DNA from: a virus
Virus record (IMG/VR): IMGVR_UViG_3300032323_000975
Span: 1-40,250 of that record
Reading direction: 5' to 3' (one strand)
Length of the DNA: 40,250 nt
A model generated the notes under the pieces. That model ran no database searches and was not told the origin of the DNA. It was given only the letters and a program-made list of their open reading frames with translations. Within the stretch, counting starts at the first letter, position 1, and each line of letters begins with the position of its first letter. Made by a program: the position numbers and the translations under genes. Of this stretch, positions 1 to 40,250 are shown one piece after another.

Positions 1-123
1 GATACCGCCGTTGCCTTCAAGGATGTCTTTAGGGTCAATGTCGTTGGGGTCAATGTTGCTTGTCCCAACAGCAGTCCATTTGCCGTCACCGAAATCAACC
101 GTCAATGGAACCTTGTTGTATCC
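1..123. repeat. Left copy of 123-bp exact terminal repeat
   Basis: These bases are identical to 40128-40250. The repeat lies wholly inside one coding frame that continues in phase across the join. This is what an assembler leaves when it closes a circular or circularly permuted genome. A true packaged terminal repeat is less likely because the end would cut the middle of a gene. Confidence 0.97.
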
Positions 124-2535
124 TGAAACAATGTTCAGTTCGTTGTTGCCACGGACAACGCCACCGACTTTGAACTCTCCAAGTCTGTCAACCCAAGCAT
201 TGACAGCTTCGTCAAGGTTTTCGGGGTCAATCTTGATACGTGCAGTTTTGCCTGTTTTTGGATCTGTAATCTTTACGCCTTCAGCAAAGTAGTTACGCAA
301 CTGACCTAACAGTTCGCTTTGCTGTGGGCTGTTCAACCAGTCTGTGATTCGTTGCACTCGTTCAGGTTGTGACAAACCTTCAAGGCTTAGACGGGCAATC
401 TGATTCAAAATAACGTCATCGTTGATAAGGGCTAGGTTGTCAACATAACCTGTGATGTGTTGTGCAGCATCAGCACCACGATCTGCGATAGAGAAGTTGC
501 CGTTACGGAGAAGTTTCTGTTCAGCATCAAATGGGTTTTCAAGATGGCGGTGTTGGTCGAATGTTAAAGCCTGCCAAAACTCGTCTTGTTCTTTGTTCCA
601 CACACCAGCAACACCACCGAAGTCTTCCCCCGTAATGTCAAAGGTTCCTTTTTTACGCATTACCCACATGATGTATTCCTGTGGGTGGCGGAACAATCCT
701 GCTTTGCCTGACATGGCGATACGGGTTTGAGCGTCAATCATGTTACGCATGATGTATCCACCGGTAGCCAAAGCAAGTGGTTTCCAAATTTCGTTTTGTA
801 CAAACTCGGCAACAACAGTTGCGCCACGCTGATTGCCAGCAGTGTTGCGGGTCAAGAAAGGGTTACCCGCTAATGCACGTACACGGCGAAAATCAGGAAG
901 AACTTCAACATCGTCTGCTAGTTCGTTCAATGCACCTGGGCCTGCGATAGACAAACGATCTTGAACCGTAATATCAAATTCGTCTAACGCACCGTCAGGG
1001 AGTACAGACCTGAGCATCTGCAAAGCACCGCCATCGTCTGCGTCACCGAACTCATTTATCTGAAAAATTCTTGCTCTTGCAGTGCGAGCTGCACCAATAA
1101 GTTCTTCTGCTGCTTTCTTAGCCTGAGGGCTTTTCTCCCCAAGATGGCTGAAGACGGTATCCAACACTAAATCGTATGCTTCTTTGGCGGATGCACGGGC
1201 TGTGGCGGGGTCGGTGCTGGAGTACGCCTCGACCACTTTCTGCATCGCTACTTTGAACTCAGTTGTTTCATCGCCTAGTCCTGCTCCACGCAGATAACGA
1301 GCGTATGTTTTTACAGCGTCTGCTTTGTCTGCACCGGTGCCGTTGATAACAACAGATCCTTTGGGCATTGTGCCAAGCCATTTGTTGCGGAATGTGCGGT
1401 ACATCGGGACACGTTCCCTCAGACCATCATCCCAACCTTTAGTCAAACGGGCAAGGTCAATGTCACGGACATCGGTAGGAAGAAGAACATCAGCAGGGTT
1501 TGTTGTCAAACGAGCAGATGCTGTGCCAAGCAAACCATAAACCTTTGCTGTGTCGTCTGCTTCAGCAAAAGCACGGGCTGTGGCAGGGTCTAAACCTGGA
1601 ATGTTTTCCAACATGAACAAGGTTTTTTCTTCAATCGACTTACCAGTATCGCCCGCAACCTCGGTGATACGGCTAACAAGACGTTGCGCTCTGCGATCAG
1701 AAGTCACCCACTTACCGAACTTAGATGCTTCAAAAGCCATACCTTCAGCAGAATCCAAACCTGCCGCACCTTTAGCAAGTTGGGCGGCATTAGCGATTTC
1801 TTCTGCGGTAGTCAAACCTGGCAGTGCAGCACGGGCAGCTTTGACAGGGGCTAACGCTTTACTTGCAATAAGGGTTGGGTCTGTACCGATGTTGACTGCG
1901 GCATCAATAAACCCTGACAAAAACCCATACGCTTTTGTTCCTGGTGTGAACGCCAAATCTGCAGCACCACGGCCCACAGTCCAAGCGTTACCGTTGATGG
2001 TTCCACGGACACGCCTCGCTCGTTCACCTTGCTTTTCCATCGCTGCTTCACTAAGAAAGAAACCTTCACCGGCTTCTTTGGTGTTCGACATCAAGGTTCC
2101 CAACTGTGTTGATTTGAACCATCCGTCAAAACCAGCAGGGTCATTCCCTGAAAAGGCTTGTGAAGCAACGTTCTGTACAAGATCTGGCACTAATGAAAGA
2201 CCAGCAAAACTCCAACGGGAAGCAGCCTTTACATTGTCCGCAATGATTTCCTGAAACCAACCTTTTTTCTTAGGCTTGTTGGGGTCAAGATCCCTAGCAG
2301 TTTTCTGTGCTGCCGTCTTCTTAATAGCCTGCACAGTTTCTGGACTCGTTCCAGATTTTGCCATACTCAAAATTACAGACGCAGGGATATACGGTGCGTC
2401 ACGATAAATCTGTGATGCACGGTCAGCAACATCTTTAGAAAAAGTTTCTTTCGCTGTCTTTTCCTGTTGTTGCATCCGATACAACGCATCAAGACGTTGA
2501 TCTTCGGTAACTGGATCGCCTTCAGTAAAGGGCAT
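1..2535 (-). CDS. Giant virion (ejection-type) protein, N-terminal 845 codons; continues at 40127
   Basis: I translated this frame by hand from the ATG at 2535 to base 1 and found no stop. It continues in phase at 40127 and stops at 38046, giving 1538 aa. The start overlaps the stop of the upstream 122-aa gene as TAATG. The N-terminus (MPFTEGDPVTEDQRLDALYR) is charged and helical, with several A/G-rich helical stretches around residues 95-330. No catalytic motif, lysozyme signature or polymerase motif was recognised. Its size and place between portal and capsid genes match large internal or ejection proteins of podoviruses (compare T7 gp16, about 1.3 kb of codons), but this is by position, not by motif. 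Confidence 0.85.
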   Translation of the reverse strand, partial: MPFTEGDPVTEDQRLDALYRMQQQEKTAKETFSKDVADRASQIYRDAPYIPASVILSMAKSGTSPETVQAIKKTAAQKTARDLDPNKPKKKGWFQEIIADNVKAASRWSFAGLSLVPDLVQNVASQAFSGNDPAGFDGWFKSTQLGTLMSNTKEAGEGFFLSEAAMEKQGERARRVRGTINGNAWTVGRGAADLAFTPGTKAYGFLSGFIDAAVNIGTDPTLIASKALAPVKAARAALPGLTTAEEIANAAQLAKGAAGLDSAEGMAFEASKFGKWVTSDRRAQRLVSRITEVAGDTGKSIEEKTLFMLENIPGLDPATARAFAEADDTAKVYGLLGTASARLTTNPADVLLPTDVRDIDLARLTKGWDDGLRERVPMYRTFRNKWLGTMPKGSVVINGTGADKADAVKTYARYLRGAGLGDETTEFKVAMQKVVEAYSSTDPATARASAKEAYDLVLDTVFSHLGEKSPQAKKAAEELIGAARTARARIFQINEFGDADDGGALQMLRSVLPDGALDEFDITVQDRLSIAGPGALNELADDVEVLPDFRRVRALAGNPFLTRNTAGNQRGATVVAEFVQNEIWKPLALATGGYIMRNMIDAQTRIAMSGKAGLFRHPQEYIMWVMRKKGTFDITGEDFGGVAGVWNKEQDEFWQALTFDQHRHLENPFDAEQKLLRNGNFSIADRGADAAQHITGYVDNLALINDDVILNQIARLSLEGLSQPERVQRITDWLNSPQQSELLGQLRNYFAEGVKITDPKTGKTARIKIDPENLDEAVNAWVDRLGEFKVGGVVRGNNELNIVSGYNKVPLTVDFGDGKWTAVGTSNIDPNDIDPKDILEGNGGI

Positions 2536-2903
2536 TAGTAACCCTCACGCACGTAAGAATCCAACATATCCGCCAAATCATCAGACGGGTATGCGGCATA
2601 CAAAGCACGAAGCTCGACAAGAACATTGTCTGTTGTGATTGGTGCGAACTGTGTACGTGGTGTTGGGCCTGCACCAAACGAAGCACCCGCCGTGACTGGT
2701 TCATCAGGGCGTTCTGTTGGGCGGTTGAAAGCACCAAGCGAACCAGGTGCAACAACAGGTTTATCTGTCGGTGCAGAAGCCATCGGCACAGCCGATTGTG
2801 CTTCCATTTGCTGTGTTGCCTGACCGTAGGTTTGACCTGTCACGGTTTGCTTGGCAACTTTACCCCCACGCAAATCTGAACGATTTGGATATTGCTTCGC
2901 CAT
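2535..2903 (-). CDS. Hypothetical protein between portal and giant virion gene (122 aa)
   Basis: A 122-aa protein with a basic N-terminus (MAKQYPNRSDLRGGK), a Gln/Ala/Pro-rich low-complexity middle and a short acidic C-terminal helix. It starts one base after the portal stop (TAAATG) and its own stop forms TAATG with the giant gene, so all three are translationally linked. The position suggests a minor head or portal-associated protein. No family was recognised. Confidence 0.8.
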   Translation of the reverse strand: MAKQYPNRSDLRGGKVAKQTVTGQTYGQATQQMEAQSAVPMASAPTDKPVVAPGSLGAFNRPTERPDEPVTAGASFGAGPTPRTQFAPITTDNVLVELRALYAAYPSDDLADMLDSYVREGY

Positions 2904-4706
2904 TTACAACATCGCTCCCATTGGTGGGGCTGGAGGAGCCATGCCGCCACCGCCTCCACCTAGTTGTGCTAATAAACCTTCAATACCTGAAGGTGCTGGA
3001 CCTGCCATTGGTTGTTCCATGCCGACACCGGCAGGTGACAAACCAGGCATTGTTTCAGGTGCGCCAGTCGGAGCAGGTGTAGCCTGTCGTTCTTGCGCCC
3101 GTTTTTGCGCTGCCTGTATTGCTTCAGGTAGCGACATCTTGTTTGAACCAACCTGTTCAGCGATAAACGCCAAATCATCGGGTTGGTATGGGCCGTTCGG
3201 GTCGGCGGCTTGTGCCTGTACAGACTGCAACAAAGCCGACTCGATGGCTTCTGCCACGATACGGTCACGTTCAAGTTCAGGATCGGCAATCATTGGGTCT
3301 GCTTCACGGGCTGATTCTTTCGACATCAAGCCTGTACCTAAGCGTTGTCCAAGACTGATAACAAGATTGTTGATGTCTGCGCCTGATGCAGAGTATGAGA
3401 CATAGTGGAAGTCGGTTTCCCACATCTTGTTCGGGGTGTAATCCTTCATTCCGCCGCCTGTGCCTGGAATGTAGAACGACTTGGAGAAGTTACCCCAATA
3501 GGCTTTTTCGATTGCAATAGCAATCTTGTCTTCTTCCACCATGGATGATGCGAAGATTTCTTGGGATTCTTGTACACGGAAATCCACTGTGGCTGACAGG
3601 ATGGATTCGCCACGGCGACCTGTACGGATGTTTGTTCCGGATTCGCCACCGAACTCTGCGGGGATAGCACCCTCTAGGCGTTCTTGGCGTTCCAAACGAT
3701 CCAAAGCAACATCTGTTTTGTAGCCAGGGTTCGTTTGCAACTGTGTAATGTCGCCGCCTTTGACGACACCAAGTTGTCCTGTTTTCCCGTCTGCGATTTG
3801 GATGATTTCAGCATTTTCACCTGGGCGTGACACTAGGTATTCGTCGGGGAAGATGCCTCGTTCGATAGCAATTTCGGTGAGAGCTTGCAGTCTTGCACGG
3901 GTGTAGTACATACCGAGTAGACCGTCAAACTGTCCACGGGGCTTGTCAAGTGTTATACGTTGTGGAACGACAACAAGTGGCATCCCTGTACGGTTCACAA
4001 CACGGGACAACTCAACTGCTTGCTGACCTGGGTAACTTTGCCCTGTAATCGGGTCAAAAGTTTTTTCGGCACCCATAGCAATAGTGACAATTTCTTCGCC
4101 ACAAACATATTCAAGAATCGTGAAAAGCGTGTCAGGTCCTGGATCTGCAACACGCAAAATACCGTTCAACGAAGTGCCATAGTTCTGCATCAACCAGCGA
4201 TACGGGCGGTGATACGTGAAAATCACATTGTCCGGTACAGGATTATCAACATCAATACGTGGCGCAGCGAAAGTGTCCAACGGGTTGCGTAGTTGCCATT
4301 CAGGAATCCGCTTATCAAAGTTCGGCTTCAAATAAACAGGGGAGTTGCTGTACGCCAACAGGTGTCTAGCCCGTTGACGCATCTTCATCGCCATACGGTT
4401 CTGATCCCAAATAGCCAGCATCGCCCGCTTACGGTCACGGGCAAGTTTCATCGAGCGATCCTGCCCCTCACGGAGAGCAGGGAAATACGGTGACGGCATC
4501 GTGGAAGACACACGCATACTCATTTGGTCTAAACCTTGTACCAACAAGTTGGCTACAGAAGATTTCGTGTTGCGATCCAGTTCGTTCAACGGGACAATGA
4601 CATCACCGTTAGCGAGTTGTCGAACTTCACGCATCTGACGAAGAATCGGCCCTTGGGTATCAACACGATCCTTATACAGTTGAACGATTTCTTCGACAGT
4701 TTTCAT
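2904..4706 (-). CDS. Portal protein (600 aa)
   Basis: The portal dodecamer forms the DNA entry channel of the capsid and docks the terminase. The 600-aa length is usual for podovirus-type portals. Visible portal-like features are the basic helical N-terminus, a mixed alpha/beta body, and a run with GRRGESILSATVDFRVQESQ near residues 365-385 that resembles the region before the crown. The C-terminal 90 residues are Pro/Gly/Met-rich and probably disordered. It lies directly downstream of the large terminase (42-bp gap), which is the standard order. The call rests on position, length and general resemblance. Confidence 0.85.
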   Translation of the reverse strand: MKTVEEIVQLYKDRVDTQGPILRQMREVRQLANGDVIVPLNELDRNTKSSVANLLVQGLDQMSMRVSSTMPSPYFPALREGQDRSMKLARDRKRAMLAIWDQNRMAMKMRQRARHLLAYSNSPVYLKPNFDKRIPEWQLRNPLDTFAAPRIDVDNPVPDNVIFTYHRPYRWLMQNYGTSLNGILRVADPGPDTLFTILEYVCGEEIVTIAMGAEKTFDPITGQSYPGQQAVELSRVVNRTGMPLVVVPQRITLDKPRGQFDGLLGMYYTRARLQALTEIAIERGIFPDEYLVSRPGENAEIIQIADGKTGQLGVVKGGDITQLQTNPGYKTDVALDRLERQERLEGAIPAEFGGESGTNIRTGRRGESILSATVDFRVQESQEIFASSMVEEDKIAIAIEKAYWGNFSKSFYIPGTGGGMKDYTPNKMWETDFHYVSYSASGADINNLVISLGQRLGTGLMSKESAREADPMIADPELERDRIVAEAIESALLQSVQAQAADPNGPYQPDDLAFIAEQVGSNKMSLPEAIQAAQKRAQERQATPAPTGAPETMPGLSPAGVGMEQPMAGPAPSGIEGLLAQLGGGGGGMAPPAPPMGAML

Positions 4707-4748
4707 CTAAAACCTTTGGTTGACCAAGACGCACTAAACATAACACAT

Positions 4749-6728
4749 TTACCTGCCAAGCAACCATGAAGGTCGCCACTGTCGGGGAGGAGCTTTCGCT
4801 TGTGTCAGGTTCGGCAGATTCAAAATCGCCATCCACAATGCCATCACAATGTCGGTGCCGTGCTTTTTGTCCCGTGACCACTTCGTTAACTCGTCTTGCG
4901 CCGCTAATGTTTTCCAGTTTCCACGCATAGATGGGAAACGGATAGCCCCAGATCGCACCACCGGTGGAATCAACGCTTCGACACCTAGTTTTTCGTCAAC
5001 TTTGTTGCGGCTTGTGGTGTGTGGGATGACGTTGACACGGTTCATGGCTTGCCAGCGACGCACAAAATCATGTGCCAACAGGAATCGTTGGGCGGCGTTG
5101 ATTTCGACAACCCAATGGGAGATGGGATAACCCATGTCGTAGGAGCGTTGCTGCCATTCGTGCATCAAACCTGAATATTCACTGGTTGTGGTGTTGAATC
5201 CAAGGACTTCTTCGGCGGATAATTTGACTCTCTCGATGTCCACCACATGATAGATTTGGGTTTCGGGCTGGAAAATAATCCACACGAAAGCCCAAAACAT
5301 TGTTGGTGACGGGTCAACTGCACAAATAGAAATCCACGGGTGCGACAAGCCTTCAGGGATATAACCTGGTTGGCGTTCGTTATCGACACAGCCAGGGTAT
5401 TCCACCCCATCCATCCCTTTACCACCGGTAATCCAAGTACGGTCCACCAGTCGGGCATCAAGGTCAAGGTCTTCTTGCTGATACACCACTTGGAACACGT
5501 CAGGTTTGTTGTAACGGATAAACGACAAGTCTTTCCACGGGAGACGTTTCGGATCTAGAAGCGGCCCGTCAGGATACGGCTGTGCTTTGAAAGACCGTGA
5601 CTCTTTCCCTGTGTCAAGTTCTTCGTAATACGCTTTGTAGATGATGTGCCTGTATTTTTTCTGTCGGACAGGTTGCCCTGCTTGGACATCTTCAGGGGTT
5701 TCCACATCAGAACCGTCATAGTTGATGTCTTCATCAATGTCGTAGGTTTCCTTAGCAAGACAATGGGCGTACAGATCGCCTGAACCAAGACGCTGACCGA
5801 CTACTGCTAAGAGTCCACCTGGGTCGCATCGGGCTTCAGCCACATTGTCCCACCGTTCAAGAAGCTTGTCCCTAGCCACACTTTCACGGGCGTTGTCGGG
5901 TGAGGCCACATCGTCAAAAAGGCAAAGGTCGGCACGGTGTCCGATGAACTCTGCTTCGATACCGTAGGCACGCACTGTTGGTTCTTTGTTGTCAAGCCCG
6001 TTACCGTCAAGTTGTTCAACGACAAATTCTTCGGACCGCCACAATGCACCTTTATCGACAGGTTTGAATCTTCCATAGTCAATTGTCAAACATCCTTCTG
6101 CGTTAACTGCCAATCCTTTTGCCACCATCATCGGGTCAGGCTCGATAGGCATCACACGCTCAAGCGTTTCACGGATACGGCGGGAATACATTTTCGCCAT
6201 GTTCTGTGAAACAGACCCGATCATTACACGGATACGCCGGTTACGAACAATCGCCCACACCGCAACATCATGGAACAATGTGGATTTGCCTGCACCTGGC
6301 GGAACGTTCAAACAAACAAATTCTTTTTCTTCCGACTCCAACAGTTTCACCAGTGTGATTGCTGCTTCTACCTGCCACGGGGAAGGGACACGGCCAAGAT
6401 AGTGGGTACGGAAAAAATCAAAATCTTCTAAGCCCCTTTTGGCGTTGTCGCATAACTGGTCGTGTGGGACAGCCGATGGAAGGTCAATGGCATCCATGAA
6501 GTTGTTATGTGCAACAGATTGCCTACCGCCAGATCCTGCACCTGAAGACACCTTATGTGCCGCTTCTTTACGGTTCGCTTCTAACAGTCGAGCCTTCTTC
6601 ACCCAACGTGAACCCGTGTTGTAATGCACACCAGTCTCAGCACACGCATCTTTGATGGTGCGCCCTGCTGCGACTAACGCAAAAAACTTTGCTTTGTCCT
6701 GAGGCGGGACAGCTCTTTTAGTTCCCAT
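4749..6728 (-). CDS. terL: Terminase large subunit with N-terminal helix-turn-helix (659 aa)
   Basis: This is the ATP-driven DNA packaging motor and headful or site nuclease. Visible are a Walker A motif PPGAGKST at residues 143-150 and a Walker B motif LCLFDD at 269-273. The C-terminal RNase H-like nuclease acids are probably D472 (AVDPSPT), E542 (VVEIN) and D626 (HGTDIVMALW). Residues 1-55 look like a helix-turn-helix (ACAETGVHYNTGSRWVKKA), a fold normally found in the small terminase. No separate small-terminase gene is visible, so the DNA-recognition role may be fused here. The start overlaps the methyltransferase end by 11 bases. Confidence 0.95.
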   Translation of the reverse strand: MGTKRAVPPQDKAKFFALVAAGRTIKDACAETGVHYNTGSRWVKKARLLEANRKEAAHKVSSGAGSGGRQSVAHNNFMDAIDLPSAVPHDQLCDNAKRGLEDFDFFRTHYLGRVPSPWQVEAAITLVKLLESEEKEFVCLNVPPGAGKSTLFHDVAVWAIVRNRRIRVMIGSVSQNMAKMYSRRIRETLERVMPIEPDPMMVAKGLAVNAEGCLTIDYGRFKPVDKGALWRSEEFVVEQLDGNGLDNKEPTVRAYGIEAEFIGHRADLCLFDDVASPDNARESVARDKLLERWDNVAEARCDPGGLLAVVGQRLGSGDLYAHCLAKETYDIDEDINYDGSDVETPEDVQAGQPVRQKKYRHIIYKAYYEELDTGKESRSFKAQPYPDGPLLDPKRLPWKDLSFIRYNKPDVFQVVYQQEDLDLDARLVDRTWITGGKGMDGVEYPGCVDNERQPGYIPEGLSHPWISICAVDPSPTMFWAFVWIIFQPETQIYHVVDIERVKLSAEEVLGFNTTTSEYSGLMHEWQQRSYDMGYPISHWVVEINAAQRFLLAHDFVRRWQAMNRVNVIPHTTSRNKVDEKLGVEALIPPVVRSGAIRFPSMRGNWKTLAAQDELTKWSRDKKHGTDIVMALWMAILNLPNLTQAKAPPRQWRPSWLLGR

Positions 6729-7185
6729 ACACCACTACAGCAGAAGGGAACGGGGCAGCGTTAGGTCCATCATTAAACTTTAACCTCCCACGAATAAAAC
6801 GGATATCAGAAGCAAATGGTATTACATAATCATGCCACCATGCCGTATCAGTACGTGCCGGTACAAGAGCAACAATGCCACACCCACGAACAGATTCCTG
6901 TGCTGCTTTAGCCATGAACTTGCCGATACCTCGACCATACGGCGGATTCATAAATACATACCCCCCCCCACAATCTTGCAACCAGTCTCGCACTAAACAA
7001 TCACGGCGTTCAAGATCTGGATGGTCAGGCCCATACCAGTTATCTGCTACAAGAGTTGACTCAGAAACAGCGCAAGCGTCTAACACAAAAGAAAACTCTG
7101 TATCAAGTTTCTTATAAAACGGTGTAGGAGTACGCCACGTCAAATCAATAGACGACAACGCCACACCAGAATAAAAGTTTTCCAT
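6718..7185 (-). CDS. Phage N6-adenine DNA methyltransferase (Dam-like, 155 aa)
   Basis: The protein contains the catalytic NPPY motif (FMNPPYGRG, residues 80-83) and an N-terminal segment LDACAVSEST that fits the S-adenosylmethionine-binding strand. Size and arrangement fit the phage Dam family. I placed the start at 7185 (MENFYSG), where a GGAGGGG ribosome site lies 2-3 bases upstream. An earlier in-frame start at 7212 lacks this. Placed just before the terminase, it could protect phage DNA from host restriction or mark a packaging site. Target sequence unknown. Confidence 0.88.
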   Translation of the reverse strand: MENFYSGVALSSIDLTWRTPTPFYKKLDTEFSFVLDACAVSESTLVADNWYGPDHPDLERRDCLVRDWLQDCGGGYVFMNPPYGRGIGKFMAKAAQESVRGCGIVALVPARTDTAWWHDYVIPFASDIRFIRGRLKFNDGPNAAPFPSAVVVYGN

Positions 7186-7205
7186 CACCCCTCCAGTAGC
7201 AGATC

Positions 7206-7457
7206 CTACCACTTAACTTTATTAGCCCAATACGCCGCAGACATCTTACCTTTAGCGATGTTCTTCGCATGACGAGCTTTGAACGCTTTATTACGGGCAG
7301 AACCATCCGGTGAACCCTGCACCCCTTGCTGACCAAACCTGATCAACTTCACAGTTGACCCCTCCTTAGCCAACACAGCATGAGACTTTTTTGCACCAGG
7401 AGTCCGTTTCGGTTTGTTATAACCAGCAAACTTCTCGCCTCGATACTCAATAGCCAT
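7206..7457 (-). CDS. Small basic DUF6321-like protein (83 aa)
   Basis: The product starts MAIEYRGEKFAGYNKPKRTP and contains the patterns KKSHAVLAKEG, KLIRFGQQG and FKARHAKNIAKGKMSAAYWA. I recognise these as a small conserved protein of many marine and freshwater phages (DUF6321 by memory). Function is unknown; the high Lys/Arg content suggests nucleic-acid or virion association. The ATG at 7457 is chosen because the family motif begins there. The frame extends upstream but that part shows no conservation. It has no ribosome site, and an extended -10 box lies 7 bases upstream, so a leaderless mRNA is possible. Confidence 0.85.
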   Translation of the reverse strand: MAIEYRGEKFAGYNKPKRTPGAKKSHAVLAKEGSTVKLIRFGQQGVQGSPDGSARNKAFKARHAKNIAKGKMSAAYWANKVKW

Positions 7458-7458
7458 G

Positions 7459-7486
7459 TTGCAAATAGTAACAGATGTGCTACACT
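7459..7486 (+). promoter_or_regulatory. Candidate rightward promoter TTGCAA-N16-TACACT
   Basis: The -35-like TTGCAA (7459-7464) is followed after 16 bases by TACACT (7481-7486), preceded by TGC, which makes an extended -10. It overlaps the leftward promoter. Its transcript would start near 7493, and no gene follows until 8347. Confidence 0.35.
7465..7473 (-). promoter_or_regulatory. Extended -10 promoter for leftward unit, leaderless start
   Basis: On the minus strand the sequence TGTTACTAT is an extended -10 (TGnTAnnnT). It is followed by 7 bases and then the ATG at 7457. Transcription would begin at or next to the start codon, as in the leaderless mRNAs common in actinobacteria. A -35 is poor at normal spacing (TTGCAG only at 20 bp). 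Confidence 0.5.
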
Positions 7487-7492
7487 CACACT

Positions 7493-7911
7493 GCAACAGA
7501 AAAGAACTCCCACGCTGGGAAGCGTCAGAGAGAGCAAGGCTGTACACCACTTGCACGGTGCGGGGCATTTCACACACGGAAACGTGGGTCGATGTTTCCT
7601 GCAACCAAGAAGTACCCAAGACCGAACCTTCCCCTGTTGCGTAAGAGAAACAAGCAGCGTGAACAAACGTCAACTGTTCGTGAAAGAAAAGACTTTCTGG
7701 TGTCGGCTAAAAGAAATTGGCTACGGCGACCAACCACAATCGTGGTGAACTGTGGGGGAAGACCATAACCGGAGACTAGATGATCAGCCACGCAGACCTT
7801 TTACTACCGCCCTTGCTTCGCTGCGGTTGGTCACACAGAAGACACGGCTAACGTCGAACCACCAGCTCGGCCCAGATGTCCACTTTTCTTTTTTGCCCTT
7901 TTTTCTTTTCC
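7493..7911 (+). ncRNA. Candidate structured non-coding RNA (unassigned)
   Basis: The stretch after the candidate promoter holds many short hairpins. They include ACGCT-GGGA-AGCGT at 7512-7525, CACG-GAAA-CGTG at 7575-7586 (both GNRA loops) and GGAAAC/GTTTCC at 7578-7599 (an alternative to the last). Others are GAAAG/CTTTC near 7682-7697, ACCAC-AATC-GTGGT near 7734-7747, and ACCGC/GCGGT near 7805-7827. It ends in T-rich tracts at 7883-7911. No known RNA family was identified and chance hairpins are possible. Confidence 0.3.
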
Positions 7912-8202
7912 AGCATTAAGCCCGCCACCTAGAGTGTTCAACCACCACACACAGTCACCAGACCAGACACCACACAAAAAGAGTGAGTCCGCAGCGATCC
8001 GCTAATACAGTACCCCCCTACCGGCGGGCCTCGGTACACCCCCAGTTGAGGGTCGCAAGCAGAAAATTACATAACAAGCATTATGGGCGGCGATAATCAC
8101 CACCGATCACGGGCTAGGCACCCCCACCCCCACCCCCCTACGGGCAGAAAAAAGACAGGGGTACGGTTGTCGAGTGACGTGGCCGGCGATCCGCCTTGAC
8201 TG

Positions 8203-8226
8203 TTGTCGAGTTGTCGAGTTGTCGAG
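8203..8226. repeat. Three tandem copies of 8-bp TTGTCGAG
   Basis: TTGTCGAG occurs head to tail at 8203-8210, 8211-8218 and 8219-8226, with a fourth isolated copy at 8167-8174. It lies about 50 bp upstream of the plus-strand promoter. The arrangement is like protein-binding iterons for a replication initiator or regulator. The binding partner is unknown. Confidence 0.85.
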
Positions 8227-8273
8227 TTGGTGGCCGTTCTCGATAGTGTGACGCATGTCACGTTGGTTAGTGC

Positions 8274-8303
8274 TTGACAAGTGTTAGACAGTTGCCCCAT
8301 AAT
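8274..8303 (+). promoter_or_regulatory. Sigma70-type promoter P1 of the plus-strand cluster
   Basis: A perfect -35 TTGACA (8274-8279) is followed by an 18-bp spacer and CATAAT (8298-8303). A very similar element occurs at 9071-9100. The predicted start is near 8310, 37 bases before the first gene. Confidence 0.8.
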
Positions 8304-8309
8304 CCCTGT

Positions 8310-8327
8310 GCCGGCATTTCTGCCGGC
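8310..8327 (+). other. Hairpin at the 5' end of the early transcript
   Basis: GCCGGCA (8310-8316), loop TTTC, and TGCCGGC (8321-8327) form a perfect 7-bp GC-rich stem that begins at about the predicted transcription start. It could protect the mRNA 5' end. It has no following T-run, so it is not a simple terminator. Confidence 0.55.
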
Positions 8328-8346
8328 CAACTAGAAAGGGGAAACT

Positions 8347-8661
8347 ATGAACACTGATGATCGCTATCGAGTAACGGTGTCGAGTGATTGGTTCCACATT
8401 TACGAGTCATCAGGCATGGCCGATGAGTTGATCAGTGATGGGTTAGTAATCGAAAAAGAAACTAAGACCCGCACTACTCTCAACCTGTCTGCCGGTCACC
8501 TACGTTTCTTTATTGACGACATCAACCGCAACGTCGAATGGTGCGAACTCGAGGCCAGCGATAAGGCACGGTGGATTAGGTCGCTTGCTCGATTCGAGAA
8601 CGCCGACCTAATCGAGGAACAATGGCAGCGTGACACCAACGGCGAATGGGGGTGTATCTAA
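8347..8661 (+). CDS. Hypothetical early protein (104 aa)
   Basis: This is the first gene of the rightward cluster, preceded by the strong ribosome site AGAAAGGGG, 5 bases from the ATG. The protein is acidic and soluble (MNTDDRYRVTVSSDWFHIYE start), with a mixed strand/helix character and a Trp-rich acidic C-terminus. No family was recognised. Being first behind promoter P1, it is likely made early and strongly. Its stop forms TAATG with the next gene. Confidence 0.8.
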   Translation: MNTDDRYRVTVSSDWFHIYESSGMADELISDGLVIEKETKTRTTLNLSAGHLRFFIDDINRNVEWCELEASDKARWIRSLARFENADLIEEQWQRDTNGEWGCI

Positions 8662-8885
8662 TGAGTGCCGCATACCTACCCAACAAGGGTCAAGGCCGCA
8701 TCACTTACCGCATCGACAACAGTGGCCACCTGTTCGACACTTCGCTAATCCGTTGGGAGATCATACGGGGCTATGTGTTCGCCACGCCGGTGGCCGTCGA
8801 GAGCTGGTCATATCGCCTATGCGCCGCTGGTGATGTTGTCCGTTATTCCGTCGAGAACGGCGGCGATCATGGAACAGGTAACTGA
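8661..8885 (+). CDS. Hypothetical protein (74 aa)
   Basis: Starts MSAAYLPNKGQGRITYRIDN and is predicted to be mostly beta strand. The start at 8661 overlaps the previous stop as TAATG, and a GGGGGTG ribosome-like run precedes it. Its stop forms TGATG with the next gene. No function can be assigned. Confidence 0.75.
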   Translation: MSAAYLPNKGQGRITYRIDNSGHLFDTSLIRWEIIRGYVFATPVAVESWSYRLCAAGDVVRYSVENGGDHGTGN

Positions 8886-9055
8886 TGCGAACCGATGAGA
8901 TAGACCTACATTCCGCCGTATTAGAGGACATAGCGCAAGAGCATGAGGACATTCCATTGTGGATTATCGCTAGAACGCTTACGGCGTTGTCTAATGTTCT
9001 TTCATCTAATGGGTTGGCCATTATTGACGACGACGGCGGGATAATCGAGTTATGA
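8885..9055 (+). CDS. Hypothetical acidic small protein (56 aa)
   Basis: Read by hand: starts MRTDEIDLHSAVLEDIAQEH and ends DDDGGIIEL. It is acidic, mostly helical, and has no cysteines. Coupled to the previous gene by TGATG. The next 70 bases hold a promoter rather than a clear gene. Confidence 0.7.
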   Translation: MRTDEIDLHSAVLEDIAQEHEDIPLWIIARTLTALSNVLSSNGLAIIDDDGGIIEL

Positions 9056-9070
9056 CCTACGCCGCAACGC

Positions 9071-9100
9071 TTGACAACTGTCTAACGGTTGTTCTAGAAT
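9071..9100 (+). promoter_or_regulatory. Sigma70-type promoter P2
   Basis: TTGACA (9071-9076), 18-bp spacer, TAGAAT (9095-9100). The spacer resembles that of P1 (shared TTGACAA, TGT, GTTG, AATC positions). The -35 lies in a small palindrome GACA-AC-TGTC. Drives the gene at 9126. Confidence 0.8.
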
Positions 9101-9125
9101 CTCACCAAACAGAAAGGGGCAACTA

Positions 9126-9323
9126 ATGCCGGTAATAGCAAACATTAGAACAGAACAGGCCGATGGCACCGCAACGCCGCACCAGAAAGTGATCGGTGAC
9201 GCCACACTTGCGGAGCGTTTCGCCGTTGCCATCATCGGAACAGAAACGGCCTATGGAATCGTGACCTATGTGTCACTGTTCGACAGCGACACGGCAACGT
9301 CACTAGGGGAATGGGAACACTAG
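9126..9323 (+). CDS. Hypothetical protein (65 aa)
   Basis: Preceded by the cluster's ribosome site (AGAAAGGGG, 6-7 bases upstream) and by promoter P2. Starts MPVIANIRTEQADGTATPHQ; small, neutral, with beta-strand character (IVTYVSLFD). No known family recognised. Confidence 0.7.
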   Translation: MPVIANIRTEQADGTATPHQKVIGDATLAERFAVAIIGTETAYGIVTYVSLFDSDTATSLGEWEH

Positions 9324-9332
9324 ACCCAGATC

Positions 9333-9374
9333 GGGCGGGGTTAGACCCTCGACAGGTTCGCCACCTGTCCGCCC
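9333..9374 (+). other. Nested stem-loop between small genes
   Basis: An inner perfect stem GACAGGT (9351-9357) / ACCTGTC (9363-9369) with loop TCGCC sits inside an outer pair GGGCGG (9333-9338) / CCGCCC (9369-9374). No T-run follows. It may attenuate or terminate transcription between 9323 and 9432; many actinobacterial terminators lack U-tails. Confidence 0.45.
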
Positions 9375-9431
9375 ACTATGCCCAACGGGGCAGAACCGCT
9401 ACGGCGGGCAAATAGAAAGGGGGCGGGCGTA

Positions 9432-9953
9432 ATGTCTGCTTATCAGGTAAACAAGGACACCATCGATCTAATGGTGTCCGTAATAATCGAATGGGGAAAC
9501 GGCCTTAGGTCTCCGTGGGGTTACTCATACGGGGAACCGCCGACAGATCCAGAGCTTACGGAATGGCTAGAAACTCACACGGGGTTCTATATGTTCCGCA
9601 CCGACCACACAACCGCCGATGCGCTTGGCCGTGAACTAATCGCCGCCAATGTGCGAAGCCTCACCGCCCGTTATAGCGACGGCTTGACTATGTGCGGGTA
9701 CTTGCCCGATGATTACACCTGGCGACGGGTCACCACCGACCAAGCAACCGCTGCCCGTGCTATGGGTGCGGTCAAGTGTTACCGCTACCAGGCTTGTGAG
9801 TTTGACGGGTGGCGGGGTTCTTTTGCCGATGAACTCTCGCAACGTTGCCTAGACCGGCTAGTAGATATTGTCTCGGATGGTTGGGATTATGAACGCCCCG
9901 CCAACCGTGGCACTGTTGTTTCTATCTTCGACATGGCGACGGGGGAGGCGTAA
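9432..9953 (+). CDS. Conserved hypothetical protein (173 aa)
   Basis: This is the largest gene of the rightward cluster. I chose the ATG at 9432 because AGAAAGGGGG lies just upstream; an earlier in-frame ATG at 9378 has no ribosome site. The C-terminal half has the pattern CYRYQACEFDGW followed by helices. I associate that pattern with a family of small actinobacterial, plasmid and phage proteins of unknown function. Not a known enzyme. Confidence 0.8.
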   Translation: MSAYQVNKDTIDLMVSVIIEWGNGLRSPWGYSYGEPPTDPELTEWLETHTGFYMFRTDHTTADALGRELIAANVRSLTARYSDGLTMCGYLPDDYTWRRVTTDQATAARAMGAVKCYRYQACEFDGWRGSFADELSQRCLDRLVDIVSDGWDYERPANRGTVVSIFDMATGEA

Positions 9954-9955
9954 CG

Positions 9956-10144
9956 ATGGCAACGTACTACCGCTATTTAGTCAAGGCCGACACGGTCAAG
10001 GGTTACACCTATTGCGGGGGTATCTACTGCCCCGACTGCTGCCCGCCGTCGATCACGGGCGGGGCCGATGACCCTAACCCTATTTTCGCTAGTGATGACT
10101 ATTCCGGCGACTGTTGCGATGAGTGCGGGCGGGAGGTTCGCTAA
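9956..10144 (+). CDS. Small zinc-ribbon-like protein (62 aa)
   Basis: Starts MATYYRYLVKADTVKGYTYC. Cysteines occur as CGGIYCPDCC and later CCDEC, enough for one zinc site. It follows the previous gene by 2 bases with GGGGGAGG as ribosome site and couples to the next by TAATG. Small zinc ribbons recur through this cluster; their role could be protein or nucleic-acid binding. Confidence 0.7.
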   Translation: MATYYRYLVKADTVKGYTYCGGIYCPDCCPPSITGGADDPNPIFASDDYSGDCCDECGREVR

Positions 10145-10413
10145 TGGCCACCTACGCATTAGAGGCTAGAACCTGGTTCGATAAGACCTACGGCAACACC
10201 TACTATTCCCTACGCATCACGGGAGAGGGGCTAGACCTAGTTGTTCCTATGACCTACGGCCACGGGACTCTTACGTTCCGCCACCGTGCCGCCACGGAGC
10301 TAGGTCTAGAGTGGGGCGCACTGTCTCACGATGAACGGCGGGAAATGTTCCCTATCACGGAGTACGCCGTACCCCGTAGGCGTGACCTACACAAACTAGA
10401 AACGGGGGCGTAG
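10144..10413 (+). CDS. Hypothetical protein (89 aa)
   Basis: Starts MATYALEARTWFDKTYGNTY, with a predicted beta-rich first half and a basic C-terminus (AVPRRRDLHKLETGA). The start at 10144 forms TAATG with the upstream stop; an upstream in-frame start lies inside the previous gene. No family recognised. Confidence 0.72.
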   Translation: MATYALEARTWFDKTYGNTYYSLRITGEGLDLVVPMTYGHGTLTFRHRAATELGLEWGALSHDERREMFPITEYAVPRRRDLHKLETGA

Positions 10414-10415
10414 TC

Positions 10416-10694
10416 ATGTATGAGGATTACCGATACAACCCAGATCTAATGGTACGCAAGCGGGTAGGCGGTTGGCAGCTCCAATGGCACCCGTCTCGCC
10501 CTGGCCTATGTTGGGCTATTCCCGAATACCTAAAGACGTTCCGCCGGTGCGAGTCGGCGGTCATGTATGACGACGGGCGGCTAGGTTGGGACACTCAGTA
10601 CGGCGTACCGCAATATGTCAAGAGCAAGGTGGCGGCGTTCATAATCGACTGCCAACAGAAACACAACACAACAACAGAAACAGAAAGGGGTTAG
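10416..10694 (+). CDS. Hypothetical protein (92 aa)
   Basis: Starts MYEDYRYNPDLMVRKRVGGW. Aromatic-rich (many Trp/Tyr), with the pattern GGWQLQWHPSRPGLCWAIPEY, which looks like a small beta-sheet domain. It follows the previous gene by 2 bases. Its C-terminal coding end carries the repeated ACAACAGAAA leader that also precedes the gene at 10846. Confidence 0.72.
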   Translation: MYEDYRYNPDLMVRKRVGGWQLQWHPSRPGLCWAIPEYLKTFRRCESAVMYDDGRLGWDTQYGVPQYVKSKVAAFIIDCQQKHNTTTETERG

Positions 10695-10696
10695 CG

Positions 10697-10843
10697 ATGA
10701 CCGACTACAACGGCCAACAGTGTCCCGTATGCGGTGACACTATGACCACGGGACACTCAAACTATGTGCCCGTATGGAGCGATCCGCATGACGATGTCGT
10801 GTGTATCCATTGTAAAGAAACAACAGAAAAAGAAAGGGGTTAG
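10697..10843 (+). CDS. Small zinc-ribbon protein (48 aa)
   Basis: Starts MTDYNGQQCPVCGDTM and has a second CIHC pair near residue 36, a classic four-cysteine zinc ribbon. Ribosome site AGAAAGGGG precedes the ATG at 10697. No partner known. Confidence 0.75.
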   Translation: MTDYNGQQCPVCGDTMTTGHSNYVPVWSDPHDDVVCIHCKETTEKERG

Positions 10844-10845
10844 AG

Positions 10846-11181
10846 ATGACTAGCCAACACTGCAGCGAGTGCAACTATCACCTAGACGGTTACGCCGATC
10901 ATGAAACCGTGTGCGGGGCGTGTTTCGTTATTGCTACGTGGCAGAACACCCACGAATTAGCAGCAATAACAGAGCAACTTTCCGCCACATATCGCCAACT
11001 AGAAACGGCACTAAACCGTCTCGACACTCTCGACGGGGCAGGCCGTAGCGGGTACGGGCGCAAGCTTGACCAGGTGCGGTGGTTGTTGGGTGATCTCATA
11101 GCCGACATGACCCCAACAACGGAACCGGCAGATATTGACGGGGCGGGAGCGTTCACAACAGCAGCCGAGAGGGGGCAGTGA
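10846..11181 (+). CDS. Zinc-ribbon plus coiled-coil protein (111 aa)
   Basis: The N-terminus has two cysteine pairs (CSECNYHL and CGACF) forming a probable zinc ribbon, then a helical coiled-coil-like segment (residues 30-65) and a low-complexity acidic tail. Preceded by a ribosome leader nearly identical to that of the previous gene (AGAAAGGGGTTAG). Stop overlaps the next ATG (TGATG). Confidence 0.75.
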   Translation: MTSQHCSECNYHLDGYADHETVCGACFVIATWQNTHELAAITEQLSATYRQLETALNRLDTLDGAGRSGYGRKLDQVRWLLGDLIADMTPTTEPADIDGAGAFTTAAERGQ

Positions 11182-11354
11182 TGAAAAATTACCGAGTGAC
11201 GTTTGTAGGTGAGTATTACACCCTTACAACAACAGTGTCGGCAAGCGATGAGGACACCGCCGCCGCTAATGCGGAGGAGTTTCTATCGGAACATTACGCA
11301 TTTGATCTGGCTAACACATACCACGACATCGAAACAGAGGAGGTAGAGCAGTGA
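11181..11354 (+). CDS. Hypothetical acidic protein (57 aa)
   Basis: Hand-translated: MKNYRVTFVGEYYTLTTTVS start, ETEEVEQ end. A beta hairpin start followed by an acidic helix (SDEDTAAANAEEFLSE) resembles small single-domain proteins with a beta-beta-alpha shape. GAGGGGGC ribosome site lies upstream; it is coupled to both neighbours by TGATG. Confidence 0.72.
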   Translation: MKNYRVTFVGEYYTLTTTVSASDEDTAAANAEEFLSEHYAFDLANTYHDIETEEVEQ

Positions 11355-11506
11355 TGAACTACGACAACGCACAAGTGTGGTCTGTTTGGGTTGGTGGCAG
11401 TGAGGTGAACTCTCACTATGTCACTAAGACAGAGGCGCAACGGGTAGCTAAGTGGTGGAAACAACAAGGTTACCGAGACGTAGCAATCCGGCAGGAGGTT
11501 TGGTGA
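11354..11506 (+). CDS. Hypothetical protein (50 aa)
   Basis: Hand-translated: MNYDNAQVWSVWVGGSEVNS start, then VTKTEAQRVAKWWKQQGY. The beta-beta-helix pattern ending in a short strand (DVAIRQEVW) resembles small sequence-unrelated phage proteins of beta-hairpin/helix type. Preceded by GAGGAGG and coupled by TGATG on both sides. Confidence 0.72.
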   Translation: MNYDNAQVWSVWVGGSEVNSHYVTKTEAQRVAKWWKQQGYRDVAIRQEVW

Positions 11507-11673
11507 TGAAACACGGAGCTTTCCTTATCCCGCCTCACGGGTTGCGCCGTGTCTGGCGTGTCGAGTATTACGACAAAGGCAAATATCTAGGCCGCCACAA
11601 CTACGCCAAGCAACGCCACGCCCTAGCAGAAACCAACCTTTATAACATCATCACCAAAGGAACCAACCAATGA
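11506..11673 (+). CDS. Hypothetical basic protein (55 aa)
   Basis: Starts MKHGAFLIPPHGLRRVWRVE; basic and aromatic, with beta strands then a helix (AKQRHALAETNLYNII). GGCAGGAGG ribosome site is upstream. Stop overlaps the next ATG as ATGA. Function unknown. Confidence 0.72.
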   Translation: MKHGAFLIPPHGLRRVWRVEYYDKGKYLGRHNYAKQRHALAETNLYNIITKGTNQ

Positions 11674-11810
11674 GAACAGAACAAGAGACAACCCAAGACG
11701 ATCCGACAATGTTTGGACATTGTGACCATTGTGGCGGCACCTACCTACTAGGTAGCGATGACCACAACGGCGAAACCGGCAACCATTACGAGTGTGAGGT
11801 GACAGCGTGA
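11670..11810 (+). CDS. Small putative metal-binding protein (46 aa)
   Basis: Hand-translated: MRTEQETTQDDPTMFGHCDH start and ECEVTA end. It has CDHC and a C-terminal HYEC, enough Cys/His for one zinc site. It overlaps the previous gene by ATGA, and the next gene's GTG lies within its stop. Confidence 0.68.
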   Translation: MRTEQETTQDDPTMFGHCDHCGGTYLLGSDDHNGETGNHYECEVTA

Positions 11811-11965
11811 TACCGAACAGCGACCACCTACTAATCCAGGTAGCTATCATCGCCACCCCGCTAACCATGATTATCGGAGGCATGATCTACGATGCCGTGC
11901 GGGTCATGCGTCGAGAGCAACGTGCAGCGAGTCAAGGCCGACACCCCTCACGCAAGAGGGGCTAG
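11807..11965 (+). CDS. Small single-pass membrane protein, GTG start (52 aa)
   Basis: Hand-translated from GTG at 11807 (GTGA overlap with the previous stop). A hydrophobic segment (LLIQVAIIATPLTMIIGGMI, residues 8-27) is followed by a strongly basic tail (VMRREQRAASQGRHPSRKRG), which predicts an inner-membrane protein with the tail in the cytoplasm. It is the only membrane protein in the rightward cluster and could affect the host envelope or superinfection. Confidence 0.65.
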   Translation: MIPNSDHLLIQVAIIATPLTMIIGGMIYDAVRVMRREQRAASQGRHPSRKRG

Positions 11966-11968
11966 GCC

Positions 11969-12169
11969 GTGGCTACCACTATCCTCTTATCGTGCGACAA
12001 GTGCGACGGGCAAGCGTTGTACCCCGTGACCGGAACAACAACCGATGCACGGGTAGAACACTTTCGCCACGGTTGGGTTGTCATCGAGACGGTGCCAGGA
12101 CAGATAACAGACCTCTGCCCCGTGTGCAGCAACCGTGACCCCGACTACTACATAGCGGAGCCGTTCTAA
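11969..12169 (+). CDS. Small zinc-ribbon protein, GTG start (66 aa)
   Basis: Starts with GTG at 11969 (MATTILLSCDKCDGQALYPV). Two cysteine pairs, CDKC and CPVC, are about 40 residues apart with a beta-rich insert (VEHFRHGWVVIETVPG). This is a typical zinc-ribbon layout. Coupled to the next gene by TAATG. Confidence 0.75.
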   Translation: MATTILLSCDKCDGQALYPVTGTTTDARVEHFRHGWVVIETVPGQITDLCPVCSNRDPDYYIAEPF

Positions 12170-12447
12170 TGCGGTGGCTACGGTTAGCAAAGGAACGCCC
12201 GCCCAAAGACCTACGGCAACCCAACCCAAGAGGGAAACTAGGCCGATCTGGTTGGGTCATCGTGCAGGAAACCATGACCGGCGTACCGTTCCGTTGGTTC
12301 TGCTACCACAACAGCGATGTCTGGCGGTGGAGTGGCAACCCCGCACGGGCGGAAGTGTTTCCCACCAAGCAAGCAGCTGTCGAAGCGGTGGAGAACTGTT
12401 CGGTGCAGTATCGGAGCGTGTACCAGATCCGCAACCTAGAAACGTAG
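12169..12447 (+). CDS. Hypothetical protein, last gene of the rightward cluster (92 aa)
   Basis: Basic N-terminus (MRWLRLAKERPPKDLRQPNP) followed by a Trp-rich beta region (GVPFRWFCYHNSDVWRWSG) and a helix that ends near FPTKQAAVEAVEN. No family recognised. The strong terminator at 12471 follows. Confidence 0.75.
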   Translation: MRWLRLAKERPPKDLRQPNPRGKLGRSGWVIVQETMTGVPFRWFCYHNSDVWRWSGNPARAEVFPTKQAAVEAVENCSVQYRSVYQIRNLET

Positions 12448-12470
12448 CGATATGCTACCCTTGTAATCGA

Positions 12471-12509
12471 CCCCGCCTGGCGTTCCCCCTTCCGCCAGGT
12501 GGGGTTTTT
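12471..12509 (+). terminator. Intrinsic terminator of the rightward cluster
   Basis: Twelve-bp stem CCCCGCCTGGCG (12471-12482) / CGCCAGGTGGGG (12493-12504), one G-T wobble, loop of 10 bases, then TTTTT. It sits between convergent units. On the minus strand the hairpin has no T-run, so it acts mainly rightward. Confidence 0.93.
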
Positions 12510-12792
12510 ACTTTCTCCACCTAATCGGTTGGGCGACCCGCACGTGTTGATCTCTTTCTTTCGGGGTCATGTTCCCCCAATAGCCCTCTCGACGGCCTGT
12601 CTCCGCCTCAAACGCAAGCTGGTAGGTCAAGCATTGGAGCGTGACCGTACAGGCATCGCAGTATTGTTTCGCTGCTGCCCAATGCACCCGTCGAACATCA
12701 CCGGAGGGGATTTCTGGAAAGAAGATGTCGGGGCGGTTCACGCCGTGGCAGGCACCTTTGGTTTTCCATGTGTCGTCGTGTTGTTTAGCCAC
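12508..12792 (-). CDS. WhiB-family iron-sulfur transcription regulator (94 aa)
   Basis: WhiB proteins bind a 4Fe-4S cluster and the principal sigma factor and occur only in actinobacteria and their phages. Cysteines C15, C45, C48 and C54 give exactly the C-x29-C-x2-C-x5-C spacing. The turn GYWGN (70-74) replaces the usual GVWGG and is followed by MTPKERDQ, as in the family. The start is GTG at 12792. Phage WhiBs (for example TM4 WhiB) can repress host whiB genes and affect superinfection; here it may redirect host transcription. It ends at the convergent terminator. Confidence 0.93.
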   Translation of the reverse strand: MAKQHDDTWKTKGACHGVNRPDIFFPEIPSGDVRRVHWAAAKQYCDACTVTLQCLTYQLAFEAETGRREGYWGNMTPKERDQHVRVAQPIRWRK

Positions 12793-12803
12793 GGGGCGAC
12801 CTG

Positions 12804-12968
12804 TTACTTAGAATCGGGGCGACCTTCAGGGTACACCCTCACAATCGTGATGCAAGGGTCGTATCCTTCGTCGAATTCGTTTGATTCTTCTTCTGTCATT
12901 GGTGTGCCGTCGTGGGTTTCACAGACGATAGGGGAACAGAAACCTTTTCTATCCCCTGTTGAATCCAT
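12804..12968 (-). CDS. Hypothetical small protein (54 aa)
   Basis: Contains CSPIVCETHDGTPMTEEE and GYDPCITIVRVY, a pattern I associate with small conserved actinophage proteins (three Cys, one His, possibly metal binding). The ATG at 12968 is favoured; a TTG at 13004 would extend it into the ssb gene. No good ribosome site at either. Lies between ssb and whiB. Confidence 0.65.
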   Translation of the reverse strand: MDSTGDRKGFCSPIVCETHDGTPMTEEESNEFDEGYDPCITIVRVYPEGRPDSK

Positions 12969-12981
12969 TCGTGGATGTCCA

Positions 12982-13386
12982 TCAGAATGGTTGTTCGTCG
13001 TCAATCAAACGTGCATTAGGAAAAACATTCCCAACCTGTGCCATGACCTTCTCTGTTTGATCGGCAACCCATGCGTTCCAACGGCAAGACACACCAACCT
13101 CATCAGCAATCAACTTCACTGACTTACCTTTGGTGCCATCTTTCTTCGTGAACTCATCCTGTTCATAGCGACCAGCGATAATCACAGTCGAACCTTTGGC
13201 GATGGTGTTAGCGGTGTTCTCTGCAAGCTTGCCGAACACAGTGATGTTGTGCCATGTGGTTTTCTTCTTGTCATCTTTGCCGTATGTGTCAGCAACAGAG
13301 AACGTAAGAACAGCCATGCCGCCTGGTGTGTATCGCAACTCAGGATCTTGACCGACCTTACCGGACACGGTGATGTTGTTACTCAT
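12982..13386 (-). CDS. ssb: Single-stranded DNA-binding protein (134 aa)
   Basis: Clear OB-fold SSB: starts MSNNITVSGKVGQDPELRYT, has FSVAD, TTWHNITVFGKLAEN and GSTVIIAGRYE in the expected order. It ends in an acidic tip DDEQPF, like the bacterial SSB tail (DDDIPF) that recruits host repair and replication proteins. It coats ssDNA in replication and recombination. The ATG overlaps the stop of a small upstream gene by 8 bases. Shorter than host SSB because the linker is minimal. Confidence 0.96.
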   Translation of the reverse strand: MSNNITVSGKVGQDPELRYTPGGMAVLTFSVADTYGKDDKKKTTWHNITVFGKLAENTANTIAKGSTVIIAGRYEQDEFTKKDGTKGKSVKLIADEVGVSCRWNAWVADQTEKVMAQVGNVFPNARLIDDEQPF

Positions 13387-13591
13387 TGGGATTCCCTTCT
13401 TTCTGTAATGGGATTACTCTGCCAGCTTTCTTATGGCAGATGTGTGTTGGTGGGTGAACCACCGCTACGAACAAGGTTACTGCAATCTTGCAACTATGGC
13501 AAGACCATTTTGTTTTTCCTGATACGTCGACAGGCTCGACATTCTCTGCCGCCGTTGCGTTTTGTGTATGTGTTTTCTTGCGTGTATTCAT
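13379..13591 (-). CDS. Putative small zinc-binding protein overlapping the HNH gene
   Basis: The end of this frame reads WSCHSCKIAVTLFVAV then PPTHICHKKAG, a CxxC and CH arrangement like small zinc ribbons of actinophages. It overlaps ssb by 8 bases, a typical coupling. The start is uncertain: ATGs at 13648, 13621 or 13591 all lie inside the HNH gene, and none has a good ribosome site. The HNH gene may have landed on its original 5' end. I give the shortest ATG form (70 aa). Confidence 0.5.
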   Translation of the reverse strand: MNTRKKTHTQNATAAENVEPVDVSGKTKWSCHSCKIAVTLFVAVVHPPTHICHKKAGRVIPLQKEGNPNE

Positions 13592-13916
13592 GTCCGTGGG
13601 GGCAGTGTGTTTTGTTTGCATAATAGTGACGGCCTCTGTCAACAACATCTCTCATGTTGTCGGATTGGGTTCCGCCTTCTAGATGGTGTGGGTTGCAGCA
13701 TCTTCGGTTGTCGCATTTGTGGCGTACCACAGGGGGTGTTTCGTAGGTGGCGATGTAGTGGGAGAACCGGTGTACTGCACGGTGTTTCCCTGCTGCATAG
13801 AACTGTCCGTAGCCGTCTCCACGCAGGGATCCTTGCCATTCCCAACAGTCTTCAGGGTTGCCGATAGCAACTTTCGCCCAGAATCGTGTTGTGATTTTGT
13901 ACAGAAATGTTTCCAT
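13494..13916 (-). CDS. HNH endonuclease (140 aa)
   Basis: The HNH core is HKCDNRRCCNPHHLEGGTQS (from H66), with the metal-binding HNH_3-type pattern and NMRDVVDRGR after it. A second zinc-binding set follows: CPHGHEYTQENTY and ECRACRR. This layout is typical of free-standing phage homing endonucleases, which cut allelic sites and spread by gene conversion. It is inserted between the Rpf-like gene and ssb and overlaps a small gene's 5' end. It could instead aid packaging, but it is far from terL. Confidence 0.92.
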   Translation of the reverse strand: METFLYKITTRFWAKVAIGNPEDCWEWQGSLRGDGYGQFYAAGKHRAVHRFSHYIATYETPPVVRHKCDNRRCCNPHHLEGGTQSDNMRDVVDRGRHYYANKTHCPHGHEYTQENTYTKRNGGRECRACRRIRKNKMVLP

Positions 13917-13950
13917 GTCTGCCCTTCGGTTCGCCCCGCCTGTGGAAACC

Positions 13951-14367
13951 TTAGCATCTGTACTTCCAGCGTTGAACCTTTGGGTGTCGGGATTTGCAGA
14001 CCAGATCTTTTAGTCCCATACAGTTAGCTTTGATAGCTCCCCATCCCCACGGTCCGACAGGCCACTTGTATTTTTTGCCTTGCCAGTGTCCTTCCCATGC
14101 GATGTTGTCCACGATGCGGGCTTGCTGCAGGGAGTTCAGTCCTTTGGCGGATGAGGTGTTAGACCAGCGTTGCCAGGTGCCACGGGCTATGCCGAACATT
14201 CCTGTGTAGGTGCGGGTCGAGTGGTTGACGTTGCTACCGGTTTCGCATTGTGCGAGTCTGCGGTAGAAGCCCCACGGCATTACGAGTTCTTCTCCGTATG
14301 CGTTGGTTGTGTTGGTTGGTGCTAGTACGGATATTGCGATGATGAGTGTGAGTGCGAGTTTTCGCAT
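13951..14367 (-). CDS. Secreted Rpf/transglycosylase-like protein (138 aa)
   Basis: Has a signal peptide (MRKLALTLIIAISVLAP, cleavage after TNA near residue 23). The following domain is like resuscitation-promoting factors: WGFYRRLAQCETGSNVN then YTGMFGIARGTWQRW, with likely catalytic E42. The C-terminus is Trp/Lys-rich with cysteines C120s-C138 that could form a disulfide. It probably cleaves peptidoglycan glycan strands outside the cell. It is not in the lysis cassette, so it might act earlier or be packaged. AAAGGA ribosome site precedes the ATG. Confidence 0.82.
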   Translation of the reverse strand: MRKLALTLIIAISVLAPTNTTNAYGEELVMPWGFYRRLAQCETGSNVNHSTRTYTGMFGIARGTWQRWSNTSSAKGLNSLQQARIVDNIAWEGHWQGKKYKWPVGPWGWGAIKANCMGLKDLVCKSRHPKVQRWKYRC

Positions 14368-14397
14368 TGGTTTTCCTTTCGACAGGGGACAGATCAG

Positions 14398-14940
14398 CTA
14401 GGTTTCATGTGCCTCCTCAGGGGTATTGTTAAACGCATTAGACGATTCTAACCGTTCTAAAACACCAGCGAGTCCGTAAGTACCTGGGAAGATGTCATCC
14501 AACTGATCACCTGGTTCCCATCCAAGCATGGCAATAACCCATTCAAAGAACTTGTCAGGCTTTGCGCCCTTCAAACCTTTACGCATAGCGATAGCGCAAG
14601 ACAGCCAATCACGGGTCATTGGCCGTCGATGTCTCATATCACGCCCCCCCCTAAAGATGACGGGTTCCCATGCGTATTGAACAGAAACATTGACTCGTAT
14701 CTGATGAAATGTTTTTGTCCATGCAGCAACACGTACATCTTCGGGACAGACAGGGAGAATCCAAGCAAGGTCTTTGGGGTTGCAGGACAATGCCCAACCA
14801 TCTGGGTATTCGTCTGTCAATCTTTGGATAAGAAGAACGTGTGCTTCTTTGCTGTCGTACTCCGATGCGTTATCGTGATGTTCGGAATATTTTGATTTAC
14901 CGTTACCCAAGTATGGTGGGTCGGCGTATGCAAACTTCAT
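14398..14940 (-). CDS. Putative DNA adenine methyltransferase, DPPY type (180 aa)
   Basis: The catalytic DPPY is at residues 7-10 (MKFAYADPPYLGNG). A substrate loop (SKYSEHHDNASEY) and a Rossmann-like body with DEYPDGWALSCNPKDLAWIL follow. The family is like small MT-A70/adenine methyltransferases of phages, where motif I is at the C-terminal side. Target could be DNA (likely) or RNA. Preceded by AGAAAGGGG, the same ribosome site as the early genes. It is the second methyltransferase of the genome and is unrelated to the one at 6718. Confidence 0.8.
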   Translation of the reverse strand: MKFAYADPPYLGNGKSKYSEHHDNASEYDSKEAHVLLIQRLTDEYPDGWALSCNPKDLAWILPVCPEDVRVAAWTKTFHQIRVNVSVQYAWEPVIFRGGRDMRHRRPMTRDWLSCAIAMRKGLKGAKPDKFFEWVIAMLGWEPGDQLDDIFPGTYGLAGVLERLESSNAFNNTPEEAHET

Positions 14941-14968
14941 GTTTGCCCCTTTCTGTTTTACAATTAGG

Positions 14969-15385
14969 TCAGTCTAGCCTGAAGATCACACAGGCAGATA
15001 TCGGCACAGCGATAAACAACTCACCCGTCGTGAACTTCGTGTTCTTCTCAACCACCGGAGCAGCACGTAACGCTTGCTCATCAACAACCAGAACACAGGT
15101 TCTTTCGTCGTTCAGCATGGTAAAGAAATGATTCCAGCCGATGAACTTCTGTTTGCGGGCAGAGAAATGCACAGTCCTGTAAGGAAACTTATCCCCTTGC
15201 CAGTTATGTTTCACCTCAACCTCAAACCCGAAATCGTCACCGTCACGGGTGGCCAGCACATCAATGCCGTACAGGTCAGGGTTCACCCAAGCTGCAAACC
15301 TGTTTGTTTCTAACCATTCGATGATCCGGTATTTAGCGTTGTCATCTGCTTCGTACTGGTCAGCATCAAATGGTTTTCCAGCCAT
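14969..15385 (-). CDS. Putative PD-(D/E)XK-fold nuclease (138 aa)
   Basis: The pattern YGIDVLATRDGDDFGFEVEV-K fits the D...ExK core of the PD-(D/E)XK nuclease fold, near residues 43-63. The rest is a small alpha/beta domain. Members include restriction-like and Holliday-junction-type enzymes. Its placement with recombination and methyltransferase genes suits DNA processing. Whether it cuts is unproved. Confidence 0.65.
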   Translation of the reverse strand: MAGKPFDADQYEADDNAKYRIIEWLETNRFAAWVNPDLYGIDVLATRDGDDFGFEVEVKHNWQGDKFPYRTVHFSARKQKFIGWNHFFTMLNDERTCVLVVDEQALRAAPVVEKNTKFTTGELFIAVPISACVIFRLD

Positions 15386-15387
15386 CG

Positions 15388-15642
15388 CTAGTCCCCGCAG
15401 TATCTGCCTGGTGGGTACACAACTTTGGGGTCTGCTGTGCCTTGATTAACCATGTCCACTACGGAACGAACAGTTTCATCTACCTGTTGGGCGAATGTTT
15501 TTTCAGGTTGTAATGCTGCTAACTGCTGTTGCAGTGCGTCACGTTCTTCTGTGACCCGCATCAACTCGACCTGTAGTTCACGGATTGTTGCGTCTTGTTC
15601 TGACACTTTCTCCTCCAATGCTTCGATTAGTTCTTTGCTCAT
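15388..15642 (-). CDS. Coiled-coil protein (84 aa)
   Basis: Starts at 15642 (MSKELIEALEEKVSEQDATI), forming TAATG with the upstream gene. The residues to about 45 are a heptad-like coiled coil (LQVELMRVTEERDALQQQLA), and the C-terminal tail ends DPKVVYPPGRYCGD. It lies 2 bases before the PD-(D/E)XK gene. Possibly an oligomeric accessory protein. Confidence 0.75.
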   Translation of the reverse strand: MSKELIEALEEKVSEQDATIRELQVELMRVTEERDALQQQLAALQPEKTFAQQVDETVRSVVDMVNQGTADPKVVYPPGRYCGD

Positions 15643-15977
15643 TAGAATCCTGCTTCCTTCATTAGCCATACGATCCATTCAAACGGCATGATTGCATACC
15701 AGTTACCTGGGTCTGTGGTTCCACGCTTCTTCGCTACGACACAACCAGTGGATGCTTTAGCGTTGACAGCTTCTGCTTCTAGTTCTTTGATCCAGCCAGC
15801 CAAATCCATTTTGGCGTGGTTCTTCACTTCAAACACGATAGGCCCGCATCCGGTGATGTCGCCTTTGTCAAGTGTTCCTGTCAAGGCACGGCGTTCAGCG
15901 TATGGGAATCCGTTTTCTCGTAGGTATTTGGCAACGGCTGTTTCGGCGGCTGTGCCTTTTTGCTTTTGCTTACTCAT
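15642..15977 (-). CDS. Holliday-junction-resolvase-like nuclease (111 aa)
   Basis: Starts MSKQKQKGTAAETAVAKYLR with a helix, then RRALTGTLDKGDITGCG, then IVFEVKNHAK: the E...D...ExK layout of PD-(D/E)XK resolvases seen in actinophages. It would resolve branched DNA for packaging. The ATG at 15977 overlaps the upstream gene by 8 bases. The frame extends upstream without conserved content, so I trimmed it. Confidence 0.82.
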   Translation of the reverse strand: MSKQKQKGTAAETAVAKYLRENGFPYAERRALTGTLDKGDITGCGPIVFEVKNHAKMDLAGWIKELEAEAVNAKASTGCVVAKKRGTTDPGNWYAIMPFEWIVWLMKEAGF

Positions 15978-16206
15978 CAGATACCTCCACAGATGAAAAC
16001 ATTTTGTAATACTCGTATGTCTCACCCGTTTCTTCATTGATATGCAGACATAGTTCCTTGCGATGGGACCAGTTACCAACAATCTTGAAGCCTTCTTTAG
16101 TGGCCCGAAAGATAATGTCTCGTTCAATAGTTTCTAAAAACTGCTTCTGTATTTCTTCTGGCACCTTCATAGAAATGTCGGTTGTCGCACCGTATCTCTT
16201 ACTCAT
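15970..16206 (-). CDS. Hypothetical protein (78 aa)
   Basis: Starts MSKRYGATTDISMKVPEEIQ; helical then beta (ETGETYEYYKMFSSVEVSDE). No family recognised. It overlaps the resolvase by 8 bases and the upstream stop as TAATG, so it belongs to the same translationally coupled chain. Confidence 0.75.
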   Translation of the reverse strand: MSKRYGATTDISMKVPEEIQKQFLETIERDIIFRATKEGFKIVGNWSHRKELCLHINEETGETYEYYKMFSSVEVSDE

Positions 16207-16427
16207 TATTCACCACTTATCTTCCTCTGTATTTCTTTCATTTCATTGGTGATTGAATAAAGGTCGCTTCCCCATACATCACAGATGTGTGTCAGTATCA
16301 GTCGTAGGCGTTCTATCTCATCGGCTGCTTTACAGTTGTCGCACTCCACAAGCGCAATAGAACGAACATTCACGCAATCTGTTATGTCGCAGTTTTCCCG
16401 TAGTCGGGTCACAATGTCATCAGTCAT
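16206..16427 (-). CDS. DIVTRLR-family small protein, copy A (73 aa)
   Basis: First of three paralogues: MTDDIVTRLR, then a four-cysteine insert (NCDITDC...ECDNC), then ADEIERLR and a C-terminal helix. The insert may bind zinc, and the flanking helices could form a coiled coil. Coupled to neighbours on both sides by TAATG overlap. No function known. Confidence 0.8.
   Translation of the reverse strand: MTDDIVTRLRENCDITDCVNVRSIALVECDNCKAADEIERLRLILTHICDVWGSDLYSITNEMKEIQRKISGE
16397..16427. repeat. 31-bp exact repeat, copy 1 (start of gene copy A)
   Basis: Identical to 16669-16699. It encodes MTDDIVTRLRE on the minus strand and holds the inverted repeat CCCG-TAGT-CGGG. A 24-bp version recurs at 17647-17670. 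Confidence 0.97.
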
Positions 16428-16699
16428 TAGGCTTTCCCTCTTTCTTTTAGGCCTTTGATTTCATCGTCATAAGCATGAATACCGCACCAGTCCTGCTCGT
16501 AGTCATCACAACTACAAATTTCTCCATACTTATCCACAAGTCTGTACAGGTAATGGGCAATCCTTTCCCACCTAATACGCTCTGCCCGTAGGCGTTCAAT
16601 CTCATCAACTGCATCACATAGACGGCAGTGAGGGTCGTTACCACACCCACGGTTATCACACGCCACTTCCCGTAGTCGGGTCACAATGTCATCAGTCAT
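16427..16699 (-). CDS. DIVTRLR-family small protein, copy B (90 aa)
   Basis: Second paralogue: MTDDIVTRLREVACDNRGCG, with cysteines (CDNRGCGNDPHCRLCD) between the DIVTRLR and DEIERLR helices. A longer C-terminus has another CSCDD/C pattern. The start at 16699 matches copy A exactly, and an upstream in-frame ATG at 16723 does not belong. Overlaps the previous gene by 8 bases. Confidence 0.8.
   Translation of the reverse strand: MTDDIVTRLREVACDNRGCGNDPHCRLCDAVDEIERLRAERIRWERIAHYLYRLVDKYGEICSCDDYEQDWCGIHAYDDEIKGLKERGKA
16669..16699. repeat. 31-bp exact repeat, copy 2 (start of gene copy B)
   Basis: Identical to 16397-16427; codes for the N-terminus of copy B. Confidence 0.97.
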
Positions 16700-16865
16700 G
16701 CTTCTTCTTCTCCAAATTATCAATTACAGAAATCCAGCCAATGTGAAACTCATCCCAATCAGTTGTTGTTATTGATATAAGCGGGGCAACTAGATTTTTC
16801 AAGTTTGGGTTCGCTCCCAACCATTTATCCCAATCTTCTATTGGTGTATTTATGTCGTCAGTCAT
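16692..16865 (-). CDS. Hypothetical protein sharing MTDDI start (57 aa)
   Basis: Starts MTDDINTPIEDWDKWLGANP; acidic and helical, ends KKKHD. The shared MTDDI start suggests part of the paralogues' 5' end was reused. The ATG at 16865 has GGGGG 9 bases upstream. It overlaps copy B by 8 bases and the upstream gene by 8. Confidence 0.72.
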   Translation of the reverse strand: MTDDINTPIEDWDKWLGANPNLKNLVAPLISITTTDWDEFHIGWISVIDNLEKKKHD

Positions 16866-17202
16866 AACTGAAACACCCCCTGTAAAAGTCTTGACCCCAA
16901 ATCTCAACAGGGTGGTACCCAAGCTTTACGCACATACGGTCAGCCGAATACAACTCGATACCTTCCTTCCACCAACGGTCAATAGATTTACGGCCCACAG
17001 CATCAGTGCGGTTATCTTTACGCAACCGATCAACAAACACCTTGCCATCCAGTCGAAGCGGATACGTTCTATCACGCCGCCTTTTCAACTTGTACAAGCT
17101 GTTATCCCGTACACATTCCTCACACCGGCACTTATATTTCAGATAGGTGTTGCGGTTGTGTTTCAGTCCAGATTCCACCATGACTTCTGCTTCCCTTCCC
17201 AT
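16858..17202 (-). CDS. Hypothetical Cys-motif DNA-binding-like protein (114 aa)
   Basis: The N-terminal NRNTYLKYKCRCEECVRDNS, then a Lys/Arg-rich helix, resembles small phage proteins with a CRCxxC knuckle. The C-terminal half (SIDRWWKEGIELYSADRMCV, then LGYHPVEIWG) resembles a helix-turn-helix-like module found at the ends of several actinophage and actinobacterial regulators. The start may be at 17202 or 17181 (MVESGLK, preceded by GGGAAGGGAAG). Function not proved. Confidence 0.75.
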   Translation of the reverse strand: MGREAEVMVESGLKHNRNTYLKYKCRCEECVRDNSLYKLKRRRDRTYPLRLDGKVFVDRLRKDNRTDAVGRKSIDRWWKEGIELYSADRMCVKLGYHPVEIWGQDFYRGCFSYD

Positions 17203-17375
17203 TTACGGTAATACTCCTGAACCCACAACGGGGTTCCTTTCTTCGGTTGCAGCAACGCAACAGCGTGTGCCAACCCGTTCATCATCTGACGTAGATCCTT
17301 CACTTCTGCTTCTAACTGTTTCACTTGAAACTTCAGCAAAGTAATCCGGTCTTCCAATCTGTCTTCCTTATCCAT
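17163..17375 (-). CDS. Coiled-coil protein (70 aa)
   Basis: Start at 17375 (MDKEDRLEDRITLLKFQVKQ) gives a clean coiled coil to residue about 40, then a linker PKKGTPLWVQEYYRKWEGKQ. The ATG overlaps the upstream microprotein's stop (ATGGATAA). Possibly an oligomerising adaptor; no family recognised. Confidence 0.75.
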   Translation of the reverse strand: MDKEDRLEDRITLLKFQVKQLEAEVKDLRQMMNGLAHAVALLQPKKGTPLWVQEYYRKWEGKQKSWWNLD

Positions 17376-17448
17376 GTCTAGCACCGAACCAAATCCCAAG
17401 GATCAGGATAAAGCAGGTGAACATGATGAACTGTAGGAAATCAGCCAT
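17368..17448 (-). CDS. 26-aa transmembrane microprotein
   Basis: Hand-translated: MADFLQFIMFTCFILILGIW then FGARHG, almost wholly a single membrane helix. Strong ribosome site GGGAGGC lies before the ATG, which overlaps the previous stop by 8 bases, and its stop overlaps the next start by 8. This chain of overlaps supports it as a real gene. Could be a membrane regulator or toxin-like peptide. Confidence 0.7.
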   Translation of the reverse strand: MADFLQFIMFTCFILILGIWFGARHG

Positions 17449-17677
17449 TTACTGCCTCCCTAATTATGATTTGTAATTCTTCTTTTTCTTCTTTACTCAG
17501 CAATAAAGACAAAGGCATAAATTTTGTTGCAATTCTTACACAACTCATTTTCCACATAAATTCTTTTTGACGCAGCTGTTCAATCTCATCGGCTGCTTCG
17601 TTCATAATCACATCTGGTATGTCTCCATCACGCATGAAGTCATAACCCCGTAGTCGGGTCACAATGTCATTGCCCAT
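17441..17677 (-). CDS. DIVTRLR-family small protein, copy C (78 aa)
   Basis: Third paralogue: MGNDIVTRLRGYDFMRDGDI then AADEIEQLRQKEF. It lacks the four-cysteine insert of copies A and B but keeps both flanking helices; the C-terminus is a Leu-rich helix. Overlaps the microprotein by 8 bases and the upstream RHH gene by 1 (TAATG). Confidence 0.8.
   Translation of the reverse strand: MGNDIVTRLRGYDFMRDGDIPDVIMNEAADEIEQLRQKEFMWKMSCVRIATKFMPLSLLLSKEEKEELQIIIREAVNG
17647..17670. repeat. 24-bp version of the same repeat (start of gene copy C)
   Basis: Matches the first 24 bases of the 31-bp repeats, encoding DIVTRLRG in copy C. Confidence 0.95.
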
Positions 17678-17859
17678 TAGCGAGCCAACTCCTGCTCCAT
17701 AGCGTGACGCACCAGGTCACGAATCAACTGTGAACGCTTCACATTACGAGCCTCACATAACAGACCGATCTCCTCTAACTGCTTAGGGGTGACACGGATA
17801 CCAATAATGTGCGCCGATGCCTCTGATGCTTCGGGGTCAACGGTTCTTTTGTTAGCCAT
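17677..17859 (-). CDS. Ribbon-helix-helix DNA-binding protein (60 aa)
   Basis: Starts MANKRTVDPEASEASAHIIG; the strand HIIGIRVTP and helices KQLEEIGLLCEARN and SQLIRDLVRHAMEQ make a textbook RHH/CopG fold. Such small proteins repress their own operon or act as antitoxins; no toxin partner is seen. Start at 17859 forms TAATG with the annealing protein. Possible regulator of the recombination operon. Confidence 0.85.
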   Translation of the reverse strand: MANKRTVDPEASEASAHIIGIRVTPKQLEEIGLLCEARNVKRSQLIRDLVRHAMEQELAR

Positions 17860-18536
17860 TAGAGAGCCTCCGAAATCTTCTTGTAGGCGGCACGAAGCTT
17901 GACAAGATCTGCTTCTGTCCATGTGTCTTCAGCACCAAGGCCAGCATCAAACGCCACCTTGTCGGGGTCAATGCCACGTGCTTCACAGGCAGAACGGAAC
18001 TGGTTCACCTGGCTAGGTGACAACAGCTTGTACGGGTTATGCTTAGATTTATCCGCATCCACAGGCTTGTCTGCTTCTGTGATTTTGCCGGTCTTCGGTG
18101 CGGTTGGTTTCATCGCAGGCTTCGCTACTGGTGCAGGCTTGTCGATGTCATCCCACTCTTGCTTAGTCCACAACGACAGACACACACCGAAACGCATAGC
18201 AGCGTTACGCAGGAAGTCTGATGCGAGTTCTTTCAACAGGTCAGGCTTGTTGTGTGCAACAGAGCCGATACCCAATCGGCGTACACCGTGAACAGTCAGC
18301 CATCCAGCCATGTGTGCCATGCCGTTCTCGACACGGTATGCAGGCAGGCCGTCAGTATCAAACGCCACTGGTTCCCATGACCAACAAGAGTCAATCTCAA
18401 TCAGCATCTTTGTAACATCGGCATGACCAACAAAGTCAAGTTGCATCCCACCCTTAGGTAGTTTGCCGACGATGCGTGGATCTGGTACGCCGTACTTGTT
18501 TAGGACTTCATCGAGTCCTACTGTTTTCTTTTCCAT
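17859..18536 (-). CDS. Rad52-like single-strand annealing protein (225 aa)
   Basis: Residues 40-135 read WSWEPVAFDTDGLPAYRVEN, HGVRRLGIGSVAHNKPDLLK and RNAAMRFGVCLSLWTKQEWD, the pattern of phage Rad52/Erf-like annealing proteins. The linker is Pro/Lys-rich, and the C-terminal 60 residues form a small helical domain (SQVNQFRSACEARGIDPDKV). It anneals complementary ssDNA, with the exonuclease at 18536 as partner. Overlaps it by 1 base (TAATG). Confidence 0.88.
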   Translation of the reverse strand: MEKKTVGLDEVLNKYGVPDPRIVGKLPKGGMQLDFVGHADVTKMLIEIDSCWSWEPVAFDTDGLPAYRVENGMAHMAGWLTVHGVRRLGIGSVAHNKPDLLKELASDFLRNAAMRFGVCLSLWTKQEWDDIDKPAPVAKPAMKPTAPKTGKITEADKPVDADKSKHNPYKLLSPSQVNQFRSACEARGIDPDKVAFDAGLGAEDTWTEADLVKLRAAYKKISEAL

Positions 18537-19492
18537 TACTTTTCTCCCTTCACGAGAAAGCTACGTGTTGTTGTTGTTTTGGTGAACTGGCTGTGCAGTT
18601 CGGGGTACGCTTCCTTAAACGATTTAGCGTCAAAGGTGCTGCGTTCTTGTGCCTTCCAAGTGGCAACTGTTGTACCGTTGATGGTAGCGGTGTCACACTC
18701 GCCAATCAACTCACAAATCTGAGATTTCAAATCATCTTCCAACTGCTTATACGAATCCAGTTCGCTACGCACATGACGCAGACGATCAAACAATTCAGCA
18801 GCAGTCTCAGGTAACTCCTGAATCTTGCTCACACTTTTCTTGTAGCGGGTAGCTGTCGTTTCATACGACCACTTCACACCAGTAGGCATCATGCCTAACT
18901 CGATAGCGTTCAGCCAAGCTTCAACAGCAGAGATATGTTCAGCCATTTCAGCCGGTGTAATCACCTGCTTATGCAGATGCAGAATCATTGACGGATCAAA
19001 GATTGCCCACAGCACCTCATCCGTGTCTGCACAGATGGCCTGTTGAATACCTTGGATACGCCAATAGTCAGGCAGTTGACCTTCCCATTTACGGGTGGTG
19101 GTTTTGATTTCCAAAATCATGCGGGTGTCACCGTCTTCGTAATACCCGTCAAGTGTGGCGACCATACGTGCGCCGTTCGGTGAATCAGCAGCAAACATTT
19201 CTTCAGGTGTGATGTACGGAACACCAATCTTGTCTGCTGCCCATTCCAACACGAATGGTTCAAGACGGTTGCCACGCTCCATAGCAGGGTTCGGAGGGAT
19301 AGGGGTCGGTGCTACGTCACCCATTAACTCTGCTGCGTATGCGTCTTTCTTGACGAATGGATGCAACCCGTAGATCGCTGCCACCGCAGATGCGGATACT
19401 CGTTTGTTGCCGTGTTCGTCACGGAACCGGATGTTCAGCCAGTCTTGCCCGCCGTGTTCGGGTTTGTTGATGCGGTAACGATGTAAAGCCAT
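18536..19492 (-). CDS. YqaJ-type recombination exonuclease (318 aa)
   Basis: Lambda-exonuclease/YqaJ fold: SASAVAAIYGLHPF, AMERGNRLEPFVLEW (E78), ARMVATLDGYYEDG (D115), ILEIKTTT (E128, K130) and YWRIQGIQQAI (Q150) fit the usual active site. It chews dsDNA 5' to 3' to give ssDNA for the annealing protein next door. The C-terminal 110 residues are helical (RHVRSELDSYKQLEDDLKSQ) and probably mediate oligomers. It is first in the operon behind a promoter at 19526. Confidence 0.93.
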   Translation of the reverse strand: MALHRYRINKPEHGGQDWLNIRFRDEHGNKRVSASAVAAIYGLHPFVKKDAYAAELMGDVAPTPIPPNPAMERGNRLEPFVLEWAADKIGVPYITPEEMFAADSPNGARMVATLDGYYEDGDTRMILEIKTTTRKWEGQLPDYWRIQGIQQAICADTDEVLWAIFDPSMILHLHKQVITPAEMAEHISAVEAWLNAIELGMMPTGVKWSYETTATRYKKSVSKIQELPETAAELFDRLRHVRSELDSYKQLEDDLKSQICELIGECDTATINGTTVATWKAQERSTFDAKSFKEAYPELHSQFTKTTTTRSFLVKGEK

Positions 19493-19525
19493 TGGCTTCC
19501 CTTCTGTTTGGTTGTGTTATACGGA

Positions 19526-19554
19526 ACAATACAGACAGGGTGTGTCAATGTCAA
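19526..19554 (-). promoter_or_regulatory. Promoter of the recombination operon with tandem TTGACA
   Basis: On the minus strand TTGACA occurs twice in tandem (19554-19549, 19548-19543). The first is 17 bp from a -10 TATTGT (19531-19526). TATAAC at 19521-19516 is a second weaker -10. Drives the exonuclease gene at 19492. Confidence 0.7.
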
Positions 19555-19820
19555 ACAGAAATATCAGAAATAGTTTTCAAGCTACGCACCATGCCAACAG
19601 GGATGTGAAACGGGTGGATTCCTTCGCCTTCGTGGTATGACTGCCACACAGTCACATGATCTTTCTTACCGCCAGGTGCGTCAGCAGGGACAAGGAACCC
19701 GACAGTTTCGACAATCACTTCGCCTTCATCTTCGTATTCTTCAAGTGACAACCAGCCACCTTCGCCAGCGTGTGCATCGGCCCAACGAATCAAAACAATG
19801 GCGTACTCATTCTTCTCCAT
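19551..19820 (-). CDS. Hypothetical acidic protein (89 aa)
   Basis: Starts MEKNEYAIVLIRWADAHAGE; acidic and beta-rich, with WLSLEEYEDEGEVIVETVGF. Similar proteins are common in aquatic phages, without function. Its stop lies on the -35 of the recombination promoter. Overlaps the upstream zinc-ribbon gene by 14 bases. Confidence 0.78.
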   Translation of the reverse strand: MEKNEYAIVLIRWADAHAGEGGWLSLEEYEDEGEVIVETVGFLVPADAPGGKKDHVTVWQSYHEGEGIHPFHIPVGMVRSLKTISDISV

Positions 19821-19923
19821 CTGCTTCTCCTTCGGTGCGACACTGCGGGCAGTTTTTACCTTCAGTCACACTCCATCCGTAGTCACAGTTGGGGCAGGTC
19901 AGCCAGTTCTTCGGTGCGGTCAT
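19807..19923 (-). CDS. 38-aa zinc ribbon
   Basis: Hand-translated: MTAPKNWLTCPNCDYGWSVT then EGKNCPQCRTEGEADGEE. A perfect CPNC/CPQC four-cysteine ribbon. It overlaps the next gene by 14 bases. Too short for usual gene-calling cutoffs. Likely structural or DNA/protein binding. Confidence 0.8.
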   Translation of the reverse strand: MTAPKNWLTCPNCDYGWSVTEGKNCPQCRTEGEADGEE

Positions 19924-19943
19924 GCCCGAATATTAGTCCCGTT

Positions 19944-20078
19944 TCAGGCGACTTTCTTTCCCTTATGTAGCAAGGCTTCCAACCGTTCAACAGCACGGAT
20001 GAACTCGTCATGGTCAGCCGGTGGCACTACCACTTTGACGAGATACTTCAACAGGATTTCAATGTCGGCGTGTGTCAT
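19944..20078 (-). CDS. Hypothetical small helical protein (44 aa)
   Basis: Starts MTHADIEILLKYLVKVVVPP, then a helix (DEFIRAVERLEALLHKGKK). ATG 20078 is assumed; a TTG at 20126 would make it 60 aa and overlap the upstream gene. No good ribosome site for either. Confidence 0.55.
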   Translation of the reverse strand: MTHADIEILLKYLVKVVVPPADHDEFIRAVERLEALLHKGKKVA

Positions 20079-20097
20079 AGGACTGCCAACAATAGCA

Positions 20098-20328
20098 TCA
20101 ACGTGGGCGTGTGATGTGATCCTCAACTGTTGTTAAACGCTTCTCGATACGGTCAATCGCATCACGCATAGAAGTACCACCGTTGTTCTTCATGTTTGAT
20201 TCAACGTGTGTAACAGCGTGTTCGATTCGTTGCGCCCACTTAAACATTGGATACAACACTGCACGATGGATAACACCAAGAGCAGTGACAACAGCACCTG
20301 CTGTGATGATCCATTCTGCGACAGTCAT
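20098..20328 (-). CDS. Small membrane protein with coiled-coil tail, possible holin (76 aa)
   Basis: Residues 5-24 form one membrane helix (EWIITAGAVVTALGVIHRAV). A basic, then coiled-coil cytoplasmic tail follows (DAIDRIEKRLTTVEDHITRP). This one-TM-plus-coil design is common for actinophage holin or holin-like proteins. It is ATGA-coupled to a second tiny membrane protein after the endolysin. Confidence 0.7.
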   Translation of the reverse strand: MTVAEWIITAGAVVTALGVIHRAVLYPMFKWAQRIEHAVTHVESNMKNNGGTSMRDAIDRIEKRLTTVEDHITRPR

Positions 20329-20441
20329 CTGTCGTCTTTGTTGCTAATGCGAACAGCTTCGCCCCATGCCATCAACAGAAAGATGGAGATACCAAGGATT
20401 GCACCGATACTCATCCAGATCAGCGCACCCACAGTTCTCAT
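20325..20441 (-). CDS. 38-aa transmembrane microprotein, possible holin partner
   Basis: Hand-translated: MRTVGALIWMSIGAILGISI then FLLMAWGEAVRISNKDDR. One membrane helix with a short charged tail. It overlaps the endolysin stop (ATGA) and the next membrane gene (ATGA). Located exactly where holin or antiholin genes sit. Confidence 0.75.
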   Translation of the reverse strand: MRTVGALIWMSIGAILGISIFLLMAWGEAVRISNKDDR

Positions 20442-20965
20442 CCTGCTTTTTCAGCAGCCTGTAGTTCAGCCCATACTGCAGCGAACTTGTTTGGGTTGTC
20501 TGCCATAGCAGGTGACAGTTCAAAATGCAACCAACGCCCACCTCTGGAACCGGCGTTATCTTGGTCGTTATAAATCTTGACCGACTTCGGATCGGTACCT
20601 TCGCCACGGGAACAGCGATAGCCACGACCCCACCCAGGTTTTCCGTCTTCTTTGTCGGCATCAAAGGCATAATCATGTGCTTCTTCAAGCCCTAGTGCAG
20701 CACTGTTCTTCAACATGAAATGCCACAGTTCCATCGCCTTTGTGCGGTTACTGTACCCCAAGTCGCAGGCCCTGCCAGTGGCGTGGACTGATAGCCAGCG
20801 TGGGTCGCCCTTCTTGGCTTTTGGGTTGTTCATTGAACGGTTCACAAACCCACCAAGATTGGTCAATCCGTATTCCTTCATCGCCAACTGCATGAACTTC
20901 TTTGTGCCTGGTCGAAGACCTGTACGTGAAAGTCCGTCACTGTTACCTGTGTACTTGCGTGGCAT
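20438..20965 (-). CDS. Endolysin, peptidase M15 (D-Ala carboxypeptidase-like, 175 aa)
   Basis: Zinc ligands of the M15/VanY type: SVHATGRACDLGY (H61, D68) and WLHFEL (H147, E149). It would cleave peptide stems of host peptidoglycan. No separate wall-binding domain or signal peptide, so export relies on the holin. N-terminus MPRKYTGNSDGLSRTGLRPG is a short substrate arm. The stop overlaps the microprotein's ATG. Confidence 0.9.
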   Translation of the reverse strand: MPRKYTGNSDGLSRTGLRPGTKKFMQLAMKEYGLTNLGGFVNRSMNNPKAKKGDPRWLSVHATGRACDLGYSNRTKAMELWHFMLKNSAALGLEEAHDYAFDADKEDGKPGWGRGYRCSRGEGTDPKSVKIYNDQDNAGSRGGRWLHFELSPAMADNPNKFAAVWAELQAAEKAG

Positions 20966-21378
20966 TATGGCCTCCTAAGAGAGATTGACATTAGATCAAC
21001 AACAAAGAATATGAGACAGATTAGCAGAGATATAATCTGTAAAGCACCGGATAATGTAAGGATGACGATGATCATTCCTGCGAGTGTCCAAGCCGCACCC
21101 ATCAGGTGACGTACTAGACGGGACAGGACACGACGACGCAGGGAATGTGGGCCGTTACCGAGCAGACCGATGAGATGAGTCGAAGCGACTGGTTCTTCAG
21201 CGTCAAACACAACAACGATTTCGTTGTTCAGCAAAGCTTCTTCGCCTACCTCTACCCCGATGACAGATCTGGAGAACTCTGATACTGCAATGGCGTATTT
21301 CGGTAGGGCTTTGTCTTCTTCAAACACAATGTACGAGGTGGGTGCTTTGAAGACGCTACGAAGGAATCTCTCTATCAT
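20965..21378 (-). CDS. Membrane protein of the lysis cassette (137 aa)
   Basis: N-terminal soluble alpha/beta part (MIERFLRSVFKAPTSYIVFE), then a basic stretch (SLRRRVLSRLVRHLM) and two close membrane helices at the C-terminus (residues 97-134). No family recognised. Stop and start overlap its neighbours (4 bases with the PA14 gene). A role in holin-type lysis or envelope remodelling is by location. Confidence 0.78.
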   Translation of the reverse strand: MIERFLRSVFKAPTSYIVFEEDKALPKYAIAVSEFSRSVIGVEVGEEALLNNEIVVVFDAEEPVASTHLIGLLGNGPHSLRRRVLSRLVRHLMGAAWTLAGMIIVILTLSGALQIISLLICLIFFVVDLMSISLRRP

Positions 21379-22454
21379 CGTCTTCTCCCGTTTGTTGTAC
21401 TGCTTGTGGTGGATACCCCCGTGGCTGAGATTGTAGCAACAGCCGCTATTTGTACGATGGCAACTGCGACCACGGTTCGGCGTTGTTCTTCGGTGGCGGT
21501 GAGGGTGATTTGGATCGGCCCGATACCTACCTTGCGGGTATATGTTTTACCATTCTGATTCGTCGTCTCCTGAGTCGGGGCTATCGAGGTGCTGGTCGTC
21601 GTCTCTGTCGTCGTAGGAACGCTTAGAGATGCCTCTGAGACGGTTGTAGAGGTAGAACCAAGGATCGTCGTAAGGGTCGTAGTCGATGAAAGAGTCGATG
21701 TAGGTATCTGACGAGGCAGAGAAGTTGAAGATGATGACTCCGTAGAGGGTGACAGGCTCACCGGAATCGTCGAACTCGGCGGAGTCGTAGTCGGCTGGAG
21801 TGAAGTCGATGTCGTCGTGGGCGGGTCGGGCAGTGTCGTCGTAGTGCTGGACAATATCAGCGAACTGGTGGTAGATGGCTCTGTTGTAGGCGGCAGAGTG
21901 TTCATCGTCGTCGTGGTTGTCCATACCTCAACTGTACTAAAAGCAGATGCAGGGATTATCTCCCAAGTTTCGTCAAGCATCCAATACAGTTTCACCCACG
22001 CTGCCCCACCGTTCTCGTAGTACCACAACAACATTTGTTTTGGGACACCGTATTCAAACGACACAGGTTCACTGACTGTTCCACCGCCACCTTTATCAAA
22101 CCAGTCGTAAGTGACAAGGGTGTTGTCTAGATACAGAACAGTTCCGTCATCGGCTTGTGTCATGAACCTGACATCACATGTGCATGGTGCAGTGAGATAC
22201 GAGTCGTATCGGACAACGAAATCTTCATACATATTGAACAACGGTTGACGATCAAAGTTCTGATCAACTTGTGCAACTTGTGTCGTGCCAACTATCGGTG
22301 TTGTCGGCGGTAACGGCGGGGCGTTATTGAAACCACGGTTGTTGAAAACCGTGACCGTAATACCAGGGTTCGGTGTTGCTTCTGATGTGGCGGCGAGGAA
22401 TAAGACCGATACACCGATTAGCAGTAAAGCGTATTTAGCCTTCCGACTTGTCAC
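21375..22454 (-). CDS. PA14-domain, mucin-like, membrane-anchored surface protein (359 aa)
   Basis: Signal peptide or start anchor at residues 8-26 (ALLLIGVSVLFLAATSEATP). A PA14-like domain lies about 65-165 (VRFMTQADDGTVLYLDNTLV; then YENGGAAWVKLYW). A Ser/Thr/Pro-rich stalk (about 175-300) follows, then a C-terminal membrane helix (VAVAIVQIAAVATISATGV) and basic end (GRRR). This is the design of a surface-displayed adhesin. It could bind glycans on the host cell outside and affect attachment or superinfection. It lies between endolysin and holin-like genes. PA14 assignment is by pattern only. Confidence 0.8.
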   Translation of the reverse strand: MTSRKAKYALLLIGVSVLFLAATSEATPNPGITVTVFNNRGFNNAPPLPPTTPIVGTTQVAQVDQNFDRQPLFNMYEDFVVRYDSYLTAPCTCDVRFMTQADDGTVLYLDNTLVTYDWFDKGGGGTVSEPVSFEYGVPKQMLLWYYENGGAAWVKLYWMLDETWEIIPASAFSTVEVWTTTTTMNTLPPTTEPSTTSSLILSSTTTTLPDPPTTTSTSLQPTTTPPSSTIPVSLSPSTESSSSTSLPRQIPTSTLSSTTTLTTILGSTSTTVSEASLSVPTTTETTTSTSIAPTQETTNQNGKTYTRKVGIGPIQITLTATEEQRRTVVAVAIVQIAAVATISATGVSTTSSTTNGRRR

Positions 22455-22704
22455 GCTTCACACCGAAAGCAGCATCTACTTCGTGTGCTTCAAGCTTGCC
22501 ATCCAATGAGGCTTTGGCGAGGTTGACGAGAACATCTGCGATGGCGTGGAAACCACCGAGAGCAGCCGAGTACCACAGTGGGATTTGTACGTCGGTGCCT
22601 ACTGAGTTGATGATGCTGGAGCCTGTGATGATGGTAAGGCTCGACATGATGAACAGGGCCACGATTCGGGCTGATACATCTTTGGCAATCTTCAGTGACA
22701 ACAT
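22435..22704 (-). CDS. Holin-like membrane protein (89 aa)
   Basis: Hydrophobic segments at about 12-32 (ARIVALFIMSSLTIITGSSI) and 42-65, with a charged C-terminus (AHEVDAAFGVKRDKSEG), as in r1t-type phage holins. Preceded by GAGGAG six bases before the ATG. Overlaps the surface protein gene by 20 bases. Best holin candidate by sequence, though the 20098 and 20325 genes also fit. Confidence 0.7.
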   Translation of the reverse strand: MLSLKIAKDVSARIVALFIMSSLTIITGSSIINSVGTDVQIPLWYSAALGGFHAIADVLVNLAKASLDGKLEAHEVDAAFGVKRDKSEG

Positions 22705-22745
22705 GGGGTTCTCCTCTTGGGGTTCCCCTCCGATGTTGAAGTGTA

Positions 22746-23153
22746 TCAGAAAGTCACTGAACCTGAGGAGTTAGTCACGGTAATAGACGGGTAGGTTATC
22801 TGCTGGAAATACTGGATGTAGTTAAATGCTTGAATGGTCATGGAAACATCTACAGATATAGATGATGTTGTTAGTCCACCATTGGCGTTGCTTGTGACAG
22901 ACGTGGTGAACCCATTGGCAGCAACGGTGGCGGTTTTGTACGCCAACCACAGTTCACCCGTATCAACTATGTAGGTGCTGACACCGGAAACTGTCGGGGT
23001 TTCATCCCATACCTCAACCCATGATCCGCCTGATTTGACGAACACGGACAGTGGGCGTTTCCAAGAACCATCGTGTCTAGCCCAAAACTTAGACCAGCCC
23101 TTCCAAGAACCAGCGTCTCTAGCTTGTGGGTTCTGTGAACCGACCTTCGGCAT
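22746..23153 (-). CDS. Minor tail/fibre protein (135 aa)
   Basis: Starts MPKVGSQNPQARDAGSWKGW; Trp-rich repeat-like N-terminus (SKFWARHDGSWKRPLSVFVK, WVEVWDET) typical of small tail tip proteins, then Ser/Thr-rich beta strands. Start at 23153 forms TAATG with the fibre gene upstream. Function inferred by neighbours. Confidence 0.75.
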   Translation of the reverse strand: MPKVGSQNPQARDAGSWKGWSKFWARHDGSWKRPLSVFVKSGGSWVEVWDETPTVSGVSTYIVDTGELWLAYKTATVAANGFTTSVTSNANGGLTTSSISVDVSMTIQAFNYIQYFQQITYPSITVTNSSGSVTF

Positions 23154-23977
23154 TAGACAACCTTCACCCAAATGTCGCCGTTCTTACCGCCACTAGGGTC
23201 AGAGGTGGACACCGTTACTTGTGGGACTGTGGAGTAATCCAACTTGGCGTTGGTGACATTGGCATCCGTAATCTTGGCTGTGGTAACAGCGTTAGAAGCC
23301 AAGTCATCAGCAACGATGGTGCCGTTCACGATGTTCGCAGAAGCAACAGTGATGCCTGTTGGCAGTGCGCCTGTCGCCAACTTGGACAAGTCGATAGCAG
23401 CAGAGGCGTTGATGTCAGCATTGACGATTGCACCGTCAGCGATTTTGCCTGAGGTAACAGCACTGTCAGCAATCTCGCTAGTGCCTACAGCACCAGTGGC
23501 AATCTTGGCTGAAGTAACAGCATCGTCAGCGATACCGCCCGTAGCGACCTGACCCCACGATGGGTCAGTGCCGTTCGTCTTCAACACCTGATCAGCAGAC
23601 CCCACAGCAAGACGGGTGAAACTAGAAGAACCGTGATACACAATGTCACCACGGGTTGTGTAGGTAGCAGTCAACTCGTTCGCTTCGTCAGCATCAATAG
23701 CTGTGAACACCGGATAAATCGTGCAACCAGACGCATGGTTCTGATCCGAAGTGTCATCCACACCACGGGTAATCGACGAAATACTGGTACCCGAAATAGA
23801 ACCGATAAGAATCTTTTCCTCAGATGACGTGCCAGGGTCAACAACACAGTAGAACGGACCTGAAGTGGGCCAGCCTGTATTGGCTGAGATGGTGGCTGAT
23901 GTGGCACCAGCAGACAAGCCAGCCGAAATTGTGGCGGGGGTGGCGTTGCCTTTGTATTTTCTGCGTGTCTTAGCCAT
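23153..23977 (-). CDS. Tail fibre-like protein with repeats (274 aa)
   Basis: N-terminal domain with Gly/Thr-rich strands, then imperfect repeats of the type VTSAKIATGAVGTSEIADSA (about residues 155-240), giving a beta-solenoid or trimeric fibre. Typical of phage tail fibres. C-terminus KNGDIWVKVV is like a fibre tip. Located with tail genes; a receptor-contact role is inferred. Confidence 0.85.
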   Translation of the reverse strand: MAKTRRKYKGNATPATISAGLSAGATSATISANTGWPTSGPFYCVVDPGTSSEEKILIGSISGTSISSITRGVDDTSDQNHASGCTIYPVFTAIDADEANELTATYTTRGDIVYHGSSSFTRLAVGSADQVLKTNGTDPSWGQVATGGIADDAVTSAKIATGAVGTSEIADSAVTSGKIADGAIVNADINASAAIDLSKLATGALPTGITVASANIVNGTIVADDLASNAVTTAKITDANVTNAKLDYSTVPQVTVSTSDPSGGKNGDIWVKVV

Positions 23978-23984
23978 GATGCTC

Positions 23985-25826
23985 CTATTCGGTGACCGTT
24001 CTCATAATAACAGTTGCGGTTCCTTCCCATAGCCAGTTCAGGTTGGTGGCATCAAGAGCCTGCCATTCGACATCTTCAACGATGACGGAGTAGGTGTCGC
24101 CTTTTTCTTGGTAGGTGATGATGCGTGGGTTCGCTACAAGGTTGTCAAGGATGTCTCGTTCAGCTTCAACATCCATGTAGTAGTCCTTGCCGTGGACATT
24201 CAAGGTGGAATGAATCAAGACGGGGACACTGATGAGACGGGAACGGGATGGTGCTGCATAGGCACGTGCCATCCAACGGGTCAAGGTTGGGCCTGTTGTG
24301 GCGGATTGACGGGTCAGTGTCAACTTGTAGGAGGCTTCAATGAACTTGTCTTCAGGGGCTAGGAAGGTGTGTTCCGTGTCTGCCTGATCTGAGTGGGTGC
24401 CGATGCTTTCGTATTCACCTGATTCAAACGAAACGGAAGTAGAGACAGAACCGACGAGTGGTTGTACACGGATGTCGAATCGTGGGGCGAACTTGCGATC
24501 TGGGATTCCCCAACGGTAGATGCCTGTCTCGATAGAACCTGAAGTGACAAGGTTCCCTGTGTCTTCAGCGATGACACCGACACCTGACACTACGAAGCAG
24601 TGCTTGTCGTTGAAGGTGACAACATTCAACACGTCTGCTGTGGAGCCGTACATTAGGTCGGTAGCGAAAGCGGGGGTGTTCGGGGCGATAAAGGTGGACA
24701 GGTCTAAACGGCCTAACCCTGTTGATTCACCGTCATAGTTTGACCATGTGAACCAAATGAACCTGTCGTTGGATGAAAACTTTTTGACTGATCCTGAAGT
24801 GGGGATGATGGCACCAGCAACAAGGTTGTTTTGTGAGTCTGTCGTGCAATAACGGACACCTTTGTTTGTGCCGATAAGGATGTTACCGAGGTATCCTGAG
24901 ATTGCTGTGACTACTTCACCTGTTGGAAGTTCAAGAGCAACGACACCTGAGTCAAGTGTGCCGTCTGTTTTGACGGTGATTTTATAGATAAGAGATTTCT
25001 TGCCTACATAACCTGCTGCGTACACAGCGTTTTGTCCTGTGGCTACACCGACCCAACGCCAATCAGGGTCATCTATTATAATTCTGTCTGCTGTTGTCCC
25101 TGCGCCTGCAATTTGACGCAAGTTTCGGTCATGTGCGCCAAACATGAAACCTTTAGCGAAACCCAACATATAGTAATCATTTGTTCCAGTAACAAACTTT
25201 GTGCCACTAATTGTTCCTGCTGCAACACTCGTATCAATCCTGCGTACACCGTCAGAAGGGAAAGCAAGATAGATGTCGTTACCATCGGTAGCCATAGCCT
25301 GCACGGAACCACCAGGTTCGCCAGTACAGTCAGTCCATGTAGGGCTAGAGGCGTATGGGTCTGTTGTGTATTTGACATCACCATTGAGTGAAACATAAAC
25401 ACGCCCGTCTTGTACAACCATGTGGCTAGTAGTAGCCGATGAAGCCAAGGACACCTTCGTACCGTTCAACAAAGACAACTGGCCTTTAATCCAAACATCC
25501 ACACCCTTAGACTTGAAGAACCGATAGTCCTGCGCTGCAGCATCGTCAGAGTATTTCTGTCCCGCACCGAAATGCCACGAATTCTGACCACGCCGCCACA
25601 AACCCTGAGGACTAATCGCAGACTCGCCAGGTGCAGTCGAGTTGTCCTGCGAATCACGAACACGCTGATCAAACTGGCGTGTGAACCTACCGGAACGTGA
25701 ATCAATCATGTACGGTCTGCCGTTAATAGCTACAGGGAACACATCAGGAACTAACGCTGTGGTGCCTGTACCCGTAAAGAAACTAGGCCCACCCCTGAAA
25801 GATGTCGTGAAATCAATCAGAGGCAT
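23985..25826 (-). CDS. Tail nozzle/tubular-B-like protein (613 aa)
   Basis: Large beta-rich protein (starts MPLIDFTTSFRGGPSFFTGT) with repeated blade-like strands (VYVSLNGDVKY, DIYLAFPSDGV, NAVYAAGYVGKKSLIYKI) suggesting a propeller. Such proteins form the nozzle or tail tip of short-tailed phages (compare T7 gp12). It is adjacent to the 295-aa adaptor-like gene. No enzyme motif seen. Confidence 0.75.
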   Translation of the reverse strand: MPLIDFTTSFRGGPSFFTGTGTTALVPDVFPVAINGRPYMIDSRSGRFTRQFDQRVRDSQDNSTAPGESAISPQGLWRRGQNSWHFGAGQKYSDDAAAQDYRFFKSKGVDVWIKGQLSLLNGTKVSLASSATTSHMVVQDGRVYVSLNGDVKYTTDPYASSPTWTDCTGEPGGSVQAMATDGNDIYLAFPSDGVRRIDTSVAAGTISGTKFVTGTNDYYMLGFAKGFMFGAHDRNLRQIAGAGTTADRIIIDDPDWRWVGVATGQNAVYAAGYVGKKSLIYKITVKTDGTLDSGVVALELPTGEVVTAISGYLGNILIGTNKGVRYCTTDSQNNLVAGAIIPTSGSVKKFSSNDRFIWFTWSNYDGESTGLGRLDLSTFIAPNTPAFATDLMYGSTADVLNVVTFNDKHCFVVSGVGVIAEDTGNLVTSGSIETGIYRWGIPDRKFAPRFDIRVQPLVGSVSTSVSFESGEYESIGTHSDQADTEHTFLAPEDKFIEASYKLTLTRQSATTGPTLTRWMARAYAAPSRSRLISVPVLIHSTLNVHGKDYYMDVEAERDILDNLVANPRIITYQEKGDTYSVIVEDVEWQALDATNLNWLWEGTATVIMRTVTE

Positions 25827-25829
25827 CGG

Positions 25830-26717
25830 CTAATCCTTTGATAAGTATGTGGGGTACTGCCTAATAAGCTTTGCTGCTTCTGCGGTTATACGGTCACGGC
25901 GCATACGAATCAGGTTGGTGACTGATGCGGATACAGCCCCTGCTCCTACTTCATCTGCACGGCGAGTGTCGCCTTGGGATTCGGTGAAGTTACGTTTGAT
26001 TTCACGAGGAGCCATCAAACGGATTTGGACACCCAAGTTGATGATGTCTTCACACGATGCGGGTAGCCCTGACTGGTTGGCTAGGTTTTGGGTTTCGTTC
26101 GTCAACGGTGTGAACGGGGCTTTATAGACGATACGAAGACGACCTGAAAGTTGGCGTTGTTCAAACTTCAAGCCGTAACTACTGGAGAAATCATCGGTGG
26201 GTAGGTCACGTAGTAGGCGTACTTTGCGGATCCAGTCGTATCGGTCTGCTGTGACACGCAGATGAACACCTACTAGGTCAATGATGTTGAGAACTGGTGG
26301 CAGGTTAATGATGTCGGATGTTCCGTTGTAGTTGAAGTCAAATGTTTTCACTTGGAACAAGCCGTGTACGGGGCTGGACAAATCCTGCAACTCGTCGTTC
26401 AACGCTTCAAAGATTTGTGATCGTGGGAATCGTGGGTTCACGGTGACGACTGCACCGGCGGTGTGGGCTGCGGCTGTGGTGCCGTTCCAGCCACGCTCTA
26501 CCGTCAACGTCTTGGTACCTGCTGTTGCTTCCCAAACATAAAACAGTTCAGAGTCAATCTCAAACACTTGCCCTGCACGAATCCCGTCAAGGTCATACGT
26601 CATTACGACAGAAGTGGTCGTGGCGTTGATCGTGGCAGACAACTTGTTGCGTTGCTCGATAACACCCGACAGCAACTGTCGAAGGGTTCGGTTGATTACA
26701 GCAGTACCAGTGGACAT
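25830..26717 (-). CDS. Tail adaptor/tubular-A-like protein (295 aa)
   Basis: Starts MSTGTAVINRTLRQLLSGVI. N-terminal beta domain with VFEIDSELFYVWEATAG, then mixed helices (RSQIFEALNDELQDLS). C-terminal basic helix (NLIRMRRDRITAEAAKLIRQ) like head-tail adaptors. Position directly before the nozzle-like gene matches the T7 gp11-gp12 order. Assignment by position and general resemblance. Starts as TAATG after the lysine-rich microprotein. Confidence 0.7.
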   Translation of the reverse strand: MSTGTAVINRTLRQLLSGVIEQRNKLSATINATTTSVVMTYDLDGIRAGQVFEIDSELFYVWEATAGTKTLTVERGWNGTTAAAHTAGAVVTVNPRFPRSQIFEALNDELQDLSSPVHGLFQVKTFDFNYNGTSDIINLPPVLNIIDLVGVHLRVTADRYDWIRKVRLLRDLPTDDFSSSYGLKFEQRQLSGRLRIVYKAPFTPLTNETQNLANQSGLPASCEDIINLGVQIRLMAPREIKRNFTESQGDTRRADEVGAGAVSASVTNLIRMRRDRITAEAAKLIRQYPTYLSKD

Positions 26718-26878
26718 TACTTCTTAGACTTTCCTGCCTTAGAAAGAGCGATAGCGATAGCCTGCTTCTTTTTACGGACAACAGGACCACCCTTGCCTGA
26801 GTGCAGTTCCCCTGCTTTGAACTCACGCATAGTGGCAGAAATCTTCTTCTCAGCCTTTGACTTCTTTTTGGCGGCCAT
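26717..26878 (-). CDS. Lysine-rich small protein, DUF6496-like (53 aa)
   Basis: Hand-translated: MAAKKKSKAEKKISATMREF then KAGELHSGKGGPVVRKKKQA and IAIALSKAGKSKK. I recognise the pattern MREFKxGxLHSGKGGPVV as a small conserved phage protein family. Very basic, probably virion- or DNA-associated. TAATG on both sides. Confidence 0.82.
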   Translation of the reverse strand: MAAKKKSKAEKKISATMREFKAGELHSGKGGPVVRKKKQAIAIALSKAGKSKK

Positions 26879-26997
26879 TACTTCTTCTTCTTGGCCTTTG
26901 GCTTCATCCCGCCTTTTTTGGAGCCGTACTCCATCTTGCGTTCCTTAGCACCTTCCATCATTTCGTGCTTCTTACCGGACTTCATTGACTTCTTCAT
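26878..26997 (-). CDS. Lysine-rich small protein (39 aa)
   Basis: Hand-translated: MKKSMKSGKKHEMMEGAKER then KMEYGSKKGGMKPKAKKKK. One-third lysine and repeated Met; may condense DNA or bind capsid/tail. Coupled to the DUF6496-like gene by TAATG. AAGGAGCC ribosome site precedes it. Confidence 0.75.
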   Translation of the reverse strand: MKKSMKSGKKHEMMEGAKERKMEYGSKKGGMKPKAKKKK

Positions 26998-27027
26998 GCT
27001 GGCTCCTTTAATGCAGTAGCACCTGCA

Positions 27028-28080
27028 TCATAGCCCATACCACCGTAGGTTGTTTCGTAGCCTCTCATCGGTGGGGTTGATGTCAACGGCGGCTTGACCG
27101 TATCGCTGTGCTTCATCCATGAACCCAAGATGGTAGGCGGAGATAGCCAGCAGATCATACGGGAGCCAACCCCAAGCTTCTGCTTCACATAGATAGTCGA
27201 GTGGTTTTTCTGTGATGGTGAACGCCATGTGACAGGTGTGGTAACAGGCCCGCCAATCTTCAATGTCGTAGTAGTGCTTTGCTAAATCAACCCATGATTC
27301 ACGTCTGCCACGGTCTTCAGCGATGGCACGGTACAGGTGGAACTCACGGGCTTGTGGTCGCATCTTGGCGATATACCGGTGTGACGCTGCCCGTTCAGGG
27401 TTCCACATAGACAGGTCTAGGTGGTGCATGAAATGGTATTGGGCTAGTTCGTATTGTCCGTTGAAGAAGTATTCACGGGCTAGGTAGAACTGGTTGCGGT
27501 CATCACGGGGGTCTTCTTCGACTGCGAGTTTCAACAGGTCAAAGTATTGTCCACGGGATTTTGTTGGATCTGGGTGGTGGTGGATTTCTAGCCCGTCAAC
27601 CCAATGTTGCTTCTCGATGATTTCAGGTTTGATGACTTCGTGTACGGGGTGTTTCCATGTGTAGCCGTGGCGGGCGTGGATTTTGTCGCCACCATAAACC
27701 AAGCCTTCGGATCCGTCAGGGTTCCATGACCACACGTATTTGTAACGGGGTCGGGTCGTGCCAGCAGGGATGGCTTCTAGGGCTTCACGCCAACCTGGTT
27801 GTAGGACTTCATCCATGTCTAGGGCGATACAGATGTCAATATCTGCGGGGAGTATTTGCAGGGCATGGTTGCGGGCTGTGTCAAAACGCCACGGGTTGAA
27901 AATGCCTTCGTGGATTTTGACTCCACAGATGTTGGCTAGGTCGACTGTTCTGTCTGTTGAACCGGTATCTAGGATCAGTCGATAGTCAGCTTCGGCACAA
28001 GATTCGGCCCAACGTGCCACGAACTGTTCTTCGTTTTTAGCGATGGTATAAACCGCAATCTTTATTCTTCCATCAACCAT
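27028..28080 (-). CDS. GT2 glycosyltransferase with C-terminal TPR-like helices (350 aa)
   Basis: N-terminal GT2 (GT-A fold): YTIAKNEEQFVARWAESC, ILDTGSTDRT and a DxD-like ALDMDEVLQPGW. Residues about 190-345 are helical repeats (LAREYFFNGQYELAQYHFMH; AISAYHLGFMDEAQRYGQAA) like TPR. The family is common in aquatic phages. It transfers a sugar, perhaps to virion fibres or host surface; acceptor unknown. Overlaps the 358-aa gene by 19 bases. Confidence 0.9.
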   Translation of the reverse strand: MVDGRIKIAVYTIAKNEEQFVARWAESCAEADYRLILDTGSTDRTVDLANICGVKIHEGIFNPWRFDTARNHALQILPADIDICIALDMDEVLQPGWREALEAIPAGTTRPRYKYVWSWNPDGSEGLVYGGDKIHARHGYTWKHPVHEVIKPEIIEKQHWVDGLEIHHHPDPTKSRGQYFDLLKLAVEEDPRDDRNQFYLAREYFFNGQYELAQYHFMHHLDLSMWNPERAASHRYIAKMRPQAREFHLYRAIAEDRGRRESWVDLAKHYYDIEDWRACYHTCHMAFTITEKPLDYLCEAEAWGWLPYDLLAISAYHLGFMDEAQRYGQAAVDINPTDERLRNNLRWYGL

Positions 28081-29138
28081 TTACTGTTCCCCTTTGCTTT
28101 ACTAAACACTTCAAACCACGGACTGAAAACCACGGATGCTTTTTCCCAAATGATTTCAGGAACATTCCCGTCACCTGGATAATCGTGTCTAGTGTGGTGT
28201 TTATAAAAAGCAGCCTTACGCACATCAAGACTGGTTTGCTCTAGTTCTGCAATATCTTGAACATCCCAAGTTCCTGGGTTAGCATCAAGCAGAGAAGCAA
28301 GAGAAACAAATGATGAGTTTTGTTTGATGTAGACAATAAGGTCTTCTTGTGGTCCAACAGCATCTTCAGGGCGCATACGGGCATCGTCACGACCAGCGAG
28401 GAATCGAGCAATCTGCATATCGGGGTATGCGTCAATATGCCATTGTTCCAGCCCAGTAATTGAACAGAACTGTGCGGCCTTCTGCGATATAGGTTCGCTG
28501 TTGTTGAATGGATCTTGAGATACAACACTCCATTCGTAAACCAGTTTCATGCATTCGCTCAGAGTAGGTGCTGTCATTGGAGTGATGGCATTATTAACAA
28601 ACTGCCACCGTTGTTCGGCGTAATTAGACCTGCGAACATAAATCAAATGTCCCACGCTTGCAACAGTCAAGATTGATTCAAAATCTAAGATGACGCTTTT
28701 CTCTTCTACTGGTCGATGATATGTACCTTCCCTATCGGGGAAAGGGAATGGGCCGTAAAACGAAACATCACAACGCCAATCTGTTTTGTCGTTAGAAGGT
28801 ATGGGTTGTGAATCTGTAAAAATGAAAGTTCCCAAATCATCATTTGGGGGCTGTATCGCACAAAGATGTTGAACTCTTTCATGTGCTTGTGTAGAAATAT
28901 GCTCGCTGACACCTTCGCCAATAGCCATCAAACCTTGTGCATGAACAGTCTCGGCAAGACTGCTAAACCCAACAAGGATTCTGCCATTGAACATTCTGTA
29001 AGCTCTGAAGTCTGTCCACGGATCGTTACCGGCTGGTGTTGGTCGAACTACATCAACGTGTTGACCGTATTGCTTTTTAAGCAGATACCACAACGAATGA
29101 TGCTGTAATGCTTCTACGGAAAAATCTTCAATAATCAT
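28062..29138 (-). CDS. Unknown protein between GT2 and fibre genes (358 aa)
   Basis: Starts MIIEDFSVEALQHHSLWYLL. Mixed alpha/beta, no clear motif. Cytosolic-looking; no signal peptide, membrane helix or repeats. Codons and base composition look more AT-rich than its neighbours, which could mean recent acquisition. Its place between two sugar-related genes and fibres suggests a link to surface modification, but this is a guess. Confidence 0.75.
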   Translation of the reverse strand: MIIEDFSVEALQHHSLWYLLKKQYGQHVDVVRPTPAGNDPWTDFRAYRMFNGRILVGFSSLAETVHAQGLMAIGEGVSEHISTQAHERVQHLCAIQPPNDDLGTFIFTDSQPIPSNDKTDWRCDVSFYGPFPFPDREGTYHRPVEEKSVILDFESILTVASVGHLIYVRRSNYAEQRWQFVNNAITPMTAPTLSECMKLVYEWSVVSQDPFNNSEPISQKAAQFCSITGLEQWHIDAYPDMQIARFLAGRDDARMRPEDAVGPQEDLIVYIKQNSSFVSLASLLDANPGTWDVQDIAELEQTSLDVRKAAFYKHHTRHDYPGDGNVPEIIWEKASVVFSPWFEVFSKAKGNSKWLMEE

Positions 29139-30179
29139 TTATGCACCGTAATATTGGAAACGAATAAGACCTGCTGTTCCGTTTCCTTGAACGGATCCTC
29201 CTGAACCAAAACCATAAAACCCTCCTGCGCTGCCATGCTGACTGTTCCAGTCGCTAGTGCCACCACCACCTGCGCCACCATTGTAACCGTAAGCTTGACC
29301 ACCACTACCGCCATTTCCGCCGATTGCGCCAACAGAAGCATTTGCAGTTGCATTACCGCCACCACCGTTGATGCCTGCGCCGCCACCGCCAGCAGTGTAA
29401 GTAAATGGCACCTTGCCACCAGTGTCAGTGAATGAAGCACCTGCTCCACCGCCATAACCAGGGTTATCGCCATAGCCAACATTGCCGCCGTTAAGACCGC
29501 CAGTAGAAAGACCGCCAGTACCACCACCAGAATCAATCGAAGAAAAGTTGGATGCTGTTATTTGGGTTGTACCGCCTGTGCCACCTGTACCACCGATAGA
29601 AACGCCACCGCCACCGCCAACAACCAGTGTTAGTTGCGTATTACTGGTATTGGTGAAAGCCCGTGAAGAAACCAATCTGTAGCCACCTCCTGCACCACCG
29701 CCGAATGTTCCTGCTCCACCACCACCGCCCAAAATAAACACATTGAGAATAGACGGGACTACGGTTGACCCGCCAGTTGGGGTGACTGTTGGGATTGTTA
29801 AAGAGTAACTGCCTGCTGTGCCGTTGGCGTACTCAATCAATCGCCATGTAGTAAAAGACAAAGACGAAGACGTTGCGGTGCCTACTGTGTTTGATACGAC
29901 ACAACGGAAATGATAAGTCGTGTTCACGGCAAGACCGGTGATGTTGGCGTAAGACGAAACAGATTGACCGTTAATTGGGGTTGTGGCGGCATTGACTTCT
30001 GTAAAGGTACTGAAGTCTGATGCGGTGCTGTACTGGAACTTAACCGTTGTTGAGTAACCGTTGGTGGTTACGGTTGCGTTTAGCGTGGCTAGTTCTTGGT
30101 TGAAGTTGCTCGCTGCGTTAAGCGTAACTGTTGGGGGTAACGCTACAGACGATGCAACAATCCCATGTCTGATCGCCAT
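29139..30179 (-). CDS. FN3 plus polyglycine tail adhesin (346 aa)
   Basis: Residues about 15-112 read like a fibronectin-III domain (TTVKFQYSTASDFSTFTEVN; YHFRCVVSNTVGTATSSSLS). Residues about 150-345 are glycine-rich (ILGGGGGAGTFGGGAGGGYR and similar), ending FQYYGA. Glycine-rich regions of this kind form polyglycine-helix adhesins in phage tail tips (compare T-even gp38). Probable receptor-binding protein. TAATG with the collagen gene. Confidence 0.82.
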   Translation of the reverse strand: MAIRHGIVASSVALPPTVTLNAASNFNQELATLNATVTTNGYSTTVKFQYSTASDFSTFTEVNAATTPINGQSVSSYANITGLAVNTTYHFRCVVSNTVGTATSSSLSFTTWRLIEYANGTAGSYSLTIPTVTPTGGSTVVPSILNVFILGGGGGAGTFGGGAGGGYRLVSSRAFTNTSNTQLTLVVGGGGGVSIGGTGGTGGTTQITASNFSSIDSGGGTGGLSTGGLNGGNVGYGDNPGYGGGAGASFTDTGGKVPFTYTAGGGGAGINGGGGNATANASVGAIGGNGGSGGQAYGYNGGAGGGGTSDWNSQHGSAGGFYGFGSGGSVQGNGTAGLIRFQYYGA

Positions 30180-31225
30180 TACGCACTCAAATCCCCGATA
30201 AGAAGATAGTTGTTTGTTGAAACGCAGAACAGGGTGGCAGCCGAATATCTAGCCCGAAGTTTCTTACCAGGCGTAGCGTTCAAAGTAACGCCAGATTCTG
30301 ACACCGTTACCTGACCTGCTCCTAACTGCGCCAAGTCAATAGCCTGCCCTGCCGTCAACCCTGTTGTGCCGTTCACCGTCACCGTAATAGCCGAACCATT
30401 ATCTAAAGTCACCATCTTTCCAGCATCACTAGAAACAAGCGTGTAGGTAGTACCTGTTTGGGTGTTGATGGTTTGGGCATTAGAAAATGTGCCTGTCGTA
30501 CCAGTAGGACCTGTCGGTCCAGTAGGCCCTGTTGCACCGTCAGCACCAGCAGGACCAGTAGCACCAGCAGGACCCGTCGCACCCGTAGGACCAGTCGGAC
30601 CAGTTACCGTCGAAGCCGCACCCGTCGCACCAGTCGGCCCTGTGGGACCAACGTCTCCCTGAAGTCCCGTTGCACCAGTAGGTCCAGTAGGACCAGTCGA
30701 TCCTTGGATGCCAGTCGCACCAGTAGGTCCCGTTGGACCCGTGTTTCCGATAGAGCCTGTTGCACCAGTAGGCCCTGTTGCACCAACTGCTCCCGTAGGT
30801 CCCGTAGGTCCAGTATCACCCGTTGCGCCAGTTGCGCCTGTAGATCCTGTGGGACCTGTGGCTCCGGTTGGACCTGTTGCGCCTTGGATACCTTGCGCTC
30901 CGGTTGGACCTGTCGGGCCTGTCGGACCCGTGGCTCCTTGCGAACCTGTGGCTCCTGTCGGGCCTGTCGCCCCTTGGCTACCTTGCGATCCTGTCGGTCC
31001 TGTGACACCTTGTACCCCTTGTGGTCCAGTCGGGCCAGTAGGACCTTGCGCCCCCTGTGGACCCGAATTGCTTGTAGTAACAACAGTAACAACTGCCGCC
31101 ACCGAAGAAGAAGATACCGCAGGAACAACAACAGAACCAACCGATGCGTCGCTACGAGTAACTGTTATCTCATAACTAGCAGGTGAAGCACTCCCACGAT
31201 TAACCGTGATGTTCGTTGTTGCCAT
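30179..31225 (-). CDS. Collagen-like fibre protein (348 aa)
   Basis: Residues 55-246 are continuous Gly-X-Y triplets (64 triplets, mostly GPTG and GAT/GPQ). They would form a triple-helical rod. The N-terminus (residues 1-54) is beta-rich for attachment, and the C-terminal 102 residues ([20 protein letters not shown]) are a beta head probably for trimerisation. Bacterial-type collagens lack hydroxyproline; thread stability depends on charge and Thr/Pro. It probably extends the tail fibre. Confidence 0.95.
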
Positions 31226-31227
31226 GA

Positions 31228-31566
31228 CTACCTGGTTACATCAGCTAGAACAGTGACGTTTCCTGACAAAATTGTGGACACAACACCGGATGCGGTTTCT
31301 TCAAGATCCCAAAAATACTGTCCCGAAGAAAGAGTGGCAGAGTCAGCAGCAGACAGCACACAGGTCACTTGCCCGCTAGAACCACCCGTAACGGTACACG
31401 TCAACGAAGCTTTGATGGTGGTGGAATCCTGCGACGAACGGATCTGGGAACGATAGGTTCGACCAGTAATGTTGATAGCAGAACCGTTATCGTCTTGAAT
31501 AGTGACGACAAGGGTTTCCGTGTCACCACGGGTGATAATGAGATCTTGGTCTGCGGGTTGAGCCAT
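31228..31566 (-). CDS. Small beta-sandwich virion protein (112 aa)
   Basis: Starts [20 protein letters not shown]; Ig-like strands ([40 protein letters not shown]). The design resembles the N-terminal domain of BppU-type baseplate proteins that anchor fibres. Likely anchors the collagen-like fibre encoded next (2-bp gap). Confidence 0.78.
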
Positions 31567-31578
31567 AGTGCCTGTATC

Positions 31579-32658
31579 TTACACTAGATAGCCTGCGTCG
31601 TTCAGGACTCGTTTCACATCCTCAGACACCCAATAGGTTTCGCCAGGCAGGAACTCGTATTGGGTTTTAGCAATATTGCAGGACACCCGCCGTTTGACCT
31701 GTACATCAAAATTCACAATGGCAGGAACCACCGCCGTGTCAGGTAGTAACTCCCCAACAGGCACAGCATCCAGCAAGGCTTTAGCGGCTTTCCGCCATGT
31801 GAACGCCGATGCCCCACGGGAGTTGACAACAGCTTCCGCCTGATGGGTTGACCAGTTTCGATAGTGATCAAGCATCAGTTCAGCCAACGCATCCACATCA
31901 GGTTCATCCCACTGCCCAATCGTTTTAGCAGGAGCCTTCACTGTGGGTACAACACCTGTGGCTAGATACGAGAACTCTTGATGCCCTGTCGAGTCAGACA
32001 CGATAGTTGGCATCCCTAGCGAGATTGCTTGCAACGGCATCAACCCGAACCCTTCACCACGGCTAGGAGCCACAAACACATGACCCTGTTTGAACCAGTC
32101 TTTCTGTGTTTCCAGATCCATCCACCGGCGATGCAACACAACCCTTGGGTCTTTCACATCAGGGGTGTCACGGGCGTGAGGTGCCGCTTTGATATGCAAC
32201 TCAACATCAGGTAAATCCAGTTTCAGAAACGCCTGCACCACCACGTCTAAACCTTTACGGAACCACAGCGACCCGCCAGCAAGAAACCTGAACGGCCCAT
32301 CAGGTGCGGTGTAGCCAGACCAAAACTTTGTGTCCACACCCAACTGCACCTTGCTTACATTGTCGTGATACCTACTGAACAGTTCAACATTATGGTCGCA
32401 AGGAACAATAATCTGGTCATACAGGGGAAGCCAACGAACAAAAGATTCAGGCAACACATCCGTTTCCCACATCGTAAAACACACCCGATGCTGACCATCC
32501 AGCCAAGACTCCTTCACATTCGGGACATTCATAAAAACATCCACCGAAGCCTGACCATTCAACTCGACAGTCTTAGGGACACCCGACTTGAAACCAGCCA
32601 ACATAGACCCGTACCCGTACTTCGGATCGTCAACCCCTTGCCAAGATTGAAAGTTCAC
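31579..32658 (-). CDS. GT4 glycosyltransferase (359 aa, GTG start)
   Basis: GT-B fold: GGSLWFRKGLDVVVQAFLKL near the UDP-sugar site and SRGEGFGLMPLQAISLGMPT then IVSDSTGHQEFS, the usual donor-binding motif of GT4. The C-terminus adds a small beta domain (YEFLPGETYWVSEDVKRVLN) of unknown role. GTG at 32658 overlaps the upstream stop (GTGA). It may decorate the fibres made from adjacent genes. Confidence 0.92.
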   Translation of the reverse strand: MNFQSWQGVDDPKYGYGSMLAGFKSGVPKTVELNGQASVDVFMNVPNVKESWLDGQHRVCFTMWETDVLPESFVRWLPLYDQIIVPCDHNVELFSRYHDNVSKVQLGVDTKFWSGYTAPDGPFRFLAGGSLWFRKGLDVVVQAFLKLDLPDVELHIKAAPHARDTPDVKDPRVVLHRRWMDLETQKDWFKQGHVFVAPSRGEGFGLMPLQAISLGMPTIVSDSTGHQEFSYLATGVVPTVKAPAKTIGQWDEPDVDALAELMLDHYRNWSTHQAEAVVNSRGASAFTWRKAAKALLDAVPVGELLPDTAVVPAIVNFDVQVKRRVSCNIAKTQYEFLPGETYWVSEDVKRVLNDAGYLV

Positions 32659-32954
32659 TCAGCTACGCCACGCTTAATAAGTTTCTCAATGTTCGGGCGT
32701 GACTCCACCTCAGCCACAGTAGAAGCCCTAGCCTCCAACGCTGCAGCCCCATCAATGCCTTTCGGCTGTACACCGTTCTTGCGTAGCCGTTTATACGCAG
32801 GCATATCTTTATCCCAATTCTTCGCTCGCTGATTAATCTCAGCAACCTTCGCACCGGAAGTAGTCGAAGCGTTAGCCCCGAACGACACCCCTGCAACCTT
32901 GCAACCAAAGCAACCTTCCACATCCAAATTTGGATGCGTTTCCTGATGTTTCAT
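32655..32954 (-). CDS. Conserved small phage protein (99 aa)
   Basis: Starts MKHQETHPNLDVEGCFGCKV, with C15 and C18 a CxxC pair; a helical Lys/Arg-rich C-terminal half. I associate the HPNLDVEGCFGCKVAGVSFG opening with small proteins common in aquatic phages. Function unknown. It overlaps the next gene upstream by 4 bases. Confidence 0.8.
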   Translation of the reverse strand: MKHQETHPNLDVEGCFGCKVAGVSFGANASTTSGAKVAEINQRAKNWDKDMPAYKRLRKNGVQPKGIDGAAALEARASTVAEVESRPNIEKLIKRGVAE

Positions 32955-33208
32955 GCAGTTATGTAATCCCCGTATCCTGCATCCCGAAGGTCTGCTTCTT
33001 CTTGATCTGTCAACGGATGGATATGCCCACCGTGGTAGGTGATAGCAATACTGTCCTGATCCATTGGTTGATACTCCGTGAAGGAACCGTCAACAAGTTT
33101 GAACACGTTTCTTCCACGGGGCCACGGCGACAGGTATGCGAAGATGCCTTCGTCTTCACCGTCAGACCAGCGAACAAAATTATCTGTTGGTGGTTTGAAA
33201 GTCGCCAT
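32951..33208 (-). CDS. Hypothetical protein following the capsid terminator (85 aa)
   Basis: Starts MATFKPPTDNFVRWSDGEDE; beta-rich acidic. C-terminus PLTDQEEADLRDAGYGDYIT. Start 33208 is preceded at 6 bases by an extended -10 (TGCTATCCT), so it may be leaderless. An upstream ATG at 33238 would lie in the terminator. First gene of the second leftward unit. Confidence 0.75.
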   Translation of the reverse strand: MATFKPPTDNFVRWSDGEDEGIFAYLSPWPRGRNVFKLVDGSFTEYQPMDQDSIAITYHGGHIHPLTDQEEADLRDAGYGDYITA

Positions 33209-33214
33209 GCACAC

Positions 33215-33223
33215 AGGATAGCA
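33215..33223 (-). promoter_or_regulatory. Extended -10 element, possible leaderless start
   Basis: TGCTATCCT on the minus strand, 6 bases before ATG 33208. Same geometry as the element at 7465-7473. Lies just past the capsid terminator. Confidence 0.4.
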
Positions 33224-33254
33224 AAAGCCCCCCGCCATTTCTGACGAGGGGCTT
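33223..33254 (-). terminator. Terminator after the major capsid gene
   Basis: On the minus strand AAGCCCC pairs with GGGGCTT (7 bp) around a 16-base loop, then a short TTTT. It lies 36 bases past the capsid stop and separates capsid from downstream fibre genes, as expected for high capsid expression. Confidence 0.75.
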
Positions 33255-33289
33255 CGCTCAACACAACCTCAACAGAGGTTACAAGTGTC

Positions 33290-34270
33290 TTAGGCGTTGG
33301 TGCCAATCGATGATGCTGACTCGATACGACGAAGTGCTTCCTGACGGAACACGCCGTAACCAACGAAGTGCTTCCAACCAACAGGGCGGAAACGCTTCAG
33401 GATGTCGGTCACTGTGCCGTACACGATTGAAGGCTGTGCGCCGTACTCGCCACCAAGGGAAATACCCTTAGCAAGAGCCTGTCGACCCATGATCAATGTG
33501 CCGTACACGTCAATCGTGCCTGCTGAACCAGAGTTGTCAGAAGCGTTCGCAAACAAAGGCGCACGTGGAGCCTCAATGAAACGAACACCTTCAAACATTC
33601 CGATTTCACCGGTGTAGATGCCCTGTGGGTTGACGTAGTTAGCAGGGGTACGCCATGCTGCTGCGTCTGTCGCTGAACGGAAGTCATACGACACGTCAGG
33701 GTGGATCATGCCGACATACGAACCACCGATGGTTGGAACGTTTGCCTTACGCAACTGTGCAACAACACGGCGAACGTCGTTCGCTGCAAGCACGTCATCA
33801 GAGTTGATGGTTGTACGGCTTGTTGGATCGGTTGCTCCACCTGTTGCGTAGATGACGTTGGTGCCTGCTTGTGCTGCGTTACGAGCGATGGTGTCGATTG
33901 ACAAACCAGCGTTGTAACCAACAGCGTTTGCTGCTACAGGGTCAACAGGAAGGAATGATGTTGCACGAAGCTTTGCTGTGGTGACAGTTGCGTTACCGTA
34001 CTCGTTCAGAGTAACGGTCACTTGGCTGTCAGACAAAGCGACAGGGGTGACATCTTCTGCTTCGCCAAGAGCCGTTGTAGCGGCAGCCATGTCTTGGAAG
34101 ATGGTGAATGTGACGGTTGCGCCAGGGTTGGTGGCGTTGGTGGCCTGAACGTCTGCGAACTGGTCGAAGTACATTTCGTCACGAAGGGCGAAATATGCGA
34201 GCTTCTCGAAGGCGGTCTGGTCAACGGACAGGTTTGCTGTACCGGTTTCTGCTGCGTAATAATCAGGCAT
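33290..34270 (-). CDS. Major capsid protein, N4-gp56 family (326 aa)
   Basis: Starts MPDYYAAETGTANLSVDQTA. HK97-fold capsid signs: N-arm, VTPVALSDSQVTVTLNEYGN and ATVTTAKLRATSF (the family's characteristic beta pattern near 75-105), a helix with NDVRRVVAQLRKANVP, and IGGSYVGMIHPDVSYDF. This family is found in N4-like and many actinophage virions. Preceded by AAAGGAAA and followed by a terminator. Confidence 0.93.
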   Translation of the reverse strand: MPDYYAAETGTANLSVDQTAFEKLAYFALRDEMYFDQFADVQATNATNPGATVTFTIFQDMAAATTALGEAEDVTPVALSDSQVTVTLNEYGNATVTTAKLRATSFLPVDPVAANAVGYNAGLSIDTIARNAAQAGTNVIYATGGATDPTSRTTINSDDVLAANDVRRVVAQLRKANVPTIGGSYVGMIHPDVSYDFRSATDAAAWRTPANYVNPQGIYTGEIGMFEGVRFIEAPRAPLFANASDNSGSAGTIDVYGTLIMGRQALAKGISLGGEYGAQPSIVYGTVTDILKRFRPVGWKHFVGYGVFRQEALRRIESASSIGTNA

Positions 34271-34297
34271 TTGGGTTTTCCTTTGGGGATTGAGGTT

Positions 34298-34768
34298 TTA
34301 CAGATTTCCAAGGTCGATACCTTGGGCTTGTGCCTCTGCGAAGATTCCCATGATTTCCTGTTCGGAGTTGGCGGCGTTGATACGATCAATCCAACCTGGC
34401 GGTGCAGGACTGACTTCAGACCCTGCGGCGATCCGGTTAGTTTCACGCCAAGCCTGTTTGTCGGTGTCTGCAACCTGTGGGGTGGGTGCAATCAACTGTG
34501 CCTCCTCAGCCGCTTGACGGATAGCTTCTGCTGAAAGTTCACCGTCGTAGCCCTTGATGAAATACTTAGCCATTGGCGAATCAAGCGGGATGCCTGCTTC
34601 TACAAAGGCCAGTTTTTTCTGGACATCGGCGGTGTCTGCGAGTTGCTTCTTGGCTTCTCGTAGTTCTTTCTCCAGTTGCTTCATCCTCTGTCGAACAGGG
34701 TTACTGCCCGAAGTGGATTCTTGCTCCGTGAAATCGTCATCCGAATAGTCGTCATTGAAATCTGACAT
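34298..34768 (-). CDS. Scaffolding protein (156 aa)
   Basis: Starts MSDFNDDYSDDDFTEQESTS; acidic N-terminus, then a coiled coil (MKQLEKELREAKKQLADTAD) and C-terminal helices. This composition and the position directly upstream of the capsid gene are typical of scaffold proteins that shape procapsids. ATG at 34768 has GGAGAG upstream; an earlier ATG at 34798 lacks it. Confidence 0.88.
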   Translation of the reverse strand: MSDFNDDYSDDDFTEQESTSGSNPVRQRMKQLEKELREAKKQLADTADVQKKLAFVEAGIPLDSPMAKYFIKGYDGELSAEAIRQAAEEAQLIAPTPQVADTDKQAWRETNRIAAGSEVSPAPPGWIDRINAANSEQEIMGIFAEAQAQGIDLGNL

Positions 34769-34903
34769 ATGGCACTCTCCTTGTTTTGAAGGCCGCACTG
34801 GTCTTGGAGGAAGAACAGTGGCTCCTTTGGTTGTTGCACCCCATTATGTTCGTTGCTAATTCGGGGGGCGATTAGCAAGTCCTCCCATCGGGATCGGGTT
34901 TAT

Positions 34904-34929
34904 TGTTACATAACTTTTTATGTTACGCA
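34904..34929. other. Imperfect palindrome upstream of the scaffold gene
   Basis: The arms GTTACATAA and TTATGTTAC-like bases flank an A/T loop (8 of 9 bases pair). It sits just after the stop of the 288-aa gene, 140-165 bases before the scaffold start. Could be a weak terminator or promoter/operator; no clear T-run. Confidence 0.35.
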
Positions 34930-34934
34930 ACGAC

Positions 34935-35801
34935 CTAGCCGATGGTAGTCAATCCTGTTTGTGTACCTTGTTGACCTGCGAACGATCCGCCTGCTTCAAA
35001 CTCTGCTTGACGGCGACGACGGCGTTCGTTGATTGCTCGACGTGCTTCAGCGTTTGTTCCGAATGTCCCACCGATTGCTTCTTCTTGGGTGAAAGCTTGT
35101 TCGCCAATCATGCCACCTTGGATGAGATCTTGCTGGTCGCCTAATGCTTGGAATCCTTGTTGTGCTTGTTCACCGGAGATTCCTGCACGAGCCAACTGTT
35201 CAGCCTGTTGTTGGGAGATAGTCATGCCTGCCTGCTGTGTGCCTGCTGCAGCGATCTGGGCGGCACGTGCTTGGCGTTCTGCTTCGTAACGGTCAAAGGT
35301 TGGGCGCATCCGTTCAGGGTCAATGAAGTAGGCGGCTAGTTCACCTTCGGATACACCGTATAGGCGTTTGAACTCTGCGACTACTTGCGGGTCGGATTGG
35401 CGTACAGCCCGATAGCCAAGTTCTGCACGGGCAGCAACTTCTTGTACGGAAACATCGTTAGCGATGAACCCTTGGAAATCTTGTGGTTGGTCGTAGAACC
35501 CTGCTGGCATACCTGCCGATTGGAGTGCTTGCTTGTAGTCGGACTCTAGGCGTAGGTACTGGCTGACGCTGTACTGTGGCTTCCCTTGGGCTTTGAGTGT
35601 TTGGTTGGCGGGGAAGCGTTCTTGGAAGGCTTTGCTGTCACGCAACTGGATACCGATGTCGTCAACGGTTGAGTTCGGGCCGATGACTTTCCCTGTCCAC
35701 GCAGTCTTGATGTCGTTAAGCAACTGAGTGTCTGAGTCGGTCACTAAACCGTAATACTTCAACGTGTTCAGAAGAATGTCGAAAGCTGACTGGTCTTCCA
35801 T
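34935..35801 (-). CDS. Structural protein, internal virion candidate (288 aa)
   Basis: Starts MEDQSAFDILLNTLKYYGLV. Helical and Gln/Ala-rich, with coiled-coil-like stretches (ERQARAAQIAAAGTQQAGMT; RRAINERRRRRQAEFEAGGS). No enzymatic motif. It is coupled by TAATG to the 486-aa gene. Likely a minor head or internal core protein. The next 166 bases to the scaffold are non-coding with a hairpin. Confidence 0.8.
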   Translation of the reverse strand: MEDQSAFDILLNTLKYYGLVTDSDTQLLNDIKTAWTGKVIGPNSTVDDIGIQLRDSKAFQERFPANQTLKAQGKPQYSVSQYLRLESDYKQALQSAGMPAGFYDQPQDFQGFIANDVSVQEVAARAELGYRAVRQSDPQVVAEFKRLYGVSEGELAAYFIDPERMRPTFDRYEAERQARAAQIAAAGTQQAGMTISQQQAEQLARAGISGEQAQQGFQALGDQQDLIQGGMIGEQAFTQEEAIGGTFGTNAEARRAINERRRRRQAEFEAGGSFAGQQGTQTGLTTIG

Positions 35802-37261
35802 TAGATAACCTTTCCAAACGCCTGAGCAATACTAGACGCAAGTTGACGAGCCTCAGCCTTAGCGTTGTTTGTCTTGTCCCAACCGTATTTAGCGTCGCTA
35901 CGAAGCATGATTTCCCACTCACCCGTTGTCATCATTCGCTTCTGACCTGGGTCACCGTAGTTGTAGGCGGCTTCAAACATTGCTTCACCCATGTTGATGT
36001 TGTCAGGTGAACGCTCCAGTAACTGTGCAGCCTGTTGCTTGAACGGGGAAGCCAGTTCTTCAAGAGTGAACCCTTGGTCGATTAGGTTGCCCAAATGACC
36101 GTATTTGGTTTTGGCTAGTTCACGCTGTTGACGCTGAACATCCTCACCAGTAATCACACCGGTCAAAGCGTTCTCAACGGTAGTGTCGGCTACCTGGCTG
36201 AAATACGCTTTGCCGATGTTGGCGATCTGCAAATAATTGTTGGATGCTTTGGCACGGGTAACAGCAGTCGGGTTGACATACTGGCCTGTGTCGTTTTTAC
36301 GGAACGCTTCCTTATAGACCTCTTGCTGGAGGGTGTCGCCTTTCCAACCCATGTTGGCGGCTGTGGTTAGGAACTTGTTGAACGGAACGGTGTCGAATCC
36401 CAGATCACCAACAAGGGATTTGATTTGGCGTACCGTGTCGTTGTTGCGGATTTCAACGTAGAAGTCTGTGTTACGAAGTTCAGCATCAAATCGTGCCAAC
36501 CCTTCAGGGCTGTCGTACATACGGTCTGCAACACCACGCTGGATGAGAGCAAACAGTTTCGGGTATTTAGCACGGTCAATATCTAACAGCCATGCTTGGT
36601 TAGGAAACATACGGCGGAACTGTTCTTCCCAATTTCTTGGAACAACATTTCTTCCACCTCTACCCCCACCAGTGCCACCTGCGCCACCACCAGTACCTCC
36701 ACCGGTGACTCCACCACCGCCAGTAGGTTGGCGATCCTTTTTCTTTTCTTCCTCGGTGCGGGTATCAACACGACCAAAACCACCACCGACACCAACACGA
36801 CCAGCAGCCATACGCATGGATTCTTCAGTGGTTAAGCCACGACCAGCCGTAGAAACAGAAGTCTGCAAATTGACAGCAATATCTTTCTTGCCTTCAGTGT
36901 CAAGCTTTGTTTTGGTCGTTGCAACCTTTTTACGTGCCTTAGCAACAGCAGCATTAGCCTGCGCCTGAGACATACCAGTAGGCGACTCGGTAATAGGATT
37001 AGCAGCAACTTCCTGCGCCCGTTGCAACTCAGCCGTAGCATTATCAAACGCTGTCTTAGCCGACAAAAACGGTGCAGCAGCCTTCTGTAACGGGGCAAGC
37101 AAACGACGAAGTTCACGGACACGGGAATCAATTTGAGTCTTAGTGAAAGTCTGTGAACCAACAGTAAAAGTATTCGGGCCTGACGGTTCAGCAGAATTCA
37201 AAGAATCAATTTCACCTTGAAGTTCTTCAATGCGGTCTAAGACCTGCTGATTAGTTGCCAT
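35801..37261 (-). CDS. Internal virion protein candidate (486 aa)
   Basis: N-terminal 150 residues coiled coil (LDRIEELQGEIDSLNS; VRELRRLLAPLQKAAAPFLS; VAKARKKVATTKTKLD), then a Gly-rich linker (GGGGVTGGGTGGGAGGTGGG) and a C-terminal helical domain of about 260 aa. The two-part structure suits an internal core or ejection protein beside the giant gene. TAATG with both neighbours. No catalytic site seen. Confidence 0.8.
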   Translation of the reverse strand: MATNQQVLDRIEELQGEIDSLNSAEPSGPNTFTVGSQTFTKTQIDSRVRELRRLLAPLQKAAAPFLSAKTAFDNATAELQRAQEVAANPITESPTGMSQAQANAAVAKARKKVATTKTKLDTEGKKDIAVNLQTSVSTAGRGLTTEESMRMAAGRVGVGGGFGRVDTRTEEEKKKDRQPTGGGGVTGGGTGGGAGGTGGGRGGRNVVPRNWEEQFRRMFPNQAWLLDIDRAKYPKLFALIQRGVADRMYDSPEGLARFDAELRNTDFYVEIRNNDTVRQIKSLVGDLGFDTVPFNKFLTTAANMGWKGDTLQQEVYKEAFRKNDTGQYVNPTAVTRAKASNNYLQIANIGKAYFSQVADTTVENALTGVITGEDVQRQQRELAKTKYGHLGNLIDQGFTLEELASPFKQQAAQLLERSPDNINMGEAMFEAAYNYGDPGQKRMMTTGEWEIMLRSDAKYGWDKTNNAKAEARQLASSIAQAFGKVI

Positions 37262-38049
37262 TAGCCAAGCTCCTTGATTGCAGAATCAATAACGTTAGTC
37301 AACCGTAAAGCACCCATAGCCGCAGCCTCATCAGGTGCTGCAGCCTCAACTGCTTGCGTGGCGGCAGTCTGAACCGATGGTGCCATAGCACCGCCCATAG
37401 CCTGATTTACTTCTTGCCGGTTATACGCCTTTACGAACTTCTCGACCTCAGCGTCAGACAAGCGACGACCAAGGATTTGGCTGGATGCTTGACGGAACAC
37501 CGCTTGAAGATCCTGCTTTGGTGTGGTGCGGATTCGTGCGCCTCCACCTACGCCTGTCCCTAGTTCGGCAGCCATCATGCTGACAGCAACGTCAAGTGTT
37601 ACACCTTTAGAGTTGGCGTACAACATCGCTTCACGCATCGCAGAGAAGTCTGCGCTGTTGAAACCAGATCGTGACGGCCTACTGTTCCCGTATGCCCCGA
37701 CTGAATACAGTTGGTTTTGGAAAGCACGGCGTTCAGCCAACGGCAACTTGGCTAACTCTGAATAAGCCTCATCGTCGGTGTATTGACCACGGATAAGAAC
37801 ACCTTGACTGTTGACAAGGTTCTGCCCGATATAGACGAACTCGTTACCACCAGTAGTCGAAGGCAGAATGTCTTTCTGATTGACTTGACCAAGAGTTTTA
37901 GAAACACCCTTAACAGTTCTCTTAGGCAACTGAACATCAGGCATCAACGAATAACCACCGCTACCAACAACCCCCAATGCTGGAGCAGTCAGGCTCGGAT
38001 TGACTTCTTCTTCTTCTTGCTGATCAATATTGGTGTTGTCTTGGCTCAT
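37261..38049 (-). CDS. Virion-associated protein after the giant gene (262 aa)
   Basis: Starts MSQDNTNIDQQEEEEVNPSL; acidic N-terminus, central helices with RRAFQNQLYSVGAYGNSRPS, Ala-rich C-terminus. ATGA overlap with the giant gene stop and TAATG with the 486-aa gene. Probably part of the internal core complex with those proteins; role inferred. Confidence 0.8.
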   Translation of the reverse strand: MSQDNTNIDQQEEEEVNPSLTAPALGVVGSGGYSLMPDVQLPKRTVKGVSKTLGQVNQKDILPSTTGGNEFVYIGQNLVNSQGVLIRGQYTDDEAYSELAKLPLAERRAFQNQLYSVGAYGNSRPSRSGFNSADFSAMREAMLYANSKGVTLDVAVSMMAAELGTGVGGGARIRTTPKQDLQAVFRQASSQILGRRLSDAEVEKFVKAYNRQEVNQAMGGAMAPSVQTAATQAVEAAAPDEAAAMGALRLTNVIDSAIKELG

Positions 38050-40250
38050 TCTTCAACCTCTGTTGATAACAGTCTCTCATACAAACGGGCAAACTCAGGT
38101 GTTTCCTCTTTCAAAGCTTTACCGATACCGGCAAGCCAATCACGAAGCGGGCCTGCAGCCACAGCAGTCGAGAACCCGCCAGGTGCGCCACCCGCCTGAA
38201 CATAACGCTCAACCGCAGATTCACGTGCCTGCAAATACTGACGGGTCGCCTCAGCAACATCGTTATCTGCAAGACGATTATCTTGCACAAGTCGAGTCAA
38301 CTGTTCCAGTTTTTTCGGGAACTCACCAGGGTTGAACTCTGCAACCACAGGGAAACCAGGGTATTCCTTGTTCAGTTTCTGTCGCCACTGGCGAAGCCAA
38401 CGCTTCTGTTCGGCAGATGGGCGTGGAGGCAACTGGTCACGCAACGCACGATACTGTGCCGATGCTGCACGGTACTGTGCCAACTCGACAATTTCACGAT
38501 CTGTCAGACGGCGACGGCGGCCCTTGGATACTTGTCGTGACCACACCTCAAATGAGAAGTTATCTCCGCCTGGTGCCATAAAGCCTGCGACATCAGGGTA
38601 TTGGTTGATTAGCCCTGAACCTTCGCCTCGTTCCCAATCACCGAACTCGTCGGTTGCTTCCAACCCGCCAGCAACTGATTCTGTTTTGTTGGAGATGTAC
38701 AGCAGGGCATCGTTGCCGTAGATACGCAGGAACTCGGACACGGCTGTGTCGTAGTTGTTTGCCTGTAGTTTTTGGAACTCTTTGACAAGTTGGGTGCCGT
38801 AGAAGTCACCGGAGATGGTTTCAATTTTGAACTCAGGGGCAGGGGATGTTGGGCCGAAGAACTGACCTAATGCACGTAACCCTGTGAGAACACGGGCTTT
38901 ACCACGGGCATCGGCGTACAGTTGTTCCTGCTCGTTCGGATCGGACAGGTCATACTCGCCTGATGCTGACAATGCCCGCAGAGTTTCGATGTAGGTGTTG
39001 CCGTACACGGTTTGCAGGTTTTGGGTGTCGCCTTCCCATGCTTGGTTCAAACGCTGGACCCACAAAGGTGTGATACCGAAACCTTCTTTTCTGCCGTATG
39101 GCAAAAGAATTTTTACTATGTCATCTGTTGCGGGGGTGTCAGGAATAATCTTTGACGCTGCGATTTGAGCCATCGGGCCGATAGATGGGATAACACCCAA
39201 ACCGATGGAGATTCGTTTTACTGGTGCCTGCAAGGGTGCTTCCATGCCTGTCAACAGTTGAGTTATCTGACCGGATAGAGGGAAGTTGAATGAGTATTCA
39301 CCTGAGGTTGCGTCACGGTAGAAGAAACCTTCACCGTCGTTGTCAGGGTCAAACTTTCTTGCACCGTCAAAAATGAGTTGGGCTTTACGGAGACGGGTTG
39401 GGTCTTCAATAACGTTCTTTGCGTAAGTGCCAAGAACTTCACGCCATGCTGCACCGAACGGAATAATGACACGCATAATGTCTTCAAGGTTGGATCGTTC
39501 TGTGGCGTTGTACAACAGTTCTTTTGTTTGGCGTAGGGCAGATGCTTTAGCGAACTCGTCTAACTGGTCAACAGTTCCTGTTGCTTGCGATGTTGATGCC
39601 GCTACTTCTTCTAGTTTGGCAAGAACTTTCTTCCCGCCAAGATAGTTTTCCAGTTTCATGCCAGCTTCTGAAGCAGACTTTTTAGCACGATCAATCAATG
39701 CTTTAGCCTCGCTAGGTGCAAGCAAATCAGAATTACGGAACACTTCATCGTAGTACGACTGGCGGAACACTGGTGACTTTTCTAAAAGCTGTGTCGCTTT
39801 GCCATATAGGTTCACAAAGAAAAAGTCAACGAACCTGTCTTTTGCTTGAAGGAACTTCTGCCCGTTGCTCGTAGCATCACCGGTGCCTCGTTGTGCAATC
39901 TTCACTTTCTGTGCAAGTTTGCCGTCAAGACCAAGAGTATCGACAAGGTTACGAAGGTTCTGTGTACCTAAACCATCGGCTGTGAAAGCAGGGCCAGCAT
40001 AAACAGGTTGTACAACATATTCTGTTTTTGTTGCAGGCAAACCAGTGAAAGGATCTGTACCAGCAGGGGTGTCAACGCTACGGATAATCAATCCTTCGTT
40101 GCCGTCTTCTAAACGAATAATCGAACCGATACCGCCGTTGCCTTCAAGGATGTCTTTAGGGTCAATGTCGTTGGGGTCAATGTTGCTTGTCCCAACAGCA
40201 GTCCATTTGCCGTCACCGAAATCAACCGTCAATGGAACCTTGTTGTATCC
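38046..40250 (-). CDS. Giant virion (ejection-type) protein, C-terminal part; begins at 2535 across the junction
   Basis: This is the C-terminal 693 codons of the 1538-aa protein (plus 41 codons duplicated in the terminal repeat). The apparent internal start near 40232 is only where the repeat begins and is not a real start. The middle has a hydrophobic stretch (residues near IIPFGAAWREVLGTYAKNV) and amphipathic regions that could contact membrane. The last 200 residues are rich in charged helices. The stop overlaps the next gene's ATG by 4 bases (ATGA). The role in DNA ejection or as an internal core protein is inferred from size and neighbours only. Confidence 0.85.
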   Translation of the reverse strand, partial: GYNKVPLTVDFGDGKWTAVGTSNIDPNDIDPKDILEGNGGIGSIIRLEDGNEGLIIRSVDTPAGTDPFTGLPATKTEYVVQPVYAGPAFTADGLGTQNLRNLVDTLGLDGKLAQKVKIAQRGTGDATSNGQKFLQAKDRFVDFFFVNLYGKATQLLEKSPVFRQSYYDEVFRNSDLLAPSEAKALIDRAKKSASEAGMKLENYLGGKKVLAKLEEVAASTSQATGTVDQLDEFAKASALRQTKELLYNATERSNLEDIMRVIIPFGAAWREVLGTYAKNVIEDPTRLRKAQLIFDGARKFDPDNDGEGFFYRDATSGEYSFNFPLSGQITQLLTGMEAPLQAPVKRISIGLGVIPSIGPMAQIAASKIIPDTPATDDIVKILLPYGRKEGFGITPLWVQRLNQAWEGDTQNLQTVYGNTYIETLRALSASGEYDLSDPNEQEQLYADARGKARVLTGLRALGQFFGPTSPAPEFKIETISGDFYGTQLVKEFQKLQANNYDTAVSEFLRIYGNDALLYISNKTESVAGGLEATDEFGDWERGEGSGLINQYPDVAGFMAPGGDNFSFEVWSRQVSKGRRRRLTDREIVELAQYRAASAQYRALRDQLPPRPSAEQKRWLRQWRQKLNKEYPGFPVVAEFNPGEFPKKLEQLTRLVQDNRLADNDVAEATRQYLQARESAVERYVQAGGAPGGFSTAVAAGPLRDWLAGIGKALKEETPEFARLYERLLSTEVEE
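40128..40250. repeat. Right copy of 123-bp exact terminal repeat
   Basis: Second copy of bases 1-123. Removing one copy gives a circle of 40,127 bp. The reading frame of the giant virion gene is the same in both copies. Confidence 0.97.

Follow-up and report, generated by a model that had tools for sequence, protein, structure and literature searches.

The window analysed here is a viral DNA stretch of 40,250 nucleotides (positions 1 to 40,250 of IMG/VR record IMGVR_UViG_3300032323_000975). It encodes a small secreted protein of the Rpf type, which is probably an exported accessory lysin (probability of roughly 0.68). Its Glu42 would cut the glycan of the host wall and complement the M15-type peptidase of the same genome. 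The gene seems to have been captured from an Acidimicrobiia-type source and to have spread between phage backbones. The protein belongs to a large viral Rpf-fold family that carries no label in PHROGs or NCBIfam and has an ancestry tied to the Acidimicrobiia. Nothing was found in the literature on this family or on the lysins of Acidimicrobiia phages. The features of the window that bear on this role are given in Table 1.

Table 1. Position of the Rpf-type gene and of the surrounding and lysis-region features in the window
Feature	Position	Strand	Evidence
WhiB regulator	12508..12792	-	PF02467 over cut-off
SSB, right anchor of slot A	12982..13386	-	PF00436
HNH endonuclease, next downstream gene, right flank of slot	13494..13916	-	PF13392 over cut-off; phrog_826 E 3.8e-35
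Secreted Rpf-type lysozyme-fold enzyme, 138 aa	13951..14367	-	ORF, family profile, AF2 model, fold search
Parts of the Rpf-type protein (residues): signal peptide ~1-23; catalytic domain ~30-138; Glu42; Cys41, 116, 124, 138	13951..14367	-	
Partial methyltransferase-like ORF, left neighbour	14398..14940	-	PF02086 E 0.057 only
Conserved protein, function unassigned, upstream of slot	14969..15385	-	homologue beside slot in Rpf- and SLT-bearing relatives
RusA-like Holliday junction resolvase, left anchor of slot A	15642..16127	-	phrog_244 E 2.2e-28
Small membrane protein, holin-like by appearance only	20098..20328	-	sequence
Putative M15-type peptidase endolysin, without signal peptide	20438..20965	-	invariant SxHxTGxAxD + HxE; weak fold similarity
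Small membrane protein, holin-like by appearance only	22435..22704	-	sequence; weak sub-threshold CidB/LrgB match

The coordinates of the Rpf-type ORF are exact. The protein starts with MRKLALTLIIAISVLAPTNTTNAYGEELVMPWGFYRRLAQCETGSN and has a signal-peptide-like N-terminus, with a Lys/Arg start and a hydrophobic stretch and without a lipobox, followed by a single catalytic domain of ~110 aa. Read as a single sequence, the window protein gives weak evidence for an Rpf identity. PF06737 matches it with an E value of 0.013 and 16.5 bits (curated cut-off 27), and phmmer matches it to RpfE (4cge) at E 0.0045. The protein has no match in PHROGs or NCBIfam, and a tblastn search of isolate phages recovered no relative at E 0.01 and, with E relaxed to 10, nothing but noise. 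The dN/dS of relatives against the window gene is 0.10-0.17, and the gene is thus under purifying selection.

The family profile, the fold and the tree all agree that the window protein is of the Rpf type. Relatives are encoded by at least 290 stretches in IMG/VR. A profile of 58 family sequences finds RpfE (E 4e-6) and RpfC (E 0.005). PF06737 is matched by 44 of these 58 relatives at E <= 0.05 (best 3.3e-9), with no other meaningful family, and the relative L250 reaches 39.2 bits, which is above the curated cut-off. The AlphaFold2 model of the window protein has a pLDDT of ~96 across residues 30-138 and is predicted to adopt an Rpf fold. Rpf structures rank top in Foldseek, where RpfE has a probability of 1.00 but an E value of only 0.016, and VIA gives Z scores of 9.6, 9.4 and 9.1 for RpfB/RpfC versus 7.7 for C-type lysozymes; these scores are moderate and the domains compared are short.

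The catalytic Glu (E42) in its AxCE context is invariant in the family alignment and is kept in all 158 complete phage ORFs. A hydrophobic signal core is present in 107 of the 108 unique family proteins, a lipobox in none and an AxA-like motif in all 108, as called by simple rules, not a dedicated predictor, and with a permissive AxA-like pattern. Exactly four Cys, counted from the active site onward, are found in 107/108 of the unique proteins, and one of them lies within a GWGC-type motif or a few residues beyond it. Four Cys would allow two disulfide bonds, as fits an exported enzyme. The preliminary description of this gene had proposed a secreted Rpf-like wall enzyme, and the Rpf-type fold, the catalytic Glu, the signal peptide and the ancestry from cellular Rpfs bear this out for the window family. 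Actinobacterial RpfB, RpfC and RpfE (PF06737) share with the family the fold, the catalytic Glu in AxCE[ST], the Cys adjoining this Glu and secretion. The phage family differs in having CET, as do most sampled Acidimicrobiia Rpfs. It is also extended at the C-terminus by a segment that holds two further Cys, lacks a second domain and sits on a long branch.

The ancestry was examined in a tree with cellular Rpfs collected from GTDB genomes. This tree is rough (92 rows and 110 columns, with bootstrap values not fully settled) and places the phage family in a single clade (100/100) on a long branch (2.45), with L298 from an Acidimicrobiia genome as the closest cellular row (95/89). The tree points to common descent with cellular Rpfs, and the family appears to nest among the chromosomal Rpfs of Acidimicrobiia. 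It does not group with the tape-measure (virion) lysins, whose Rpf motifs fall with the Actinomycetes. The Rpfs of prophi79-1 (gp102), the Streptomyces phages BRock (gp43) and pSt2308 and the Rhodococcus phage Dorin (gp28) are likewise small secreted PF06737-type phage proteins, and those of BRock and pSt2308 are encoded close to cell-wall hydrolase and endolysin genes. However, these four nest among the Actinomycetes Rpfs, suggesting captures separate from that of the window family. CET in place of CES occurs in 17/21 Acidimicrobiia rows versus 1/105 others, a count biased towards T because the Acidimicrobiia rows were chosen by their score to the phage profile. The best cellular score of the phage SSB is 89.6 bits in Acidimicrobiia versus 68.9 in Actinomycetes, which is an independent hint of the same link. 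The tree, the CET count and the SSB scores together connect the gene, and probably also the phage host, to the Acidimicrobiia. Of two peptide-pattern scans of GTDB genomes, the one with the phage alignment found nothing, and the one with a mixed alignment found ordinary cellular Rpfs only.

The window gene sits between a block holding the RusA-like gene and the gene of unassigned function, and the HNH-SSB-WhiB genes. The HNH endonuclease is found at the same position in many relatives, and the partial methyltransferase-like ORF is mostly missing from them. The gene had been placed next to regulators, which is loosely phrased: the HNH gene and the methyltransferase-like ORF are the immediate neighbours, and SSB and WhiB do follow 0.6-1.2 kb further. 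It had also been described as lying away from the lysis genes, and this is true of the window genome, in which the putative endolysin and holin-like genes are ~6 kb off. The Rpf-type gene is downstream of the endolysin and among recombination genes, at 4.7-5.8 kb in the window lineage as a whole. The M15 assignment of the endolysin is putative. The SxHxTGxAxD and HxE residues are invariant in an alignment of 31 sequences, the top Foldseek match is a weak one to LdcB, and there are scattered weak Pfam matches to M15_4, VanY and Extensin-like_C. Family searches with the small membrane protein at 20098-20328 gave no match, and a homologue of the one at 22435-22704 is kept beside the endolysin in relatives. 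A promoter scan (fewer sites than chance) and a terminator scan (sites mostly on the other strand) were discarded as evidence.

The same gene is found in three phage backbones. The arrangement of the window (A) is widespread among relatives. Backbone B carries tail genes, a holin-like gene and an ERF-like gene, and its Rpf-type gene is in the lysis region behind the holin-like gene. In 107 backbone-B loci, a number in which some contigs are counted twice, the Rpf-type gene starts 0.65-1.37 kb after the start of the M15 endolysin. The M15 gene is present upstream in 95/95 of the backbone-B loci with enough upstream sequence. The third backbone (C, e.g. L048) shares at the DNA level only the Rpf-type gene with the window (82.5% over 355 nt). 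The labels A, B and C require five changes on the gene tree, and therefore the gene has moved between backbones. The idea that an M15 endolysin is always accompanied by an Rpf was rejected, as 39 of the 51 M15 contigs with enough sequence have no Rpf downstream. L364 encodes a different, longer phage Rpf protein (10246-11025, minus strand; 259 aa; PF06737 50.2 bits), ~1.2 kb from an M15 endolysin gene and on the opposite strand.

The place of the Rpf-type gene is a swappable slot. The window-type phages L337, L339, L340 and L343 have no Rpf gene and encode in the same place a secreted SLT-domain protein (129-212 aa); PF01464 is over cut-off in all three of these that were tested. Further relatives with an SLT protein in the Rpf slot were found in both backbones A and B. 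Counted as distinct genes, slot A is occupied by Rpf in 40 cases and by SLT in 11, without an empty case; for slot B the numbers are 82 Rpf, 21 SLT and one empty (L338). These sets were retrieved by Rpf, SLT or M15, so the ratios are not natural frequencies. The slot-A loci retrieved by M15 alone have 12 Rpf, 4 SLT and no empty slot. The slot thus accepts unrelated exported transglycosylases, which are lysozyme-superfamily enzymes like the Rpf-type protein.

The exchange can be followed in close relatives. In backbone B, L442 (SLT) is ~89% identical to L250 and L255 (Rpf) across the upstream region and the signal peptide, the catalytic domain differs, and homology is back immediately past the stop codon. 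For backbone A, the sequences of L343 (SLT) and L348 (Rpf) part ~44 nt after the gene begins and come together again at its stop. Within near-identical DNA, only the catalytic domain is thus exchanged, and the signal peptide is retained. L442 is the sole backbone-B SLT protein scanned; it matches SLT-type models only below their cut-offs, and it is related to the backbone-A SLT proteins. The exchange of Rpf for SLT in the same slot argues that generic glycan cutting is selected, and not an Rpf-specific signal; selection seems to act on the cutting of the wall and not on waking. It amounts to a natural experiment, in which comparison by itself tells wall cutting apart from Rpf signalling.

Two counts that appeared to show Rpf and SLT together were set aside. 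The first, of 32 loci, was mostly due to the long tail of the L337 query, and the second reflected the signal peptide common to both enzymes in backbone B. The clear exception is a group of larger phages (L422-L426) with one exported ORF that has an N-terminal Rpf and a C-terminal SLT domain (L422:8230-9387), a fusion that was Pfam-tested in L422. The stretch between the two domains looks like a peptidoglycan-binding repeat, without confirmation from Pfam. In backbone A the HNH gene flanks the slot and could help drive the exchange; it is absent from some swapped relatives.

In the proposed role, the Rpf-type enzyme would be made during infection and exported over the membrane by Sec, independently of the holin. 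It would then weaken or prime the host wall by cutting the glycan strands of peptidoglycan via Glu42. The cytoplasmic M15-type peptidase would be released at lysis time and would cut the peptide, so that both glycan and peptide would be cleaved. The position of the gene in the window lineage, past the endolysin and among recombination genes, means that its expression could differ from lysis time. The gene itself was probably captured from a chromosomal Rpf of the Acidimicrobiia type and transferred afterwards, on its own, among unrelated phage backbones. The outcome is a testable model of lysis by two enzymes, in which the Rpf-type protein would be the accessory lysin that assists the M15-type peptidase.

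Secreted accessory phage lysins are already known, and the notable part here is the domain exchange. Tgl of Kayvirus is a secreted transglycosylase and a second endolysin encoded a few genes from lysK, and S. aureus cells producing Tgl were lysed once nisin mimicked the holin (PMC7150955). Like the window protein, Tgl is phage-borne and has a signal peptide with an AxA site and a lysozyme-like core that is shared with Rpf (PMC7150955). The two also share a resemblance to secreted autolysins of the host and, if the proposed role is right, that of a second glycan cutter beside another endolysin. Tgl differs in its protein family and host group and resembles IsaA/SceD, whereas the window family has an Rpf-type domain, which trades places with an SLT domain while the signal peptide in front stays the same.

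Cutting of glycan in general would also fit growth stimulation or remodelling of the wall during infection. An exported Rpf could sustain growth in a slow or dormant host, or in the cells around it, in the way that cellular Rpfs act. The true Rpf ancestry and domain favour this, infection by the Rhodococcus phage WC1 raises the host rpf genes (PMC10986025), and an effect of host Rpfs on infection by mycobacteriophages has been reported in a meeting abstract (PMC12908700). However, SLT-type enzymes of another family also fill the slot, the backbone-B gene is located in the lysis region, and the protein has no extra wall-binding or signalling domain. Stimulation or resuscitation of the host is an unlikely alternative. 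Since an unrelated transglycosylase is found in the slot of sister phages, an Rpf-specific waking role is not needed to explain the data. In a broader form of this idea, the slot would be a module for activating the host wall. The Rpf or its substitute would be a glycan cutter exported early, which keeps the walls of slow-growing Acidimicrobiia growing or wakes dormant cells, with lysis being secondary; this is less probable again.

Local remodelling of the wall, for superinfection exclusion or envelope changes instead of lysis, would suit an exported enzyme that in the window lineage is encoded among recombination genes and apart from the M15 gene. It is nevertheless improbable, as most relatives found have the gene in the lysis region and the small catalytic domain has no receptor-like part. 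The preliminary description had inferred a non-lysis role from the position of the gene. This is not supported in view of the 107 relatives in which it closely follows the M15 start and of the different secreted transglycosylase in sister slots, so that the earlier observation is confirmed and its interpretation only partly supported. Aid to entry had also been suggested. Tape-measure proteins of mycobacteriophages contain Rpf motifs (PMC1796659), matches to such motifs were obtained here too, and a virion-associated lysin could open the wall for DNA entry. These motifs show that phages use an Rpf-like motif elsewhere, but they are internal to a virion protein, have no signal peptide and no Cys before the Glu, and are separate in the tree. 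The window protein carries an export signal, and its gene lies between recombination genes and SSB and not in the structural block, which makes a role in the virion very improbable.

The window also has some additional features. Within the lysis region, a gene at 21375-22454 that is flanked by a putative holin gene and by the endolysin gene encodes a protein with a PA14 domain, hydrophobic ends and a long tail rich in Thr, Ser and Pro. Two glycosyltransferase-like genes occur within the structural/tail block (27028-28080, phrog_13126 E 2.9e-108; 31579-32658, phrog_2170 E 1.8e-24). The minus-strand genes at 1-2500 and 38046-40250 appear to run off the ends of the window, and the genome may be circularly permuted or cut.

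Follow-up and report, generated by a model that had tools for sequence, protein, structure and literature searches.

A modular, putatively membrane-anchored PA14 protein of a phage lysis operon, with a probable second gene inside its stalk

The window analysed here is the whole stretch of 40,250 nucleotides (positions 1 to 40,250) of the IMG/VR virus record IMGVR_UViG_3300032323_000975. On its minus strand lies a gene for a predicted surface protein, set among genes for small membrane proteins and an endolysin-like protein. The preliminary description had placed this open reading frame exactly, without giving the strand. The features of the locus are as follows.

22435–22704, minus strand: TM89, a small membrane protein encoded upstream of the surface protein, possible holin
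21375–22454, minus strand: surface protein gene, 359 aa, GTG start (open reading frame, Pfam PA14, position and sequence conserved in many phages)
22377–22454, minus strand: signal peptide, residues 1–26 (hydropathy, SEA cleavage site)
21930–22370, minus strand: PA14 domain, residues about 29–175 (Pfam PF07691, AlphaFold2, Foldseek)
22146–22151, minus strand: Asp102-Asp103, putative DcisD Ca2+ ligands
22011–22019, minus strand: Tyr146-Glu-Asn148, candidate second Ca2+-binding loop (Y/F-x-N)
21555–21920, minus strand: Ser/Thr/Pro-rich stalk, residues 179–300, very probably dual-coding (composition, pLDDT, dS)
21547–21924, minus strand: predicted overlapping gene for an acidic protein of 125 aa (calculated pI about 4), +2 frame, ATG start, wholly within the surface-protein gene
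21414–21476, minus strand: C-terminal hydrophobic anchor, residues about 327–347, followed by a short tail ending RRR (hydropathy)
20965–21378, minus strand: TM137, membrane partner (overlap with the surface gene, family alignment)
20438–20965, minus strand: endolysin-like protein, 175 aa (M15-type motif SVHATGRACD...WLHFEL, by inspection)
20098–20328, minus strand: TM76, a small membrane protein ending the cassette (PHROG membrane-protein/tail matches, conserved order)

In the surface protein, a signal peptide leads into a PA14 domain, which a Ser/Thr stalk connects to a hydrophobic C-terminal segment with an RRR end; the preliminary description had proposed these four parts, and hydropathy, Pfam, AlphaFold2 and composition confirm them. 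The N-terminus has a positive n-region, a hydrophobic core (ALLLIGVSVLFL) and the small-x-Ala site SEA, and motif inspection finds a site of this kind in all relatives with a complete N-terminus. Both the signal peptide and the TM segment are assigned by hydropathy and motif alone; the best 19-residue window of the anchor reaches 2.06 on the Kyte-Doolittle scale, and a C-terminal end of the type RR/RK-hydrophobic-basic is kept among the relatives. The Pfam match to PF07691 covers residues 29–159 (27.9 bits against a cut-off of 24, E 2.4e-6; 29.3 bits in a second search). Structure prediction, which had been suggested as a check, returns the PA14 fold: from a nine-sequence alignment, AlphaFold2 gives a confident beta-sandwich for residues 81–170 (pLDDT about 83–93) and a disordered stalk (pLDDT < 50). 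Compared with solved PA14 domains by Foldseek, the model matches RsgI-type sensors, a Marinomonas PA14 lectin, anthrax protective antigen and the yeast Epa and Flo adhesins (E 1.5e-9 to 1e-6, probability 1.00), while the closest solved sequences are PA14 domains of the RsgI3 type (E 1e-15). Between relatives, dN/dS of the PA14 domain is 0.10–0.13, which shows that the surface gene is real and under selection. The stalk (composition taken over residues 179–305) is 57% Ser and Thr (72/127) and 12% Pro.

In PA14 lectins, Ca2+ is bound by two consecutive cis aspartates (DcisD) and an Asn of a second loop; in Cea1A the ligands are D191-D192 and N257, and F255 precedes the Asn by two positions (PMC6218569, PMC8092209). 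The motifs ADDG and YENGG, which comprise D102-D103 and Y146-x-N148 of the surface protein, are invariant in 38 of 38 nonredundant phage relatives, and the spacing of Tyr146-x-Asn148 is that of Phe255-x-Asn257 in Cea1A. The two consecutive Asp and the second-loop Asn of a DcisD-type lectin are thus present, with a presumed cis peptide, and these residues support a predicted Ca2+-dependent glycan binding by the PA14 domain. Display on the host surface, as had been suggested, agrees with the secreted, membrane-anchored, stalked and outward-facing design and with the lectin-type Ca2+ site; the localisation itself we infer.

Most near relatives whose sequence extends far enough have the same gene order, namely fibre, TM89, surface protein, TM137, endolysin and TM76. 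Translational overlaps connect the genes, with 20 nt shared by TM89 and the surface gene, an ATGA between the surface gene and TM137, and a TAATG between TM137 and the endolysin-like gene. Few proteins of the cassette are as conserved as TM89, which is 86–99% identical in most loci that have it. It matches PHROG 26427 (E 1.3e-18), labelled as a nuclease family; since TM89 is small and hydrophobic, we do not accept this label, which looks like a mislabel. TM89 also carries an EF-hand-like D-G-x-L-x-x-x-E stretch. The endolysin-like protein has no match in Pfam or NCBIfam, and the same slot in related phages is occupied by a Pfam VanY peptidase (E 2.6e-17). A search of the window for RNA families found none.

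The C-terminal part of TM137 is a two-helix WTLAG...TLSG domain that adjoins, or is fused to, nearly every family member. All 78 nonredundant members with downstream sequence have a two-helix partner, which is adjacent in 67, fused in 7 and a divergent two-helix protein in 4. An apparent absence of TM137 from some phages was rejected, as the partner there is a short or fused version. TM137 matches no holin family, its hits in Pfam and NCBIfam being all sub-threshold (the best being TraQ), and the 57-aa form of the partner has no match in either database. In 57 of 72 members, the start of an M15/VanY-type gene lies no more than 2.5 kb downstream, and in 54 no more than 700 bp, as compared with 7% for random positions in the same loci. 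The constant presence of the partner, together with the proximity of the endolysin, identifies the protein as a surface protein of a late lysis operon.

Contrary to the earlier suggestion that such a combination of parts is rare in phages, the family is widespread in uncultured environmental phages. The proposed search for relatives gave 57 viral loci with the PA14 alignment and at least 486 candidate stretches with the C-terminal domain, and the family is thus large, unannotated and modular, and present in hundreds of environmental phage contigs. When 77 proteins recovered through the C-terminal domain were clustered by their N-terminal regions, six clusters resulted, one of which is a contig-end fragment. 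PA14 is the second commonest of these regions. The commonest has a high-confidence predicted structure resembling a PPC (pre-peptidase C-terminal)/collagen-binding sandwich, and is also found in the close relatives L013 and L014, where the N-terminal region is exchanged and the stalk, anchor and partner are retained. Among sequenced phages, tblastn found no relative of the surface protein, and the C-terminal domain was matched only by DSL-LC01 (L017, OQ999401.1), in which the locus 5817–8651 encodes a 944-aa hypothetical protein, WJZ48438.1, that is a fused family member; fusion of the partner to the surface protein occurs in other phages as well. The DSL-LC01 genome was assembled from Dishui Lake metagenome data and has Actinomycetia as its predicted host (PMC10611076), and a term search of that paper finds no mention of PA14. 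Host homologues, which the preliminary description had proposed to look for, did not emerge when bacterial and archaeal genomes were scanned using the PA14 alignment, where the single match was a Corallococcus PA14 domain at 30% that we treat as unrelated. Based on distant kinship to Streptomyces phages and on the host predicted for DSL-LC01, the host is probably actinobacterial.

The stalk very probably encodes a second protein. Over six pairs formed by the window gene, L002, L003 and L005, dS is 0.36–2.1 in the PA14 domain and 0.09–0.73 in the C-terminal part, compared with 0.05–0.17 in the stalk, where the excess of third-position changes vanishes; both effects can be ascribed to the second open reading frame at 21547–21924. 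This frame is kept in 22 nested alleles, whether the ectodomain is PA14 or PPC-like and with either C-terminal type, and its start codon is at the matching place. Free-standing homologues are found in six related loci (L143, L188, L189, L190, L192 and L195), where they either follow the partner gene directly or overlap with its end, and a profile built from nested sequences only detects them with E values of 3.9e-32 to 1.5e-20 (hhalign 99.8%). Changes at codon positions 1/2/3 of the stalk number 15/63/33 in eight nested pairs and 95/83/264 in seven control stalk pairs (Fisher p 1.2e-13, for pairs of related sequences that are not fully independent). In the overlap region, L013 and L014 differ at seven positions, all seven silent in the nested frame and all seven replacing stalk residues. 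The ratio of NAC to NAT codons is 44:6 in the nested frame versus 488:253 in the other genes of the window (p 9e-4); nested Asp, Tyr, His and Asn codons ending in C give Thr in the stalk, so that the stalk frame is also constrained. Purifying selection in both frames and a homologue outside the overlap, as expected of same-strand overlapping genes, are thus both observed.

The nested product has no match in Pfam or NCBIfam and no credible match in PHROG. It has a conserved core, FA.IVQHYDDTARPxHDDID, and starts with MDNHDDD, which is no signal sequence; the acidic 125-aa protein would probably be cytosolic. A reading of the nested frame as an untranslated by-product of Thr codons has to be considered, because Thr ACN reads as NAC in the +2 frame and open frames rich in Asp, Tyr, His and Asn arise easily. 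In addition, 7.3% of synonymous shuffles give an open frame as long as the nested one, so length alone is not exceptional, and no Shine-Dalgarno sequence was found at the nested ATG. This explanation is nevertheless very unlikely given the conserved nested start, the reversed codon-position pattern in nested stalks and the homologues that exist outside any stalk. Stalk dS is by itself no proof, as a control group (L042-L039) has low stalk dS without a nested frame, and ectodomain recombination may inflate dS in the PA14 part. Hence, the codon-position bias and the free-standing homologues carry the claim, and on these grounds we regard the 125-aa frame as a protein-coding gene with high confidence. 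With the start lacking a Shine-Dalgarno sequence, the length of the frame unexceptional and dS subject to these caveats, translation of the nested gene is something we only infer.

In PA14-type alleles, stop codons shortly before the nested ATG make access to the nested frame by frameshifting unlikely. About 13–18 nt upstream of this ATG (about 21935–21942 in the window), nearly all nested alleles have a TAGTAC or AGTAC motif; it is shared despite different ectodomains, contains a nested-frame stop in most of these alleles, and could be either a signal or a chance effect of Ser-Thr codons. In a rough tree, the free-standing forms fall in two places, and either the nested or the free-standing version may be ancestral. 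A review of viral overlaps points out that disorder of one product relieves constraint (PMC8227390), and the mucin-like stalk fits this view well: low complexity constrains composition more than exact sequence, which makes the stalk a tolerant site for an overlapping gene.

The two glycosyltransferases of the phage are of Pfam types GT2 and GT4, encoded at 27028–28080 and 31579–32658. Glycosylation of the stalk by these two enzymes had been proposed, but as a general requirement it lacks support: homologues occur in only 9 and 6 of the 25 family-carrying records compared, many of which are fragments. Enzymes of the host or the phage could still glycosylate the stalk. The product of 31579–32658 (minus strand) matches Pfam 'GT4-conflict' (E 2.2e-12), whose name refers to biological conflict systems. 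A collagen-like protein with GPTGPTG repeats is encoded in the virion region (30179–31225, minus strand), near both glycosyltransferase genes.

The preliminary account did not include TM137 as a partner, the setting in a lysis operon, the exchange of ectodomains or the gene overlapping the stalk. The domains, fold, operon, partner, module swaps and selection in both frames come from computation, and we give an even chance to the joint explanation of a late lysis-operon surface lectin with a second gene within its stalk. The surface protein would be a type I membrane protein, made together with the holin-like and endolysin genes and exported via its signal peptide, and its C-terminal helix and the two-helix partner TM137 would hold it in the cytoplasmic membrane. 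A Ca2+-dependent PA14 lectin would then be borne on a disordered Thr/Ser stalk long enough to span an actinobacterial wall. At the end of infection, such a lectin may bind surface glycans of the infected cell and mask receptors, so that neither competing phages nor the phage's own progeny would be lost on the dying cell or its debris. We put forward this late masking role, on the cell or its debris, only tentatively. Genes for superinfection exclusion are usually expressed early, and the position of the surface gene in a late operon counts against a masking role of that type.

The same architecture may also serve the clumping, superinfection block or spread suggested earlier, and further roles can be envisaged for it. 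In a device of the lysis stage, the partner would be holin- or antiholin-like, with the stalked lectin as an extracellular part that tethers the membrane to the wall or outer glycans; in a variant, sugars outside the cell would gate lysis through the lectin. The obligate partner and its fusions, the position of the surface gene and partner directly before the endolysin, and the translational overlaps in the cassette all fit such a device. It comes close behind masking, though somewhat unlikely: the very different N-terminal regions on one scaffold are better explained by varied ligands, the partner matches no holin family, and some family members are not near a recognised endolysin. Slightly less probable, and likewise a close rival, is that infected cells use the lectin to attach to uninfected neighbours or to particles, which would provide denser targets around the burst. 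The yeast flocculins and Epa adhesins, with PA14, Ser/Thr stalk and membrane anchor arranged in the same order, would be in line with such tethering, and phage-coded lectins have been proposed as aids to host adhesion (PMC12911398). We also consider it doubtful that the operon is a module for glycan-gated lysis or host-surface control, in which the ectodomain, the partner and the cytosolic nested protein act together. The exchangeable ectodomain would sense or bind outside glycans and the two-helix partner would relay this to the membrane; if so, one stretch of DNA would encode both an outside arm and an inside regulator. A virion protein, either a tail fibre or a head decoration, is highly improbable. 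The surface gene does come after the tail and fibre genes, and PA14 domains are found in annotated phage proteins, but the signal peptide, the C-terminal anchor and the obligate membrane partner fit the envelope and not a tailed virion assembled in the cytoplasm, and the conserved placement in the lysis operon likewise argues against this assignment.

The family appears built for the surface of infected aquatic, probably actinobacterial, cells, combining exchangeable ligand domains with one scaffold and an obligate membrane partner. This raises the testable question of how these phages act on the cell surface before lysis. The locus also illustrates clearly how a disordered, mucin-like stalk can house a second gene. 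As nested and free-standing versions exist in related phages, sequence comparison can trace the history of the overlap; of the two overlapping genes, standard gene callers may report just one.

As for known systems, the yeast flocculins and Epa adhesins (PA14/Flo5-like) share with the surface protein a secretion signal, a PA14 lectin with a DcisD and Asn Ca2+ site, a stalk of Ser/Thr type and attachment to the membrane at the C-terminus. Unlike these adhesins, the protein described here is encoded by a phage, replaces the GPI anchor by a bacterial-type TM segment with a two-helix partner as a separate protein, and has a stalk whose DNA very probably also encodes a second protein. The close sequence kinship and GPI anchor of the fungal PA14/Flo5 family are not found, the similarity being distant and at the level of the fold, and the surface protein is thus like a flocculin in its order of parts, not by kinship. 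MpPA14, a Ca2+ lectin domain of an RTX adhesin, and RsgI3 of Clostridium share the PA14 fold, but anchoring and context differ, and the phage protein has no cytoplasmic sigma-factor-binding domain. WJZ48438.1 of DSL-LC01 has a signal peptide, Thr stalks, the YVPxGS...RR C-terminal domain and the two-helix TLSG domain; it differs in the fused partner and in having no recognised PA14 domain, and represents one of many N-terminal versions. The spanins, such as lambda Rz/Rz1 and the unimolecular T1-type spanin, are also envelope proteins of lysis cassettes, and Rz/Rz1 includes a second gene embedded in another frame. Spanins are defined by a lipobox cysteine in the o-spanin or u-spanin (PMC6139136). 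The signal peptide of the surface protein ends in SEA/TPNPG without a Cys, its ectodomain is a predicted lectin, the nested product is acidic and starts without a signal, and the host is probably monoderm; an identity as spanin was rejected. Ltp-type superinfection-exclusion proteins (lipoproteins of temperate phages, PMC3952083) are likewise phage-coded and exposed on the host surface, but the surface protein is a predicted TM-anchored lectin in a lysis operon, and the absence of a lipobox sets it apart from Ltp as well as from spanins. It is best classified as a phage-borne, modular, membrane-anchored lectin of a lysis operon with an overlapping stalk gene.
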